Source: an uncultured Actinomycetes bacterium
GTDB lineage: Bacteria; Actinomycetota; Acidimicrobiia; Acidimicrobiales; RAAP-2
Direction: 5' to 3'
DNA length: 64,000 bases
Assembly: GCA_903874965.1 (NCBI GenBank)
Contig: CAIQUD010000004.1
Location: 1 to 64,000 of the forward strand
Each line of letters starts with the position of its first letter. Position 1 is the stretch's first letter. A program made the position numbers and the translations under genes. Positions 1-64,000 of this stretch are shown here, one piece after another. The notes beneath the pieces are model-generated. The model saw only the letters and a program-made list of their open reading frames with translations, made no database searches and was not told the origin of the DNA.

Positions 1-663
1 ATCGGTGGTGACAGTGTTGCCACCAGCGTCTTGGACCGTGAAGGCTGGCTGGGTGGTGAAGACCACACCACCAGTGCTCGACGATGGACTGGTTTTCAGA
101 ACCAGCTGAGATGCACTACCTGCAACGGAGAACGAACTTGAGGTTGCACTGGTCAAGACACCGTCGGTCGCGGTGAGCTGATATCCGGCGCCTGGCCCAA
201 CAATCTGACAACCACTGAAGGTAATGACGCCAAGGGTCTCGCTCTGGGTGCAGCCTGAAAGCGTTCCCGGGCCACCAGCAGTTGGGGTGCCTGGCGTGAT
301 GGACAAAGTTACGGTTGACACGTCCGTGGTCACGGTATTGCCGAGGACGTCGACAACTCGGATGACTGGCTGTTGGGCAAACGCGCTACCGCTGACTGAT
401 GCCGACGGAGAAGTAGACATGATGAGTTTGGTTCCATCGCCAGATACCCCAAAGGCCTGCGAACTGGCTGCCACCAGGCTTCCGTCATTTGCCAGTAGTA
501 CGTAACCAACACCAGTGACCGTGACCGTGCAGCCAGAAAAGGTAATGACGCCAAGGGTCTCACTCTGGGTGCAGCCTGAAAGCGTTCCCGGGCCACCAAT
601 GATTGGGCTGCCTGGAGCTATTGACAAGGTCACCAATGAAGCGTCGGTGGTCACAACATTGCC
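1..663 (-). repeat. 321-bp (107 aa) tandem coding repeat, at least two units plus a partial one
   Basis: Equivalent segments at 1-21, 322-342 and 643-663 (NTVTTD region), and near-identical gtaatgacgccaagggtct...ctctgggtgcagcctgaaagcgttcccgggccacca at 221 and 542; period exactly 321 bp. Confidence 0.85.
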
Positions 664-1500
664 AGAACTGTCTTGCACGGCAACCGATGGTTGTGTTGGA
701 AGAGGGAGTCCCGTACTCGCGTCAGTCGGTTGGGTGACAAACGCCAGCGCTGCGGCCACTCCAGTGTCAACGCTGAACGCCGTGGAGCCGCTGACAGAAG
801 GCGTGCCAACATCGGTAACAAGGAGCGAAGACGCCCCAACAAGACGCGGAACGAAACCGGTAGACGGAATAGCAATGCCGCTCGCAAAAGTAAGCGAGGC
901 CGATGGATACGTCGGAACCATTCCGTTTAGCCCCGGAGACAAGCCGGACCAAAGCACGGATTTAGGACCTATATAGGTGGTATCTACGACGCCTGAGAGT
1001 GTGGCGGACACTTGCGTCACACTGACTGGCACCCCGGCCGTGTAGGGACCAGGCGCCAGCGTCACTTCTAAGGTCGGTGTCGGCGTCGTCTTCGACACCG
1101 TGATCGGGGCGCTCACCCAGTTATACAAGGTTTCTGCAACGGAATAGGTATACGTCGTCGAAGGAGTGAGTCCTGTGTCCGCACAGGTCGCCGTCGGAGC
1201 GCTCACGCTGCAGATCACTTGTGAAGCTCCCGGCGAGGTGCGAGTCACCGTCACCTTGGCTCCAGTGACGGTCTGCGTAGTGTTCGCCCACGAGACGGAG
1301 ATTAAGCCGCTTCCGTTTGCGACGGCCATCGGCGACGTAGGAGACAACAAGGTCGCTGCTGCTCCTTGGGCAGTATTGGTGTTCGAGGCATCGGTCACGA
1401 TGAAGTAGGCAACCGCCACACCGCAACCAAACACCACGAGCGCAATCGCCCCAAGTGACAGGACGGACATTTTGGAAATCAAATGCTTGAAGAACCTCAT
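1..1500 (-). CDS. Secreted/surface protein with tandem Ig-like repeats; partial, continues beyond the window edge
   Basis: Reverse-complement reading from ATG at 1500 (MRFFKHLISKMSVLSLGAIALVVFGCGVAVAYF...) stays open to position 1 in frame; FN3-like segment, then repeats with GPGTLSGCTQSETLGVITFSGC. Missing from the ORF track because it runs off the edge. Confidence 0.85.
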   Translation of the reverse strand, partial: MRFFKHLISKMSVLSLGAIALVVFGCGVAVAYFIVTDASNTNTAQGAAATLLSPTSPMAVANGSGLISVSWANTTQTVTGAKVTVTRTSPGASQVICSVSAPTATCADTGLTPSTTYTYSVAETLYNWVSAPITVSKTTPTPTLEVTLAPGPYTAGVPVSVTQVSATLSGVVDTTYIGPKSVLWSGLSPGLNGMVPTYPSASLTFASGIAIPSTGFVPRLVGASSLLVTDVGTPSVSGSTAFSVDTGVAAALAFVTQPTDASTGLPLPTQPSVAVQDSSGNVVTTDASLVTLSIAPGSPIIGGPGTLSGCTQSETLGVITFSGCTVTVTGVGYVLLANDGSLVAASSQAFGVSGDGTKLIMSTSPSASVSGSAFAQQPVIRVVDVLGNTVTTDVSTVTLSITPGTPTAGGPGTLSGCTQSETLGVITFSGCQIVGPGAGYQLTATDGVLTSATSSSFSVAGSASQLVLKTSPSSSTGGVVFTTQPAFTVQDAGGNTVTTD

Positions 1501-1964
1501 GAGGTTCCTGAAGTGATCGCAACAGGGATTGAGAAGAGTGCGCCTTGGCAACCCGTTGGGGCAGTGCTCGCCATCGAAACCGCCGATGCAAGTCGCACCA
1601 AGGTGGTCGAATTTCCCGGAATTGGCAGCGCTACCGATGGCTGGTCGACAAAGGTCACGTTGGGCGTGTCACAACTTCCGATACCGCCCGTTGCCACAAT
1701 CGTTCCGTTGCCGGTAATCGAATGCAGCACAACCGGATAACTGTTTGGATTGCGGACTCGCAAAATAACTTCCGCCGTGCCCCCAGGTTGGAGTTGAGTA
1801 GCGGGGGCATCACCACCACTCACCGCCGCAACCGTCACCGCACTCATATTGCCCGTCAGCACCGTTGACGACCCTGCTCCTGAGGAGCTCAGAGCGGCCC
1901 ATGCAATACCAATGCCGGAGAGGAGCACCCAGGCACCAAGAACGAAGGCAAAACGCCGGCTCAT
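1497..1964 (-). CDS. Small secreted protein with signal/anchor segment and two-Cys beta-rich domain
   Basis: Likely start MSRRFAFVLGAWVLLSGIGIAWAALSSSG; ATGA overlaps with both neighbouring genes. Confidence 0.75.
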   Translation of the reverse strand: MSRRFAFVLGAWVLLSGIGIAWAALSSSGAGSSTVLTGNMSAVTVAAVSGGDAPATQLQPGGTAEVILRVRNPNSYPVVLHSITGNGTIVATGGIGSCDTPNVTFVDQPSVALPIPGNSTTLVRLASAVSMASTAPTGCQGALFSIPVAITSGTS

Positions 1965-3403
1965 CCTCGTGCCCTTGCGCTGACCACGAGGGACAAGGTC
2001 TGGTTGCGGCAACCATCTTGGTTAAACGCGGTATTGCGCATCGAAATCTTTGGCCAGCGAGAAATGTGGGACGAACTTGCCGAGAGATGGATGGTCGCAC
2101 CGCCTGGCACCACGATGTTGGTGCCAAGTGTCGACGAGACAGCGAAGTTGGTAGCCGCACACTGCGAGTTCGAAAGGATCGAGACGTTCAGGGAATTTCC
2201 GATCACAGAAATTGGCAACGTGTTCGGATTGGTGACGGTGAGGTCCAATGGGACTGTCACACCGGGACGTAACGTTCCAACGGCTTGGACGTCAATCTTG
2301 AAGGCCACTGACGTATACGCCGAAAGATCAATCGCCGTTGGTGCCAATGGTGAAGTCACCGATACAACAAATGGGCCAGAATTCGCATTCGGAGTGAATG
2401 GTGCGGTGATCGCAACGCCATACGCATCGGTACGAACGGTGCAGCTTTGACCATCGATTGCGGTAGTGATTGCGCATGGTGAGAAAACCCCTCCGGGCCC
2501 AATGGCTGGAGCAAGGAAGGTCACAGGTTGGTTTGACAACCCGACGCCATGTGCGTCCACCAACCGAATTGAGAACGGCCGACGCTTCGGTGCACCTGAG
2601 CTCAACTCCGTGACACCGCCACTTCGAGCGACAAGCCTTGCCGGGGTGATGAGCCAACAATACGAAGCTTGCTTGCTGACGTTGCCCGCCAGGTCAGTCG
2701 CCGCCACTGCAAAGCAGTGGGAACCAATCTCGAGCCCGTCATATTCCACTTCTGCTTGCACCGGGCCTGCGTCATGATCAGGGTCACCTGTGCATGGCGT
2801 CAGAGACGCACCATCGAGCCCACAAGAAAACGTCACCGCAGAACGACTTCCAAGTTTGATGCCAAAGTCAGCACTTCGCCGAGTCGTCTCTCGCTTCGGC
2901 GCTTCAAGAATGACAGGGACGCCAGGTGCGATTGAATCGATGACAAACGATGTAGAGGATTGAACAGTGCTGGAAAATCCACCAGGATTCGAATATCGCC
3001 CAGTCGCTACAACGAGGTAAGTGCCGTCGGCAGGACGCTTTGGTATCACCAAGCTCCAGGTCGAACCGGGTCGTACCGATATCGACCGAACTTTCGCAGC
3101 AACGAACGCATGCCCGTCGAAGTAGCGACGAGTGGCGCTGTTTTGGATCGACACCTGAAGTGCCGTCAGCGATGACGCCGCTGTCGCTGACCCACAGATG
3201 CCGGCTGGGTGACATGCCTGCTGCCAAGTGCCTGCATTGAAGATATTTGAGGAAGTTGGTTGGTTGATCGACAGCTTTGGGATACTTGACTCACCGAATG
3301 CGCGACTTGCGAATGCCAAAAACGTCACGACCAGCGCGACGACAAACAAGCCGACGGCGACTCTCACTTGCGTTCGGCGCAAATGCGCTCGCGTTTCCAT
3401 CAA
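1961..3403 (-). CDS. Secreted protein with bacterial Ig-like domains and C-terminal two-Cys domain
   Basis: 480 aa; N-terminal hydrophobic segment VAVGLFVVALVVTFLAFASRAFG; Ig-like segments; C-terminus TVTNPNTLPISVIG...SQCAATNF...FNQDGCRNQTLSLVV. Confidence 0.8.
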   Translation of the reverse strand: MMETRAHLRRTQVRVAVGLFVVALVVTFLAFASRAFGESSIPKLSINQPTSSNIFNAGTWQQACHPAGICGSATAASSLTALQVSIQNSATRRYFDGHAFVAAKVRSISVRPGSTWSLVIPKRPADGTYLVVATGRYSNPGGFSSTVQSSTSFVIDSIAPGVPVILEAPKRETTRRSADFGIKLGSRSAVTFSCGLDGASLTPCTGDPDHDAGPVQAEVEYDGLEIGSHCFAVAATDLAGNVSKQASYCWLITPARLVARSGGVTELSSGAPKRRPFSIRLVDAHGVGLSNQPVTFLAPAIGPGGVFSPCAITTAIDGQSCTVRTDAYGVAITAPFTPNANSGPFVVSVTSPLAPTAIDLSAYTSVAFKIDVQAVGTLRPGVTVPLDLTVTNPNTLPISVIGNSLNVSILSNSQCAATNFAVSSTLGTNIVVPGGATIHLSASSSHISRWPKISMRNTAFNQDGCRNQTLSLVVSARARG

Positions 3404-3469
3404 ATCTGCCGATCAGTGAGGGGACGACCATTGAAGCCCCGCGCAACGACATTGGATAAAGGCACGGAT

Positions 3470-3507
3470 GCAGTGCCGCCAGGCCCAATGAAGCCTGACG
3501 GCACTGC
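3470..3507 (-). terminator. Strong stem-loop between the first secreted-protein gene and its downstream partners (terminator/attenuator or processing element)
   Basis: gcagtgccgccaggc (3470-3484) / gcctgacggcactgc (3493-3507): 15-bp inverted repeat with one mismatch, 8-nt loop; no clear T-tract. Confidence 0.6.
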
Positions 3508-3521
3508 CACCAGAGTGCTAC

Positions 3522-4085
3522 TTAGCTTGCGGCGATGAAAAGCGGAACTGTTGCAGCTTGGCAACTGTCTTGATTCGCGCTGTTGTCAATCATCTGAAGG
3601 GTAACGGTGCCGCTGTATACCTGACCAGGGGTGAGGTCAACATTCGGGTGGATGGTGAAAGAGCCTGAGCCTGCGGTGATGCCATCACCGACGGCTGAAC
3701 CACCAACCGAGAAGTCGTGTGAGCTGCAAGCTGGATTTGCTCCAACGGTCTTCGTCCAGTTTGTCTCGACGAGCGAAGGCGAGGTGCCTGTGGAACTTCC
3801 GACGGAGATGACGACCGAGGAAAGATACTGATTTCCTGCGCTTGGGTTCGTCACGGTGTAACTCACCGTGTCTTTGACGCCGGTACCAATTGTCGATGAC
3901 GGAACGAGGTCACCGGAGGTAACCGCTGGTGCAGAGACGGTGAACGCAGTACTGGTACCGGTTGTCGCCGATCCCGTTCCTTGCCCGGTTGACGTGAAGT
4001 ATGCGTAGGCAACTCCTGAAATGCCGAGGACAGCGACGGAAGCGACGCTGACCACCGCTGTCTTCTTAAAGGTAAAGCGCTTCAT
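3522..4085 (-). CDS. Secreted TasA/camelysin-like protein (SipW-type signal region), putative major subunit
   Basis: MKRFTFKKTAVVSVASVAVLGISGVAYAYFTSTGQGTGSA; C-terminal ...NPACSSHDF...NQDSCQAATVPLFIAAS. Start chosen at internal ATG 4085. Confidence 0.7.
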   Translation of the reverse strand: MKRFTFKKTAVVSVASVAVLGISGVAYAYFTSTGQGTGSATTGTSTAFTVSAPAVTSGDLVPSSTIGTGVKDTVSYTVTNPSAGNQYLSSVVISVGSSTGTSPSLVETNWTKTVGANPACSSHDFSVGGSAVGDGITAGSGSFTIHPNVDLTPGQVYSGTVTLQMIDNSANQDSCQAATVPLFIAAS

Positions 4086-4293
4086 TTGGGTTCTCCAACG
4101 AGTTGGGACAGCGGACGCTGTCGCTTCTAGCAGTCGCATTGACCTCAAAAGGCGTCAATGATCGAGTGACTGTCTATCAGAGAGTCGCACTTGCAAAGTG
4201 GCACCAGAGTGAATTCTTGGTGACGCACTAGGCTTTGGGTGTGCAGGAACATGGGTCAAGAAGTCGACCCCATGAACTGGTGCTGTTGCAGTC

Positions 4294-4938
4294 TTAGCGC
4301 TTACCGTACTTCGCGTTGTGCCCCTTGACCGCTTGATAGCGGTGGCGGTAGAAGACCACGAGTGCAACGAAGACTGCTGCTGCAACGAGGTAACCGGCGT
4401 AGCTGAAGCCCTTCACCGTTGACTGGTACGTGGCTGCCGCGTTGTAGCCAATCGTTGTCAGCACGGAAACCCAAACTGCGACACCGATTGTGGTGAGGAC
4501 TGTGAAGCTGAGCGGGTTCATTTCAGCAATACCGGCAGGTAGCGAAATGAAGGTTCGAATGACCGGCACGACCCGTCCGACAAGCACCGTGACCCCTCCA
4601 CGCTTGGCAAACCAGGCTTCAGATTTGTCGAGATCTGCGTGGCTCAACAAGATGTACTTTCCGTATTTTTCGACGACGCTCCGTCCAAGAGTGCGACCGA
4701 CTCCGTAGGCGAGCAGCGAACCGATCAGCGAGCCAAGAACTCCGACCATGATGACCGCCCAAATTTGCAAGTGCTTTGCATCGGCATTCGAACCATCAGC
4801 GAAGAAGGCGGTAGAGCAGAGCGCTCCGCCGAGACCGAAGGTCAGCTCCGATGGAATTGGAATGCAGGCGGACTCAAGAATCGCAAAGATGAAAAGTGCG
4901 GCATAGCCGTAGTGGAGAAGGAAGGAAGTCACCATCAT
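4294..4938 (-). CDS. DedA/SNARE-associated family membrane protein
   Basis: ESACIPIPSELTFGLGGAL..., GRTLGRSVVEKYGKY, GRVVPVIRTFISLPAGIAEM are typical DedA motifs. Confidence 0.9.
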   Translation of the reverse strand: MMVTSFLLHYGYAALFIFAILESACIPIPSELTFGLGGALCSTAFFADGSNADAKHLQIWAVIMVGVLGSLIGSLLAYGVGRTLGRSVVEKYGKYILLSHADLDKSEAWFAKRGGVTVLVGRVVPVIRTFISLPAGIAEMNPLSFTVLTTIGVAVWVSVLTTIGYNAAATYQSTVKGFSYAGYLVAAAVFVALVVFYRHRYQAVKGHNAKYGKR

Positions 4939-5016
4939 GTTCTAGCCGACGGCATAGCCCTCTCAATGGAACCCACACCATGTGCGTGGCAAAGAGCAAT
5001 TCTCTAGAGTGGCGTC

Positions 5017-6522
5017 ATGACCGACCTGTTCTCGATCCTCGATGAGGATCACTCACGGCGCCTTTCAGCTGCAGCACTCGAAGCTGCAGCGGCCGCAGGA
5101 GCCTCGCATACGCAAGTTCGAGTGGAGTCGATCCGCTCGCAAGAGGTAGGGCTTCGCGATGCAGCACTCGAGTCGTCAAGCGACTCAACCGAGTTTGGCG
5201 TCGGCGTTCGAGTGCTCGTCGATGGTGTCTTCGGCTTTGCCGCAACGGTTGAGCGTGAAGTTGACGACATCGCCAATCTCGCTCGACGAGCCGTGGCAAC
5301 CGCAAGGGCCGTTGCACGAGCACAGCGAAGAGCAGTGGAACTCGCCGCTGAGCCAAGTCACGGTGAAGTTCGATGGTCCTCCCCTTATCGGATCGATCCA
5401 ACGTCGGTGAGCCTTGCTGAGAAGGTTGAACTGCTCGAACGTTGGAGCCGACAGATTCTTGCGGTGGACGGTATTTCTCACGTCAGTGCCAACGTCATGT
5501 GTGTTTCCGAAGAGAAGCACTATGCAGATTCATCAGGAACAACTGCCTTTCAGCGTCGGGTTCGACTCCAGCCAGCCGTGGAAGCCATCGCAACTCATGA
5601 CACGGCCGGATTCGAATCCATGAGGACCGTGGCACCTCCTGTTGGACGCGGCTGGGAGTACCTCCTTGGCGAGGGATGGGACTTCGAAGCCGAACTGGCA
5701 AAACTCCCGTCGGACTTGCTCGAGAAGTTGCACTCCCCTTCGGTCGAGGCGGGTCGCTACGACCTCGTCGTTGACCCAACCAACTTGTGGCTAACCATCC
5801 ACGAGTCCATTGGGCACGCAACGGAACTCGACAGGGCGCTCGGTTACGAGGCGGCCTACGCAGGCACGTCGTTTGCAACACCAGACAAACTCGGAACCTT
5901 GCGCTACGGATCAAGCATCATGAATGTCACGGGAGACCGGACCGCGGAATATGGCCTTGCGACCACAGCGATCGATGACGAAGGCGTTGCGGGGCAATCC
6001 TTCGATCTCATTCGAGATGGCGTTCTTGTTGGCTACCAATTGGACCGAGCTACGGCTTCGGTCGCAGGGAGAGATCGCTCCAATGGATGCGCGTATGCCG
6101 ACTCTCCGCTCCATGTGCCGATTCAGCGCATGGCCAATGTCTCACTTCAACCGGCTCCCGGTGATGGCCCATCAACCGAAGAACTGATTGCTCGAGTTGA
6201 TCGAGGGATCTATGTCGTTGGCGACAAGAGTTGGTCGATTGACATGCAGCGCTACAACTTCCAATTCACCGGCCAGCGCTTCTACCGAATTGAAAAGGGT
6301 GCACTCGTCGGACAATTGCGTGACGTTGCCTACCAGGCCACCACGACTGATTTCTGGGGCTCAATGGAAGCAGTTGGCGGCAAACAGACCTATCTCCTTG
6401 CCGGCGCCTTCAATTGTGGAAAGGGCCAACCGGGCCAAGTTGCTCCAGTGAGCCACGGGTGCCCAAGTGCACTTGTTCGTAATGTTGCAATCCTCAATGC
6501 ACGGTCAGAAGGTGGACGATGA
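5017..6522 (+). CDS. tldD: TldD-like metalloprotease
   Basis: 501 aa; HEXXXH motif IHESIGHATELD; C-terminal GKGQPGQVAPVSHGCP. Confidence 0.92.
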   Translation: MTDLFSILDEDHSRRLSAAALEAAAAAGASHTQVRVESIRSQEVGLRDAALESSSDSTEFGVGVRVLVDGVFGFAATVEREVDDIANLARRAVATARAVARAQRRAVELAAEPSHGEVRWSSPYRIDPTSVSLAEKVELLERWSRQILAVDGISHVSANVMCVSEEKHYADSSGTTAFQRRVRLQPAVEAIATHDTAGFESMRTVAPPVGRGWEYLLGEGWDFEAELAKLPSDLLEKLHSPSVEAGRYDLVVDPTNLWLTIHESIGHATELDRALGYEAAYAGTSFATPDKLGTLRYGSSIMNVTGDRTAEYGLATTAIDDEGVAGQSFDLIRDGVLVGYQLDRATASVAGRDRSNGCAYADSPLHVPIQRMANVSLQPAPGDGPSTEELIARVDRGIYVVGDKSWSIDMQRYNFQFTGQRFYRIEKGALVGQLRDVAYQATTTDFWGSMEAVGGKQTYLLAGAFNCGKGQPGQVAPVSHGCPSALVRNVAILNARSEGGR

Positions 6523-7904
6523 GCAGCCTGATTCCTGCTGATGTGGTGATTGAACAAGGCCTCAAGGCTCTCGGCAGCGATCGCGGCATCGTGATTGTTC
6601 GAGATGGCAGTCAGGCAGAGATTCGATTCGCCAACAACACCGTCACCACCAATGGTGTGCGGCGGTCAAGAGATGTAACCGTGATTGCGGTCGTCAATCG
6701 CGAAGGTGGGGTTGCCACGGGAATTGCATCTCGATCCGGCGACGTCGACATTGTTTCCCTGGTCAATGCTGCCAAGGCGGAAGCTTCAACCGCACCGCTT
6801 TCAACTGATGCCTTTGCCTTTGTCGAAGCAATCGTCGACGCCGACTTTGAGGCCCCGCCTGCCATCAATGACCTCGACATTCTCGATCCAGTGCTCGGAG
6901 GTCTCGGTGCCTCAATGGAGAAGGCCGAAGATCGTGGCGTCACCTTGGCCGGTTTCGCTGAACACGCGCTTGAGACCATTTCCGTTGGCTCTACGAGCGG
7001 GCTCAGGCGTCGTCATGTGCAACCAACGGGCGCGTTCCAGCTCGTGGGCAGAGCTGACGGGGGCAAGCGGTCCTCATGGGTGGGCATGGCAACGCCTGAT
7101 TTCAAGGACGTCAACCTCGACCATATTGAGGAGAACCTCTATCGTCGCCTCGAGTGGGCAACCAAGCAACTCGAGTTCCCAGCGGGAAGATACGAGACGC
7201 TGCTCCCATCAAGCGCCGTAGCTGACCTCACTGCATTCGCCGTGTGGATGGCCGGTGGCCAAGACTCAGAAGACGGCGGCACGGTGTTCTCGAAGACTGG
7301 CGGTGGAACACGAATTGGCGAGAAGCTCAGCACCTTGCCGTTCTCGGTGCGATCCAATCCATTCGAAAAGGGACTCGAGGCCCTTCCTTTTGTGGTGGCT
7401 CGATCATCGAGCGCCGCAGAGTCCGTCTTCGATAACGGGCTCAGCTTGGCGCCCACGTCATGGATCGAAAATGGCACACTCACCAATCTCCACTATCACC
7501 GAGCGGGAGCGGCCAGAAGCGGTCGGCCGGCGACTCCACCAATCGACAACTTGATTGTTGAGGTTCCAGGAGCAACTGGCACGATCGACGACATGATCAA
7601 GAACACTGAACGAGCACTCCTCGTCACCTGTCTTTGGTACATCCGAGTCGTCGACCCCACCACGCTGCTCGTAACTGGGCTCACCCGCGATGGTGTCTAC
7701 CTCGTTGAGAATGGGTCGGTCGTTGGCCAAGTGAACAACTTCCGTTTCAACGAGAGCCCAATCGACATGCTCGCTCGATCAACCGAAGCTGGAGCTCCGA
7801 GCCGAACTTTGGCCCGAGAATTCGGCGAATACCTCAATCGTGCAGCAACGTGCCCACTTCGGGTAGCCGACTTCAACATGAGTTCGGTTTCCCAAGCGAG
7901 TTAA
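6519..7904 (+). CDS. tldE: TldE/PmbA-family protein
   Basis: Follows tldD with a 4-nt ATGA overlap; PmbA/TldD family sequence. Confidence 0.88.
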   Translation: MSSLIPADVVIEQGLKALGSDRGIVIVRDGSQAEIRFANNTVTTNGVRRSRDVTVIAVVNREGGVATGIASRSGDVDIVSLVNAAKAEASTAPLSTDAFAFVEAIVDADFEAPPAINDLDILDPVLGGLGASMEKAEDRGVTLAGFAEHALETISVGSTSGLRRRHVQPTGAFQLVGRADGGKRSSWVGMATPDFKDVNLDHIEENLYRRLEWATKQLEFPAGRYETLLPSSAVADLTAFAVWMAGGQDSEDGGTVFSKTGGGTRIGEKLSTLPFSVRSNPFEKGLEALPFVVARSSSAAESVFDNGLSLAPTSWIENGTLTNLHYHRAGAARSGRPATPPIDNLIVEVPGATGTIDDMIKNTERALLVTCLWYIRVVDPTTLLVTGLTRDGVYLVENGSVVGQVNNFRFNESPIDMLARSTEAGAPSRTLAREFGEYLNRAATCPLRVADFNMSSVSQAS

Positions 7905-7963
7905 GTAGCCGCTTGGCCCCAAGGGAGTTCAAGTCCGAAGCAGCGTGCCTTCGAACACGGAGT

Positions 7964-8737
7964 TCACTGTTGTTCGTTTCGACAGGCATAGGTCGTTCGA
8001 CCGCCGACGGTTGATCGGGTGAGGAGTACTCCACAATTCGGACAACAACCACCGGCATGACGAGCGTCTTGAAGGGCACCGGTGTCCGAGCCTCCCCTTG
8101 CGCCAAGCTCTCGGAGGGTCGTCCCAATCTGGGCGATAAGGGTGAAGAGCTCATTGTCAGTGAGAAGCGCTGCCGGCCGCGCGGGATCAAGGTGTGCCTG
8201 AAAGCAGATCTCGTCGACGAGTAAGTTCCCGAGACCTGAGAGTCGAGATTGGTCAAGGAGCCTCGCCTTGAGCGCAACCTTGCTGTGTGTGCCGATTTCG
8301 AGAGCTCGCTGAAGGATCTCGGTCGTCACCGTTGTCGCATCGGGGCCGAGTGCCTCTTCATCTGGGTCGAGGGTCACCCGCGCCAAACGACGTGGGTCGT
8401 GCAGGGCAATGACACGACCATCCTCGAGGTGAACTCGAAGACGAACGAATGCTTCATTACTGACCGTTGGTGCATAGCGAAGCTTGGCGAATGCTGAGGT
8501 GCCGTCGAGGAGTACCGAACCTGTCATCCGAGCGTGAAGGCCAACAACGTGATCAGCCAGATCAAACAGGAGCAACTTGCCCTTCCGCCGAATACCCAAA
8601 ATTTGTTGACCTTCGCAGGGGCACCTCCCAGGAAGTCCGCTACAGACAAGATTGTCGGCTTCAACGCGAAGAATTCTCGCGCCAATGGTGGGGAGCAGCA
8701 GTTGGCGATAGGCCTCAACCTCGAGCAACTCCGGCAT
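7964..8737 (-). CDS. Formamidopyrimidine-DNA glycosylase / endonuclease VIII family (Fpg/Nei)
   Basis: Start MPELLEVEAYR (catalytic Pro2-Glu3), DQSRLSGLGNLLVDEICF, C-terminal zinc finger CPNCGVLL...TTYAC. Confidence 0.9.
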   Translation of the reverse strand: MPELLEVEAYRQLLLPTIGARILRVEADNLVCSGLPGRCPCEGQQILGIRRKGKLLLFDLADHVVGLHARMTGSVLLDGTSAFAKLRYAPTVSNEAFVRLRVHLEDGRVIALHDPRRLARVTLDPDEEALGPDATTVTTEILQRALEIGTHSKVALKARLLDQSRLSGLGNLLVDEICFQAHLDPARPAALLTDNELFTLIAQIGTTLRELGARGGSDTGALQDARHAGGCCPNCGVLLTRSTVGGRTTYACRNEQQ

Positions 8738-8795
8738 GGTCGGGATGGTACTTGGGAACGAGCAACAAGCCTTCTCCAGTCGGTAGGGTTGGAGC

Positions 8796-9947
8796 GTGTC
8801 TGAGACCCCCGTGAAGCCAGAAAAGCCCCAGTGGAAAGAACTCTTCCTTGAGGTGGTGACCTCAGGACTGTGCACTGGATGTGCGGGCTGCATCATTGCT
8901 TGCCCACACGACGTCCTGAACTATGACGACAAGCTTGGCAACTACAAGCCCTTCCACTTAGACATCGACGGTGGACGAGAGGACTGCACCCATGGCCAAA
9001 AGGGCTGCACGATGTGCACTCGAGCGTGCCCTCGTTTTCGCTCTTGGGAAACCGAAATCGACACCCACCTTCACGGGCGCGAGCGATCCGACGAAGACGT
9101 TGCTGGGCTTTCCCTCGACATCTTCTTGGCTCGGGCCACCGATCCAGAACTCTTGGAAGCTGGACAAGACGGCGGCTTTGTTTCGGCACTGCTGACGTTC
9201 GCACTCGAGAACGATGTCATTGATGCAGCGCTCGTTTCTGACCTAGAGGGCGATGGCACTTCGTGGAAAGCCGAACCAGCGGTCGTCACCGACCGAGCAG
9301 GCGTTCTCCGCACGGCGGGGTCTCGCTACACGTACTCCGCAAACACCCTTGCCTATCCGCAAGCGGTTGAAGGTGGCGCAGAACGGATTGCGCTCGTTGG
9401 CATGGGTTGCCAAGCCTCAGCACCTGGAGCGATGCAGGCACGCAAGGCAGGAAAGATTGCTCGTCGCCTGTCATTGACGATTGGTCTCTTGTGCTCGAAG
9501 ACCTTCGACGACGCAATCTTCGAAGAATTGTTCGAGGCAAAGTACAGCCTGACGAGATCAATGATCAAGAAGATGAACATCAAGGGTGTCTTCCAGATTT
9601 GGACCCATGACGGCGGCTACCACGAGGTTCCACTCAAAGAAGCCCATGCCTGGACCCGAGAGGGTTGCAAGGCGTGCCCTGACTTCGCAGCAGAACACGC
9701 AGACATCTCAACTGGCGGCATTGGCACGTTCTCCGATTGGACACTGACCATTGTTCGCACCGAAAAGGGTCGCGATCTCCTCAACCAGATGATCGAAGTC
9801 GGTGCTGTTGAAGTTCGCCCTGGAGACGACGATCCCGCTGCGCTGGCACTCCTTCGTCGCCTCGCAGGTGTGAGTCGCAAGCGTTGGCCCGCAACAGCAG
9901 TCCCAATGCCTGGTCGACTTCCCGCTCCTGCCGCACCGACTGCCTAA
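8796..9947 (+). CDS. Coenzyme F420 hydrogenase/dehydrogenase beta-subunit (FrhB) family protein
   Basis: N-terminal ferredoxin motif CTGCAGCIIACPHDVL; C-terminal CKACPDFAAEHADISTGGIG. GTG start. Confidence 0.88.
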   Translation: MSETPVKPEKPQWKELFLEVVTSGLCTGCAGCIIACPHDVLNYDDKLGNYKPFHLDIDGGREDCTHGQKGCTMCTRACPRFRSWETEIDTHLHGRERSDEDVAGLSLDIFLARATDPELLEAGQDGGFVSALLTFALENDVIDAALVSDLEGDGTSWKAEPAVVTDRAGVLRTAGSRYTYSANTLAYPQAVEGGAERIALVGMGCQASAPGAMQARKAGKIARRLSLTIGLLCSKTFDDAIFEELFEAKYSLTRSMIKKMNIKGVFQIWTHDGGYHEVPLKEAHAWTREGCKACPDFAAEHADISTGGIGTFSDWTLTIVRTEKGRDLLNQMIEVGAVEVRPGDDDPAALALLRRLAGVSRKRWPATAVPMPGRLPAPAAPTA

Positions 9948-9951
9948 GCGC

Positions 9952-10608
9952 ATGCCACGAACCAAGAAGACTGCAAGCCCGCCGTCAATGACGGTTGTCC
10001 ATCTTGTGCGTCACGGTCAGACACCGTCGACCGGCAAGGTGCTTCCCGGCCGAGCGAAAGGCCTTCACTTGGCCGAGACCGGGAGAGTTCAAGCCGAGCG
10101 CGCGGCGAAAAGGTTCCAAGAACTCGCTGTCGCTCCAACCGCTGTCTACGCCTCACCACTCGAGCGCACTCGAGAGACAGCAAAGCCAATTGCGAAGGCA
10201 CTTGGACTCACGACCAAAATTCATCGCGGCTTGCTCGAATGCGAATTTGGCGAATGGACGGGCAAGGAATTGAAGGAGCTCATGAAGTTGCCTGAATGGG
10301 AAACCGTTCAACGAGCGCCTTCGCTCTTCCGTTTCCCCGGAGGCGAGTCGTTCTCCGAGATGCAGACCCGGGCATTTGGAGCCGTCACCGAAATCGCTGA
10401 TGCTCACCGTGGCGAGTCAGTGGTTCTCGTGAGCCACGCAGATCCCATCAAGGCGATCGTCGCCGCTGCCGTCGGAACCCCACTGGACCTTTTCCAGCGT
10501 CTGGTCATTTCGCCCTGCTCGATCACGACGCTCGGCTTTTCTCGTCAAGGAGTCATTGTGCTTTCTGTCAACACCACGCCATCGCTTTCGGAATTGGTTC
10601 CGTCATGA
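9952..10608 (+). CDS. Histidine phosphatase family protein (MSMEG_4193-like)
   Basis: VVHLVRHGQT (RHG motif), YASPLERTRETA, LLECEFGEW, VVLVSHADPIKAI. Confidence 0.9.
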   Translation: MPRTKKTASPPSMTVVHLVRHGQTPSTGKVLPGRAKGLHLAETGRVQAERAAKRFQELAVAPTAVYASPLERTRETAKPIAKALGLTTKIHRGLLECEFGEWTGKELKELMKLPEWETVQRAPSLFRFPGGESFSEMQTRAFGAVTEIADAHRGESVVLVSHADPIKAIVAAAVGTPLDLFQRLVISPCSITTLGFSRQGVIVLSVNTTPSLSELVPS

Positions 10609-11099
10609 CCATGCATTCCTTCGAAAATCCTGAGCGCTGCACCGTTGGAACCATTGGTGAAGTTGGGGCACGCCTGTTTCTGATTCAAGTTCGTGAAGGG
10701 CGACGCCTCTTGACCGTGAAAGTCGAGAAAATTCAAGTCGCGACCCTCGCGACCTACCTTGCTCGGCTGGTGAAGGAAATGGGAAGACCTCAACATCTTC
10801 CAGACGACCTCAACCTTGAAGCGGAACTCGACATTGACTTCACCGTTGGCGATGTCAATGTCATGGCCGTAGAGGACCAACTTCGGATCGTGCTCGAACT
10901 CGATGAGCTCGTTGCCGAAGATGAAGAGGGGGACGCGGCGATCATCTCACTCACGAGGGAACAGGCGGCTGCCTTCGCTATTCACGCCACACGACTCGTC
11001 GAAGGTGGACGTCCTCCATGTCCGCTGTGTTCACTGCCGCTTGACCCCCGTGGGCATGACTGCCCACGGACGAATGGCCACCGCGCGCCAATCACCTGA
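10605..11099 (+). CDS. DUF3090 family protein
   Basis: ATGA overlap with upstream gene; C-terminal Cys/His cluster CPLCSLPLDPRGHDCPR, characteristic of the DUF3090 neighbour of SCO1664. Confidence 0.85.
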   Translation: MTMHSFENPERCTVGTIGEVGARLFLIQVREGRRLLTVKVEKIQVATLATYLARLVKEMGRPQHLPDDLNLEAELDIDFTVGDVNVMAVEDQLRIVLELDELVAEDEEGDAAIISLTREQAAAFAIHATRLVEGGRPPCPLCSLPLDPRGHDCPRTNGHRAPIT

Positions 11100-11100
11100 G

Positions 11101-11811
11101 GTGGACCACGATTCCTTCGTTCACCTGCTCGCCACGGGAACGCTTGAAGTTCACGGTCGAGTCACGGGTTCCTCAAATTCGACGCTCCTCTGCACCGTCA
11201 GGCTCGGAGAAGCATCATCACTCGCCATTTTCAAACCAGAACGAGGCGAACGCCCTCTGTGGGACTTCCCTGCGGGGCTCTGGCGCAGAGAAGTCGCAGC
11301 GGCCATCCTGGCGGAGAAGTTTGATCTCCCGCTTCTTCCAACGACCATCATTCGAGATGATCCCGATCTTGGGATTGGTTCAATTTCCGCGTATATCGAC
11401 CACGATCCTGAAGAGCACTACTTCATGCTCCGAGACGACGAGGCGCTCGCTGATTGGTTTCAAACCCTCGCGGCCTTCGATGTCATCGCCAACAATTCAG
11501 ATCGCAAAGCTGGGCACATCCTTCGTGGCGAAAACGGTCTCTTTGCGATCGACCATGGCCTCTGCTTCCACGAGGACGACAAACTCCGAACCGTTGTTTG
11601 GGACTTCTCTGACGAACCGCTGCTGCCGGGAGTAACAACAACGCTGGAGGAACTCAAGCGGTTCGGACTCCCCGACGAACTTGAGTCGCTTCTAGCCCCG
11701 GAGGAGATCGAAGCGCTGATGCGCAGAGTTGAGGAACTCCTTGAAGCGGGCTCGCTTCCAATTCCCGATGAAGAGGGAAACTGGCCACCGTATCCATGGC
11801 CTTTGATCTAA
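11101..11811 (+). CDS. SCO1664-like protein with PI3K/HipA-type kinase fold motifs
   Basis: FKPERGERPLWDFPAGLWRREVAA, FDVIANNSDRKAGHIL, FAIDHGLCFH. GTG start at 11101 placed after the DUF3090 stop. Confidence 0.85.
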   Translation: MDHDSFVHLLATGTLEVHGRVTGSSNSTLLCTVRLGEASSLAIFKPERGERPLWDFPAGLWRREVAAAILAEKFDLPLLPTTIIRDDPDLGIGSISAYIDHDPEEHYFMLRDDEALADWFQTLAAFDVIANNSDRKAGHILRGENGLFAIDHGLCFHEDDKLRTVVWDFSDEPLLPGVTTTLEELKRFGLPDELESLLAPEEIEALMRRVEELLEAGSLPIPDEEGNWPPYPWPLI

Positions 11812-11858
11812 CTCCGGTCGATTTGGTCGTTCAGCCCATTCAGCAGTAGCGGGCAAAA

Positions 11859-11894
11859 GGAGAACTCCCGCCCTCTTTCGAGAACGGGAGCTCC
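11859..11894 (-). terminator. Putative terminator downstream of etfA
   Basis: ggag-aa-ctcccg / cgggag-ctcc inverted repeat; on the minus strand the stem is followed by a short TTTT (complement of 'aaaa' at 11855-11858). Confidence 0.55.
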
Positions 11895-11919
11895 AAAACT
11901 TCGAGAGCAACGAGGCGAA

Positions 11920-12885
11920 TTAGCCGCGTGACTTGAGCGCTTCAATCAGTGCTGGCACGACCTTGTTGACGTCGCCAACAATGCCGAGGTCTGCAACGCT
12001 GAAGATTGGCGCCTCTTGGTCCTTGTTGATGGCGATGATGTTCTTGGAACCCTTCATGCCAACGAGGTGCTGCGTCGCACCTGAAATGCCGCAGGCAAGG
12101 TAGACAGTCGGCTTGACGGTCTTTCCGGTCTGGCCAACTTGGTGGCTGTACGGAACCCAACCAGCATCGACAATTGCTCGACTTGCTCCTGCAGCGCCAT
12201 TGAGCAACTTGGCAAGGTCATTGATCCATGCGTAGTTGTTGGCAGATCCAAGGCCACGGCCACCAGAAACGACAACAGCCGCTTCATCCAACTTGGGTCC
12301 AGAACGCTCTTCCACGTGGCGAGCGACGATCGTCGCCGTCCCCGTGTTGCCTGCTGCGGGTGCTGCTGCAGCAACAACAGCTGCGGCAGCGCCACCGGCT
12401 GGCTCCGCGGTGAAGGACTTCGCCCGGATGACGTAGATACCAACGCCGGTGCCGGTGAACTTGGCGTGCACAATTTGGGTGCCACCGAAGATCGGGTGCT
12501 CGGTCGAAAGGCCATCGTCGTTGTTGAGTCCGGTCACGTTCGTCAACACGGGAACGTTGAGCTTTGCCGAGAGGCGCCCAGCAATGTCCCGACCGTCATA
12601 GGAGGTAGGGATGAGGAGTGCACTTGCGCCACTGGTGCTCAGCACCGAGACAAGAGCGCCGGCAACTGGCACGCCAGGCAGCGCACCGCCGAGGTCACCA
12701 ATGTCATACAGCGTCGTTGCACCGTACTCACCAATGGTGCCTGCTGCCGCAGCAACACCAGGGCCCCATGAGGCAGCTTCGACCGTCGTGGCAAGGCCAC
12801 GAGCGGCGGTGAGGAGTTCAAGCGAGGTGGCCGTCGGGCCGGACTCGGTGAGTTCTACGAGGACCAGAATCTTGTCGATCGCCAT
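11920..12885 (-). CDS. etfA: Electron transfer flavoprotein alpha subunit
   Basis: C-terminal FAD-binding signature [28 protein letters not shown]. Confidence 0.95.
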
Positions 12886-12951
12886 TTCGAGGTGCTCCTT
12901 CAAGCAAATACTGCAGAGTAGATGGATGTCTTGTTTGGCCCAGGGCCAGAA

Positions 12952-13731
12952 TTAGATGAGCTTCAGGCCCTCAAGGAAGGTAACGATGCGCTGGGCACCA
13001 TCGCCCTCATCAACGACAATCTCGCCAGAAGCACGGGCTTCTGCATCGACGACCTTGGTAATCGTCTGACCCGAGCCAGCCGCACCAATGTCCGATGGGG
13101 AGAGTCCGAGGTCGGCAACGGTGACTTGGTCAACCGGCTTCGACTTTGCCGCCATGATCCCCTTGAACGAAGGGTAGCGAGGCTCCACCACGCCAGCCGT
13201 CACGGTCACAACCGCAGGGAGGGGCGAGGTGACCTCGTCGTAGCCAGCTTCAGTCTGACGGTCGACCTTGACGGTTGAGCCATCAATGGTCACCGACTTG
13301 GCGAAGGTGATCGACGGAAGGTCGAGCAACTCAGCGAGCTGGACAGGCGTCGTTCCGGTGTAGCCATCGGAGGATTCAGTGGCGGCGAGGATGAGGTCGA
13401 ACTGCGTGCGCTTGATCGCCGCAGCCAGCACCTTGGCAGTCCCGAGTGCATCGGAGCCCTTCAGTGCATCATCGGAGACGAGAATCGCTTTCGCCGCGCC
13501 CATCGCAAGCGCCGTGCGAAGGCCAGAGACCTCGCCATTGGCAGCCATGGAAACGAGCGTGACTTCTCCACCGCCGGCCTTGTCAACCAGTTGGAGCGCC
13601 ATTTCAACGCCATAGGCGTCCGAGTCATCCATGATCAACTTGCCCGTGCGATTGAGCGTGTTGGTGGATGCCTCGAGCGACTGCGGGGCGGCTGGATCGG
13701 GAATTTGCTTCACACAGACGACAACGTTCAT
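12952..13731 (-). CDS. etfB: Electron transfer flavoprotein beta subunit
   Basis: MNVVVCVKQIPDP start; VEMALQLVD..., directly upstream of etfA. Confidence 0.95.
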   Translation of the reverse strand: MNVVVCVKQIPDPAAPQSLEASTNTLNRTGKLIMDDSDAYGVEMALQLVDKAGGGEVTLVSMAANGEVSGLRTALAMGAAKAILVSDDALKGSDALGTAKVLAAAIKRTQFDLILAATESSDGYTGTTPVQLAELLDLPSITFAKSVTIDGSTVKVDRQTEAGYDEVTSPLPAVVTVTAGVVEPRYPSFKGIMAAKSKPVDQVTVADLGLSPSDIGAAGSGQTITKVVDAEARASGEIVVDEGDGAQRIVTFLEGLKLI

Positions 13732-13779
13732 GGCGAGCATCTTAGAGCGTCTCGCGGGAGGTCAATCCGGCCCCCTCGG

Positions 13780-14478
13780 CTAGTCGCCGAATGACTCCAT
13801 TTTGACGGCCAACAGACCCCAATCGGGGCGATCGGTGATGATGCAGTCAACGCCGAGTTCAACCATTCGCTTGAGATCATCAGGTCCATTCACGGTCCAG
13901 GTGTTGATCTCGAGACCGGCATCGTGAGCCAACTCGAGCGCCTCTTCCTTGACTGACCAGACGAAGGGATGCAGCGCACTAAATCCTGCATCTCTGGCAG
14001 AAAGCACCGCTTCGGCTAGGTCAGTTCCTGGATTGAGCAGCCATCCCACTTGCACGGTTGGATCAAGTGCCACGACGCGCTCAATGGTGGGCCGGTGAAA
14101 GCTCGAGTAGATCACTCGATCCGTCGCTCCAGACTGTTCGACCACTCCGAGGACGGCCGCAGCGAAGGCATCAGTTGGATCAAAGTTCGGGTCATCTGGG
14201 TCGACCTTCAACTCAACATTGCAGCGAAGACTTCCGAGAACCTCGAGGACCTCTTCGAGCGTCGGAACAAATGGCGGAAGATCTGCGCATCGAGTGTCCG
14301 CAATTGCTCTCCCGTCACTCAGCTCAGCGTCATGGTGCACCACAATTGCGCCGTCACTCGTGCGATGCACATCGAGTTCAACGCCGTCACATCCGAGTTC
14401 CACTGCGGCGGTAAACGCCTCAAGGGTGTTCTCCAAGGCATTGAGTGTGCACCCTCGGTGGGCATAGATCGCGGTCAC
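13780..14478 (-). CDS. Glycerophosphodiester phosphodiesterase
   Basis: AHRGCTLNALENTLEAFTAAVELGCDGVELDVHRTSDGAIVVHHD; GTG start at 14478 preceded by AAGGGAGAAA. Confidence 0.92.
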   Translation of the reverse strand: MTAIYAHRGCTLNALENTLEAFTAAVELGCDGVELDVHRTSDGAIVVHHDAELSDGRAIADTRCADLPPFVPTLEEVLEVLGSLRCNVELKVDPDDPNFDPTDAFAAAVLGVVEQSGATDRVIYSSFHRPTIERVVALDPTVQVGWLLNPGTDLAEAVLSARDAGFSALHPFVWSVKEEALELAHDAGLEINTWTVNGPDDLKRMVELGVDCIITDRPDWGLLAVKMESFGD

Positions 14479-14681
14479 AGTTTCTCCCTTGGTTGTCCTC
14501 GTCCATCGTCGCGCAACAATGCCCAAAACCCTTGGCAAGTTCGGCTTACATCCGAATTGTTTCCAATTCAGTCTTGGCTTGTGCGCGGATGCACAAGTGC
14601 GTAAGGTTGCCTCTGCACAGCTCCACCGGCTCCAAGCGAGGGCGGGGTGCATGTGACGTTGAGTGTGAGGGGAAGAACCCA

Positions 14682-14981
14682 ATGGCGCTGATCTGGAACC
14701 GGTCGATTGACTGGGATGCGGACGACTGGCGAGATGCTGCTGCGTGTCGAAACACCACGGCCGACATGTTCTTTCCGATTGGAGCGACGGGAGTCGCTGT
14801 CGATCAGATCGAGTCGGCAAAGCGTCTCTGTCGGCAGTGTGAAGTTACCGAGCCATGTCTTGAGTTTGCGTTAGCAACGAATCAAGAGTGTGGAGTCTGG
14901 GGAGGCACCTCAGAAGAGGAGCGCCGCAAGATTCGCAAGCAGTGGCTCGCCGCTCGCCGGAGGGCGAACGCCAACCGTTGA
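14682..14981 (+). CDS. whiB1: WhiB-family Fe-S transcription factor (WhiB1-like)
   Basis: ACRN...FFPIGATG...CRQCEVTEPCLEFAL...GVWGG: four conserved Cys and the GVWGG turn. Confidence 0.92.
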   Translation: MALIWNRSIDWDADDWRDAAACRNTTADMFFPIGATGVAVDQIESAKRLCRQCEVTEPCLEFALATNQECGVWGGTSEEERRKIRKQWLAARRRANANR

Positions 14982-14985
14982 CGTC

Positions 14986-16491
14986 TTAGTCAGCGTCATT
15001 GAGCGGAACCGTGAATCGAACGAGCGTTCCCCCACCGAGTTCGGTTGGTGCGCTCATCATCTCGATCGTTCCGCCAAGTTGGCTCTGAAGGAGATCTCGA
15101 ACGATCGAGAGCCCAAGCGACGTCGTTGTTTGAATGGAGAAGTCGTCGGGAAGTCCTCTGCCGTTGTCGGTGATCACGACTTCAATTCCCTCGTCATCGT
15201 GGCGAAGTCCCAAGTGCACGCGACCAATCAACTCTTCGTGACGAATCACCCACTGTCCATCGACTTCAACTGCAGCATCAGGCAACGCAAACGCATGCTC
15301 CACGGCGTTCTGCAGCAACTCGGCAAGGGCAACGGCCAGGGGCGTTGCGATCTCCGCGCCAACTTCACCGAGGTCCCCCTCGACCACGATTTCAACCGAT
15401 TGCTCGGTCACGACCGAGTCATGCGCCATGGCGACAAGTGACGTAACAATGTCGTCAAAGGGCACCTGGTCGTTGGGCTCACGTGACAACACTTCATGAA
15501 CGAGCGCTATCGACCGCACTCTGCGCTCGGCCTCTAAGAGCGCCGACCTGCCCTCTGGACCCGAGACGCGCCGGGCTTGGAGTGAGAGCAATGAAGAAAT
15601 GGTTTGGAGGTTGTTCTTCACTCGGTGATGCACTTCACGAATCGCCGTATCTTTCGAGAGGACCAACCGGTCCAGTCGTCGAACGTCAGTGACATCTCGA
15701 ATGAGCACGATGGCACCAGTCACTTCGCCACTGGCGACCAACGGGATTGCTTGGATCAACACCGCGACTTCAGATCGTCGACCAACTTCGGCGACAAAAG
15801 GCTCGACCACTTCGAGCGCCTTCGACACCACAAGCAATTCATCGCTCAAGTCAACGAGATACCGACCTTCCGGTGGCGAAAAAATGCCAAGGCGGTGTAA
15901 GGCATTCACGGCGTTCGGAGATGCGAATTCCACCTGCGTTGCCTCATCGACCACGATCACGCCATCGCCAACTCGAGGACTTCCCTCGACGTAGACGTCG
16001 GCTTCGGCGAAGGGAAAAGCACCTTCAACCACCATGCGGCTGAGGCGGTTATAGGCGTCTGCGTAGAGCTGCTCATACAGCGAGACCGTGTGCTGATGTC
16101 CACCGGTGAGTCGAAGCACCGTGGCGATTTCATTTCCCTCGAAGCGGACAGGGAACGACTCAATGCGAAGCGACGGCGCGAAGACCTCCTGATGGAGCAT
16201 CCACGATTCGGACCGACCGTGAGCTGAGGCCCCTTCGCGCACGTTGTAGTCGAGTGTTTGGCCGACGAGGTCAACCGAAAGCCTTGTTGGGCAGTTGTTC
16301 GGTCGAATCTGCCCAACAATCACAAAGCCAGTCGATGAGTCCGCCGCAGTTGCCACTGGGGCAAGCAGCAGCAAATCAGAAAAAGACAGGTCCGACATGA
16401 GCGACCAAGAACCAAGAAGTCGCTGGAGGTGGTCAATCTCGGTTGGGTTGAGGTCGGTCCGAAGCGCAGCTAATTCGGCCAGCGTCGCCAT
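14986..16491 (-). CDS. pdtaS: PdtaS-like sensor histidine kinase (GAF/PAS, HisKA_2, HATPase)
   Basis: REVHHRVKNNLQTISSLLSLQARR (HisKA_2 H-box), ELLQNAVEHAF, DNGRGLPDDF, SLGLSIVRDLL. Confidence 0.9.
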   Translation of the reverse strand: MATLAELAALRTDLNPTEIDHLQRLLGSWSLMSDLSFSDLLLLAPVATAADSSTGFVIVGQIRPNNCPTRLSVDLVGQTLDYNVREGASAHGRSESWMLHQEVFAPSLRIESFPVRFEGNEIATVLRLTGGHQHTVSLYEQLYADAYNRLSRMVVEGAFPFAEADVYVEGSPRVGDGVIVVDEATQVEFASPNAVNALHRLGIFSPPEGRYLVDLSDELLVVSKALEVVEPFVAEVGRRSEVAVLIQAIPLVASGEVTGAIVLIRDVTDVRRLDRLVLSKDTAIREVHHRVKNNLQTISSLLSLQARRVSGPEGRSALLEAERRVRSIALVHEVLSREPNDQVPFDDIVTSLVAMAHDSVVTEQSVEIVVEGDLGEVGAEIATPLAVALAELLQNAVEHAFALPDAAVEVDGQWVIRHEELIGRVHLGLRHDDEGIEVVITDNGRGLPDDFSIQTTTSLGLSIVRDLLQSQLGGTIEMMSAPTELGGGTLVRFTVPLNDAD

Positions 16492-17384
16492 TACGCGTTG
16501 TCTCCGATTGATGGGCGAAGTGGCACAGCATGTGGCGAGCGCTCGAGGTAGCCCTGAAGTTCCGTCACTCCCGCCGCAGTCAAGATCGCATGGAGATCAC
16601 CAGCCCGATCCGCCACATGCTCGAGCCGGTGTGCGTCAGACGCGGTGGTGAGCGGCACGCCTTTCGCCACAAGTCGCTCGAGAAGACCCGGTGCCGGATA
16701 GAGCTCATTTGCTGGCTTTCGCCAGCCAGCGGAAGAAACCTCAGCCGCCATCTTGGAGGTTGAAGCCGCTTCAGCAATTCGGTCCCACCATTCCGTGGGG
16801 GCGCCTGGACGATAGCCAGCGACCTTCACGAGATCGGGATGCGCCAGAACGTCACAGCTCTTGGTCGCCGCCAACTCCTCAAGTGCTTCGGTATAGGCAT
16901 CCCAACAGGCATCGACATCTCTGGTTTCCCATTCGGCCATTGCAACCTGACCATCAACGTCGTCGAACTGCCAAATACCAATCCAATGGATTGATCCAAG
17001 TAACACATCAAAGGGATACTGAGCCAGAAGCTCTGCAACGCCGTCCATCTGCCCGCGGTAGTAATCAACCTCCATGCCCATGACGACCGGGAGTCCCTGA
17101 CGCTTGGCTTCTAGGCATAATTCAACATAGGCATCGAGATCAGCTTGGACATGGTGGTCAAAGTACGAAGCCATTGACGCCTCAAGATGCGCTTCACCGG
17201 GAGCACCTTCCCAAAACTTCCCCACCACCGAATCGAGTTGGGTGAAGCGATGGAGGTGCTCGGTGAGCGCAATCTCAACGACGCCCTTTTCTTGAGCTCG
17301 TTCGCAGTAGGCCGCCAACTGGTCAAGGACCATTGGCGTCTCACGCTTTGAGTGTGGCCAGAGATGAAGGTGGTAGTCGAGCAT
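16491..17384 (-). CDS. PHP-domain phosphatase (histidinol-phosphatase-like)
   Basis: LDYHLHLWPH, ALTEHLHRF, GMEVDYY, GSIHWIG, DVLAHPDLVK, TASDAHR. Confidence 0.88.
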   Translation of the reverse strand: MLDYHLHLWPHSKRETPMVLDQLAAYCERAQEKGVVEIALTEHLHRFTQLDSVVGKFWEGAPGEAHLEASMASYFDHHVQADLDAYVELCLEAKRQGLPVVMGMEVDYYRGQMDGVAELLAQYPFDVLLGSIHWIGIWQFDDVDGQVAMAEWETRDVDACWDAYTEALEELAATKSCDVLAHPDLVKVAGYRPGAPTEWWDRIAEAASTSKMAAEVSSAGWRKPANELYPAPGLLERLVAKGVPLTTASDAHRLEHVADRAGDLHAILTAAGVTELQGYLERSPHAVPLRPSIGDNA

Positions 17385-17434
17385 GGATTACTCACCCTGC
17401 TTTGCGCTTGAGAACCTACCCAGCGCCATGCGAC

Positions 17435-17668
17435 TTAGGAGTTGCCGAAGCCGACTCGGCGACCCTCAGTCGATGCTCCAACTTCCACGTAGGCAACTTT
17501 GGCAACCGGCACCACGATGGTCTTGCCCCGCTTGTCGGTCAACGTCAACACCCCATCACCAGCGAGCTCCGCCGTGACCTGGGCCAGAACGTCATCACGA
17601 AGAATCTCGTCTCCGAGTTCGACTTCCAACTCCTTCGGCGTCTGCGAGATTCCGATGCGAACGTCCAC
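17435..17668 (-). CDS. DUF3107 family protein
   Basis: 77 aa MDVRIGISQTPKELEVELG...VAYVEVG, matching the small actinobacterial DUF3107 family. Confidence 0.8.
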   Translation of the reverse strand: MDVRIGISQTPKELEVELGDEILRDDVLAQVTAELAGDGVLTLTDKRGKTIVVPVAKVAYVEVGASTEGRRVGFGNS

Positions 17669-17736
17669 GAGTTGTCCTCCACTCTCTGCCCTGTCTGGGC
17701 ATTCCCAAGTTACAGGGCTGAGGCAGACTGGTGGTC

Positions 17737-18879
17737 ATGAGTGACAAGAACCTTGAGGAAGGTCTTACCGAACGAGGTAAAACCTGGGCGTCCACCATGG
17801 GTGGCTATGCCCCAAGTCCAGAGATTCGCGTGGCCCACTCGGACTCTTCGGCGGTTTTTCAACCCTTAGCCAATGATCGAGACCGGAGGATTTTGGCGGA
17901 AGGTCAGCTCTTGGCGGTCGGCGCAACCGCATCAAGCGCTCACGGCACACGGGCCAGGGAAGAAGAGCCCGATGGATGGAGGACGTGCTTTGAGCGTGAC
18001 CGAGACCGGATTCTTCACGCCGCTGCCTTCCGACGACTTGCGGGAAAGACGCAGGTCTTCGTGTATCCCGAAGATCACCAGCGGACTCGCCTCACCCATG
18101 CCTTGGAAGTTGCGCAGGTCGCAACGGGTATCGCACGGGCGCTTGCGCTCAACGTTGCCCTCACTGAGGCCATCGCGTTGGGGCATGACTGTGGCCATGG
18201 TCCAGGCGGCCATGCCAGCGAAGATGCGCTCGATCCATACGTCGACGGTGGATTCAACCACGCCCAATGGGGAGCAGATGTCACGCTGGCGCCACTCAAT
18301 CTGTGCGTAGAGACCTTGGATGGGATCCGAAACCACTCGTGGTCACGTCCTGCCCCATCAACCCCAGAGGGTGAAGTGGTGTCATGGGCCGACCGGATCG
18401 CCTATGTCTGTCATGACTTTGAAGACGCCGTTGGTGCAGGAATCGTCGCACCAGGGCAACTGCCGTCCTTAGTGACCGAGCGCTGTGGATTGACGAGATC
18501 AAGCCAACTTGGCACCTTCGTCCAAGCAGTCATCGCCACGTCACTCAACTCAGGTCAAATTGGCATGGACCCAGACACCGCAGAAGCACTGGCGGCATTT
18601 CGCCGACACAACTACGAGCAGATCTACCTCCGCGATGCCGCAAAGGCGCAAGCGAACGCGGTTGTTGAGGTCCTCCGGGCGCTCGTCGAGCACTTCAGCG
18701 ACAGCCCAAATCTGATTCCCGATGTGGTGGCGATTGGCGGACTTCACGCAGGCGAGTCTGCTGCGGTCATGGCGTCCGTCAACTACGTCGCTGGCATGAC
18801 GGACCGATTCGCGTTTCGAACTGCCGTCAGCCAGCTCGGTTGGGATCCCGCACGATTGCCCAAGAGCATCATTGGCTGA
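17737..18879 (+). CDS. dgt: dGTPase-like HD-domain nucleotide triphosphohydrolase
   Basis: RRLAGKTQVFVYPEDHQRTRLTHALEVAQVATGIARAL, GHDCGHGPGGHASEDAL. Confidence 0.9.
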   Translation: MSDKNLEEGLTERGKTWASTMGGYAPSPEIRVAHSDSSAVFQPLANDRDRRILAEGQLLAVGATASSAHGTRAREEEPDGWRTCFERDRDRILHAAAFRRLAGKTQVFVYPEDHQRTRLTHALEVAQVATGIARALALNVALTEAIALGHDCGHGPGGHASEDALDPYVDGGFNHAQWGADVTLAPLNLCVETLDGIRNHSWSRPAPSTPEGEVVSWADRIAYVCHDFEDAVGAGIVAPGQLPSLVTERCGLTRSSQLGTFVQAVIATSLNSGQIGMDPDTAEALAAFRRHNYEQIYLRDAAKAQANAVVEVLRALVEHFSDSPNLIPDVVAIGGLHAGESAAVMASVNYVAGMTDRFAFRTAVSQLGWDPARLPKSIIG

Positions 18880-18947
18880 CACTGGTAGTCGACCTTCGAA
18901 CGTGGTCGAGAGATCTTGGCGCGTTGAACGCTTCGACCTAGTGAGAA

Positions 18948-20072
18948 TCAGCTGAGTTTCAGTTCCTGTCGGTACACACGAGCTGGACCCTGCGCCACGA
19001 TCTTCGTCGCCAACTGGTCAAACGCAACTGAAGCGTCGGAGGTTGGATCAACAACGGTGATCGGCAGTCCCTCATCGCCACCAGAACGAAGGGCAGGCAC
19101 AAGAGGAATCTGGGCGAGCAATGGAATACCGAGATCCTCCGCCAAGGTCTGACCGCCACCTTCGCCAAAGAGTTCATAACGCTTGCCGTCATCGCCGGTA
19201 AAGAAGCTCATGTTCTCAATGACGCCTCGAACGGAAAGCTTCAACTTCCGTGCGGCATATGCCGAACGTTGTGCCACTCGTTGTGCTGCAGCCTGCGGAG
19301 TCGTCACCACGTAGATCTCGACCTTTGGGACTACTTGACTCAAGGTGAGGGCCACGTCTCCAGTCCCAGGCGGCATGTCAATAAGGAGGTAGTCAACCGG
19401 TCCCCAGAACGCATCACCAAAGAACTGCTCAATGGTCTTGTGCAGCATCGGACCTCGCCAGATCACTGGCTGGTCTTCTGGCACGAAAAAGCCCATCGAG
19501 AGGCACCGCACGCCGTGGGTTGACGTCGGAATCACCATGTCGGCGAGCACGACTGGATCGTGATCGCACCCAAGCATCTTCGGAATTGAGAAGCCATAGA
19601 CGTCGGCATCAAGGATGGCGACGTTTTTTCCTAACTTCGACAAGGCAATCGCAAGGTTGACCGTGACCGACGACTTGCCAACGCCACCCTTGCCGGAAGA
19701 AATTCCGAGAATGCGGGTCGGTGAATCCGACTTCAGGATCTTGGGTGATGGGTCATTGTGATGGTGACCCTCGTGCTCATCTTCCATCTGAGCGCGCAGG
19801 GCATGGCGAAGCGTCAACCGCTCGTCATCAGTCATCGTCGCCTGGAGGACTACGGAACCCGGAAATCCAAGTTCGCTCAGAAGTGACCGAACCGCACCTG
19901 TGACGGCGTCAGCGGTTGGCCAAGCCCCAATCGGAAATGCAAGGGTGACTTCAGCTGAACCCTTCTTGACCGACAGCGCACGGAGGTAACCCAACTCACC
20001 AATCGGAAGCGTGAGTTCTGGATCGATGATCGCACCGAGCTGGGTAGACAACGGGACGTCGTTGGTGTCCAT
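18948..20072 (-). CDS. mrp: Mrp/NBP35-family ATP-binding Fe-S cluster carrier
   Basis: SSGKGGVGKSSVTVNLA, DADVYGFSIPKMLG, DMPPGTGDVALTLSQ. Confidence 0.93.
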   Translation of the reverse strand: MDTNDVPLSTQLGAIIDPELTLPIGELGYLRALSVKKGSAEVTLAFPIGAWPTADAVTGAVRSLLSELGFPGSVVLQATMTDDERLTLRHALRAQMEDEHEGHHHNDPSPKILKSDSPTRILGISSGKGGVGKSSVTVNLAIALSKLGKNVAILDADVYGFSIPKMLGCDHDPVVLADMVIPTSTHGVRCLSMGFFVPEDQPVIWRGPMLHKTIEQFFGDAFWGPVDYLLIDMPPGTGDVALTLSQVVPKVEIYVVTTPQAAAQRVAQRSAYAARKLKLSVRGVIENMSFFTGDDGKRYELFGEGGGQTLAEDLGIPLLAQIPLVPALRSGGDEGLPITVVDPTSDASVAFDQLATKIVAQGPARVYRQELKLS

Positions 20073-20095
20073 TCGAGAGCCTTCTCTAAGCAAGG

Positions 20096-20111
20096 GGCTC
20101 TATTTCGAGCC
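20096..20111. promoter_or_regulatory. Inverted repeat GGCTC-N6-GAGCC in the mrp/regulator divergent promoter, candidate operator
   Basis: ggctc tatttc gagcc read directly from the sequence. Confidence 0.35.
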
Positions 20112-20131
20112 GCCTCGGTACACTAGTGACC

Positions 20132-20881
20132 ATGGCGACCACCACGAACGGACGACGACCGAGCGTTGAGGCACCTGACCCAAGTGACGGGAAGGCGACC
20201 TTCACCAGTTTCGTCACTGCCGTCACGGCTGCATTTGGTGATCCAACTCGCCGAGAGATTTACCTTCGACTCCGCTCTGAGCCAGGAATGACCGTCGCGG
20301 AACTCGCTGATGCTTTTCAACTGCACCCAAACGCCGCCCGGCATCATCTCGATCGACTCGTTGACGGTGGCTATGTCCGGGCAGAGACCATGCATCGCCC
20401 CGGTGAAGTTGGGCGCCCAGCCAAGCAGTATCACTGTGCAACCGAGACTCTTGGACTCGAGGATCTCACCCATCGTGAAGATCTCATTGTTCGCTTGCTC
20501 CAACGCTCGTTGGAAGTCCTTGGACCATCATTGGCCGAGAAAATTGCCACTGAAGTTGGAGATGCCTATGGACGCGACCTCGCCCGTTCAATGGGCAAGG
20601 CAGACGGCCAGCGATCGATCAAGGCCGCCATGGAATCAGTGGCCTCTGCCATGACCTCCCATGGATTCGCCGCACACACCGAAGATGACGGCAACACGTT
20701 GACCTTGGTTGCCGATCAGTGTCCATTTGGCGAAGCCGCTATGCACCAACCAGTCCTCTGTGCAGTTGATCGAGGAATGGTTGCCGGCCTGCTCGACGAA
20801 CTCTCTGGTGGCGACCTTGTGACCCCAGTGGTGCTCTCGTCAAAGGCTCGCGGCGACGCCGACTGTCGCACGGCCTACTGA
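20132..20881 (+). CDS. ArsR/SufR-like winged-helix transcriptional regulator
   Basis: FGDPTRREIYLRLRSEPGMTVAELADAFQLHPNAARHHLDRLVDGGYV, followed by a C-terminal domain with several Cys residues. Confidence 0.82.
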   Translation: MATTTNGRRPSVEAPDPSDGKATFTSFVTAVTAAFGDPTRREIYLRLRSEPGMTVAELADAFQLHPNAARHHLDRLVDGGYVRAETMHRPGEVGRPAKQYHCATETLGLEDLTHREDLIVRLLQRSLEVLGPSLAEKIATEVGDAYGRDLARSMGKADGQRSIKAAMESVASAMTSHGFAAHTEDDGNTLTLVADQCPFGEAAMHQPVLCAVDRGMVAGLLDELSGGDLVTPVVLSSKARGDADCRTAY

Positions 20882-20885
20882 GCCC

Positions 20886-21998
20886 TTGGGTCGGATTCAG
20901 CTCGACGCCGCCTCGGCGGTTCCGCTCCGGCCAACTGCGAGAGCGGCCATGGCCGATGCTCTCGAGCTCCCAGCAGCGGACCCAGGTCGAAACCATGAAG
21001 AAGGTCGACTCGTGCGTGCCCATCTCGAGCATGCTCGCAGCCAGGTAGCCGCAGCCATTGGGCTCCAAAACTCTCGCATTACCTTCACCTCGGGACTGGC
21101 GGAAAGTGTCCGGACCGTTCTCGCAAACCTCCAACAGCGATCACCAGGTGTCACGGTGGTCTCGGCAGTAGAACGAGAGACCTTCCACGCGTCAGCTGCT
21201 GCCCTCGGAACGTCAACCGTGGTGCGGGTCGACGCCGAAGGTTTCCTCGACCTCGAAGAACTCAACACAGCTCTCCAACGTTCTCCCGCCGCACTTTGCT
21301 GCCAATGGGCTAACCAAGAAGTGGGAACGATCCAGCCAATTGAGGAGATCTCCGAGCTCGCCGCCAGCCATGGCGTTCCCCTGATTGTCGATGCGACCGC
21401 CGCGGGACGCCTCCAACCAGCTCCATGGATGGCAGCAGCATGGGTTTTGCTGTCGAGTGAGGGTCTCGGGGGTCCTCCCGGCATCGGCGCCATTACGGTC
21501 CCACAAGGGCATGTCCTTCGACCACTCTTGCTCGGAGGCGCTCAGGAGCGAGGCCGGAGGGCATCACTCGAAGCAATTCTGCTCGCGCTTGGGTTCGGAG
21601 CGGCAGCCGAGGAAAATGCTGGAGCTCGGGCCGAAGAGTCGACTCGACTCGCTGCCCTCACCAACCGCTTGGTCGACGCAGCAAGGGCAATTGGCGGCGT
21701 CACCCGAATTGGGCCGAGCGCGCCGCGCGACCGCCTGCCGGACGTTGTCTGCCTCGAGGTTGAAGGCGTCAGCAGCGAAGCCATCGTTGTTGGTCTTGAT
21801 CGACGTGGTGTGGCGGCACATTCAGGTGCGGCATGTGCGAGCGAGACCTTTGAACCGAGCCCTGTGCTCTTGGCCATGGGGCTCGACGTCGAGCACTCCG
21901 TTCGACTGTCGGTGTCGTGGAAAAACGACGAGTCTGAAGTTGCCGAATTTGGCGAGCGGTTCGCTGCAGCGGTCGACGAACTTCGCGCGCTCCGTTAG
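20886..21998 (+). CDS. Class V aminotransferase / cysteine desulfurase-like protein, apparently lacking the PLP Schiff-base lysine
   Basis: IscS/NifS-like layout (NQEVGTIQPIEEI, VDATAAGRL, HSGAACASETFEPSPVLLAMGLD), but the SxHKxxGPxGxG region reads SSEGLGGPPGIG. Confidence 0.85.
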   Translation: MGRIQLDAASAVPLRPTARAAMADALELPAADPGRNHEEGRLVRAHLEHARSQVAAAIGLQNSRITFTSGLAESVRTVLANLQQRSPGVTVVSAVERETFHASAAALGTSTVVRVDAEGFLDLEELNTALQRSPAALCCQWANQEVGTIQPIEEISELAASHGVPLIVDATAAGRLQPAPWMAAAWVLLSSEGLGGPPGIGAITVPQGHVLRPLLLGGAQERGRRASLEAILLALGFGAAAEENAGARAEESTRLAALTNRLVDAARAIGGVTRIGPSAPRDRLPDVVCLEVEGVSSEAIVVGLDRRGVAAHSGAACASETFEPSPVLLAMGLDVEHSVRLSVSWKNDESEVAEFGERFAAAVDELRALR

Positions 21999-22002
21999 CG
22001 AA

Positions 22003-22755
22003 CTACGACTTGAGGCGGACGCCGTAGGAAGCAAGAAATGGCTTGGCAAGAGTGATCAGCCACTTTTGCGGGTGACCTGCCGCAAACGCCGTCAACTCCG
22101 CCAAGACCGTCGAACGCGCCGCCCCGTCATTGGACTTGATGATGGCCGCGTAGAGATGTCCAGCCGGCGCACCAGGGTCAATGGTGATTGAGCGGTAGAC
22201 CAACTGGGCTCCCGCCTTCCTAACCTCAGGCAACTTCCCAACGACGCCTGACTGATAGGTCAACCACCCAGATTCAGCTAGCGCCTCTGCGTTGGTTGGC
22301 TCGAGGGCGAGGACTTTGGTGAACAGCGCTAATGCTCCTCCGGTATCTCCATTCGCTGCTGCAGCCTCTCCTTGTGCAGTGAGATCGGCAACGCGCTGGA
22401 TCTTGTTGACCACAGCCCCACCAGTGCCTGTCGACCCTGGTAATCGGATGCCAGTGAAGGCAAGAAGGGCAACCACAACCGCCGCAACAATGAGCACGAT
22501 CCCGACATTCCGCTTCCAGACTGTTCGGCCTGGAGGTGCCATTTCGGCTGGTTGGGGTTCCGACACAGCTTCTGGTCCAAGGAGCGCAAGCTCGGCCTCG
22601 AGTTCGGAAAGCAGTGCAGAGTCCCGACGAACAATTCGGTCGAGTTCGTCGCTCCCGAGCTCGCCGGCGGCATATTCGAGCTCGGCGTCGGCTATCGAAC
22701 GCCGGAGTGAGGAAATGCCATCGTCGAGTTGCCACCGGCGTTCGCTCGAACTCAT
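22003..22755 (-). CDS. CcmI/CycH-like TPR protein of the cytochrome c maturation locus
   Basis: N-terminal coiled segment, one TM, TPR-like ALFTKVLALEPTNAEALAESGWL; coupled to ccmH. Confidence 0.7.
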   Translation of the reverse strand: MSSSERRWQLDDGISSLRRSIADAELEYAAGELGSDELDRIVRRDSALLSELEAELALLGPEAVSEPQPAEMAPPGRTVWKRNVGIVLIVAAVVVALLAFTGIRLPGSTGTGGAVVNKIQRVADLTAQGEAAAANGDTGGALALFTKVLALEPTNAEALAESGWLTYQSGVVGKLPEVRKAGAQLVYRSITIDPGAPAGHLYAAIIKSNDGAARSTVLAELTAFAAGHPQKWLITLAKPFLASYGVRLKS

Positions 22756-23150
22756 GTGCGTCGACGCTTTCTCAAGAGCGCGACGAGGATCACGCCACTC
22801 ACAAGCACCACCACGATCGGCGCGATCCAGAGCACCGCGGTAAGGCCATGCTTGGGCGGGTTGAGCAAAATCGTTGGTCCGTAGGTCGCTACAAGTGACG
22901 ACGTAATTTCCTCATTCGATTGTCCGTTTCGGATTGCCGCTTCAATTTGATGGCGAACGGCGATTGCGGATGGGGCATTGGACTGCGCAACGGAGAGGCC
23001 TTCGCAACTTGGACACTTAATCGTCGCCTCAATCTGGGAGGCACGGTCAGCCTTCGTTGGAGGAGCACCATCAAGGGCACCAGAGGCGACGAACAAGGTG
23101 ACCGCCACCACGACAAGGAGCAGCACTGGCGACAACACTCTCCTCATCAT
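22752..23150 (-). CDS. ccmH: Cytochrome c-type biogenesis protein CcmH
   Basis: IEATIKCPSCEGLSVAQSNAPSAIAVRHQIEAAIRNGQSNEEI. Confidence 0.9.
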   Translation of the reverse strand: MMRRVLSPVLLLVVVAVTLFVASGALDGAPPTKADRASQIEATIKCPSCEGLSVAQSNAPSAIAVRHQIEAAIRNGQSNEEITSSLVATYGPTILLNPPKHGLTAVLWIAPIVVVLVSGVILVALLRKRRRT

Positions 23151-23710
23151 CGAGCCGCCGCATCCAATTGCGTGGCGATACGAAGGAGTTGGGCTGGCGT
23201 CGATGGCCCGAGAAGCACCTCGGCGACCTTCCCCGTTGGATCAATGACGACGGTTGTCGGCGGTGACGTCACTCCATAACTCGCTGCAATTCGTCCGCCT
23301 GGATCGACGGCAACCGGCCACGTCAGCCCAACCGTCTGGACGAATTGCTTCGCCGCCGCGTTCGAATCGTTGAACACGACCGAGAGCAAATCAACAGAGA
23401 GGCCGGCTGCTTTCGCCTCATACTGAAAGGTCACGAGATCGGGTGCTTCCTTTTGGCACGGGCCACACCAACTGGCAAAGAAATTCACGATGACCGTGCG
23501 GTGAAGATGTTCACTGAGAGAAACAGGTGCACCATCGAGCGTTGTTGTTGCAAAGGCCGGGGCGGTCTTGCCAATAAGCGGACTCTCTTCGACCGACGCC
23601 TCAAAGTTCGGCCGAGTTGCGGCCACGACGGCAAAAGCACAGGTGAGAATCGCCAGTCCACCAGCCAACCAGCGAATTGGATGAGCGACCCGACGCGTGC
23701 CGTTGGTCAT
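23147..23710 (-). CDS. ccmG: TlpA/DsbE-type thioredoxin (CcmG)
   Basis: VIVNFFASWCGPCQKEAPDLVTF; SYGVTSPPTTVVIDPTGKV. Confidence 0.9.
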   Translation of the reverse strand: MTNGTRRVAHPIRWLAGGLAILTCAFAVVAATRPNFEASVEESPLIGKTAPAFATTTLDGAPVSLSEHLHRTVIVNFFASWCGPCQKEAPDLVTFQYEAKAAGLSVDLLSVVFNDSNAAAKQFVQTVGLTWPVAVDPGGRIAASYGVTSPPTTVVIDPTGKVAEVLLGPSTPAQLLRIATQLDAAAR

Positions 23711-25740
23711 GACTGCACCAAGTCAATCGAAGGACTCGTGCCTGGGGATGCTGCCTGTGCTGCACCACCAACATCATCTCGACGCTTTCGGCGTGGAGCA
23801 ACGGCGAGCAACCCACCAATTCCGACGATGAGGCCGCCGATCCAGATCCATCCAATGAGGGGCTCCACGACGATTCCAAGCGCTACGGCACCGTTAGGCA
23901 AGTTTGGAATCAATTGCGGTCCCGATTGGGAACCTGTTCCTCCAACGGCATCGAAGGTGAGATAGACGTCACCCCGGAACGACGCATCGATTGCAGGTGT
24001 GCCAACTGACGGCACCGGGCGACCGTAGTAACTCGACACCGCAGGTCGGAAGATGCCACCTTGATCGACCTTGACGAGCACTTCGGTCCCGCTTTTCACG
24101 CTGTCCTTGAAGTCATGCAATCCAAGGAACTCAAATTGGTGGCCGTCAAAGTGCTTCACCTGGCCTGGCAACAACACGAGCTCGGTGCGTTGAACAAACG
24201 CAGACGATGCGGAGATGCCAAGTGCAAGGACGATGACACCAAGATGGACAACCATTCCGCCTGCCGTCGGACCGCTCACTGCTCGAGCCCAACTGGATCC
24301 TTGGCGGCGAACCGTCCTGACCGTGAGCGCCAACGTCCGCAGTGCAGAAGCAGCGGCAAATGCTCCAAGACCGAATGCCGCAATGGGGAGGACGCCTCTC
24401 ACCCCTGCGAGAACCGTGACCAACATGGTCACCGCCGCAAACCATGAAGGGAGTTGCAATCGCTTCCAAAGAACTGCTCCTGAAGCGCTTCGCCAACTCA
24501 TTGCGGGGGCAACCGCCATGACAAACAGCAAGAAGATTGCCGCTGGCATCGCAACCACATTGAAGTACTGCCCGCCAACGGTTACCTGCTGGCCTTTGAG
24601 CGCTTCATACAACAGCGGGAACACGGTGCCAAGAAGGACAACCAGGGTGAAACCAACAAAGAGCAAGTTGTTGACGACGAAAGCTCCTTCTCGGCCAAAT
24701 GGCTGATCAATGCCCACTGGGGAGCGCATTCGGTCGCCCCGCCAGGCAATCAACCCAAACCCAACAACGACGACCACGGTGAACGCCGTGATGAGGAGTG
24801 GTCCAAGTGTTGACGCGCTAAACGCGTGAACGGATTGGATGACCCCAGAACGGGTTAAGAACGTCGCAAGCACCGTCAGCGCGAAGGCGGCGACTGCAAG
24901 GGACAAGTTCCACACCCGGAAGAGTCCGCGCCGCTCTTGGACGACAACGGAGTGCAGAAACGCTGTCCCAATGAGCCATGGCATGAGCGCTGCGTTTTCA
25001 ACAGGATCCCATGCCCAGAACCCGCCCCATCCAAGCACTTGATAACTCCACCAAGCTCCAAGCACGATGCCGACCGACAATGCCGTCCAACAGACGAGCA
25101 TCCATTTTCGCGTTGCAACAAGCCATTCTTCTCCAACTCGCCCGGTGATGAGCATGGCGATGGCGAAGGCAAAGGGAACGGTGCAGCCAACAAACCCTAA
25201 GTAGAGAAGCGGCGGGTGAATCGCAACGAGTGGATTGTTCTGGAGGAGCGCATTCGGACCTGCTCCATCAGCTGGTGGCGCCCCAACCGTCTTCGAGAAT
25301 GGATTCGCTGGCCCCACCATGATGCCGAAGAAGAATAGGCAAACCGTGAAGAGCACGGCAGTCGCCCACCGAACAACCGAGTCTTCTCGTCGTTTGGCGT
25401 AGACCAGAATGACCGACGCCGACACGAGTGACAAGAGCACGGCCCAAAGGAGAATCGAACCCTCGAGTGCCGACCACATCCCAGAGAGGTTGTACAAGAA
25501 CGGCGTTTCTCTCGCATTGTTCTCCGCGACATACGACAGCGTGAAGTCATGAGTGACAAAAGCATGTTCCATCGCAAACAACGCGAGGAACCCTCCCGAA
25601 ACGACGACAGCGATCGCAACGACCGGACGAAACCGAGGAAACGTTGCGGGTCGCAGCAGTGAACCAATTGCCCAGACAGCGCTCGTCAGTGCACCAACGA
25701 ACCCAACCCAGACGCCAATACTCCCGAGTAGTCCATTCAT
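23707..25740 (-). CDS. ccmF: Heme lyase CcmF
   Basis: 677 aa polytopic; WWD-like motif GWGGFWAWDPVENAALMPWL. Confidence 0.93.
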   Translation of the reverse strand: MNGLLGSIGVWVGFVGALTSAVWAIGSLLRPATFPRFRPVVAIAVVVSGGFLALFAMEHAFVTHDFTLSYVAENNARETPFLYNLSGMWSALEGSILLWAVLLSLVSASVILVYAKRREDSVVRWATAVLFTVCLFFFGIMVGPANPFSKTVGAPPADGAGPNALLQNNPLVAIHPPLLYLGFVGCTVPFAFAIAMLITGRVGEEWLVATRKWMLVCWTALSVGIVLGAWWSYQVLGWGGFWAWDPVENAALMPWLIGTAFLHSVVVQERRGLFRVWNLSLAVAAFALTVLATFLTRSGVIQSVHAFSASTLGPLLITAFTVVVVVGFGLIAWRGDRMRSPVGIDQPFGREGAFVVNNLLFVGFTLVVLLGTVFPLLYEALKGQQVTVGGQYFNVVAMPAAIFLLFVMAVAPAMSWRSASGAVLWKRLQLPSWFAAVTMLVTVLAGVRGVLPIAAFGLGAFAAASALRTLALTVRTVRRQGSSWARAVSGPTAGGMVVHLGVIVLALGISASSAFVQRTELVLLPGQVKHFDGHQFEFLGLHDFKDSVKSGTEVLVKVDQGGIFRPAVSSYYGRPVPSVGTPAIDASFRGDVYLTFDAVGGTGSQSGPQLIPNLPNGAVALGIVVEPLIGWIWIGGLIVGIGGLLAVAPRRKRRDDVGGAAQAASPGTSPSIDLVQS

Positions 25741-25765
25741 GGAGCGAGGCGCCCCGCAGTACCAA

Positions 25766-26245
25766 TCACCGGACCGTACCGTTCTGCGCCTTCACCCGAT
25801 CCGGGTGATCGGCAATGTAGGTCGAACTGTGCTTCACCAGAATCTGGCTCGACACAAAGGTCGAACTTTGCTTCGAGGCGAAGTGACCAGAAACGACCAC
25901 AGGGATGTTCCCTTGGAACAACTGGGGTGGCGTGCCGGTATTCACCACATCAATGTGGTTGTTGCCTTGCACCAAGGTGAATGATGCACCGGTTGCCGTT
26001 GCCACAATCGAACCTGGCTTGACGACGCCCTCCAGTCGGAAGGTAGACGTCCCGAGCGAAGCCTGCTGCTTCAAGGCCTCATTCACCGTTTCATAGAAAT
26101 TCAGTGATCCGCTGATGCCTTTGACAAGGAGAAAGACCACTGCTCCTGCAATCACGACCATCGCGGCGAGGTTTCGGCGTCGATGGGGTGCTGCTCCACG
26201 CGTTGGTGCGGGCGGCGTTGACGGCGTCAAGTCAGTAGCCGTCAC
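25766..26245 (-). CDS. ccmE: Heme chaperone CcmE
   Basis: GVVKPGSIV..., C-terminal VKHSSTY (HxxxY heme-binding motif). Confidence 0.88.
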   Translation of the reverse strand: MTATDLTPSTPPAPTRGAAPHRRRNLAAMVVIAGAVVFLLVKGISGSLNFYETVNEALKQQASLGTSTFRLEGVVKPGSIVATATGASFTLVQGNNHIDVVNTGTPPQLFQGNIPVVVSGHFASKQSSTFVSSQILVKHSSTYIADHPDRVKAQNGTVR

Positions 26246-26367
26246 CCCTCACGCTCCACGCTCTCCGCAGCACGCTGCTTGGCCCTCCGAGTTCGAATGA
26301 GGAGCGAGAGTGAATAAGCACCGAGGACAACCGCCGAAAGTGCATAGGCGCCAACAACGTTCTTCAT
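26242..26367 (-). CDS. ccmD: CcmD-like 41-aa membrane peptide
   Basis: Manual translation MKNVVGAYALSAVVLGAYSLSLLIRTRRAKQRAAESVEREG*: one TM then basic tail; ATGA overlap with ccmC, GTGA overlap with ccmE. Below the ORF-track length cutoff. Confidence 0.85.
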   Translation of the reverse strand: MKNVVGAYALSAVVLGAYSLSLLIRTRRAKQRAAESVEREG

Positions 26368-27098
26368 GCTCCAACCTCAACCGAAGTGCCTTCGGCGCGA
26401 CGAGCTGCAATTGCTTCTTGCAGCTCCGACCCTCCCGCCGATGCACGAAGCCGTTCTAGGGCCGTTCGACGGCCCACCATCCAGCAGAACAAGAGCGTGA
26501 ACGCAACGAAGCTGAGCAGCATGGTCCAGGCCATTGAGCCATGCACTCCTTGTGCACTCAGTCCAGGTGTCAACACTGAGGGTCCCTGATGAAGGGTGTT
26601 CCACCACAGCACGGAGAAGTGAACGATTGGTACATCAATGAAGGAAACCAGCGCGACAATCGCTGACCTTCGAGCGATGTTCTGTTTCGTTCCGCCCGTC
26701 CGGCGAAACGCGAGGTAGCCAAGAAACAAAACGAACATCAGCGCCGTGGCGGTGAGGCGCGCATCCCAGACCCAATAGGTTCCCCATACCGGCTCGGCCC
26801 ACATTGATCCCGTGACAAGGACCAGTCCAGTAAACAAGACGCCCGCTTCAACGGAGGCAAGCGCTAAGTGGTCAAACGCCTCACGTCGAGTCCGCGGCCA
26901 AAGGTAAAGCACCGAACTCAGCGCTGCGACACCGAAGGCCAAGTAGGCAACCCATGCCATTGGCGGATGCAGGTAGAGAAAACGGGAGTACTCCTTTTGG
27001 GTGACATCTTGCGGCGTCACGAGAATCCCAAGGATGGCGGTGGCGATAAGAGTCACGGCGGCGGCCCAGCCGGTGATGGTCAAGCGATGACGCTTCAT
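26364..27098 (-). CDS. ccmC: Heme exporter/handling protein CcmC
   Basis: WWD motif MWAEPVWGTYWVWDARLTATALMF; start MKRHRLTITGWAA. Confidence 0.9.
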   Translation of the reverse strand: MKRHRLTITGWAAAVTLIATAILGILVTPQDVTQKEYSRFLYLHPPMAWVAYLAFGVAALSSVLYLWPRTRREAFDHLALASVEAGVLFTGLVLVTGSMWAEPVWGTYWVWDARLTATALMFVLFLGYLAFRRTGGTKQNIARRSAIVALVSFIDVPIVHFSVLWWNTLHQGPSVLTPGLSAQGVHGSMAWTMLLSFVAFTLLFCWMVGRRTALERLRASAGGSELQEAIAARRAEGTSVEVGA

Positions 27099-27763
27099 GA
27101 ATGCTCCTGGACTTGCCCGTAGAAGAGAATGCCGGCTGCGGTGTAGATCACGGCGAAGGTTCCGAGAATACTGAGCCAACCAGCAAGCCCTTGACCCTCA
27201 GCGACACCCGACGCCTGCCAGAGTCGGACCACTGCGATGAGCACTGGAACGAGCACGGGCAGAACCAGCATAGGAAGCAACGTCTCTCTTGCCCGCGTCG
27301 CTCCAACGAGGGCGCCGTAGAGGGTTCCGGCGGCAGAGAGTCCAATCGTGGCCAGCAGGGACGCAACGACTACGAGCCACCATCGTGCGCAGTGAAAGTC
27401 AAGCAACAGCCTTGCTCCAACCCCAAGAAGTCCTTCTACAGCCAGGAGTTGCACGGCTACGGCGCCAGCCTTGCCAAGAAAGACTCCCGCAGGATCGACC
27501 CCAGCGAGGCGCTGCGACTCAGCAATGCCGGCCCCGGCTTCAATGCTTTGACTTCGGCCAACGATAAGGAACGTGGCGAAGACCACGCCAACCCAGGTCA
27601 CGCCCGCAGCCCCCGAAGCCAGTACCCGGTGAGACGGACCGAGGGCAAAGGCGAAGAGCAGGAGTGCAATGGCTGCGAAAGGAAGGACTTGCCAAAGCCC
27701 AACACGAGAAGCGGCTTCAATTCGGAGGTCCTTCACGAACACGGCCCAAGCATCACGAAACAT
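27095..27763 (-). CDS. ccmB: Heme exporter permease CcmB
   Basis: MFRDAWAVFVKDLRIEAASR...; polytopic; between ccmA and ccmC. Confidence 0.85.
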   Translation of the reverse strand: MFRDAWAVFVKDLRIEAASRVGLWQVLPFAAIALLLFAFALGPSHRVLASGAAGVTWVGVVFATFLIVGRSQSIEAGAGIAESQRLAGVDPAGVFLGKAGAVAVQLLAVEGLLGVGARLLLDFHCARWWLVVVASLLATIGLSAAGTLYGALVGATRARETLLPMLVLPVLVPVLIAVVRLWQASGVAEGQGLAGWLSILGTFAVIYTAAGILFYGQVQEHS

Positions 27764-28424
27764 GATGGATACCTCCCCCACCACTTCGTGCGCCACTCGT
27801 CGCTCCACCAACGAGTTCTACGACCAAATCCGCTGCGGCACTGGCCTCATTCGGGTCATGACTGGTGAGCACCACTGTCGATCCCCGCCAAATTGCCTCG
27901 GCAATGAGTGCATCAACGAGGGCTCGACCACCAGCATCCAAGCTGGCGTGAGGTTCGTCCATGAGCCAGAGCGCTGGCGACCTGAGGATGAGGGATGCAA
28001 GTGCCGCACGGCGACGTTGACCGGCTGAAAGCTGCTGGAGCGGTGTTGTTGCCATACGACCGGTCAAACCAACGCGGTCAAGGGCCGAGGCAACTCCCGA
28101 GCGGTTGAGACGTCCAATGGTTGCCAGGTACTTCAAGTTCGCCTGAGGGCTCAATTCTTCATAGAGCCCTGTGCCATGCCCGAGGAGGCACACGTTGCCG
28201 ACCAGTCCGGAGGCTTTTGTTGACAGATCAAATCCGAGTACTTGCCCAGAACCTTCAACAATGGTGGTGAGGCCCGCAAGGGTCCTCAACAAGCTGGTCT
28301 TGCCTGCACCATTGCCACCGAGAACGGCAACAAGGCTGCCTTGCGGCGCTTCAAGCGAGGCGCCAGCCAAGACCGGGAAGGTGCCATCGAGGGCAACCAC
28401 GTTGTGCAGCGCCAAGGCCTCCAT
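27753..28424 (-). CDS. ccmA: Heme ABC exporter ATP-binding protein CcmA
   Basis: Walker A GGNGAGKTSLLR, LSAGQRRRAALASL signature, LWLMDEPHASLD. Confidence 0.9.
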   Translation of the reverse strand: MEALALHNVVALDGTFPVLAGASLEAPQGSLVAVLGGNGAGKTSLLRTLAGLTTIVEGSGQVLGFDLSTKASGLVGNVCLLGHGTGLYEELSPQANLKYLATIGRLNRSGVASALDRVGLTGRMATTPLQQLSAGQRRRAALASLILRSPALWLMDEPHASLDAGGRALVDALIAEAIWRGSTVVLTSHDPNEASAAADLVVELVGGATSGARSGGGGIHHVS

Positions 28425-28462
28425 CTCGGCCCATCGTACCGCCAGCACCCCTCTGCTCCATT

Positions 28463-29272
28463 TCAGCTCGTAGTGAGCCCACTCAGATGGAGCCAATTGA
28501 GGAGATGAGAAAACTGGGTAGATAACCAGCTCACGTTGTCCGTCAGCAACAAGATCCCGAAGATGATCAGAATGATGGAGCCGACGAGTTGCAAGATCGA
28601 CAACAATTTCCCAAATCGCTGGGTAAAGGTCGTCAGGTAGTCAATGGCGAGGCCTGCAGCCAAGAAGGGAACGGCAAGGCCCAACGAATACGCCAACAAG
28701 AGTCCAACTCCCCCAAGCAAGGTGGTTGACTGCGCCGCCAAGGCAAGGACGGCACCAAGGACGGGACCAATACACGGTGTCCAAGCGAACGCGAACGCCA
28801 TCCCGAGAATGACGCCGGCCCAAGGACCAAAGCGCTTGGTTCCTGCCGAGAGCCTTCGCTCTTGGGTGAGGGCGATGGCCCAAGAAGCAGGCCTTGCACC
28901 AAGGCGGCTCCAAACCGACGCTGGAAGCGACACGAGGAGGAGCAGGAGGCCAAAGATGAGGACAATCCCTCCCGAGAGGTGCGCAAAGAATGTCTTGTGT
29001 TGATTGAGGCGTTGACCGACCGACGAAGCAACAGCGCCAAGCGCGATGAATACCAAGGTGAATCCGCCAACAAATGCCCCCATCGAGGCGAGCGTTCGAC
29101 CTCTGGCACCTGGTTCACCCACTGTCGCAACAGACATGCCCGTCACCATTGAGCAATACCCAGGGACAAGCGGCAAGACGCAAGGGCTAAGGAATGATGC
29201 AATCCCCGCACCGAAGGCAATGAGGAACCCAGACGGACTGGCAGTCACGCTGGCGACGAGTTCGCCGCCCAT
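28463..29272 (-). CDS. ccdA: CcdA-family cytochrome c biogenesis membrane protein
   Basis: FGAGIASFLSPCVLPLVPGY, FAFAWTPCIGPVLGAVL. Confidence 0.92.
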   Translation of the reverse strand: MGGELVASVTASPSGFLIAFGAGIASFLSPCVLPLVPGYCSMVTGMSVATVGEPGARGRTLASMGAFVGGFTLVFIALGAVASSVGQRLNQHKTFFAHLSGGIVLIFGLLLLLVSLPASVWSRLGARPASWAIALTQERRLSAGTKRFGPWAGVILGMAFAFAWTPCIGPVLGAVLALAAQSTTLLGGVGLLLAYSLGLAVPFLAAGLAIDYLTTFTQRFGKLLSILQLVGSIILIIFGILLLTDNVSWLSTQFSHLLNWLHLSGLTTS

Positions 29273-29277
29273 CGTCG

Positions 29278-30249
29278 TTAGGCCATCTGGCGAGTAACGG
29301 CAGCGAGGTCCGACTCCACCATCATCTCTACGAGCTCACGGAAGCCAACCTTGCGCTCCCAGCCGAGCTTTTGCTCCGCCTTGCTCGCATCTCCGACCAA
29401 GAGGTCGACTTCGGCGGGTCGCAAGAACCGCTCATCAAGGACGACGTGATCCTCCATCTGGAGGCCGACTGCCGTAAAGGCGACTTCGCACAACTCTCGA
29501 ACTGTGTGGGTCTCACCAGTTGCGATGACGTAGTCATCAGGAGCATCTGCTTGGACCATCAGCCACATGGCCTCCACGTAGTCAGCGGCATAGCCCCAGT
29601 CACGCTGTGCATCGAGATTGCCCAGCGAGACCGTGTCTTGCAGTCCCAACTTGATACGAGCCACCGCATTGGTCACCTTTCGGGTAACAAATTCGAGGCC
29701 TCGACGAGGGGATTCGTGGTTGAAGAGGATCCCCGAAGACGCGTGGAGGTCATAGCTCTCGCGATAGTTGATGGTCATCCAGTGGCCATAGACCTTGGCA
29801 ACGCCATACGGGCTTCGCGGATAGAGCGGTGTCGCTTCACTCTGGGGGACCTCAACGACCTTGCCGAACATCTCTGACGAACTGGCTTGATAGAAGCGGA
29901 CGTCACGATTGGTAAATCGAATGGCTTCGAGCATTCGAGTCACGCCAAGAGCGGTCGTCTCACCAGTCAGCACCGGCTGACCAAAGGAAGTTTGCACGAA
30001 ACTCTGAGCGGCGAGGTTGTAGATCTCGTCGGGTTTGTACTCCGAAAGAACGGAAATGAGGGAACCTTCATCAAGGAGGTCTCCAGGAGCGAGGGTCAAC
30101 TTGTCTTGAATATGGGCGATGCGCTCGAAGTTGAGCGTCGAGGATCGTCGAACCATGCCGATGACCTCATAATCCCTCTCAAGGAGAAATTCAGCGAGAT
30201 AGGACCCGTCTTGGCCGGTCACCCCGGTGATGAGTGCTCGTTTCGCCAT
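29278..30249 (-). CDS. gmd: GDP-mannose 4,6-dehydratase
   Basis: [62 protein letters not shown]. Confidence 0.93.
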
Positions 30250-30351
30250 GCCATTCGCTCCTCTGTAGTGCGTCCAAATCGGGCAGCGCACTTCCCTTAA
30301 ACCTAGCCGACCTCCCTCTCTCATTGAAGATGAGGGTTCTACGATAGAAGG

Positions 30352-31386
30352 ATGCCAACGGTCGCCTTCGTCTCCTTTCGACTTGGTGGTCGGGATGGGG
30401 TAGCGATTGAGACAGCGAAGTGGGGAAATGCCCTGTCAACACTTGGTTATGACGTCCGCACTGTCGCCGGTGACGGACCCGTACATGTGCTCGTCGAAGG
30501 GCTCGGAATTCGAGATGAGCGACCATTAGATCATCAGGCGCTCGATGAGGGTCTCGATGCTGATCTCGTCATTGTCGAAAACCTGCTCTCACTCCCCCTC
30601 AACCCTGACGCGGCCCAAGCTGTTTCGGAACGCTTGGAGGGCCGGGCGGCGATTCTTCATCATCACGATCTCCCTTGGCAGAGACCTCAATTTCTCAATG
30701 CACCTTCACCGCCTGACGATGCCAACTGGGTTCACGTTGCCATCAATCAACGTTCGGTGGCCGAACTTCAAGAACGCGGCATCTCCGCAACGCTCCTCTA
30801 CAACTCCTTCGACCCAACGCCACCGGCAGGAGATCGAGATGGCGTCCGACAAGCGCTTTCCGCACGACCTGGCGAACGGATCGCCCTCCAGCCAACGAGA
30901 GCCCTAGAACGCAAAGGCATCGAGGCCGCGGCGAACGCATGTACCGAGATTGGCGCATCGTTTTGGTTGCTTGGCGATGCGGAGGATGGATTCGACGAGG
31001 AGTTGGAACGGGTCATCGCTGCCGCATCGTGCCCAGTCATCCTTGGTATGCCGCCTGGAGGATTCTCCATCCACGACGCGTATGCGGCATCTGATCTCGT
31101 GGTGATGGGTTCATCCTGGGAGGGATTTGGGAACCCAGTTCTCGAAGCTGCGACCCATCGCCGCCCCCTGTTGCTCAATCGCTACCCAATCGCGAGGGAG
31201 CTCGAGGCACATGGATTCGAATGGTTTGGCTTCGATGAAACAGAAGCATTTGAGCAACGCTTGGCCAATGGCACTGATGACCTCGTAGCCAACAATGCCG
31301 CCGTGGCAGCCGAACACTTCTCCCTTCTTGACCTACCAAGCCGCCTACGCGCGATCATCGACCTCGTTCCCGGAGGGCCCTTATGA
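30352..31386 (+). CDS. Glycosyltransferase, GT4-like
   Basis: [64 protein letters not shown]. Confidence 0.8.
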
Positions 31387-32030
31387 CGAATTCACCTCGC
31401 CAACGTCTTTCGGCGAGTAACCGACGTGCCCAATTACTTGAGGTTGCCATGTCGGTCTTCGCCGACGGCGGCTTCGCGTCGACAACGATGGACGAGATCG
31501 CTCATCGGGCTGGCGTCACCAAGCCCGTGCTCTATCAACACTTCCCATCAAAGGCTGCGCTCTATCGGGAACTCTTGGCGACCATTACCGCCGAAGTCTC
31601 TGCGGCGATTCTTGGTGCAGCAAGTGACGCAGACGGGCCTCGTGACCAAGTCGTTAAGGGATTCACTGCATTCTTCTCCTACGTTGCTTCCCACAATCCG
31701 GAATTTCTTCTTCTCTATGACCGCACGGGTTGGCATGACGCTCACGCGAGTGATCCCGTCCATTCAATTGAAGACGAGCTGATTGAGCGAATCGACCCAC
31801 TCATTGACGCTGGACTTCACCCAATGCATCGAAGGGTGCTTGCTGCAGCGGTCGTGTCAATGGCTGAAGGCGTTGGAAGGCGTTGGCTTGTCGGAGGACC
31901 GCCGGTAGCACCCGAGGTCATGCAAGAGCGAAGCGAAGGACTGGCCAACGTCGTTGCGCAACTCGCGTGGAGTGGGCTTCGAGGCATCGAGCCAACCGCA
32001 GCAGACGCTTCACCAGACCTCTCGTCCTAG
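31383..32030 (+). CDS. TetR-family transcriptional regulator
   Basis: RRAQLLEVAMSVFADGGFASTTMDEIAHRAGVTKPVLYQHFPSKAALYRELL. Confidence 0.93.
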   Translation: MTNSPRQRLSASNRRAQLLEVAMSVFADGGFASTTMDEIAHRAGVTKPVLYQHFPSKAALYRELLATITAEVSAAILGAASDADGPRDQVVKGFTAFFSYVASHNPEFLLLYDRTGWHDAHASDPVHSIEDELIERIDPLIDAGLHPMHRRVLAAAVVSMAEGVGRRWLVGGPPVAPEVMQERSEGLANVVAQLAWSGLRGIEPTAADASPDLSS

Positions 32031-32560
32031 AGGCGAGGTACTAACTGCTGGCAGTAGGCAAAGACCTGCCTGGCACAGGAGTGATACTGATCCTGTTCGC
32101 CACCCGCGGGGTCATCAACTTCCGCACTTCCTGTGAGATCGAGTTCTTGCAGCTGCATTCCACGGACCCGATCGACAAGCGGTTGGTCACCACCTTCAAG
32201 TGCTTCAGCCACATGAATGATGATCGCCGCCTTGGCTGCTGCTTCGGGATGTACTCGCCGAACGTAGCGAACATGGTCCGCCTCCATGCAGAGGATCAGG
32301 TCTGCCCACTCAACGTCACCCTCGGTCAGTTGATGACTTCGATGGCGCCCAAGTGGGAGATCGTCAAGACCTGGAAGCGCGGCAATCGCGGTCTTTGTTC
32401 TGATGCTCATCGGTTGACCTTCCAGCGCGTGCGTTCCGGCCGTCACGAGGTCAATGGAGCGGCCTTCAACGTCGGCCAGAAAGCCGAGCATGAACCCACC
32501 CATGACGGACCGGGCGGCATTGCCGGTGCAGAGCACCACGACCCGTGACGCCCGCGTCAT
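32027..32560 (-). CDS. Low-molecular-weight protein tyrosine phosphatase family
   Basis: P-loop VVVLCTGNAARS (CX5RS), late DDP motif. Confidence 0.85.
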   Translation of the reverse strand: MTRASRVVVLCTGNAARSVMGGFMLGFLADVEGRSIDLVTAGTHALEGQPMSIRTKTAIAALPGLDDLPLGRHRSHQLTEGDVEWADLILCMEADHVRYVRRVHPEAAAKAAIIIHVAEALEGGDQPLVDRVRGMQLQELDLTGSAEVDDPAGGEQDQYHSCARQVFAYCQQLVPRL

Positions 32561-32592
32561 GAAGAGCGCCCATGTGCATTCCGAATGCAGAA

Positions 32593-32623
32593 CACCCGTT
32601 GTCGCGAAAAGCGACAACGGGTG
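32593..32623 (-). terminator. Perfect 13-bp stem-loop, probable terminator of the DUF5684 gene
   Basis: cacccgttgtcgc-gaaaa-gcgacaacgggtg. Confidence 0.6.
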
Positions 32624-32794
32624 CCAGCCCTACCAAGAAGTCGATTGTTCGGCTTGACCTCTGCTTCTCTCGCGTTGGTCAACGTTGCACTCGGCCTCTG
32701 CACCATGGTGCCGAGGCTACTTGGCTCCTTCAGGTCGTTTGCGAACGGAATCGCTCATCCAACGCGATCATCGTTCGCCAAACGAACGAATTGG

Positions 32795-33157
32795 CTACGC
32801 CGCCTTCTCGTACGTCGAACTTCCAAAAGCGAGGATGCCAGCGAAGATGAAGTTGAGGAAAATCAAGCCAATGCCGAAGCCAACGCCCTTGCCAAACTTC
32901 TTCGCCACATCGATCCAGATGATGATTCCGGCGATGATGTTGACGATTGGGATGAGCATGAAGATCAACCACCATCCAGAGTGGCCAGAGATTTTGATCA
33001 GGGTGTACACGTTGTAAATCGGGACAATTGATGCCCATCCGGGCTTCCCCGCCTTCACAAAGAGCATCCACCATTCAATGATGGCAATTACCACAAGGAA
33101 AAGTGGTCCAATGAAATAATTGGGACTCAGACTCGACGATGCAAGCAGGTGGTTCAT
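32795..33157 (-). CDS. DUF5684-like small membrane protein
   Basis: AGKPGWASIVPIYNVYTLIKISGHSGWWLIFMLIPIVNIIAGIIIWIDVAKKFGKG. Confidence 0.8.
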   Translation of the reverse strand: MNHLLASSSLSPNYFIGPLFLVVIAIIEWWMLFVKAGKPGWASIVPIYNVYTLIKISGHSGWWLIFMLIPIVNIIAGIIIWIDVAKKFGKGVGFGIGLIFLNFIFAGILAFGSSTYEKAA

Positions 33158-33292
33158 AGCGCTCCTCTACCCTTCAGTGGTTGACAGAAGGAGAGCCGAG
33201 TTCACGACGCAAACCCTCAATCAAAGCGGCCGGTCGACCGCCTAAAACCACCGAATCAACTTACCGCTCGACCGTCAAGAAAACTGGGACGA

Positions 33293-34480
33293 TCAAGGCG
33301 TGACGAGAGGAGTCACGGTCGAATTTGGTGAAACTTGGAACCCATTGGAGGCGGTTGCAACAAAGCGAGTTGCCCGACCATGAGTGAGACTGGTGACGGT
33401 GCAACTGAGTGCCGTTGTAACGCAGGACTTCGGAACGCCGCTCGTTGATGTCACGGTGAAGCTGACCGAAGCGGTTGTCGATCTCGTCCAAGCAAGGGTG
33501 ACGGCTCCGCGAGAAACGGAAGTCACGTGGAGTCCCGTCGGGGCGAGATTTCTCAAGACCAACCGGTTGATCGTGATGACGTTGGGGACGCTTTGGATCG
33601 TGCTGTCGGTGGTGCCGAGGAAGGTAACCGAACCGGTTGCATCGACCACCGGATCGTGTATCTCATCAAATCCTGTCGCCAGTTGCGTTCGTCCAGTCCC
33701 GTCTGCATTGAGACGAAGCAATTGCCCAGTTCCTGGAGTACTCGTCGCAACCGTGCCGACGTAGAGCCGGGCCAGCCGATCGATCGATCCAAGATCCGGT
33801 TGCCCAAGAACGCTGGCGATCGGCCGTTGTCCAAGTCCATCGGTCCCAACCCGAGAAATCGTGTCGTAACCATTCGTGAAGAAGAGGGACGTTCCTGACG
33901 GCGCATACGAGACACTCAGGGAACTCGTTCCTCGTTGCAGGCTGATCGTCTTTGGCGCCCCGAGCGTCGTTGGGATGACCTGAATCGCGCCACCAACGGC
34001 AAGCGCCAAATGTGAGCCATCAGGAGCAATACCAATGCCATACGCAAAGGAATTTTGGATGCTCGCCTCTGGAACAGTGAGACCGGCTGGAGTCCCAGAC
34101 GTCCCGATGGCATAAACATTCGGTGTCGTTGTTTGCGAGGCAACGTAGGTCATCGCTTCGGACTTAGAGAGCGCAACTCCATAAAACCTTGGGGTCGAGT
34201 TGCTCGGGTTTCTCAGAACCTTGAGATTGGCTCCGCCTGCACTGAATCGATAGAGGCCGCCACTGCTCGTGGTGAGAAAAATGGTCGTTCCTGTCGATGA
34301 CGTTGCGAGACCTGATGCAAATTGCGCATCAGTGCCAATTCCTGAAGGGGGGAGATAGGTGAAGACCGGTACATAGGCAGAGAGCGGTGGTGGCGTCGCT
34401 CCACCGGAAGTGCCAAATGAAAGTGAAACTCCTGCGGCGGCACCGAGCAGCAACGACACTCTGCTGATCCGACCCATCAC
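33293..34480 (-). CDS. Secreted beta-propeller-like protein with C-terminal FN3-like domain
   Basis: Signal peptide MMGRISRVSLLLGAAAGVSLSFG; repeated blade-like segments; C-terminal APTGLHVTSVSRGAVTLAWTRSTTASVSFTVTS. Confidence 0.75.
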   Translation of the reverse strand: MMGRISRVSLLLGAAAGVSLSFGTSGGATPPPLSAYVPVFTYLPPSGIGTDAQFASGLATSSTGTTIFLTTSSGGLYRFSAGGANLKVLRNPSNSTPRFYGVALSKSEAMTYVASQTTTPNVYAIGTSGTPAGLTVPEASIQNSFAYGIGIAPDGSHLALAVGGAIQVIPTTLGAPKTISLQRGTSSLSVSYAPSGTSLFFTNGYDTISRVGTDGLGQRPIASVLGQPDLGSIDRLARLYVGTVATSTPGTGQLLRLNADGTGRTQLATGFDEIHDPVVDATGSVTFLGTTDSTIQSVPNVITINRLVLRNLAPTGLHVTSVSRGAVTLAWTRSTTASVSFTVTSTSGVPKSCVTTALSCTVTSLTHGRATRFVATASNGFQVSPNSTVTPLVTP

Positions 34481-34569
34481 CCCTCCGTTTGATCGATCAC
34501 GGAACTGCGACCGCTTTGTAGTGGGAAGTTACCCGATGTAGTCAACATTTGGCGACCGGCGGTACTTGC

Positions 34570-37005
34570 CTAGAGCAACTCTCGGCGACGCATCGCCATC
34601 AAGGTGAACCAACCCCAAACCGGCGGGAGGTACGACGTGAAGAGACGTTGGACAAAGACTGCCGACACGGCAATGGAGTCGGGCACTCCGGCGGCAGTAA
34701 GCGCCAGGATCATTCCTGCCTCAACCACTCCCATTCCACCTGGAACTGGCGACAGGCCACCAAGCACGGACCCGAGGGTCAATGCCACGATGCAGACCGC
34801 AAGCGAAAGATGGGCGCCGAAGGCGTGGAGGGCGCTCCCGAGCGCAAGCGCCACCAGTACTTGGGCAAGGAGTGAACCACCAAAGATGAGTACCAACTTC
34901 GATGGTTGGCTGGCGAGCACTCGAAGGTGCCCAATTGATTCGTCCCACTTTGGTCGGAGTTTTGAGGCCGCAGCGCGACGGAGCTTCGGCACGAAAACTG
35001 CAACACCAAGAATCACGCCGAGTCCAAGGACGACCAGCAAGATCATGTGAATCAACTTTGCGGTTGCTCCTCCTGAGGAGAGGCTGTCTTGGAAGTTGAA
35101 ACTTCCAAAGGCAAAGGGAAGCGCCAAACCCAAGGTGAGGGTCTTCGCCACCCATGAAGCAGTTGACGAAACAACGGCCGAAGAGACCGCCATGGTGGCG
35201 TCGTAACCCTGGCGCTGGAAGAACCGCACCCGCGTGCCAATCACCGCAACATTTCCTCCGGCCAAGGAACTGAAGGAGTTCGACATTTCAAGCGCCAGAA
35301 CCTTCATGTAGCCAAGCGGCTTCACGACCGATCCCAAGGTCGTGGCCGCCACCGAGACCGTACACAACTGCGCAAAAATGAACGTGAGGATGACCCAGCC
35401 CCACGCTGCGGACTTTAGCGTTGAGAATGCTCCGGCTACGTGCACAAAGACCGCGAGGAGCGCCCACCCACCAATGAGTGAGCCAACCGTCATGAGAATG
35501 GTTCCCCACGAGATCCGCCGGGGTTCGTAGAGCTCCGGGGGTTCAATACCAGCAGCCAATGCACCTGCGGTCCGAAGCCGAGTCAAGAGACCTTTATTCG
35601 CCTTCAACAATGGCGAAAGCCCAGCTGGAAGGGCGGCACGTTGGAGGAACGGCAACGCATTCGCGAGTTCGTCCGGTCCAACCACCTCAATGGCGGCAGC
35701 CACTGCTTCCTCAATCCCCGACTCCGCAGAGCCAATGAGCGCGGCACATGCGAGCGCAGCCGCGAGGTCTCGATATCGGCGTTCATTGCTCGGTGTCGCC
35801 GTCGATCGCTCAAAGCCAACGAGCGAAACCTTCGCGTTCTCATCCACGAGAATGGTTGAGCCGGCAATCGCTCCGTGCGCCATTGCTGCACTGAGTGCAC
35901 TCACCGTTTCAATGATGGACTTCGCAGTCCCTGCAGGAACAGCATCTGGCAAGAGCGCGTCGAGACGACTACCTGCGGGTCGTTCAAGCAGGAGTACTGC
36001 ATTGCCTCCCACCTCTCCAGCGGTGATGACGACCGGCGCCCGTTCTTCAAGAACTCTCGACGCCATCATCGTGGCGAAGGCTTCGTGCTCGACCTGCTGG
36101 AGGCTCGTCGTCGCGAGACTGGGTCCAGAGTCCCTGAAGAACAAGGACCGACCAAGTTTCGAAAGCAACTGAGCCTCCGTCGCATCTCGCCCAACGACGA
36201 CCGCCTCAATGGCCATTCCATCGAGTGTTCCCCAGTAGCGGACCGCTCCCCATCCGCGTGAAGGCTGCCGCACAAGACCTTCAACCGAAGCCCCAATTCC
36301 AGAGAACAGTGAGGCCACATCCTCAAGGGAAGGAAGTCCTTCTGGTGATCCAACGAGGAGGTGCATAGCCGAGACGGCAGTCCACCCAAGTACCACCGAC
36401 GTCAGCACTGCGGTCGTCACGCCTTCGCCATGGATCACGCCAACGACAGCCCCAAAGGTGATGACCAACCGAACCATGCGTCGAAGGCTCCGGCTGAGAT
36501 AGGGAGCAACCGCCAACTGAATCGCTGCTGCGGTGGTGAGGAGAAGCACCACCGATTGCGTCTTTACGCCGTCATACCCTGCGTTGTTTGCCCCGGGGGT
36601 TGCCGGACCCAGGAGCGCTCGATACGCAATCGCTCCAAGAATGCCAAGTGCAACTGCGACGACGCCGTCTCGGAGTAACGCCATCGTTCTCGCCATCACT
36701 CCAGCAACGCCGACCGCAATGATCGCACCGGCAGTGCTCAAGAACCACAACGCCGAGAGCAGCCATGCCATGCCAAAGGGCAACGGCAAGACCGCACTCG
36801 TTACCTCGGCTTGAAGGGATGCCCCAGCCCTGGCCATCACCGCCAATCCAATGACACTCAGCAGCCCAATGGCAACCCGAATCCCGTCGCCGCCTCGACG
36901 GTGCCGTTGTCCGCTCGAGAATGGCGCGAAGAACACGTCCTTTATCGGACGCGCATCGACTGCCCGATCTAGATCAATTGATTGGCTGAAGGCGGGTCGC
37001 TGCAT
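34570..37005 (-). CDS. MprF/YbhN-type (LPG synthase TM) membrane protein with internal degenerate kinase-like domain
   Basis: C-terminal polytopic domain with SLAGGNVAVIGTRVRFFQRQG...GLSPVPGGMGVVEAGMILALTAAG; middle region HGAIAGSTILVDENAKVSLVGFE resembles HRD-DFG spacing. Confidence 0.8.
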   Translation of the reverse strand: MQRPAFSQSIDLDRAVDARPIKDVFFAPFSSGQRHRRGGDGIRVAIGLLSVIGLAVMARAGASLQAEVTSAVLPLPFGMAWLLSALWFLSTAGAIIAVGVAGVMARTMALLRDGVVAVALGILGAIAYRALLGPATPGANNAGYDGVKTQSVVLLLTTAAAIQLAVAPYLSRSLRRMVRLVITFGAVVGVIHGEGVTTAVLTSVVLGWTAVSAMHLLVGSPEGLPSLEDVASLFSGIGASVEGLVRQPSRGWGAVRYWGTLDGMAIEAVVVGRDATEAQLLSKLGRSLFFRDSGPSLATTSLQQVEHEAFATMMASRVLEERAPVVITAGEVGGNAVLLLERPAGSRLDALLPDAVPAGTAKSIIETVSALSAAMAHGAIAGSTILVDENAKVSLVGFERSTATPSNERRYRDLAAALACAALIGSAESGIEEAVAAAIEVVGPDELANALPFLQRAALPAGLSPLLKANKGLLTRLRTAGALAAGIEPPELYEPRRISWGTILMTVGSLIGGWALLAVFVHVAGAFSTLKSAAWGWVILTFIFAQLCTVSVAATTLGSVVKPLGYMKVLALEMSNSFSSLAGGNVAVIGTRVRFFQRQGYDATMAVSSAVVSSTASWVAKTLTLGLALPFAFGSFNFQDSLSSGGATAKLIHMILLVVLGLGVILGVAVFVPKLRRAAASKLRPKWDESIGHLRVLASQPSKLVLIFGGSLLAQVLVALALGSALHAFGAHLSLAVCIVALTLGSVLGGLSPVPGGMGVVEAGMILALTAAGVPDSIAVSAVFVQRLFTSYLPPVWGWFTLMAMRRRELL

Positions 37006-37146
37006 GGTGCATCACGCTAGTAGGGCAGTTGACGCGTGACACCTGCGACAGGGCACCCTTTGGAGTGAATTCCAAGCCGTGTCATTCAGGGTCGACGCTG
37101 ACACCCACGTAAGAGTGACCTGCAGGAAGTTCTGGTCATTCGCCGA

Positions 37147-37238
37147 TGCACGAATATTTATACATTGCTCACCTTGGAAAGGATGTTCAAATATTCGTGC
37201 AGTTTGTGATTCTGCTACACTGCACGAATATGAGTGCA
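37147..37238. promoter_or_regulatory. Three operator-like sites in the hipBA promoter (TGCACGAATAT)
   Basis: TGCACGAATATTT at 37147-37159, its exact reverse complement at 37189-37201, and TGCAC-GAATATGA-GTGCA at 37221-37238 overlapping the hipB ATG (37230). Confidence 0.8.
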
Positions 37239-37481
37239 TCTGCTAGCGATTTCAAGGACAACCGTTTTAGGGTTTACAGCGCTTCTACGTTGGGGGCGGC
37301 AATCCGCCACTACCGCACCAAGCTGGGATTCTCACAGGCTGAACTCGCGGCCCGAACTGGAATGCCCCGCAATTATGTCAATGCTCTTGAAAACGGACTT
37401 GAGACCGAACAGCTGAAGCGAACGCTCGAAATCTTGAGGGAACTCGGCGTTCGGCTCACCCTCGATCACGAGGATTGGTAA
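37230..37481 (+). CDS. hipB: HipB-like HTH antitoxin
   Basis: AIRHYRTKLGFSQAELAARTGMPRNYVNALENG; upstream of hipA with TAATG overlap. Confidence 0.88.
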   Translation: MSASASDFKDNRFRVYSASTLGAAIRHYRTKLGFSQAELAARTGMPRNYVNALENGLETEQLKRTLEILRELGVRLTLDHEDW

Positions 37482-38707
37482 TGGCCGAAGTATTGGCACT
37501 CTGGCTCTACGGCGAACGTGTCGCAACGGTCTCGCGGGAACCAGGCGGTCGGATTCGACTTCGCTACACGGAAGAGGCCCTCGCCAACTACGAACTTGGA
37601 ACACCACTCCTCTCAATTGGACTTCCCCTCACAGACCTTGCTTCTTCCAACGCGAAAACACGATCGTTTCTCGACGGACTGTTGCCCGAGGGCGAGCCGC
37701 GCCGAGCGATAGCAGAACAACTCGATCTCAATGCCAATGACACGTTTGGTTTACTTCGTGCTCTCGGGCTTGATTGCGCAGGTGCCATCGTCGTGCAAGC
37801 AAGCGAACAACCTGCACCAATTGAGGCCACAACGTTGAGTGCACTACCGCTAGATGATCGGGAGATTGCAGACCGCGTTGCAAATCTCAGGAGCGCTCCT
37901 CTCGGCCTCACCGACCGCGTGAGGATTTCACTTGCTGGCGTTCAGGAGAAACTTCTTCTCACTCGCATGCCCGACGGCTCTTGGGGAGCACCCGTCGACG
38001 GCACACCTTCGACACATCTTCTTAAGCCAGAAATTCGTGACTTCCCTGAGACCGTCGAGAACGAGGCGTTCTGCATGCGCCTTGCACACAACCTCGGCAT
38101 CCAAACCGCAACAGTCGGAACCACCGAATACGGAGGACGAAAACTCCTCGTCGTCGAACGATTTGACCGAGTCGTCTCTCGTGCGGGCGATGTGGAGCGC
38201 ATTCACCAAGAAGACTTCTGTCAGTTCCTCTCCCTGTCTCCAAAGAAGAAATACCAAAGTGAGGGCGGTCCATCGCTTAAGCAGATCGCCACTGTTCTTA
38301 GGCAGTTTGCTCGTCCGGACTCTCTCAACAGACTGCTGAAGGCGACATTCGTCAATGTGCTCGTTGGCAACGGCGATGCCCATGGAAAGAACTTCTCCGT
38401 GCTGCACCATCGTGACGGGTCGATCGAATTGACGCCCCTCTATGACACGCTTTCGACGTTGTACTACATCGACGGAGAACTTTCGATGTACGTCGACAAT
38501 GTCCGAAAGACCGCGAGCGTCACCGGAGAGCGGCTGGTGAACGAGGCTGTTTCATGGGGAATCCGAGAGGAGTCAGCACGGCAGACGATCAGCGAATTGA
38601 CCGAACGCGTACCTGAAGCCCTTGGAGCAGCTCTCGAAGCTACCCCTGGGCTCCCAACGAAGATCCCAAAGATCATTGCGACGCAGCTGAAGCAACTCAA
38701 GAAATAG
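37481..38707 (+). CDS. hipA: HipA-family serine/threonine kinase toxin
   Basis: LWLYGERVATV..., FLDGLLPEGEPR, LLVVERFDRV...RIHQEDFCQ, VGNGDAHGKNFSVLH, PLYDTLST: kinase motifs intact. Confidence 0.92.
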   Translation: MAEVLALWLYGERVATVSREPGGRIRLRYTEEALANYELGTPLLSIGLPLTDLASSNAKTRSFLDGLLPEGEPRRAIAEQLDLNANDTFGLLRALGLDCAGAIVVQASEQPAPIEATTLSALPLDDREIADRVANLRSAPLGLTDRVRISLAGVQEKLLLTRMPDGSWGAPVDGTPSTHLLKPEIRDFPETVENEAFCMRLAHNLGIQTATVGTTEYGGRKLLVVERFDRVVSRAGDVERIHQEDFCQFLSLSPKKKYQSEGGPSLKQIATVLRQFARPDSLNRLLKATFVNVLVGNGDAHGKNFSVLHHRDGSIELTPLYDTLSTLYYIDGELSMYVDNVRKTASVTGERLVNEAVSWGIREESARQTISELTERVPEALGAALEATPGLPTKIPKIIATQLKQLKK

Positions 38708-38735
38708 GCGGCCCTTAAGAATCCGGGACCTCGTG

Positions 38736-39950
38736 CTACTTAATGTGGATCCCTGAGATCGCACGAGCAATGATCAACTGCTGAATCTCGCTCGTTCCTT
38801 CGAAGATGGTGAAGATCTTTGAATCACGGTGCCAACGCTCTACTGGGTACTCGCGCACATAGCCGTACCCACCGAGAATCTGGATGGCATCTTCGGTGAC
38901 TCGCACTGCAGTCTCGCCTGCATAGAGCTTCGACATTGAACCTTCACCATTGAGGAAGGGCTTGCCAGTCGCACCCATCCACGCCGCACGCCAGACGAGA
39001 AGTCGGGCTGCGTCAATGTGCATCTTCATGTTTGCCAACTTGAAGGCAATGGCTTGGTTCTCAATGATCGGACGGCCAAACTGCTGACGCTCCTTGGCGT
39101 ACTCAAGCGAGTACTCATACGCTGCCCGTGCAATGCCGAGTGCCTGAGCACCAACCGAAGGTCGGGTGGTCTCAAAGGTCTTCATTGCGGCCTGGACACC
39201 TGACTTCTTGCCTTCGCGGGCACGACCAAGGCGCTCGTCGAGCTTCTCTTTGCCACCAAGAAGCATGCGACCTGGGATGCGGCAGTCCTGAAGGACGACT
39301 TCAGCAGTGTGGCTTGCTCGAATGCCCATCTTCTGGAACTTCTGTCCCATGGAGATACCCTTCGTGCCCTCAGGGATCACGAAGCTTGCCTGGCCACGAC
39401 CGGCGAGCTCTGGGTCAACCGAGGCAACAATGACGTGGGTATTGGCAATGCCACCGTTGGTAATCCAGGTCTTCGTTCCGTTGAGGACCCACTCATCAGT
39501 CGCTGCGTCATAGACGGCACGGGTCTTGAGTGAGGAGACATCAGAACCAGCATCGGGCTCGGACACACCGAACGCAGCAAGCTTCAAATCATCAGGAGTC
39601 CCAAAGCACTGCGGCACCCACTCCATTGCCTGCTCTGGGGTTCCATTGGCCATGATGCCCGCCACCGCAAGCGTCGTTCCCATGAGCGCGAGCGTGATGC
39701 CCGCGTCGCCCCATGCCAACTCTTCGAGCGCAATGACCATCTTGAGACCCATGGGGTCGGAGAACGCATCGGCCATGAAGTCCATTGAGTACAAACCAAT
39801 GTTGGCCGCCTCTTGGATGATTGGCCAAGGCGTCTCTTCGCGCTCATCCCATTCGTGAGCTGCAGGACGCATCACGTTCTCTGCGAAGTCATGCACCCAT
39901 GACTGAACGGTCAACTGGTCTTCGTTGAGCTCCATTGAGAAGTCAGCCAT
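38736..39950 (-). CDS. Acyl-CoA dehydrogenase
   Basis: LAAFGVSEPDAGSDVSSLKTRA, QILGGYGYVREYPVERWHRDSKIFTIFEGTSEIQQLIIAR. Confidence 0.95.
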   Translation of the reverse strand: MADFSMELNEDQLTVQSWVHDFAENVMRPAAHEWDEREETPWPIIQEAANIGLYSMDFMADAFSDPMGLKMVIALEELAWGDAGITLALMGTTLAVAGIMANGTPEQAMEWVPQCFGTPDDLKLAAFGVSEPDAGSDVSSLKTRAVYDAATDEWVLNGTKTWITNGGIANTHVIVASVDPELAGRGQASFVIPEGTKGISMGQKFQKMGIRASHTAEVVLQDCRIPGRMLLGGKEKLDERLGRAREGKKSGVQAAMKTFETTRPSVGAQALGIARAAYEYSLEYAKERQQFGRPIIENQAIAFKLANMKMHIDAARLLVWRAAWMGATGKPFLNGEGSMSKLYAGETAVRVTEDAIQILGGYGYVREYPVERWHRDSKIFTIFEGTSEIQQLIIARAISGIHIK

Positions 39951-40211
39951 GTGAATGGACCTTTCGGCATCCGTTGCGGAACGGCGCTCGAACCGCAGTA
40001 GTTACCCCATAGTAACCAAGAAGGCCACTGCATCGGTCAATCCCCTCTCACATTCCCCAACTTCCGGAACGTCCAGGGGGATTTGGGCTCGTTCCTCACT
40101 GAGGGATGTCGGCGGCATAGCGCCGGAGTTGTCGCCGACGGATGTTGCCTGCAAGGCGCGTACTTCCTCGTTCGCGCTTTTCAGGATGGAAGGAGAGACC
40201 CTATGGACGCG

Positions 40212-40239
40212 AAAAAGGGGCACCGCGAACGGTGCCCCT
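40212..40239 (-). terminator. Rho-independent terminator of cspA
   Basis: aggggcacc-gcgaac-ggtgcccct stem; on the minus strand followed by TTTTT. Confidence 0.85.
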
Positions 40240-40260
40240 CTTCAGTCTTAAGGCAGATAC

Positions 40261-40464
40261 TTAGATGGGACGGACGTCCTTGGCCATGAGGCCCTTAGGA
40301 CCCTGCTCGACCTCGAACTCCACTGCCTGGCCCTCTTCGAGGACGCGGTAGCCCTGCATCTGCACTGCGGTGTGGTGCACGAACACGTCGCTTCCACCAT
40401 CAGGCTGCGAGATAAACCCGAAACCCTTTTCCGCGTTGAACCACTTGACCGTTCCGGATGCCAC
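40261..40464 (-). CDS. cspA: Cold shock protein
   Basis: [35 protein letters not shown]. Confidence 0.97.
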
Positions 40465-40572
40465 TGGAGCGATCCTCCTTCACTTGTACTGTCTGGCGGA
40501 CGCCAGCACTGCAAGAGGACACGCACAGCGAACCTCGGTTGCGAACCACAACGCTAGCCTGAAAAGTTCCGT

Positions 40573-41967
40573 TCAGTCCCCAAACGGTCCTCTGCGACTC
40601 AGCGAAGTCTCTCCATTGCGATCCTCAACCGTGTAACCGAGCGCTTCAAGCTCAGCTCGCATCCGGTCAGCCGCCGCCCAATCCTTGGCCGCTCGGGCTT
40701 CATCCCGGGATCGAGCCAAGCTCTGGGCGTTGTCGTCAATGTCACCGAGACCAGATCGCAAGGAAATACCGAGCGAGGCAAGTAGCACGGCAACCGACTG
40801 TGCCAACGCTGTACCCGCTGCTTCGTCGCCCGCATCGGCCGACGCGTTTGCCGCTGAGACCGCAAGGGCCAGACTGGCAAATGCTCTTGGCGTGTCAAGG
40901 TCATTCTCCATTGCCTCGACGAACGTCTGAAGGAGTTCTGGGTCAACGGCAAAGTCTGCGAGCACGACTGGTTCTGGGCCAAGAGGCGTGAGTCGAAAGC
41001 GTCGAGCCAAGTTGTCGAGGCGCTGCAGAGCAGCTTCTGCTTGAGCAATGGTCTCTGGGGTCACCTCAACCGGCGCACGGTAATGGGACTGGAGACACAG
41101 CAACCGATACGCACGGGCATCGCAACGCACAAGGAGATCGGTGAGCGACGTGAAGTTCTTGAGTGACTTGGACATCTTTTCGCCGTCGACAACGACCCAA
41201 CCAGAGTGGGCCCAGTGTGTGGCGAACACTTTCCCGTCACCAACTGCTTGCGCACGCTCATTCTCATGATGGGGGAACTTCAGGTCCTGTCCGCCCACGT
41301 GAAGATCAAAACCCTCACCCAAAAGGTCAAGACTCATGACGACACATTCGGTATGCCAACCAGGCCGACCAGCGCCGAAAGGTGCCTCCCAAGTTGGCTC
41401 TCCGGGCTTCGCCGCCTTCCAAAGCGCGAAGTCGAGCGGGCTTCGCTTTTCCGGATGAGCTTCAATCCGGGCTCCAGCACGAAGTTGATCGAGGGGTTGT
41501 CCAGCAAGGACCCCATAGTCAGCGATCATTGCTACATCGAGATAGACGCCATCTGAGGTTTGGTATGCCACGCCTGTTGCCAACAGGCGCTCGAGGAGCG
41601 CAACCATGCCCGGGATGAAGGCCGTTGCATGCGGAGTTGCATCGGGACGCAGCACGGAGAGCAGGTCCATTGCCGAAAACCATGCAGCTTCGAATTCCTG
41701 AGCAACGTCTTGTTCAGTCCGTCCATGCTCGGCCGCCCGTTCAATGATGTGGTCATCAATGTCGGTGATGTTGGACACAAACGTGACCTCGAGGCCCTGA
41801 CTGATGAGAAATCGGCGAACAACGTCCCACACCAAGACATACCGTCCGTGGCCAATGTGTGGGAGGTCGTAGACTGTAGGTCCACACGCATATATCGACA
41901 CCTTGCCCGCATCGCGAAGACCGAGTGGGCGCACGGTATTGGTCATCGTGTCGTGCAACCTGAGCAT
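40573..41967 (-). CDS. cysS: Cysteinyl-tRNA synthetase
   Basis: ACGPTVYDLPHIGHGR, FVSNITDIDDHII, GWHTECVVMS, GEKMSKSLKNF. Start could also be 41985. Confidence 0.95.
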   Translation of the reverse strand: MLRLHDTMTNTVRPLGLRDAGKVSIYACGPTVYDLPHIGHGRYVLVWDVVRRFLISQGLEVTFVSNITDIDDHIIERAAEHGRTEQDVAQEFEAAWFSAMDLLSVLRPDATPHATAFIPGMVALLERLLATGVAYQTSDGVYLDVAMIADYGVLAGQPLDQLRAGARIEAHPEKRSPLDFALWKAAKPGEPTWEAPFGAGRPGWHTECVVMSLDLLGEGFDLHVGGQDLKFPHHENERAQAVGDGKVFATHWAHSGWVVVDGEKMSKSLKNFTSLTDLLVRCDARAYRLLCLQSHYRAPVEVTPETIAQAEAALQRLDNLARRFRLTPLGPEPVVLADFAVDPELLQTFVEAMENDLDTPRAFASLALAVSAANASADAGDEAAGTALAQSVAVLLASLGISLRSGLGDIDDNAQSLARSRDEARAAKDWAAADRMRAELEALGYTVEDRNGETSLSRRGPFGD

Positions 41968-41987
41968 CCCACTACGGTAAACCACTC

Positions 41988-44591
41988 ATGACCCCTCCTC
42001 CACCGCCACCGAACCCCGAGATGCCGGCATCGCGAATCCCGGATAAGGCTGGCCTCGAGGGCCTCGAGACCAAGTGGGCTCGTGGCTGGGAGGCTGAGGG
42101 AACCTATACATTCGACCGAACAAAGACTCGAGCAGAGGTGTACTCGATTGACACACCTCCTCCGACGGTCTCGGGCGAACTTCACTTAGGCCATATTTCG
42201 AGCTACACCCATGCCGACACCATCGCTCGATTCCAGCGAATGGCCGGCAAAGAAGTCTTCTATCCAATGGGATGGGACGACAACGGCCTGCCGACGGAAC
42301 GACGGGTCCAGAACTACTTCGGCGTCCGATGCGACCCTTCGCTTCCCTACGATCCAGATTTCTTTCCTCCTGCGGAGCCTGCAACGCCTCCCATTCCAAT
42401 TTCTCGGCCTAACTTTGTCGCCCTCTGCGCCCAACTCACTGAACGAGATGAAGCGGCTTTTGAAGCGCTCTGGCGCACGCTTGGGCTCTCCATTGATTGG
42501 TCGATGACTTACGCCACGGTTGGCGAGAAAGCCCGCCGAATTTCTCAGCGGTCATTCTTAGAACTCTTGAAGGGCGGAAAGGTCTATCAAGCAACTTCGC
42601 CAACCCTTTGGGATGTCGACTTCCAAACTGCGGTGAGCCAAGCAGAACTTGAAGACCGTGAACGACCCGGTGCCTACCACCGACTTGCCTTCTTGAAGGC
42701 GGACGGCTCGGGCACTGTTGAGATCGAAACCACGAGACCGGAACTCCTTCCGTCATGTGTTGCGTTGGTCGCTCACCCGGATGATGCTCGCTATCAACCG
42801 TTGTTCGGCACCAAGGTTCGAACGCCGCTCTTCCAGGTCGAAGTTCCCGTGCTCGCCCACACCCTTGCCGACCCCGAAAAGGGATCCGGGATTGCCATGA
42901 TCTGCACCTTCGGCGACACGACGGACGTGATCTGGTGGCGAGAATTGAACCTTCCGGCCAGGACCACCATCGGACGCAATGGTCGATTCGAAACAAATCC
43001 TTTCGCCAATGGCACCATTGCTTCAACGGATCTCGATGCCGCGACTGCCAACTACGCCGAACTTGAGTTCAAGACGGTGAAGTCAGCGCAAGATCGAATC
43101 GTCGAGCTCCTGAGGGAGAGCGGCTCCCTCATTGGTGAGCCGAGAGTCATCACGCACCCCGTCAAGTTCTTTGAAAAGGGTGATCGACCCTTAGAAATTG
43201 TTTCCTCTCGTCAGTGGTTCATCGCCACGCTTGGACTACGAGAAGCCCTACTCGAGCGTGGAAGAGAGCTCCATTGGCATCCGGGCTTCATGGGGCACCG
43301 CTACAGCAACTGGGTTGAGGGGCTTAATCAGGACTGGAACATCTCACGCCAGCGATTCTTCGGTGTCCCGATTCCGCTTTGGTACAGCATTCGTGAGGAC
43401 GGAAGCATCAACTTCGACGCTCCACTCGTTCCAATTGAGCAGCAGTTGCCGGTTGACCCTTCCTCAGACGTCCCCGTTGGGTTCAGCGAAGCCCAACGTG
43501 ATCAGCCAGGTGGGTTCACAGGTGATCCGGATGTCATGGACACGTGGGCAACGTCGTCGTTGACGCCACAAATCGCCACTGGGTATGGCGAAGACGATGA
43601 CCTGTTCGCTCGCACCTATCCAATGGATCTTCGACCCCAGGCGCACGAGATCATCCGCACCTGGCTGTTCTCAACCGTGGTCCGAGCGCATCTCGAACAC
43701 GGGAACCTCCCCTTCACCGACGCCCTCATCTCTGGATGGGTTCTCGATCCCAATCGCAAGAAGATGAGCAAGTCCAAGGGTAATGTCATCACTCCCCTTC
43801 CGCTCTTAGAAGCCCATGGAGCCGATGCTGTCCGCTACTGGGCCGCTTCAGCCCGTCCCGGGACTGACCTTGCGGTTGATGAGTCGCAGATGAAGGTTGG
43901 ACGCAGACTTGCCATCAAGTTGCTCAATGCCTCCCGCTTTGTTCTCGGTCGATTGGAAGAGCAAGACATCAAGGGCATCGAGGCAGTCACCCAACCGGTC
44001 GATCTCGCCCTCATGGAAGCGCTCGCACTCGTAATTGACGAGACGACGACTGCCTTCACGAACTATGACTACGCCCGGGCACTCGAGCGCACTGAAGCAT
44101 TTTTCTGGTCCTTCTGTGATGACTACTTAGAGCTCGTGAAGGGGCGCGCCTATGCAGAGCCTTCTGCCGGCTCGGACTCAGCAAGAGCGACCCTGGCGCT
44201 GACACTCTCGGTGCTCCTCCGGCTCTTCGCGCCGTTCCTTCCCTTTGCAACCGAGGAAGTCTGGCGGTGGACCAATGAAGGATCAATCCATCGTTCCGCC
44301 TGGCCAACACGCGGCGAACTCCCGACCCTGAAGGGAAACCCTGACGTTCTTGAGATGGCGACCAGAATTCTCCTCGACGTTCGACGAGCAAAGACGACCG
44401 AGAAGCGCTCGATGCGAGCAAAGGTCACGCGCTTGACCGTTGCCGGTCCAGAACACCTTATGAGCGCACTCGCAGAAGTTGCGAGTGATCTCGAAGAGGC
44501 GGGTGGTGTCGAGGCATTCGATACCTCGGTGGCACCGGAACTCAATGTGGTTGTTGAACTTGCTCCGGAGGAGCTTCAGCCGCCCAAGTAA
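41988..44591 (+). CDS. valS: Valyl-tRNA synthetase
   Basis: PPPTVSGELHLGHISSYTHADTIARFQRMAGKEVFYPMGWDDNGLPTER; KKMSKSKGNVI. Confidence 0.95.
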   Translation: MTPPPPPPNPEMPASRIPDKAGLEGLETKWARGWEAEGTYTFDRTKTRAEVYSIDTPPPTVSGELHLGHISSYTHADTIARFQRMAGKEVFYPMGWDDNGLPTERRVQNYFGVRCDPSLPYDPDFFPPAEPATPPIPISRPNFVALCAQLTERDEAAFEALWRTLGLSIDWSMTYATVGEKARRISQRSFLELLKGGKVYQATSPTLWDVDFQTAVSQAELEDRERPGAYHRLAFLKADGSGTVEIETTRPELLPSCVALVAHPDDARYQPLFGTKVRTPLFQVEVPVLAHTLADPEKGSGIAMICTFGDTTDVIWWRELNLPARTTIGRNGRFETNPFANGTIASTDLDAATANYAELEFKTVKSAQDRIVELLRESGSLIGEPRVITHPVKFFEKGDRPLEIVSSRQWFIATLGLREALLERGRELHWHPGFMGHRYSNWVEGLNQDWNISRQRFFGVPIPLWYSIREDGSINFDAPLVPIEQQLPVDPSSDVPVGFSEAQRDQPGGFTGDPDVMDTWATSSLTPQIATGYGEDDDLFARTYPMDLRPQAHEIIRTWLFSTVVRAHLEHGNLPFTDALISGWVLDPNRKKMSKSKGNVITPLPLLEAHGADAVRYWAASARPGTDLAVDESQMKVGRRLAIKLLNASRFVLGRLEEQDIKGIEAVTQPVDLALMEALALVIDETTTAFTNYDYARALERTEAFFWSFCDDYLELVKGRAYAEPSAGSDSARATLALTLSVLLRLFAPFLPFATEEVWRWTNEGSIHRSAWPTRGELPTLKGNPDVLEMATRILLDVRRAKTTEKRSMRAKVTRLTVAGPEHLMSALAEVASDLEEAGGVEAFDTSVAPELNVVVELAPEELQPPK

Positions 44592-45271
44592 GACGAAGAG
44601 AGTTCGGCCTCAATCGTGGCTGGATCTCCAACATGAGTGATAACACCGTGCGCCATGATCGCGGCTCGATGCGCCAGCGGAAGAATGGTCCGAGCAAACT
44701 GCTCCACCACAAGGAGCGCCATGCCCTCTGCGGCAAGGGCGGCAACGCGGCCGTAGAGGTCTTCAACAATGAGTGGGGCCAACCCCATGGATAACTCATC
44801 AAGAATCAAGAGCTTTGGACTCACGACAAAGGCTCGGGCCAAAGCAAGCATCTGCTGCTCTCCACCGGACATCGTTCCAGCCAATTGACTCTTCCGCTCG
44901 GCGAGGCGTGGGAAGCGGTCAAAGGCAATCGCTTCTACCTCGGCGGTCTTGACGCCGGAATACGTCGCGAGCCGAAGATTCTCCCTGACTGTCAGGTTAG
45001 GGAAGATCCCTCGACCTTCTGGGATTGCACAGACGCCTGCGGCGACTCTCTCTGGAGCATCAGCCTTGGTGACATCTTTTCCATTAAAGGTGATCGTCCC
45101 TTCGGTCGGCGCATGGAGACCCGAGATCACATTCATCAACGTTGACTTACCGCCACCATTGCTTCCGAGCAACGCCACGACTTCGCCAGGCTCAACAGTG
45201 AGGGAAACTCCATGGACAACTTCAATAGCTCCATAGGCAGCAGATACGCCTGAAAGTTCCAACAGTGCCAT
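44576..45271 (-). CDS. livF: Branched-chain amino acid-type ABC transporter ATP-binding protein (LivF)
   Basis: GSNGGGKSTLMNVISGL, GVCAIPEGRGIFPNLTVRENL, MSGGEQQMLALARA. Confidence 0.9.
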   Translation of the reverse strand: MALLELSGVSAAYGAIEVVHGVSLTVEPGEVVALLGSNGGGKSTLMNVISGLHAPTEGTITFNGKDVTKADAPERVAAGVCAIPEGRGIFPNLTVRENLRLATYSGVKTAEVEAIAFDRFPRLAERKSQLAGTMSGGEQQMLALARAFVVSPKLLILDELSMGLAPLIVEDLYGRVAALAAEGMALLVVEQFARTILPLAHRAAIMAHGVITHVGDPATIEAELSSSYLGG

Positions 45272-46014
45272 CAGATGGTCTCCTCAGGTGAGCCGAGGTA
45301 GGCGTCAGCAACCGCTGCATTCTGTCGGATCTCCATTGGAGTTCCCGATGCGAGCATGGAGCCGAAATTGAGCACGTGAATGTGATCGCAAAGGTTCATC
45401 ACGAGCGGGACATCGTGCTCAACCAAGCACACGGAGAGTCCACGATCGTTCACCAATCGACGGAGGAGCACGCCGAAGTGCTCCGTTTCTTCTTCTGATT
45501 GACCAGAGGCTGGCTCATCGAGCAACACGAGTTTTGGCCGCGTCATGAGCGCTCTTGCCACCTCAACGACTCGTGCCCTCCCTGTTGGCAACGAAGCAAC
45601 GTCAATCTCGGCAACATCGGTGAGATCGAGGAGATGAAGCACCTCATCAGCCTCGCTCTTGACGTTGAATCGATCTTTGCGACCGATCGAGTTTCGGATC
45701 TCTCCAGCGACGACGAGGTTCTCTCGGACGGTGAGTGACGTGAAGAGTTCCAGCCGTTGAAAGGTTCGAGAAATTCCGTGACGTGCTCGCCGTGCAGGCT
45801 TCGCCTTCGACAAGTCAACGCCATTCAGCACGACTGAACCTGCAGTTGGCTTGAGCAACCCAGAGATGACATTGAACATGGTGGTCTTGCCAGCTCCGTT
45901 TGGTCCGATGAGACCGGTGATCTCACCAGCAGCGCAACCGAACGACACATCAACCAGAGCCTTCGTGCCCTTGAAGGAAACGGAAACGTTTGCGACCTCA
46001 AGCAAATTCGTCAT
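45271..46014 (-). CDS. livG: Branched-chain amino acid-type ABC transporter ATP-binding protein (LivG)
   Basis: GPNGAGKTTMFNVISGLLKPTAG, GISRTFQRLELFTSLTVRENL. Confidence 0.9.
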   Translation of the reverse strand: MTNLLEVANVSVSFKGTKALVDVSFGCAAGEITGLIGPNGAGKTTMFNVISGLLKPTAGSVVLNGVDLSKAKPARRARHGISRTFQRLELFTSLTVRENLVVAGEIRNSIGRKDRFNVKSEADEVLHLLDLTDVAEIDVASLPTGRARVVEVARALMTRPKLVLLDEPASGQSEEETEHFGVLLRRLVNDRGLSVCLVEHDVPLVMNLCDHIHVLNFGSMLASGTPMEIRQNAAVADAYLGSPEETI

Positions 46015-48203
46015 GAGTTGAGCGCCATTTCAGCCTGGAACTGTTCTGGTTCGGCAAGGTCATGGTCAGTTGATGCTTTCATGCGACGTTCTGCAGCAAG
46101 TGGCGCGAGTAGGCCAATCATGCCGACACAGAAGACGAACCACCAGTTCCCCCAAACGTGCGTTGCCGTCATGGCATAGGTCACTCCTATGGCAAGGAGC
46201 GTGCCAATGAGCACCACACGATCTTCAACCACCGGTCGATAGCCCTCAACAATCTTTGAAATGGATCCGCTTGGGTTCGAACCGAGGGTGATGCCAATGG
46301 TGGCAGGCAGGAGCGCAGCCAAGTGATAGGCGGTTGCCCAACTGAAGAGCTGCCCCCACGAGTTATGTGCATTGGCGAGGTTGAACAAGGTGTGTTGCAC
46401 GGCGGTGAGTCCAACTCCGAAGAAGACGCCACCAAAAAGTGCTCCCGACACATTGCCCATGCCACCGACAACGGTTGCCATCACGAGTCCGAAGGACAAG
46501 AAGATGTCGAACGTCGTCGTTTGCACCGATCCAAGTGCAATGCAGTAGAGAATTCCTCCAACTGCCGCAAGACCAGACGAGAGCATGAACGCTGAAACCT
46601 TGAGCCAGAGAATGCTCTGACCAAGCGTCGCCGACGCAGCTGGGCTGTCCTTCATCGCAACCAAACGACGCCCATACGGGCTCCGACGAAGCGCCACCAA
46701 ACCAACGCCAAGGAAGATGAACAGCGCGGTCGACGAGAGCAACTGTGCTTTTGGTGAGACGAGCGACCATGCAAGGAACTTGACTGGCGGCAACGTCATT
46801 GCACCACCGACGAAGGCCAAGTGCAGGTGAATCAAGGGAATCGTCACCACGCCGGTGAACGAGAGGATGAACGTCGAGAGAAAGATACCGAACGCCATCG
46901 TGCCGAGCGCTAGGTGCAGTCCTCTTAGTCGAAGTGCAGGAAGTGCAACAAGACCCCCAAGCACCATCGTGATGACGATCCCGATACCAATACCCCAGAG
47001 ACTTGTCCGCTGGTCAGGGAACCCTGGCCCGATGAGTCCATGGTGATACGCAACGATGGCCCCAATTGCACCAAAGGAGATCGGCGCAAGGTTGATCTCG
47101 CCTGCATAACCAGTGAGCAACGTCAGCGAGAGCGCAATAATTGAGAGTGCCATTCCGGCCGCCAGCATGCTCGTATCGCTGATCCCCATGATCTGTCCCA
47201 TACCAATGACAAAGATCATGAGCGCAAGCCCACTTACCCAGGCAGTCTTCATGGTAGGGACGGTGTACCGCTCTCGAAGTCTCGACAATGTTGCCCCTCG
47301 AAGGCGATCCTGAGGCAGCACGAGCAGCACCACGAACAAACTCAAGACAGGAATTGCTACACCGAATTGTGGCGACCAACTCGTCCACTCTTGGTGCTGC
47401 GAGGCGTAACCCGTGAAGAACGCTATTTCGAGACCGATGAGAATTCCACCAAAGACGGTGACGGGTATCGATCGAAGTCGCCCGATCATGGCGGCCGTCA
47501 CACCGCACGTGATCAGCAGAATCGTGAGCGAGGTGGCGTCGACGGACCCCTGAACCTGTGCAATGAGAATTCCGGCAACGGCTGCCATTGATCCACCAAC
47601 TGCCCAGCTGATTGCGGCAACCCGCTCAGGGACACCGCCGTTGAGCTTCAAGAGGTCTGGGCTGTCAACGACAGCCCGCATGGCAATGCCGATTCTCGTT
47701 CGCTTGAACAGAATGCTGAGGCCAATCCCCATGACCGCCGCGACGCCAATGGCGAAAACTTGGAAGTACTGCAAGTAGACATCATGCGAACCAACGTGGA
47801 ACGTCCATTCGGCAGTCACGCCCCAAAACAACGACAGTGGGTAGGAGGTGTCAGGAGGCCAGCCCCACGCAGCCAGCCCGAAGATTGCCAGCATCAAGGC
47901 GATCGTGACGACAATCTTCGTGATGTCCGACGTCCCAGTGAGGCGCCTCATGATGACTCGGTACACGCCAATTTGAAACAGTGGGGCAAGAACGAACGCG
48001 ACCAAGATGAACGAGATCCAGTTCGGCCACATCCAGACTGCGGTCATTTGGTAGAAGACGAAGGCGCTCAACATTGCAACGCCGCCGTGGGCGAAGTTGA
48101 AGATCCCAGACGTCGTGTAGGTAAGGACGAGACCTGACGCAACGAGTGCGTAGAGCACACCTGAGGTGGTGCCAGCAATCAGGTAGACGAGGAAATTGGC
48201 CAC
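46011..48203 (-). CDS. Fused LivH-LivM ABC permease
   Basis: 730 aa: LivH-like N-half (GLVLTYTTSGIFNFAHGGVAML) and LivM-like C-half (LSLTLLTGYAGEINLAPISFGAIGA) in one ORF. Confidence 0.9.
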   Translation of the reverse strand: MANFLVYLIAGTTSGVLYALVASGLVLTYTTSGIFNFAHGGVAMLSAFVFYQMTAVWMWPNWISFILVAFVLAPLFQIGVYRVIMRRLTGTSDITKIVVTIALMLAIFGLAAWGWPPDTSYPLSLFWGVTAEWTFHVGSHDVYLQYFQVFAIGVAAVMGIGLSILFKRTRIGIAMRAVVDSPDLLKLNGGVPERVAAISWAVGGSMAAVAGILIAQVQGSVDATSLTILLITCGVTAAMIGRLRSIPVTVFGGILIGLEIAFFTGYASQHQEWTSWSPQFGVAIPVLSLFVVLLVLPQDRLRGATLSRLRERYTVPTMKTAWVSGLALMIFVIGMGQIMGISDTSMLAAGMALSIIALSLTLLTGYAGEINLAPISFGAIGAIVAYHHGLIGPGFPDQRTSLWGIGIGIVITMVLGGLVALPALRLRGLHLALGTMAFGIFLSTFILSFTGVVTIPLIHLHLAFVGGAMTLPPVKFLAWSLVSPKAQLLSSTALFIFLGVGLVALRRSPYGRRLVAMKDSPAASATLGQSILWLKVSAFMLSSGLAAVGGILYCIALGSVQTTTFDIFLSFGLVMATVVGGMGNVSGALFGGVFFGVGLTAVQHTLFNLANAHNSWGQLFSWATAYHLAALLPATIGITLGSNPSGSISKIVEGYRPVVEDRVVLIGTLLAIGVTYAMTATHVWGNWWFVFCVGMIGLLAPLAAERRMKASTDHDLAEPEQFQAEMALNS

Positions 48204-48250
48204 GAGTCCTTGGTTCTCCGCTTGACGAGGTTTGAATGGTGATTCACGAG

Positions 48251-48284
48251 AGCGGACCCCGGTGGTCTCCCACCGGGGTCCGCT
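48251..48284 (-). terminator. Perfect 15-bp stem with 4-nt loop between the SBP gene and the permease gene
   Basis: agcggaccccggtgg-tctc-ccaccggggtccgct. Confidence 0.7.
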
Positions 48285-48332
48285 GCGTGAACTCCTGACC
48301 TACAACCGTAGGTCCGTTGCAACTGCTTGTGG

Positions 48333-49796
48333 TTACGGCTTGATCAGTCCGGAGCCTGAACCAACGTGACGGTTGTTGAGCGTGATGCCCGTCGAGTTCC
48401 CATTAGGGAGAATCGGCAGAACTGCTGAGGTGTCCGTTGGGTACTTTGAAGCGCAGTCAAACGCACCGCTCTTCGTGGGCAGGGCCTGAACCCACTTGGT
48501 TCCCTTCAGGTGCATGACGATTCCGCAACTCGCTGAGATGTTGGTCGCTGGGTTGGTTGGTCCCTGAAGACCACCACCAGTCCACGCCTTGGATCCAGCA
48601 AAGTTCGATGGCGTGCCAAGGTAGGTAACCATGCACTGACGAGTCAAATCGTTGCCACATGACTTCGCAGCCGTTGCCCACAGCAGGAAGGCCGAAGCAG
48701 CTTGCTCGCCAATGGCGCTTGCGTTAGCAGAACCAACCAACTTCACGTAGTCCTTGACTGCAGGAACCGACGTTGCCTCCATTGGCTCAAAACCAATTCG
48801 GGTGTACAGGTTGTCGCCGTACTTGTGGGTGTTCCACTTGGCGAGGCTTGGGTCATACGTGGAAGCCTCAGTCATGATGAACGGCGCGTAGTGGTTCGCG
48901 GCATTGTTGGCCAAGAGTCCCATCAGCGCCGAGTTCGGCGTTGCCGCCCAGTACAGAACCTTCGCTCCAGCGTTCTTGAAGTTGTTCGAGGCAACACCGA
49001 GCGCAGGAGATGCACTCGTGGTGAGGAACGTGACATTCTGGTCGCAGCCGTAGGTGGCAAAGTCCGAAACCGAGGTCTTGTTCCCACCGAAACCGCCGCC
49101 GGTGCCATCGCCGAACTTCCAGCCCGCTTGGGTGTAGGAGTACTCGACCTTGATGTCCGAGGACTTCGATGCTCCACCTGGGAGGTCGTCGGTGCGGAAG
49201 GTACAGGCCTTCGCCGTCGCTGCTGCACCAAAGAGCTTCGTGCCTTCGTACGCAGATGAAGCAGGGTTGTAGTCAGCCGGGTTTGGCATTGGCTGGTACA
49301 TCTCCCATGCATTCTGGGTGTCCGTTGAGGCGGTGAATCCAGGAACGGCAACCAGGTTATGAGCCAGTCGGTCAGCCTCGCCTGCACTGTCGAAGGCATA
49401 GCCCTCACCGGCCATCATGAAGTCGCCGTTGCTGATCATGTTGTCGACCGCAGTCTTGGCGTTGAAGATCGCGGCGTCTTGGTAGTCGCCCTTGATCGTG
49501 CGTCCGTTGATGCCACCTTGGGCGTTGCACCATGCGATCAGCGCGGTAACTGCCTTACCCATGTTTTGGTTGGTCTTGTTGTAACCAGCGTCATCGCCAT
49601 ACCCAAGTTTAATCTGGGTGGCGGTGACGCCAGTATCCGAGTTGCTTGTCATCGTGCCTTTGCCACAAGGTGACGCAAGCGTTCCGAACTTGACCGGCGC
49701 GGCTGCCGAGGCAGCCCCCGTTGCGATTGCCACTCCACCAGCTGTCATTGACAGCGTGGCGAGAGCCGCCATTGCCTTCATGCGACCGTTGCGCAT
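48333..49796 (-). CDS. ABC transporter substrate-binding protein (LivK-like, type I periplasmic fold)
   Basis: Signal peptide MRNGRMKAMAALATLSMTAGGVAIATGAASA; VTALIAWCNAQGGINGRTIKGDYQDA; upstream of liv permease/ATPases. Confidence 0.85.
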   Translation of the reverse strand: MRNGRMKAMAALATLSMTAGGVAIATGAASAAAPVKFGTLASPCGKGTMTSNSDTGVTATQIKLGYGDDAGYNKTNQNMGKAVTALIAWCNAQGGINGRTIKGDYQDAAIFNAKTAVDNMISNGDFMMAGEGYAFDSAGEADRLAHNLVAVPGFTASTDTQNAWEMYQPMPNPADYNPASSAYEGTKLFGAAATAKACTFRTDDLPGGASKSSDIKVEYSYTQAGWKFGDGTGGGFGGNKTSVSDFATYGCDQNVTFLTTSASPALGVASNNFKNAGAKVLYWAATPNSALMGLLANNAANHYAPFIMTEASTYDPSLAKWNTHKYGDNLYTRIGFEPMEATSVPAVKDYVKLVGSANASAIGEQAASAFLLWATAAKSCGNDLTRQCMVTYLGTPSNFAGSKAWTGGGLQGPTNPATNISASCGIVMHLKGTKWVQALPTKSGAFDCASKYPTDTSAVLPILPNGNSTGITLNNRHVGSGSGLIKP

Positions 49797-50013
49797 CTGT
49801 ACCCCCCCTGAGGTCCTACCGCATCTCTGCAGTAAAAGTTGTTCTATCACTTCTGAAGCACCTTGCAACAGTCGGTGGATTTTCTGCTCAGTGAGTATTC
49901 AGACGTGAGTCTTGCTATTTTGCCCTCCCTAACAATTGACGGGTGGCCTAGAAGCCTGCGACGATGCCGCTGACGCTTCATCGGGGGGATGAGGCGACCA
50001 AGGAGAACCAGCC

Positions 50014-50784
50014 ATGGCCGTACGATATGCAGCGAAGTCAGCGGAGCAACTCGCTGAGCGGGCAGAGCAGAAGAAGTCAGTTGATGCGTGGTCGACCATG
50101 GTGGTCGCCACCTATGAAACCGACGCCGACATCGTGGCCTCGGTATTGCCCCGACCGCTAACGCCAAGTGATCAACCTCTTGTCAAGGTCACCTTCGCCT
50201 CGGTTGACATTCCCGGCTACGGCTCTTTCGGAGCGGGGAGCTTCTCGGTTCAATGTCGCCATGAAGACACCTTGGGCTACTACTGCCTTGTCATGGTCAT
50301 GACGACCGAACAACCGGTCATCAGTGGGCGTGAGACGTTCGGTGAACCGAAGAAGATCGGTCAGGTGAGCGTCAAGGTTGAGGGTGACCAGGTGACTGCC
50401 ACCATGGGTCGCATGGGGGTGACCTGGGCTGAGTTCAACGGCACCACCACCACTGAGATTGCCAACCCTGCACCAGAAACTCGCACCGACTTTTACTTCA
50501 AACCACTCCCTTCGCCCGATGGCATTGGCCTCGACGGCGATCCATCCCTCGTCTACTGCACTCGAGAAGAGACGACCAAGTGGGCGAAGTCCTGCAGTGG
50601 GGTGCTCACACTCCGCGAATCTCCAGTCGACCCAGTCGCCGACCTACCCGTGCGTCGACTCCTCGACGTCAGCGTTGGGCTACGCAATGCCATCCAAAAA
50701 GGTCGAATCCACTCGAAGGTTCCAGCCGAGTGGATCGTGCCTTTCCTTCACCAGCGTTACGACGAAGCAACTCCGCCGTCGTAG
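50014..50784 (+). CDS. Acetoacetate decarboxylase family protein
   Basis: VISGRETFGEPKKIGQVSV (catalytic Lys region of the ADC family). Confidence 0.82.
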   Translation: MAVRYAAKSAEQLAERAEQKKSVDAWSTMVVATYETDADIVASVLPRPLTPSDQPLVKVTFASVDIPGYGSFGAGSFSVQCRHEDTLGYYCLVMVMTTEQPVISGRETFGEPKKIGQVSVKVEGDQVTATMGRMGVTWAEFNGTTTTEIANPAPETRTDFYFKPLPSPDGIGLDGDPSLVYCTREETTKWAKSCSGVLTLRESPVDPVADLPVRRLLDVSVGLRNAIQKGRIHSKVPAEWIVPFLHQRYDEATPPS

Positions 50785-50791
50785 GACGCGG

Positions 50792-52036
50792 TCACCCGAC
50801 TGCGGCGTCTCGACGCAGTTGCTCTACGAACGCGACCACACCCGCAGTCGTTGCCGTGCAGCGCGGGGAAGAAAAAATGTCGAAGGCATGCTGCGCGAAG
50901 GGCAGCTCCACATACACACATCGCGCCGTGGCCGTCGCGCGGTAGCGACGCACAAACTGGCGCGCCACCTCGACAGGAACGAGTGTGTCATTTCGGCCTT
51001 GGAGCACGAGAAATGGCGGAGCACTCGGTGTCATGCGGTGCAGTGGCGACGCCCCTTCAAATTTGGCGCGTTCATTTGCCAAGGTGGTCTTCATCACTTG
51101 CCGCTCAAGCAAATGCAACATGGCATCCCCATGGCGACCGGAACTCTCTTTGTCACCCGTCATCTCAAGGACGCCATAGATCGAGACACATCCCTGAACA
51201 GCAGTATCTTCGCTCTCGAATCCAGGCTGGAACTCTGGAGCTCCAGGCGTCAGCGCACAAAGCGAGGCAAGGTGCCCTCCTGCGGAACCTCCAGCGAGGA
51301 CGATCAGCGATGGGTCGCCACCGAAATCGGCAACGTGGTCCTTTGCCCAAGCAATAGCCCGTTTGCAATCGACGACATGTTCGGGCCACGTCGCTTTCGG
51401 GCTGAGCGAGTAGTTGACCGACAGGCAGAGCCAGCCTCTAGCCGCTAGTTCGAAGAGCATTGGTTTGGCCTGCTCTCGCTTGTCGCCAATGACCCAGGCT
51501 CCTCCGTGGATGTAGAGAAGCACTGGCCGGAGGGGACTGTTGGACTCAGCCTTTGAGAAGTACACATCGAGTCGGTGATGTTTGCGCCCATCACCGACGT
51601 AATCAATGTCCTTCACGACCTTGACGGTTCGAAGTGGCAGCGGCAGTGCCAGCGTTCGACGGACAAGGTTCCCATAGCGAGGCGCCAGATGACTCGGATC
51701 GAGTGGAATCGGTTCCGGAGTTGCCGACTGAAGGGCGTTCTTAACGGCCTGGGCTGACTGGTGCGCGATGACATAGAGACCGAGATCTCCAAGTACTGCA
51801 GCAGCCAGCAGCCCTGATCCAATAATGGCGAGTCCACCATGGATGCCAACGGTGAAGGCAACAATGAGCCATCCACCTGAGAGAACAAAGGCCAGTTGGA
51901 GCGAGAGTTCACTGGTCAACCATCCAATGGTGAACACGATGGAGGAGACCAAATCCGGCTTCGGGGGAAGGTAAGTCAGAATCGTTCCAAGGGCCGCTAG
52001 CAGGCCAACGATAAAGATCACGATTCCCATTGACAC
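50792..52036 (-). CDS. Alpha/beta hydrolase (HSL/BD-FAE-like esterase) with N-terminal membrane segments
   Basis: LLYIHGGAWVIGDK, LAGGSAGGHLASL, LQGRNDTLVPVE, AQHAFDIF. Confidence 0.9.
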   Translation of the reverse strand: MSMGIVIFIVGLLAALGTILTYLPPKPDLVSSIVFTIGWLTSELSLQLAFVLSGGWLIVAFTVGIHGGLAIIGSGLLAAAVLGDLGLYVIAHQSAQAVKNALQSATPEPIPLDPSHLAPRYGNLVRRTLALPLPLRTVKVVKDIDYVGDGRKHHRLDVYFSKAESNSPLRPVLLYIHGGAWVIGDKREQAKPMLFELAARGWLCLSVNYSLSPKATWPEHVVDCKRAIAWAKDHVADFGGDPSLIVLAGGSAGGHLASLCALTPGAPEFQPGFESEDTAVQGCVSIYGVLEMTGDKESSGRHGDAMLHLLERQVMKTTLANERAKFEGASPLHRMTPSAPPFLVLQGRNDTLVPVEVARQFVRRYRATATARCVYVELPFAQHAFDIFSSPRCTATTAGVVAFVEQLRRDAAVG

Positions 52037-52045
52037 TTGCTCCTC

Positions 52046-53056
52046 TCAGCGTCCAAGCCTACGCACCGACGCAACCAACGATCCGAGGGTGGCGTCGTCG
52101 ACCTGATGAGGAATGAACAGCGACAGTCGATCGGCTAATCCGCCGAATCGAGCACATAAACGCTTCGCAACATCATCTGGCGTGCCAACGGTCGCAACTG
52201 CGGCCACGAGTTCATCTGGAACGAGTGCGATGAGACTCCCCCAGTCTCCTGCTCGAACCGCCATCCTGAGCTCGTCATGGAGTTCTCCAAGCCCTTCAGC
52301 GCGGAGGACTTCCGAATAGGCAGGTGTCGAGCCATAGAACCCAAGCAGTCCTCGAACCCCAAGATTGGCCGCTTCGAGGGACGTCTCGTCAGTTCCGACA
52401 CCAACAATGGTGCCGCAGACCATTTCAAACGGTCGACCTTCGGCTCGAAGGCGGCCGCGCTCAATCGCCGGAAGCGTGATGGATTCGAGGAGGCGCTGGC
52501 TGTGAAAGGGGAGAACAAGGAGCCCATCAGCGACCTCACCAGCCATCTCCGCCATCTTCGGCCCCTGTGCCCCGAGGAAGATCGGCGGAGGCGGGAGCTC
52601 CATGAGCGGTGGCGTGAACATGGGCGTCATGAGCTCATGGCGGTAGAACTTCCCCGAATACGAAAGGGGCGCTCCGGTTGACCACGTGGTCGTGATCGCT
52701 CGCACCGCTTCAACGACTTCACGCATTCGTTCGACGGGCTGCGACCAGGTGAGTCCAAATCGACGCTCAATGTGCGAGCGAACCTGCGGTGCGAGACCCA
52801 AACGGAACTTGCCTTCCGAAAGTCGCTGCAAGTCAAATGCCGCGTGGGCGAGATGGATTGGATTTCGTGGGAAGGCAATCGCCGCATTGGTCATCAGCGC
52901 GAGATCTGAAGAAATTCCCGCAGCAACAAGAGGGAAAAAGACGTCCGCCGGGCCCTCAGCAGTGAAGCATCCATCAGCTCCAAGTGCTTGAAGTGCCGAA
53001 GCACGTTCACCGACCGCCTCAAGCGGCGTACCCATGAGTGAAAGGTCGAGTTGCAC
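52046..53056 (-). CDS. F420-dependent LLM-class oxidoreductase (MSMEG_2256-like)
   Basis: VQLDLSLMGTPLEAVGERASALQALGADGCF; GLAPQVRSHIERRFG. GTG start at 53056 avoids overlap with the divergent gene. Confidence 0.85.
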   Translation of the reverse strand: MQLDLSLMGTPLEAVGERASALQALGADGCFTAEGPADVFFPLVAAGISSDLALMTNAAIAFPRNPIHLAHAAFDLQRLSEGKFRLGLAPQVRSHIERRFGLTWSQPVERMREVVEAVRAITTTWSTGAPLSYSGKFYRHELMTPMFTPPLMELPPPPIFLGAQGPKMAEMAGEVADGLLVLPFHSQRLLESITLPAIERGRLRAEGRPFEMVCGTIVGVGTDETSLEAANLGVRGLLGFYGSTPAYSEVLRAEGLGELHDELRMAVRAGDWGSLIALVPDELVAAVATVGTPDDVAKRLCARFGGLADRLSLFIPHQVDDATLGSLVASVRRLGR

Positions 53057-53141
53057 CGCCCCACTGTTGCACTTCGAGGAGAACTTGATGGCAAAGGCTC
53101 GCTTGTAGGGTGAGACGGAGAGGTCCGAAAGGAGACAGCGA

Positions 53142-54065
53142 ATGCCAGAGCCGGTTGCGAGTTCACCGTTTGACCAGCTCAAAGGGACCGTTGGTCTTTG
53201 GACCTTCGCTCACGAGTTTGTTGCACCACAAGCCGCTGGAGATTTTGCCAAGAAGATCGAAGATCTTGGCTATAGCTCGTTGTGGTTCCCTGAGCTCATT
53301 GGTCGTGAGGCATTCACCAGCGCCGCACTGTTGCTGGCGGGCACGTCATCACTCATTGTTGGCACCGGTATTGCCTCGATCTATGGCAGAGACGCACTCG
53401 CAACTGCCGCAGCTGGACGAACGCTCGCTTCAGTGAGCTCCAATCGATTCATCGCGGGTCTCGGAGTTAGCCACCGACCAACCGTTGAAGGATCGAGGGG
53501 GCACACCTACGAGCCACCGCTCGCGGCAATGGAGAACTATCTCGATGCCCTTGGCGCCGCAACGAGTTTCTCCGTTGAGGCAAAGGTCAAGCTGCCCGTC
53601 GTGCTCGCTGCCCTCGGTCCAAAGATGTTGACGCTTGCACGCGACAAGGCCGATGGTGCACTGCCCTATCTCGTCACCGAGGCCCACACCGCAAGCGCTC
53701 GAGCAACGCTTGGACCAAATGCCTTTCTCGCCGTTGAACAAGCGGTCGTCTTGAGCAATGACAAGGACGAAGTCAAGCGCCTTGCTCAAGAGCATCTCGG
53801 CATTTACACCGGTCTCGAGAACTATCGCAATAGTTGGAGGCGCCTTGGTTTCGGCGACGCTGACTTTGTTCGTGGAGGCAGTGAAGCGCTACAACAAGCT
53901 CTCGTTGCCTCCGGCGACGTCGAGCAGATCAGCGCCAAGGTCGATGCACATTTTGCTGCCGGTGCCGATCATGTCTGCCTTCAGGTCCTTGGGACTGGAA
54001 CGTCCGAACTCGCACCAATGGAGCAATGGAAGACGCTCAGTGAACTGACGAAGGCGAAGCGGTGA
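53142..54065 (+). CDS. F420-dependent LLM-class oxidoreductase (MSMEG_4141-like)
   Basis: IEDLGYSSLWFPELIGREAFTSAALLLAGTSSLIVGTGIASIYGRD; FIAGLGVSHRP. Confidence 0.85.
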   Translation: MPEPVASSPFDQLKGTVGLWTFAHEFVAPQAAGDFAKKIEDLGYSSLWFPELIGREAFTSAALLLAGTSSLIVGTGIASIYGRDALATAAAGRTLASVSSNRFIAGLGVSHRPTVEGSRGHTYEPPLAAMENYLDALGAATSFSVEAKVKLPVVLAALGPKMLTLARDKADGALPYLVTEAHTASARATLGPNAFLAVEQAVVLSNDKDEVKRLAQEHLGIYTGLENYRNSWRRLGFGDADFVRGGSEALQQALVASGDVEQISAKVDAHFAAGADHVCLQVLGTGTSELAPMEQWKTLSELTKAKR

Positions 54066-54583
54066 GCTCAATGACGAGACGATTCACTCGGATCAGAATT
54101 TCCCAGACGATTGAGGCACCCCTCGCGGTCGTTTGGGAAGAACTTCGACAAATCGACCGCCACGTGCTCTGGATGAAGGACGCCGTCTCAATCACCTTCA
54201 CCACCGACCAGCATGAAGGCGCCGGCACCGCGTTCATCTGCAAGACAAAGGTTGGACCATTTCGGACCAACGACAAGATGTGGATCACCGAGTGGATTGA
54301 GGGTCGACAGATTACGGTCCACCATCAGGGACTGATTACCGGCGCCGGACGCTTCGCACTTCGGGGAGAGCACGGACGACACTGTGTGCTGCGTTGGGAA
54401 GAGCGGCTTGAATTTCCCTGGTGGCTCGGCGGTCCGCTCGCAGGGATCGTGGCAAAGCCAATCCTGAAGCAACTTTGGATTCGAAATCTTGATCGGTTTG
54501 GCGAACTCATTCTCAGGGGAATGGAGCAATCTGCCCTCGACAAGCGTGGCGACGAGGATCCTCAGAATCCAGAAGGCGAGTAA
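54062..54583 (+). CDS. SRPBCC-fold protein
   Basis: ISQTIEAPLAVVWEELRQIDRHVLWMKDAVSI...; ATGA-like overlap with upstream gene. Confidence 0.75.
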   Translation: MSSMTRRFTRIRISQTIEAPLAVVWEELRQIDRHVLWMKDAVSITFTTDQHEGAGTAFICKTKVGPFRTNDKMWITEWIEGRQITVHHQGLITGAGRFALRGEHGRHCVLRWEERLEFPWWLGGPLAGIVAKPILKQLWIRNLDRFGELILRGMEQSALDKRGDEDPQNPEGE

Positions 54584-56457
54584 CGCTCCTCAGCGCCGTG
54601 TGACTCGGCGACTGGGGTCGCATCAAGTACGTGGTGACCAAGTGTGTCGGCAGTGTTCACCGTCAAGACAGCGCCTTCGGATGCCTCACCTAGTTCTACA
54701 AATGCCAGTGCTGCGGCGGCCTCTGCATCAGCAGCCTCCGCCAATGCTTTGATCTTCGCCGCTTCCTTTGAGGCCGCCTTCTTGGCCTTGGCCTTAGCCT
54801 TCTTCTTCGCTCGCTTCAGCTTGGCCTTGGCCTTCTTCTTGGCCTTCTTCTTCGCCTTGGCCTCCTCCTTGGCGCGATCCTTCGACGATCGCACAATGAC
54901 GACGAGGTGTTCCGGCTCTTCATCGCTGACTACGTCAGGAGCGATCGGCGCGACGTCAAAGGCCTCGAGAAGTTCATGCCAGGCTTCGTCATCTAGCTGC
55001 CGGACAAGCTCAGGGTCAATGGGCTCTTCGGCAAGATTCGCGCTCTCTTTCCAACGCCGGATGAGTTCACGAGCCTCAGTCAGCACGTTCTCGTTACCCT
55101 CTGTCAGCACTTCGAGAAGTGAGATGCATTCGGCGTAGGTGGCCTCCAAGATGCGATGCCGTTCGATCTGGGCTTCGGCATTCACCGAGGCAACTTGACC
55201 TTGAGCAGAGGTCAAAAGGAGCTGGCGTTCGGTGTCGGCTTCTTCCATGATTCGCGCGCACTCAACGCGTGCAGCTTCAACGAGGCCGCTACTCGCCTGC
55301 CTGGCGGCGTCAGTAATCGCCGAAGCCTCTTCTTCGGCTTCAGCGAGGACTTCAGCGGTGATTGGCTTCAAGCGCGTCAAGGCCTCTTGCAGCACTCGCT
55401 CGGCATCAGCTTCGGCCTCGAGGCGAACTTCGTCGGCGATCTTTCGAGCTGCTTCGAGCGCTGCTGCTTGCTCTTCTTCGCTTTCCGTGTTCGCGGAAGC
55501 GAGGACTCCCTCGGTGATGGTCCGTGCACGGAGCAGCGTCTCAATGCGCACTCGTTCCGCATCGGCTTCGGCTTCGGCCATGATTCGGTCGACGATCCTT
55601 GATGCCTCGGCCAACCGTTCCGCTGCTTCCTCCGCAGCCGCCTCCGTCAACTTTTCGGCTGCAAGTTCGGCTGCGGTTGCAAGGTGTTCAGCCGCAGTGC
55701 GTGCAGCAGACGTCAAGTCATCCGCTTCGTGCTTCGCAGCGGTTGCCACGGCAAGCGCCTCTCGCCGTGCGGTTGCTTCGATCGCCAACGCCTCAACTTG
55801 AGCCGAAGCAAGAACGAGCCCAATCGCAGTAGTCGTTTGCTCCACGACGTCTTCGTCCGCGACCTCTTCTGCGTCATCGGCCTGCATGACGTCATTGCCA
55901 TCAAGGAGTAAAGCCCCGGCAGGGGGCGTATTGGAAGCGTCATCAGTGAGCTGATCGATGGAAGTGATGCTTTCGACGTCGGGGGCGTCGTTTGGTGTCG
56001 CGCTGGTGTCGGAAACGGTCAGTGCTTGAACTTCATCGAATGCCGCTGATTCATCAACATCTGCGATGAGTTGGTCGAGACCGAGCGGACCGCTTGTCGC
56101 GACGCGTGCGTGCGAATGAAGGCGATTCTCGCGCTCAATCGCCCAACCTCGAAGTTCCACCATCCGTCGCGAATCCGCAGGTTCCCATTGATTCTTGATG
56201 ATCGCAACCATGAGTGCATCAAGGACTTCAGGATCAACTTCAGTCGACAACAACGGGCGGAGCTCTGCGCTGAACTCTGCGACGCCGCGCTCAGCAATGA
56301 TGTTGATCGCCGCTACTCGGTTTTTTGGATTGGGATCTCGAAGGGCGGAACGGACTCTTCCAGCTCCCTTTGACAGGTAAACGAGCCTCCAAAGCAGGAC
56401 GGCAACTATCAGCACCGCCGCACCGATGACTATCGCGTACTTGATCGTGTTCGACAT
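54562..56457 (-). CDS. Membrane-anchored Ala/Glu-rich coiled-coil protein with Lys/Ala-rich block
   Basis: N-terminal TM AIVIGAAVLIVAVLLWRLVYL, HEAT-like segment, long AEAEADAERV coiled coil, then KEEAKAKKKAKKKAKAKLKRAKKKAKAKAKKAASKEAAKIKA. Confidence 0.8.
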   Translation of the reverse strand: MSNTIKYAIVIGAAVLIVAVLLWRLVYLSKGAGRVRSALRDPNPKNRVAAINIIAERGVAEFSAELRPLLSTEVDPEVLDALMVAIIKNQWEPADSRRMVELRGWAIERENRLHSHARVATSGPLGLDQLIADVDESAAFDEVQALTVSDTSATPNDAPDVESITSIDQLTDDASNTPPAGALLLDGNDVMQADDAEEVADEDVVEQTTTAIGLVLASAQVEALAIEATARREALAVATAAKHEADDLTSAARTAAEHLATAAELAAEKLTEAAAEEAAERLAEASRIVDRIMAEAEADAERVRIETLLRARTITEGVLASANTESEEEQAAALEAARKIADEVRLEAEADAERVLQEALTRLKPITAEVLAEAEEEASAITDAARQASSGLVEAARVECARIMEEADTERQLLLTSAQGQVASVNAEAQIERHRILEATYAECISLLEVLTEGNENVLTEARELIRRWKESANLAEEPIDPELVRQLDDEAWHELLEAFDVAPIAPDVVSDEEPEHLVVIVRSSKDRAKEEAKAKKKAKKKAKAKLKRAKKKAKAKAKKAASKEAAKIKALAEAADAEAAAALAFVELGEASEGAVLTVNTADTLGHHVLDATPVAESHGAEERYSPSGF

Positions 56458-56576
56458 GACCTGCCTCCGTGACCGACGTTCACGCGCAACTACACGCGGA
56501 GGACACCAAAATTTACCAGACGTCGATGGAAAATTCGCCCTTCTCCTCTACAGTCTCGCTGGAGAGAGGTGTGGAC

Positions 56577-56738
56577 GTGAGTGAGCAAGCCAGTGAACGA
56601 GCACTTCAAGCAACCGTTGAGGCGTTGACGGCCGAAATTGCGGCGCTCAAATTGAAGGTGAAAGAGCTCACGGCGAGAAACGAAGCACTTTCACGTCAAG
56701 CGAATGACCAGCGATTCGAACGTCCTCCGCACTATTGA
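56577..56738 (+). CDS. Small coiled-coil protein (about 53 aa)
   Basis: VSEQASERALQATVEALTAEIAALKLKVKELTARNEALSRQ: heptad pattern; GGAGAGAGG upstream of GTG 56577. Start uncertain (track gives 56469). Confidence 0.55.
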   Translation: MSEQASERALQATVEALTAEIAALKLKVKELTARNEALSRQANDQRFERPPHY

Positions 56739-58381
56739 TCGCGCCACCGAATTCGGTCGGCAATCATCTCGAGGGCTGAGGGAAACCAAGGGTCCACAAA
56801 GGTGTCGAAAAGTCCCCACTTCGCGATCATTCGAAACACATCATCTGGTGGAATAAGGGAACCTCTCGAACTGCTTTCGGCATGAATCATCCGAACCGAG
56901 GAGGCATAAACCGTCGATTTCCCAAGGACTGCGGCTCGAAGACACAGGTCAATGTCATTACCCACAACCGTCAGCGTCGTGTCCAGTCCACCAAGCTCGT
57001 CCCAGAGTTCCCGACTTAACAGCGTGCAGGCGCCCGTGACGGCCGAAACTTCCTTCGTGGCCTCGAGGTAGCCATCAGGGCGTGTGTAGTTCTGATCTCG
57101 GCGCAAGTGCTGCGGGTAGGGCGCAATGGCAATTCCCTCGTGTTGTGCGGTTCCGTCAGGATTCTCAAGCGCACAGCCGACAATGCCAACGTTCGTCAGA
57201 CACGCGATCGCGACCATTTGCTCAAGCCAGTCTGGCGTCGTAATGGTGACGTCGTTATTCAACGTGACCACGAAGGAAGCTGTCGTCGACGCAACCCCAC
57301 CGTTGACAATTCGCGAGTAGTTGAACGGTCCGGGAGCACGAACAACTTGATAGCCACATTCACTCAGAAATGAGAGGGTCGCTGGCTCGACCGAATCGTT
57401 GTCAACAATCACCACCTCGAAATTTGGATACGTGGATTGCTCAAGTGAGGAGAGGCACCGCTGCAAGAGGTCGAGTCGATCACGCGTAGGAATCACGACG
57501 GCAACCTTCGGAAGCTCACCATTGCTCGCAGCGACCCAGGAGATCGATCCACTCGGACCCACGGTCACGCTGCTTCTTAACCCAAGAGCATTGAGCGACT
57601 TCTCGGTCCACGCAACGTGCTCGGCGAGCGCGGCTGGGGTTCTCGGTGGAGCGATCGCCAAGTGACCAGCAGCCCGCTGCACGGTCCCACCGGCGTTGAG
57701 AATCTGCGCAGCGAGGTTGTGAAGCGCCATGGTTGGAAGATCTGCATCAAACCTTGCCCCCGCGCTCAGTGCGTCACGCTTGACACAGACAACCGGTCCA
57801 ACGGCATCCCAACTGAGCAGACCAACCGGTCCGATTTCCTTGGGTCGAAAGACGCCGAAGAGTCCTTCGTCACTCAGTTCAAGGTGATCGCCATACGTAA
57901 GGTCCGCGTTGGTGGCTTTGGCAACGTCGAGGAGCCTTGACGCTGCACCAGGGAGCAGCGAAACACCGTGAAGCACGAGAACAGCGTGGGTTTCACAGCG
58001 AGCCAGCTCTCTCTCAAGAGCGCTCCACGCTTCTCGTTCATCAGAGGCAGGGAGTTCAAGAACCAGAGGAACTGCAGCCTGCTCCGCCACCTCGATCACG
58101 CCACTTGTCGAGAAGTGATCAGGGAAGTTCTCGGCACTCGTTGGGACAATCGAAGTTGAACGAAGTCCCAGTCGTCTGAGCGAACGAAGGACTGGACCGA
58201 CGACAGAGGTGACGAGACGGAAGGAACGTGATCCCGGCCGGAGTCGCTTGAGCACTGCGCTTCGACTTCGTTCGCCTCGAGCTTCGGCAGTGACCTGCCA
58301 AATTTCCGCACGAAATGCGTCCCAGCGTTCGTGGGCTGCCTGCAGCGATGCCGCATTCACCTCATGGGGAGTCGCGACCAC
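56732..58381 (-). CDS. Glycosyltransferase family 2 protein with degenerate N-terminal GT-like half
   Basis: KVAVVIPTRDRLDLLQRCLSSLEQSTYPNFEVVIVDNDS; FVVTLNNDVTI. Confidence 0.85.
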   Translation of the reverse strand: MVATPHEVNAASLQAAHERWDAFRAEIWQVTAEARGERSRSAVLKRLRPGSRSFRLVTSVVGPVLRSLRRLGLRSTSIVPTSAENFPDHFSTSGVIEVAEQAAVPLVLELPASDEREAWSALERELARCETHAVLVLHGVSLLPGAASRLLDVAKATNADLTYGDHLELSDEGLFGVFRPKEIGPVGLLSWDAVGPVVCVKRDALSAGARFDADLPTMALHNLAAQILNAGGTVQRAAGHLAIAPPRTPAALAEHVAWTEKSLNALGLRSSVTVGPSGSISWVAASNGELPKVAVVIPTRDRLDLLQRCLSSLEQSTYPNFEVVIVDNDSVEPATLSFLSECGYQVVRAPGPFNYSRIVNGGVASTTASFVVTLNNDVTITTPDWLEQMVAIACLTNVGIVGCALENPDGTAQHEGIAIAPYPQHLRRDQNYTRPDGYLEATKEVSAVTGACTLLSRELWDELGGLDTTLTVVGNDIDLCLRAAVLGKSTVYASSVRMIHAESSSRGSLIPPDDVFRMIAKWGLFDTFVDPWFPSALEMIADRIRWRDQ

Positions 58382-58392
58382 GGTGGGCTTTG

Positions 58393-60585
58393 CTACTCGA
58401 TTCCGGTGTAGCCAGGACTGACTCGCGGCGGATACGCCGGTTCCCAGAGTGGATGACTCAGCGACAGATTCGGGTTGTAGTACGGATCTCGAACTATGCG
58501 ATCAAGCCAACGTCCGCGGAGCCGTTGGACCTCACCATAGAAGCGGACGAGTGCAGGGCCCTTCTCATCGAGGCCACGCGAGATCGACTCGTGGTGGATG
58601 AGTTCAGCTAGAGGTGTGTAGGCAATCTTCTCGCCCGCTTCAGTCAGTCGAAGACAGAAGTCAATGTCATTCCACGCGATCTCGAAGGTCTCATCGAGTC
58701 CACCAAGTCGTTCCCACGTAGTCCTGCGAACGGCCAAACATGCAGCAGTGCAGGCAGTGAACTCCGACGGCAGAAAGAGCCGGCTGAAATACCCGGGGGC
58801 ATTTCGCTCCTCGAGTTTTCCAACATGATCAGCCATGCCAACGGGGCCAAGCACAACGCCGGCATGCTGAATCCGCCCATCGGGATAGAGCAACTTCGCC
58901 CCAACGGCACCATTTCCAGGCTGAAGGAGCAACGCCACCATGTGGGAGAGCCACGACCCATCAATGATCTCGGTGTCGTCATTAAGGAGGAGGAGCACTT
59001 CACCGTTGCAAGAAGGTACCGCTCGATTATGTAACGCGGAGTAGTTGAACGGGCTGTCGTCTCGCAGTACGGTCACGGCGTCGCCAAGGCGCTCGAACAA
59101 TGCCATCGTCGAGGGCTTCACCGAGCCATTGTCGATAACAATGATCTCGAAATTGGGGTAGTTCGTTCGATCGAGTACTGAGGTGAGGCACGTCTCGAGC
59201 AGACGACCATCACGAGTCGGAATGAGAATGGAAACCAGTGGTGGTTCGCTCGGAAGCTGATAGTGAACCCGGCAGAATCCAGTCTGGCCAACGGCTTCAA
59301 TTTCTGCAGCAATGCCACGTCGCTCAATTGCGTCAGCCACTGCGCGAGTTCCTGCCTCGAGCGCCCAAGGCTTCGCCGAGGATGCCTTCGACGTCGAATC
59401 GTCGTGGCTCCTCCAGTGGTACAAGATCGATGGAATGTGAACAATGTCGTCACGATCAAGGATCTCGGTGACCCGAAGAAAGAGGTCCCAGTCCTGAGCC
59501 CCATCAAAACTGCTTCGCAAGCCTCCAACTTCCCTCACGAGGTCGGATCGAAGGGCACTCAAGTGGCAAAGGTAGTTCTGCCCAAGGAGCAGGACTGGAT
59601 CAAAGTCGGTCTTGAAGTGGGGGGTGAACGGACGTCCGACTTCGTCAATCTTGTCCTCATCGGAATAGATGAAACCAACCGAGGGCCTCGACTCAATAGC
59701 GAGCACGATTCGGGCCAACGCGTGACGAACAATGGTGTCATCGTGGTCCATCAGAACGATCCAGTCGCCCTTTGCCGCATCAATTGCCGAGTTGGTCGCC
59801 GCAGAAATCCCACCATTCTCGGAACGCTCGATGAGACGCACCCGTGGATCTCTGGCGACGTACTCCGCGACGATCGATCGAACTTCGGGATCCGTCGAAC
59901 AGTCATCGGCGATGATCAATTCGAAGCGGTCGTAGATCTGATCGAGGACTGAATCGAGAGCTTCTCGAAGAAATTCGTGGTCCGAGTTGTACGTTGCCAT
60001 CACCACCGAGAGCAGTGGAGTCCTCGTCAGCATCGTCAGCCGCCGGCGAAGCATGATCTCGCCAACGTGGTTGAGGTCTCCGAACTGCTCGTACCAACGT
60101 TCGTAGCCAGACTTCGGTCCTTGTACGTGGCGATGCTGTTCAGGATGACCGTGGAGAATGACGGAGAGTGCTTGTCCAAGTTCCTCTACGCCGCGACCAA
60201 ACACTCGAGCAAGACGGGCGGGAAGTGGCCCACCAGGCTTCGCCACTGGCGCCGCTGGAAGCGCCTCGCCAAATGAAACCGGTGGCGGTGCCGCGACGGC
60301 AGGCATCTCACTGCGACGGAGGAGCCGCTTCAGGAATCGCTCTGCAACATTCGACGTTCGAAGTACGAGCATCGCGAGCGGGTAGAGCCGAGATCCTGCA
60401 AAAAGTTGCTGTTCTGCTGCTTCCATCTGGACGCCAGCGGAGGAGAGTTCATACACCCGAAGAACATCTTGCAGTACCGCTAATCGCTGCCGTTCACGCT
60501 CACTCGGGCCATCGTCAACTCCTGGCGATGGCTTGATCGGGTCAGACACGTAGGGAGCTTCCTCTCGTTGGACGAACCGGCGCAC
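58393..60585 (-). CDS. Tandem-domain glycosyltransferase family 2 protein
   Basis: Two GT2 domains: LSVVMATYNSDHEFLREALDSVLDQ...YSDEDKID and VSILIPTRDGRLLETCLTSVLDR...LLLNDDTEI. Start may be internal (GTG near 60549). Confidence 0.88.
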   Translation of the reverse strand: MRRFVQREEAPYVSDPIKPSPGVDDGPSERERQRLAVLQDVLRVYELSSAGVQMEAAEQQLFAGSRLYPLAMLVLRTSNVAERFLKRLLRRSEMPAVAAPPPVSFGEALPAAPVAKPGGPLPARLARVFGRGVEELGQALSVILHGHPEQHRHVQGPKSGYERWYEQFGDLNHVGEIMLRRRLTMLTRTPLLSVVMATYNSDHEFLREALDSVLDQIYDRFELIIADDCSTDPEVRSIVAEYVARDPRVRLIERSENGGISAATNSAIDAAKGDWIVLMDHDDTIVRHALARIVLAIESRPSVGFIYSDEDKIDEVGRPFTPHFKTDFDPVLLLGQNYLCHLSALRSDLVREVGGLRSSFDGAQDWDLFLRVTEILDRDDIVHIPSILYHWRSHDDSTSKASSAKPWALEAGTRAVADAIERRGIAAEIEAVGQTGFCRVHYQLPSEPPLVSILIPTRDGRLLETCLTSVLDRTNYPNFEIIVIDNGSVKPSTMALFERLGDAVTVLRDDSPFNYSALHNRAVPSCNGEVLLLLNDDTEIIDGSWLSHMVALLLQPGNGAVGAKLLYPDGRIQHAGVVLGPVGMADHVGKLEERNAPGYFSRLFLPSEFTACTAACLAVRRTTWERLGGLDETFEIAWNDIDFCLRLTEAGEKIAYTPLAELIHHESISRGLDEKGPALVRFYGEVQRLRGRWLDRIVRDPYYNPNLSLSHPLWEPAYPPRVSPGYTGIE

Positions 60586-60755
60586 TTCGGTTCCTGCCGG
60601 AAGAACTTAGCCGTCAATTTCCAACTCTCCCGGGAGGCCCTTTGGTGATCTTCCGACATGTTTGCACCTCTCGACGGCAACTGGCGCAGAACAACTCGTG
60701 TACTTCGAATCACGTTCGACCAAATTTCTGAAAGGGGTAACAGTAGACTCGTCCG

Positions 60756-62249
60756 ATGGCGAAGTCTCGAAGTATTGCGCTCTCGGCATTCGCTGGGATC
60801 ATTGGACTGCTCGCCTGTTGGTCAATGATTAGCCCTCTCTTCTCGGCTCCCGATGAAGAGAGTCATGTGGTCTGGGCTGCGGCGCTCAATGCGGGGACCA
60901 GTGGCCTGACCTATACCGCCGCAAATGGCGGAACATTTCGGCTGGTTACCGTTCCTGCAGTTGCAGCGGCCGGAGTCACCGGACCACACGGCGCCTACGC
61001 CAAGTGTTTCAATTCCCAAGACGACGTGCCTGCGACTTGTGCTCCAGCACTTCCAACGTCAACTGCACTCGTTACCGCTGGGACCCACTCGGCTGAATAT
61101 CCACCGATGTACTACCTCGCGGTCGGCGTTCCAATGGCTATTCAGCCGACGGAAGGCGGACTTTGGGCGATGCGCTTCGTCGCGGACTTCCTCGTTGCCA
61201 TCTTCCTTGCCCTCTCGGTCTTGGCAATTCACAAGCACTCTTCGAATCGCTTTCTCTGGCTAGGCCTTCTCTTCGGTGTCACCCCTCAGGTGATCTACCT
61301 CGGCGGCGTCATCAATCCGAGCGGTCTGGAGATTGCCGCGAGCATCTGCTTCTGGGTAACTGCCGTGATCTTGACGACGGAGTGGAAGTCAGATCCCTCC
61401 CGGGGGCTTCTCTCCATCCTGGCGTTTTCGGGGGCCGTACTTGTCTTCTGCCGAAGCCTGTCTCCCATCATGGCGGCGGCGATTGGGATCGTTACGCTCG
61501 TGCAACTTCCCCTCAAGACTTGGGGCACTTTGCTCTGGCATCGTCGAACTGCCCTCACTTGCACGATGGTGTTGGCGCTTGCTTCTCTCGGTGCGGTTGC
61601 CTGGTCGCTGACCCATCGCGGCTTCAAGGTCATTCCACGCCAGGCAGAAGTTGCCGTAATTGCTCATTCGCCGTTCTCCGACATCTTGCTTGGCTCGGCA
61701 AAGCAACTGCACCACTGGATGACCGAGAGCATTGGCCAGTTCGGATGGCTCACGCTCCATCTTCCAAATCCGATCTATGTCGGCTGGATGATTGCCGTGG
61801 TTGGTTTGGTGCTGTGGGGACTGGTGGTCGGCACGTGGCGCCAACGACTTGCACTCCTCCTCGTCAGCGTGTTCGCGATCCTTGGACCAGTGCTTCTCGT
61901 TGCTTCCCAAGCTCGGACCCTCGGTTACGTCTGGCAGGGGCGCGACGGGATGCCGATTCTTGTTGGGATGCCGATTCTCGCAGCCGGCATTATTGGCACT
62001 CGGTCTGCCGCGCGCACCGCCCAGCGACGGCTCTCAAGAATCGCGTTCGTTGTTGTGCCCCTGGTCGATCTCGCAGCGTTCTTCCTTGTGGCGCGACGCT
62101 TCTCGGTTGGCACGTCAGGACCTTGGTCCTATTTCTTGCACCCGTCGTGGCAGCCAATTTTGCCCGAACTCGTGCTCCTGAGCGCAGCGACTTTCTTCAC
62201 GTTGCTGCTGAGTGCGGGGCTCTGGCGAGCCGTCCGTCAGCTGCGATAG
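60756..62249 (+). CDS. DUF2142-family polytopic membrane protein
   Basis: SMISPLFSAPDEESHVVWAAAL, YPPMYYLAVGVPMAI, GVTPQVIYLGGVINPSGLEIAASICFW. Confidence 0.82.
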   Translation: MAKSRSIALSAFAGIIGLLACWSMISPLFSAPDEESHVVWAAALNAGTSGLTYTAANGGTFRLVTVPAVAAAGVTGPHGAYAKCFNSQDDVPATCAPALPTSTALVTAGTHSAEYPPMYYLAVGVPMAIQPTEGGLWAMRFVADFLVAIFLALSVLAIHKHSSNRFLWLGLLFGVTPQVIYLGGVINPSGLEIAASICFWVTAVILTTEWKSDPSRGLLSILAFSGAVLVFCRSLSPIMAAAIGIVTLVQLPLKTWGTLLWHRRTALTCTMVLALASLGAVAWSLTHRGFKVIPRQAEVAVIAHSPFSDILLGSAKQLHHWMTESIGQFGWLTLHLPNPIYVGWMIAVVGLVLWGLVVGTWRQRLALLLVSVFAILGPVLLVASQARTLGYVWQGRDGMPILVGMPILAAGIIGTRSAARTAQRRLSRIAFVVVPLVDLAAFFLVARRFSVGTSGPWSYFLHPSWQPILPELVLLSAATFFTLLLSAGLWRAVRQLR

Positions 62250-62803
62250 ATCGGCAACTCTCCAGCAGCCTTGCGCTCCGCCAGTGTTGGGGCGGCGGCA
62301 TCTTTTGGTGAGAGCAATGCTTCGCCAACCGTTGGCCACGCAATCGCAAGATCCGGATCAAATGGGTAAATCTCTAGTTCAACGCTCGCATTGAACGGCG
62401 ATGACAAGAGATACGCCAGCGTTGCTTGCTCGCTGGTCACACAGAAACCGTGAGCCACACCTGCAGGCAGGAAGGCGGTCACACCGAGCTCGGCCGCGAG
62501 GGGAATGAGCTCAATGTTTCCGTAGGTCGGCGAACCAACTCGAATGTCAACAACGACATCAAGGAGCGCACCACCCACACAGGTCACCGCCTTTGCCTGA
62601 CCTTCTGGAGCGAGTGAGTAGTGGAGTCCTCGAACAACATCTCGAGCCGAAAGCGAGAGATTGGCTTGTGCGGTTTGGAAGTCCACCGCTGCAGCAGAAA
62701 AGTCTGGTCCCTTGAACCACTCCCGAAAGAATCCGCGGTCATCGCCCCAGACGGGACTCTCGCACCGGTAGCAACCTGCAATAGAGAGCTCAACCAGTTC
62801 CAC
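62237..62803 (-). CDS. rmlC: dTDP-4-dehydrorhamnose 3,5-epimerase
   Basis: DDRGFFREWF, ANLSLSARDVVRGLHY, VDIRVGSPTYG, FLPAGVAHGFCV. Confidence 0.9.
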   Translation of the reverse strand: MELVELSIAGCYRCESPVWGDDRGFFREWFKGPDFSAAAVDFQTAQANLSLSARDVVRGLHYSLAPEGQAKAVTCVGGALLDVVVDIRVGSPTYGNIELIPLAAELGVTAFLPAGVAHGFCVTSEQATLAYLLSSPFNASVELEIYPFDPDLAIAWPTVGEALLSPKDAAAPTLAERKAAGELPIYRS

Positions 62804-62804
62804 G

Positions 62805-63788
62805 TCAAATACCCTTCAACGGACGCCACCAGGCTTCGTTGTCCCGGTACCACTGGACCGTCTCTGCAAGTCCTTTCTCAAAGGAAACCATCGGCACGTA
62901 GCCAAGTTCGGATCGAATCTTTGTGCAATCAACGGAATACCGACGGTCATGACCAAGGCGATCAGCTACTCGCTCAATCATCTCGTCACCAAAGCCGCAC
63001 AGGTCAAGAAGCCGCGTCGTCAGTTCTCGATTGGTGAGTTCCGTGCCACCGCCAATGTTGTAAATCTCACCCGGTCGCCCACCGCTCAGCACCAACAAAA
63101 TGCCTTGGCAGTGATCGTCAACGTGGAGCCAGTCTCGAATATTCATGCCATCGCCATAGAGCGGCACCTTCTTGCCGTCGACGAGATTCGAGACAAAGAG
63201 TGGAATGACCTTCTCGGGATACTGACGAGGGCCGTAGTTGTTTGAGCAACGAGTAACCGAAACATCGAGCCCAAAGGTCGAGTGGTAGGCCAATGCGGCG
63301 AGATCCGAGCCAGCCTTGCTGGCCGAATAGGGCGAGTTGGGCTCAAGGATGTGGTCTTCACGCCAAGAACCTTCTGCAATCGACCCGTACACCTCATCGG
63401 TCGAGACGTGAACGAACTTCGTCACGCCGCCTCGCCGTGCGGATTCCAAGAGTTGTTGGGTACCAAGCACGTTGGTGACGAAGAACGGCTGAGCCCCAGC
63501 AATCGAACGATCCACATGACTCTCTGCGGCGAAGTGCACCACGGAGTGCGTCCCAACCATGAGTTCATCAACAAGTTCAGCGTCATTGATCGAACCGTGC
63601 ACGAACTTGATTCGGGGGTCTTGGAGGACGCCTTCGAGGTTTTCCATCCGACCCGAGTAGGTGAGCGCATCAAGCAGGACGATCTCGCTCCAGCCGAGTT
63701 CATCAGCTCTTGCAAGCAGAAGTTCAGTGAACCGAGAACCAATGAAACCGGCAACACCGGTCAGAAGTATGCGCACAGAGGGGTCCAT
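62805..63788 (-). CDS. rmlB: dTDP-glucose 4,6-dehydratase
   Basis: [66 protein letters not shown]. Confidence 0.95.
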
Positions 63789-63835
63789 TCCGTAGTCGGA
63801 GAGCGAACAACGGCTCCAAGACTACACTCGCCCTC

Positions 63836-64000
63836 GTGAAAGGCATCGTGCTTGCAGGCGGCAGTGGAACACGGCTCTACCCCATAACAAAGGCTGTCTC
63901 GAAGCAGTTGCTTCCGGTCTTCGACAAGCCGATGATTTATTACCCCTTGTCAACACTCATGTTGGCCGGGATCCGGGACATCCTGCTCATCACGACGCCT
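63836..64000 (+). CDS. rmlA: Glucose-1-phosphate thymidylyltransferase, 5' fragment (runs off the window)
   Basis: [55 protein letters not shown]. Confidence 0.93.

Follow-up and report, generated by a model that had tools for sequence, protein, structure and literature searches.

Three adjacent genes in an uncultured Actinomycetes bacterium (Acidimicrobiales; RAAP-2) encode secreted proteins that share a two-cysteine domain, which raises the question of what, if anything, these proteins build at the cell surface. We analysed a window of 64,000 nucleotides that begins at base 1 of its contig (C4; CAIQUD010000004.1), in a genome of 2.03 Mb that is 85% complete. The original prediction had described three consecutive minus-strand genes with NP, Cys and Cys motifs, followed by a fourth gene for an Ig-repeat protein. 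All three open reading frames and the quoted motifs were confirmed; so was the fourth gene, although the contig end cuts it short (Table 1). The genes run leftward, with a spacing of 121 nt between maj and ig and with ATGA overlaps joining the ig stop to the small start and the small stop to the fn3 start. All four proteins have secretion signals and, by sequence, three carry one homologous two-Cys domain; in maj, the signal peptide is likely cleaved between AYA and YF. Searches of Pfam and NCBIfam with the four proteins gave zero matches above cut-off; the match of the window's fn3 protein to the FN3 domain was sub-threshold, while that of its relative in locus L076 was above cut-off. The cassette was not described in the literature searched, which was largely open access.

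Table 1 Features of the cassette and their positions in the window
Feature	Position	Strand	Description
maj	3522-4085	-	187 aa; signal peptide, Gly/Ser/Thr tail, two-Cys beta domain (C120, C175); putative major subunit
N-terminal tail of mature maj	3951-4001	-	YFTSTGQGTGSATTGTS; conserved, modelled as disordered; candidate assembly element
RNA hairpin	3470-3507	-	15-52 nt past the maj stop; 17-bp stem, U-tract absent
ig	1961-3400	-	479 aa; secreted, Ig-type; candidate anchor or terminal subunit
Shared two-Cys domain of ig	1964-2311	-	Residues 364-479; C414, C464
small	1497-1964	-	155 aa; signal, tail and domain layout as in maj; C98, C139; candidate initiator or cap
fn3	1-1500	-	Signal peptide, FN3-like domain, Ig-type repeats; cut by contig end; candidate adhesin

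The shared domain is ~110-130 aa long and carries the motif L.PG.....v.v.NPN....V, which is followed by the first Cys and, close to the C-terminus, the second. NQD precedes the second Cys in most maj and several ig proteins, and QGA.F follows it in small. BLAST among the window's own domain copies was weak (best pairs E 0.001-0.03). Profile-profile comparison bore out the proposed duplication of a two-Cys beta domain common to maj, ig and small, with probabilities of 94-99% and Cys aligned with Cys: maj/small reached 98.9% (E 1.8e-17), small/ig 97.0% and maj/ig 94.2%, and enlarged alignments gave 98.8%, 97.5% and 97.7%, respectively. The window's maj was also matched by a model built from small (E 1e-7). 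Both cysteines occupy the same alignment columns across the three proteins and are invariant in 49 aligned copies (26/26 small relatives, 16/16 maj and 7/7 ig), and the mature domain has no further cysteines, except in two maj proteins carrying an extra domain. Because both cysteines are invariant, we infer, from this invariance rather than from coordinates, that a disulfide joins them.

AlphaFold2 modelled an all-beta domain for both small (mean pLDDT 83.9, 9 strands) and maj (pLDDT 68.6, moderate only), and the shared domain is predicted to fold as a beta-sandwich. The equivalence of the cysteines, which the original prediction had put up for checking, holds in these two models, because the secondary structure strings of both put the two residues in loops: that of the first Cys precedes a short strand, and that of the second links the long strand late in the domain to those at its end. 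Foldseek searches of the PDB with the maj and small models returned nothing at E<=0.001, only weak generic beta-sandwich matches, and PDB sequence searches with the cassette proteins gave no convincing match. PapD-like domains were among the top matches to the small model, with E of at least 0.015. For the maj model, the highest TM-score over the query among the 50 matches listed belonged to the TasA fibre 8aur (0.40/0.29, E 0.1, from a moderate model of pLDDT 68.6).

The genes had been expected to occur together in relatives, and gene order is indeed conserved in other genera. The small model matches 29/173 genomes of the family and 0/4 congeneric genomes, and the closest relatives with the cassette are Acidimicrobiaceae MAGs. 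Scanning a single genome for each species yielded 29 loci, 27 of which were convincing; those 27 are all from Actinomycetota and include Arthrobacter, Paenarthrobacter, Amycolatopsis, Actinomycetospora, Actinoplanes and Geodermatophilus. Two weak planctomycete matches (L098, L099) were rejected, with zero matches to the family models. In an even sample across the phylum, small was present in 12/298 genomes, 10 of these 12 having a neighbouring second domain copy, and plasmid searches matched one unannotated Arthrobacter replicon. Various Acidimicrobiaceae, and also Arthrobacter, have the genes in the order maj-ig-small-fn3, which is conserved across genera and classes. The full set is present in the window, L006, L051, L053, L055, L057, L072, L076, L077, L089 and L135 (fn3 assigned by eye in L072 and L077), from a locus set that counts some assemblies twice, under G handles and names. 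Several loci, such as L056, L060 and L132, have no ig, and some consist of small alone. The flanks vary, with groEL beside the cassette in L054, L055 and L057. A DedA-type gene flanks the cassette in the window, where two adjoining plus-strand genes outside the cassette (5017-7904) look by eye like a TldD/PmbA protease pair.

In a quick tree of 52 domains, the copies clustered by gene position and not by species (2 label changes versus 24.3 in shuffles). Support was moderate (93 for ig, 61 for small), and the Pseudonocardiaceae maj domains grouped with small. This clustering by gene position argues that the domain duplication probably predates the spread of the cassette, which is gained or lost largely as one unit. 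The cassette is real, conserved and nameless in the libraries searched.

What division of labour might these genes encode? The designation of maj as the putative major subunit agrees with its codon bias and its downstream hairpin. Codon adaptation of maj is 0.647, exceeding 45 of the 50 open reading frames in the window (median 0.587), and ig (0.552), small (0.584) and fn3 (0.575) all fall under that median. The 81-nt fold of the hairpin has an energy of -41.5 kcal/mol (z -4.6). A strong stem, i.e., one matched by at most 1/100 shuffles, follows maj at 14/27 loci versus 16/220 control genes, a rough comparison as the controls are mechanical open reading frames. Together, the high codon adaptation and the hairpin suggest that maj is made in excess. 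High predicted expression of maj might also be expected of a surface layer, sheath or hydrophobin-like (BslA-like) coat in place of a fibre, and BslA is among the weak matches to both the maj and small models; these matches, however, have a probability of only 0.18, and we regard such a coat as highly improbable.

The N-terminal tail is common to maj and small only; in ig the domain comes with no such tail. In both models the N-terminal 14-17 residues are disordered, with pLDDT <50 over residues 1-17 of maj. The maj tail is more conserved than its domain (relative entropy 2.06 versus 1.55 bits), and in small the two are similar (1.83 versus 1.94 bits). Genomes of genus g10 and G021 (L065-L070) have a divergent small subfamily, in which a TNWxVGLxAGSS-like tail replaces the YFTSTGxG tail, and L131 contains an additional two-Cys copy between small and fn3 (4601-5116), with no AYF-type tail seen. 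LPxTG motifs were found in the ig of two relatives, as LPVTG with a membrane segment in Arthrobacter E3 (L089) and as LPFTG in L134, which points to ig as the candidate wall-proximal component. No LPxTG or pilin motif was found in the maj, ig and small sequences of the window.

These features could also describe related Ig-type adhesins, secreted or wall-bound, that never polymerise and cover the cell singly or in small complexes, in which case the tail would be a mere linker. The maj/small tail is rich in Gly, Ser and Thr and could be a plain flexible linker, the models are generic beta-sandwiches whose fold matches are not significant, and FN3/Ig repeats with LPxTG fit adhesins. However, three homologous copies in a fixed order, a tail restricted to maj and small, and a codon-biased maj with a downstream hairpin are together better accommodated by unequal subunits of one assembly, and we consider independent adhesins rather unlikely.

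Alternatively, the proteins might constitute a divergent TasA/camelysin branch matured by a SipW-type peptidase. The AYF leader is like SipW-type leaders, and two relatives gave isolated weak, sub-threshold matches to PF12389 (E 0.0026 and 0.039). L006 has a partial SipW-like gene immediately upstream of maj, and in L077 (Arthrobacter NtRootA1) genes for a TasA-like protein and a SipW-type peptidase lie ~9 kb away from the cassette (18323-19984). By contrast, the window proteins had no match to PF12389, NF046066 (E<=10) or TIGR04088, and hhalign against three TasA-like proteins scored maj at only 14.5% and small at 3.5%. A SipW-type peptidase was above cut-off in only 4/22 other cassette genomes. 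We therefore rejected both TasA-family membership, for which the family models and hhalign give no link, and the SipW dependence hinted at by the AYF leader, L006 and L077, as 18/22 cassette genomes have no such enzyme above cut-off; the explanation as a whole is improbable. Given how few cassette genomes encode a SipW-type peptidase, an ordinary signal peptidase probably suffices at the AYA/YF site. The window's own genome has a SipW-type enzyme. Elsewhere in this genome (L009; G000:C19, 644-3256), a SipW-type peptidase lies beside two TasA/camelysin-like proteins, one of them above the PF12389 cut-off. The SipW-like gene of L006 (6636-7034, corresponding to L071 7895-8293) looks truncated or frameshifted, because its open frame covers the C-terminal part only.

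The cassette layout suggests a putative secreted surface fibre. The fibre-type reading of the original prediction stands in part: it is favoured by the two-Cys domain, the conserved gene set, the major-subunit look of maj and the LPxTG motif that some relatives have in one component, and the fibre itself stays putative. Our best explanation, on which we are evenly divided between acceptance and doubt, is that the cassette specifies proteins which are secreted and assemble at the cell surface of Actinomycetota, working in the manner of TasA/TapA filaments in Bacillus, with relatedness not implied. TasA fibres are linked through an N-terminal donor strand (PMC9674648), and TapA is a disulfide-bonded Ig domain with an N-terminus like that of TasA, which initiates filaments (PMC10151520). 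The cassette would follow a similar plan, with the maj tail repeated in small and missing from ig. The cassette proteins would exit by Sec and be cut by an ordinary type I signal peptidase, and each two-Cys domain would be locked by its disulfide. In this scheme maj, in excess, would polymerise, probably by means of the exposed tail at its N-terminus, small would begin or cap the polymer, the tail-less ig would occupy the wall-proximal end, and the fn3 repeat protein would provide an adhesive or spacer part. We infer polymerisation, strand exchange, the disulfide and anchoring from anatomy. More tentatively, the cassette may define an undescribed class of actinobacterial filament, in which a disulfide-locked two-Cys domain and tail-mediated assembly operate without SipW or sortase polymerisation and in which anchor, initiator and FN3 adhesin are encoded in one cassette.

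To our knowledge, few actinobacterial surface filaments are known beyond sortase-built and type IV pili. If the TasA/TapA-like explanation is true, filaments would be built in this manner in a further phylum too, from another family of subunits; if it is wrong, the cassette is still an uncharacterised conserved surface-protein family. As this gene set, with its apparent division of labour, is present in cultured soil Arthrobacter, the idea is testable in laboratory strains.

How does the cassette compare with known systems? Type IV pili were rejected, as maj and small have a Gly/Ser/Thr tail after a Sec-type signal and models with no helix of at least 4 residues. The sortase-assembled (SpaA-type) pili of actinobacteria are likewise Gram-positive surface structures with major and minor subunits, and one cassette component has LPxTG in some relatives. 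Unlike SpaA-type subunits, however, maj lacks LPxTG and a pilin motif, LPxTG is on ig in two loci only, and the cassette contains no sortase gene, the sortase matches of its own genome being on other contigs. Chaperone-usher pili, with their incomplete-Ig subunits and N-terminal donor strand, would be a mechanistic parallel, but no chaperone or usher gene was seen and an outer-membrane pathway is not expected. Archaeal bundling pili and thread filaments are also built of small secreted beta-sandwich subunits, which join by an N-terminal strand, and the threads are proposed to exit by Sec and signal peptidase I. These belong to another domain of life, no sequence link to them was found, and the cassette differs in its invariant Cys pair and FN3 partner.

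The cassette differs from the TasA/TapA/SipW system of Bacillus, and from TasA/CalY/CapP in B. cereus, in that its proteins are not matched by the models for TasA, camelysin or SipW leaders, its genomes usually lack the SipW-type peptidase, its shared domain has two invariant cysteines, and its ig and fn3 proteins are extra. The likeness to these systems would lie in a set of few genes, among them those for an abundant, sortase-independent subunit and for an Ig-type accessory protein that has a disulfide and an N-terminus similar to that of the subunit.
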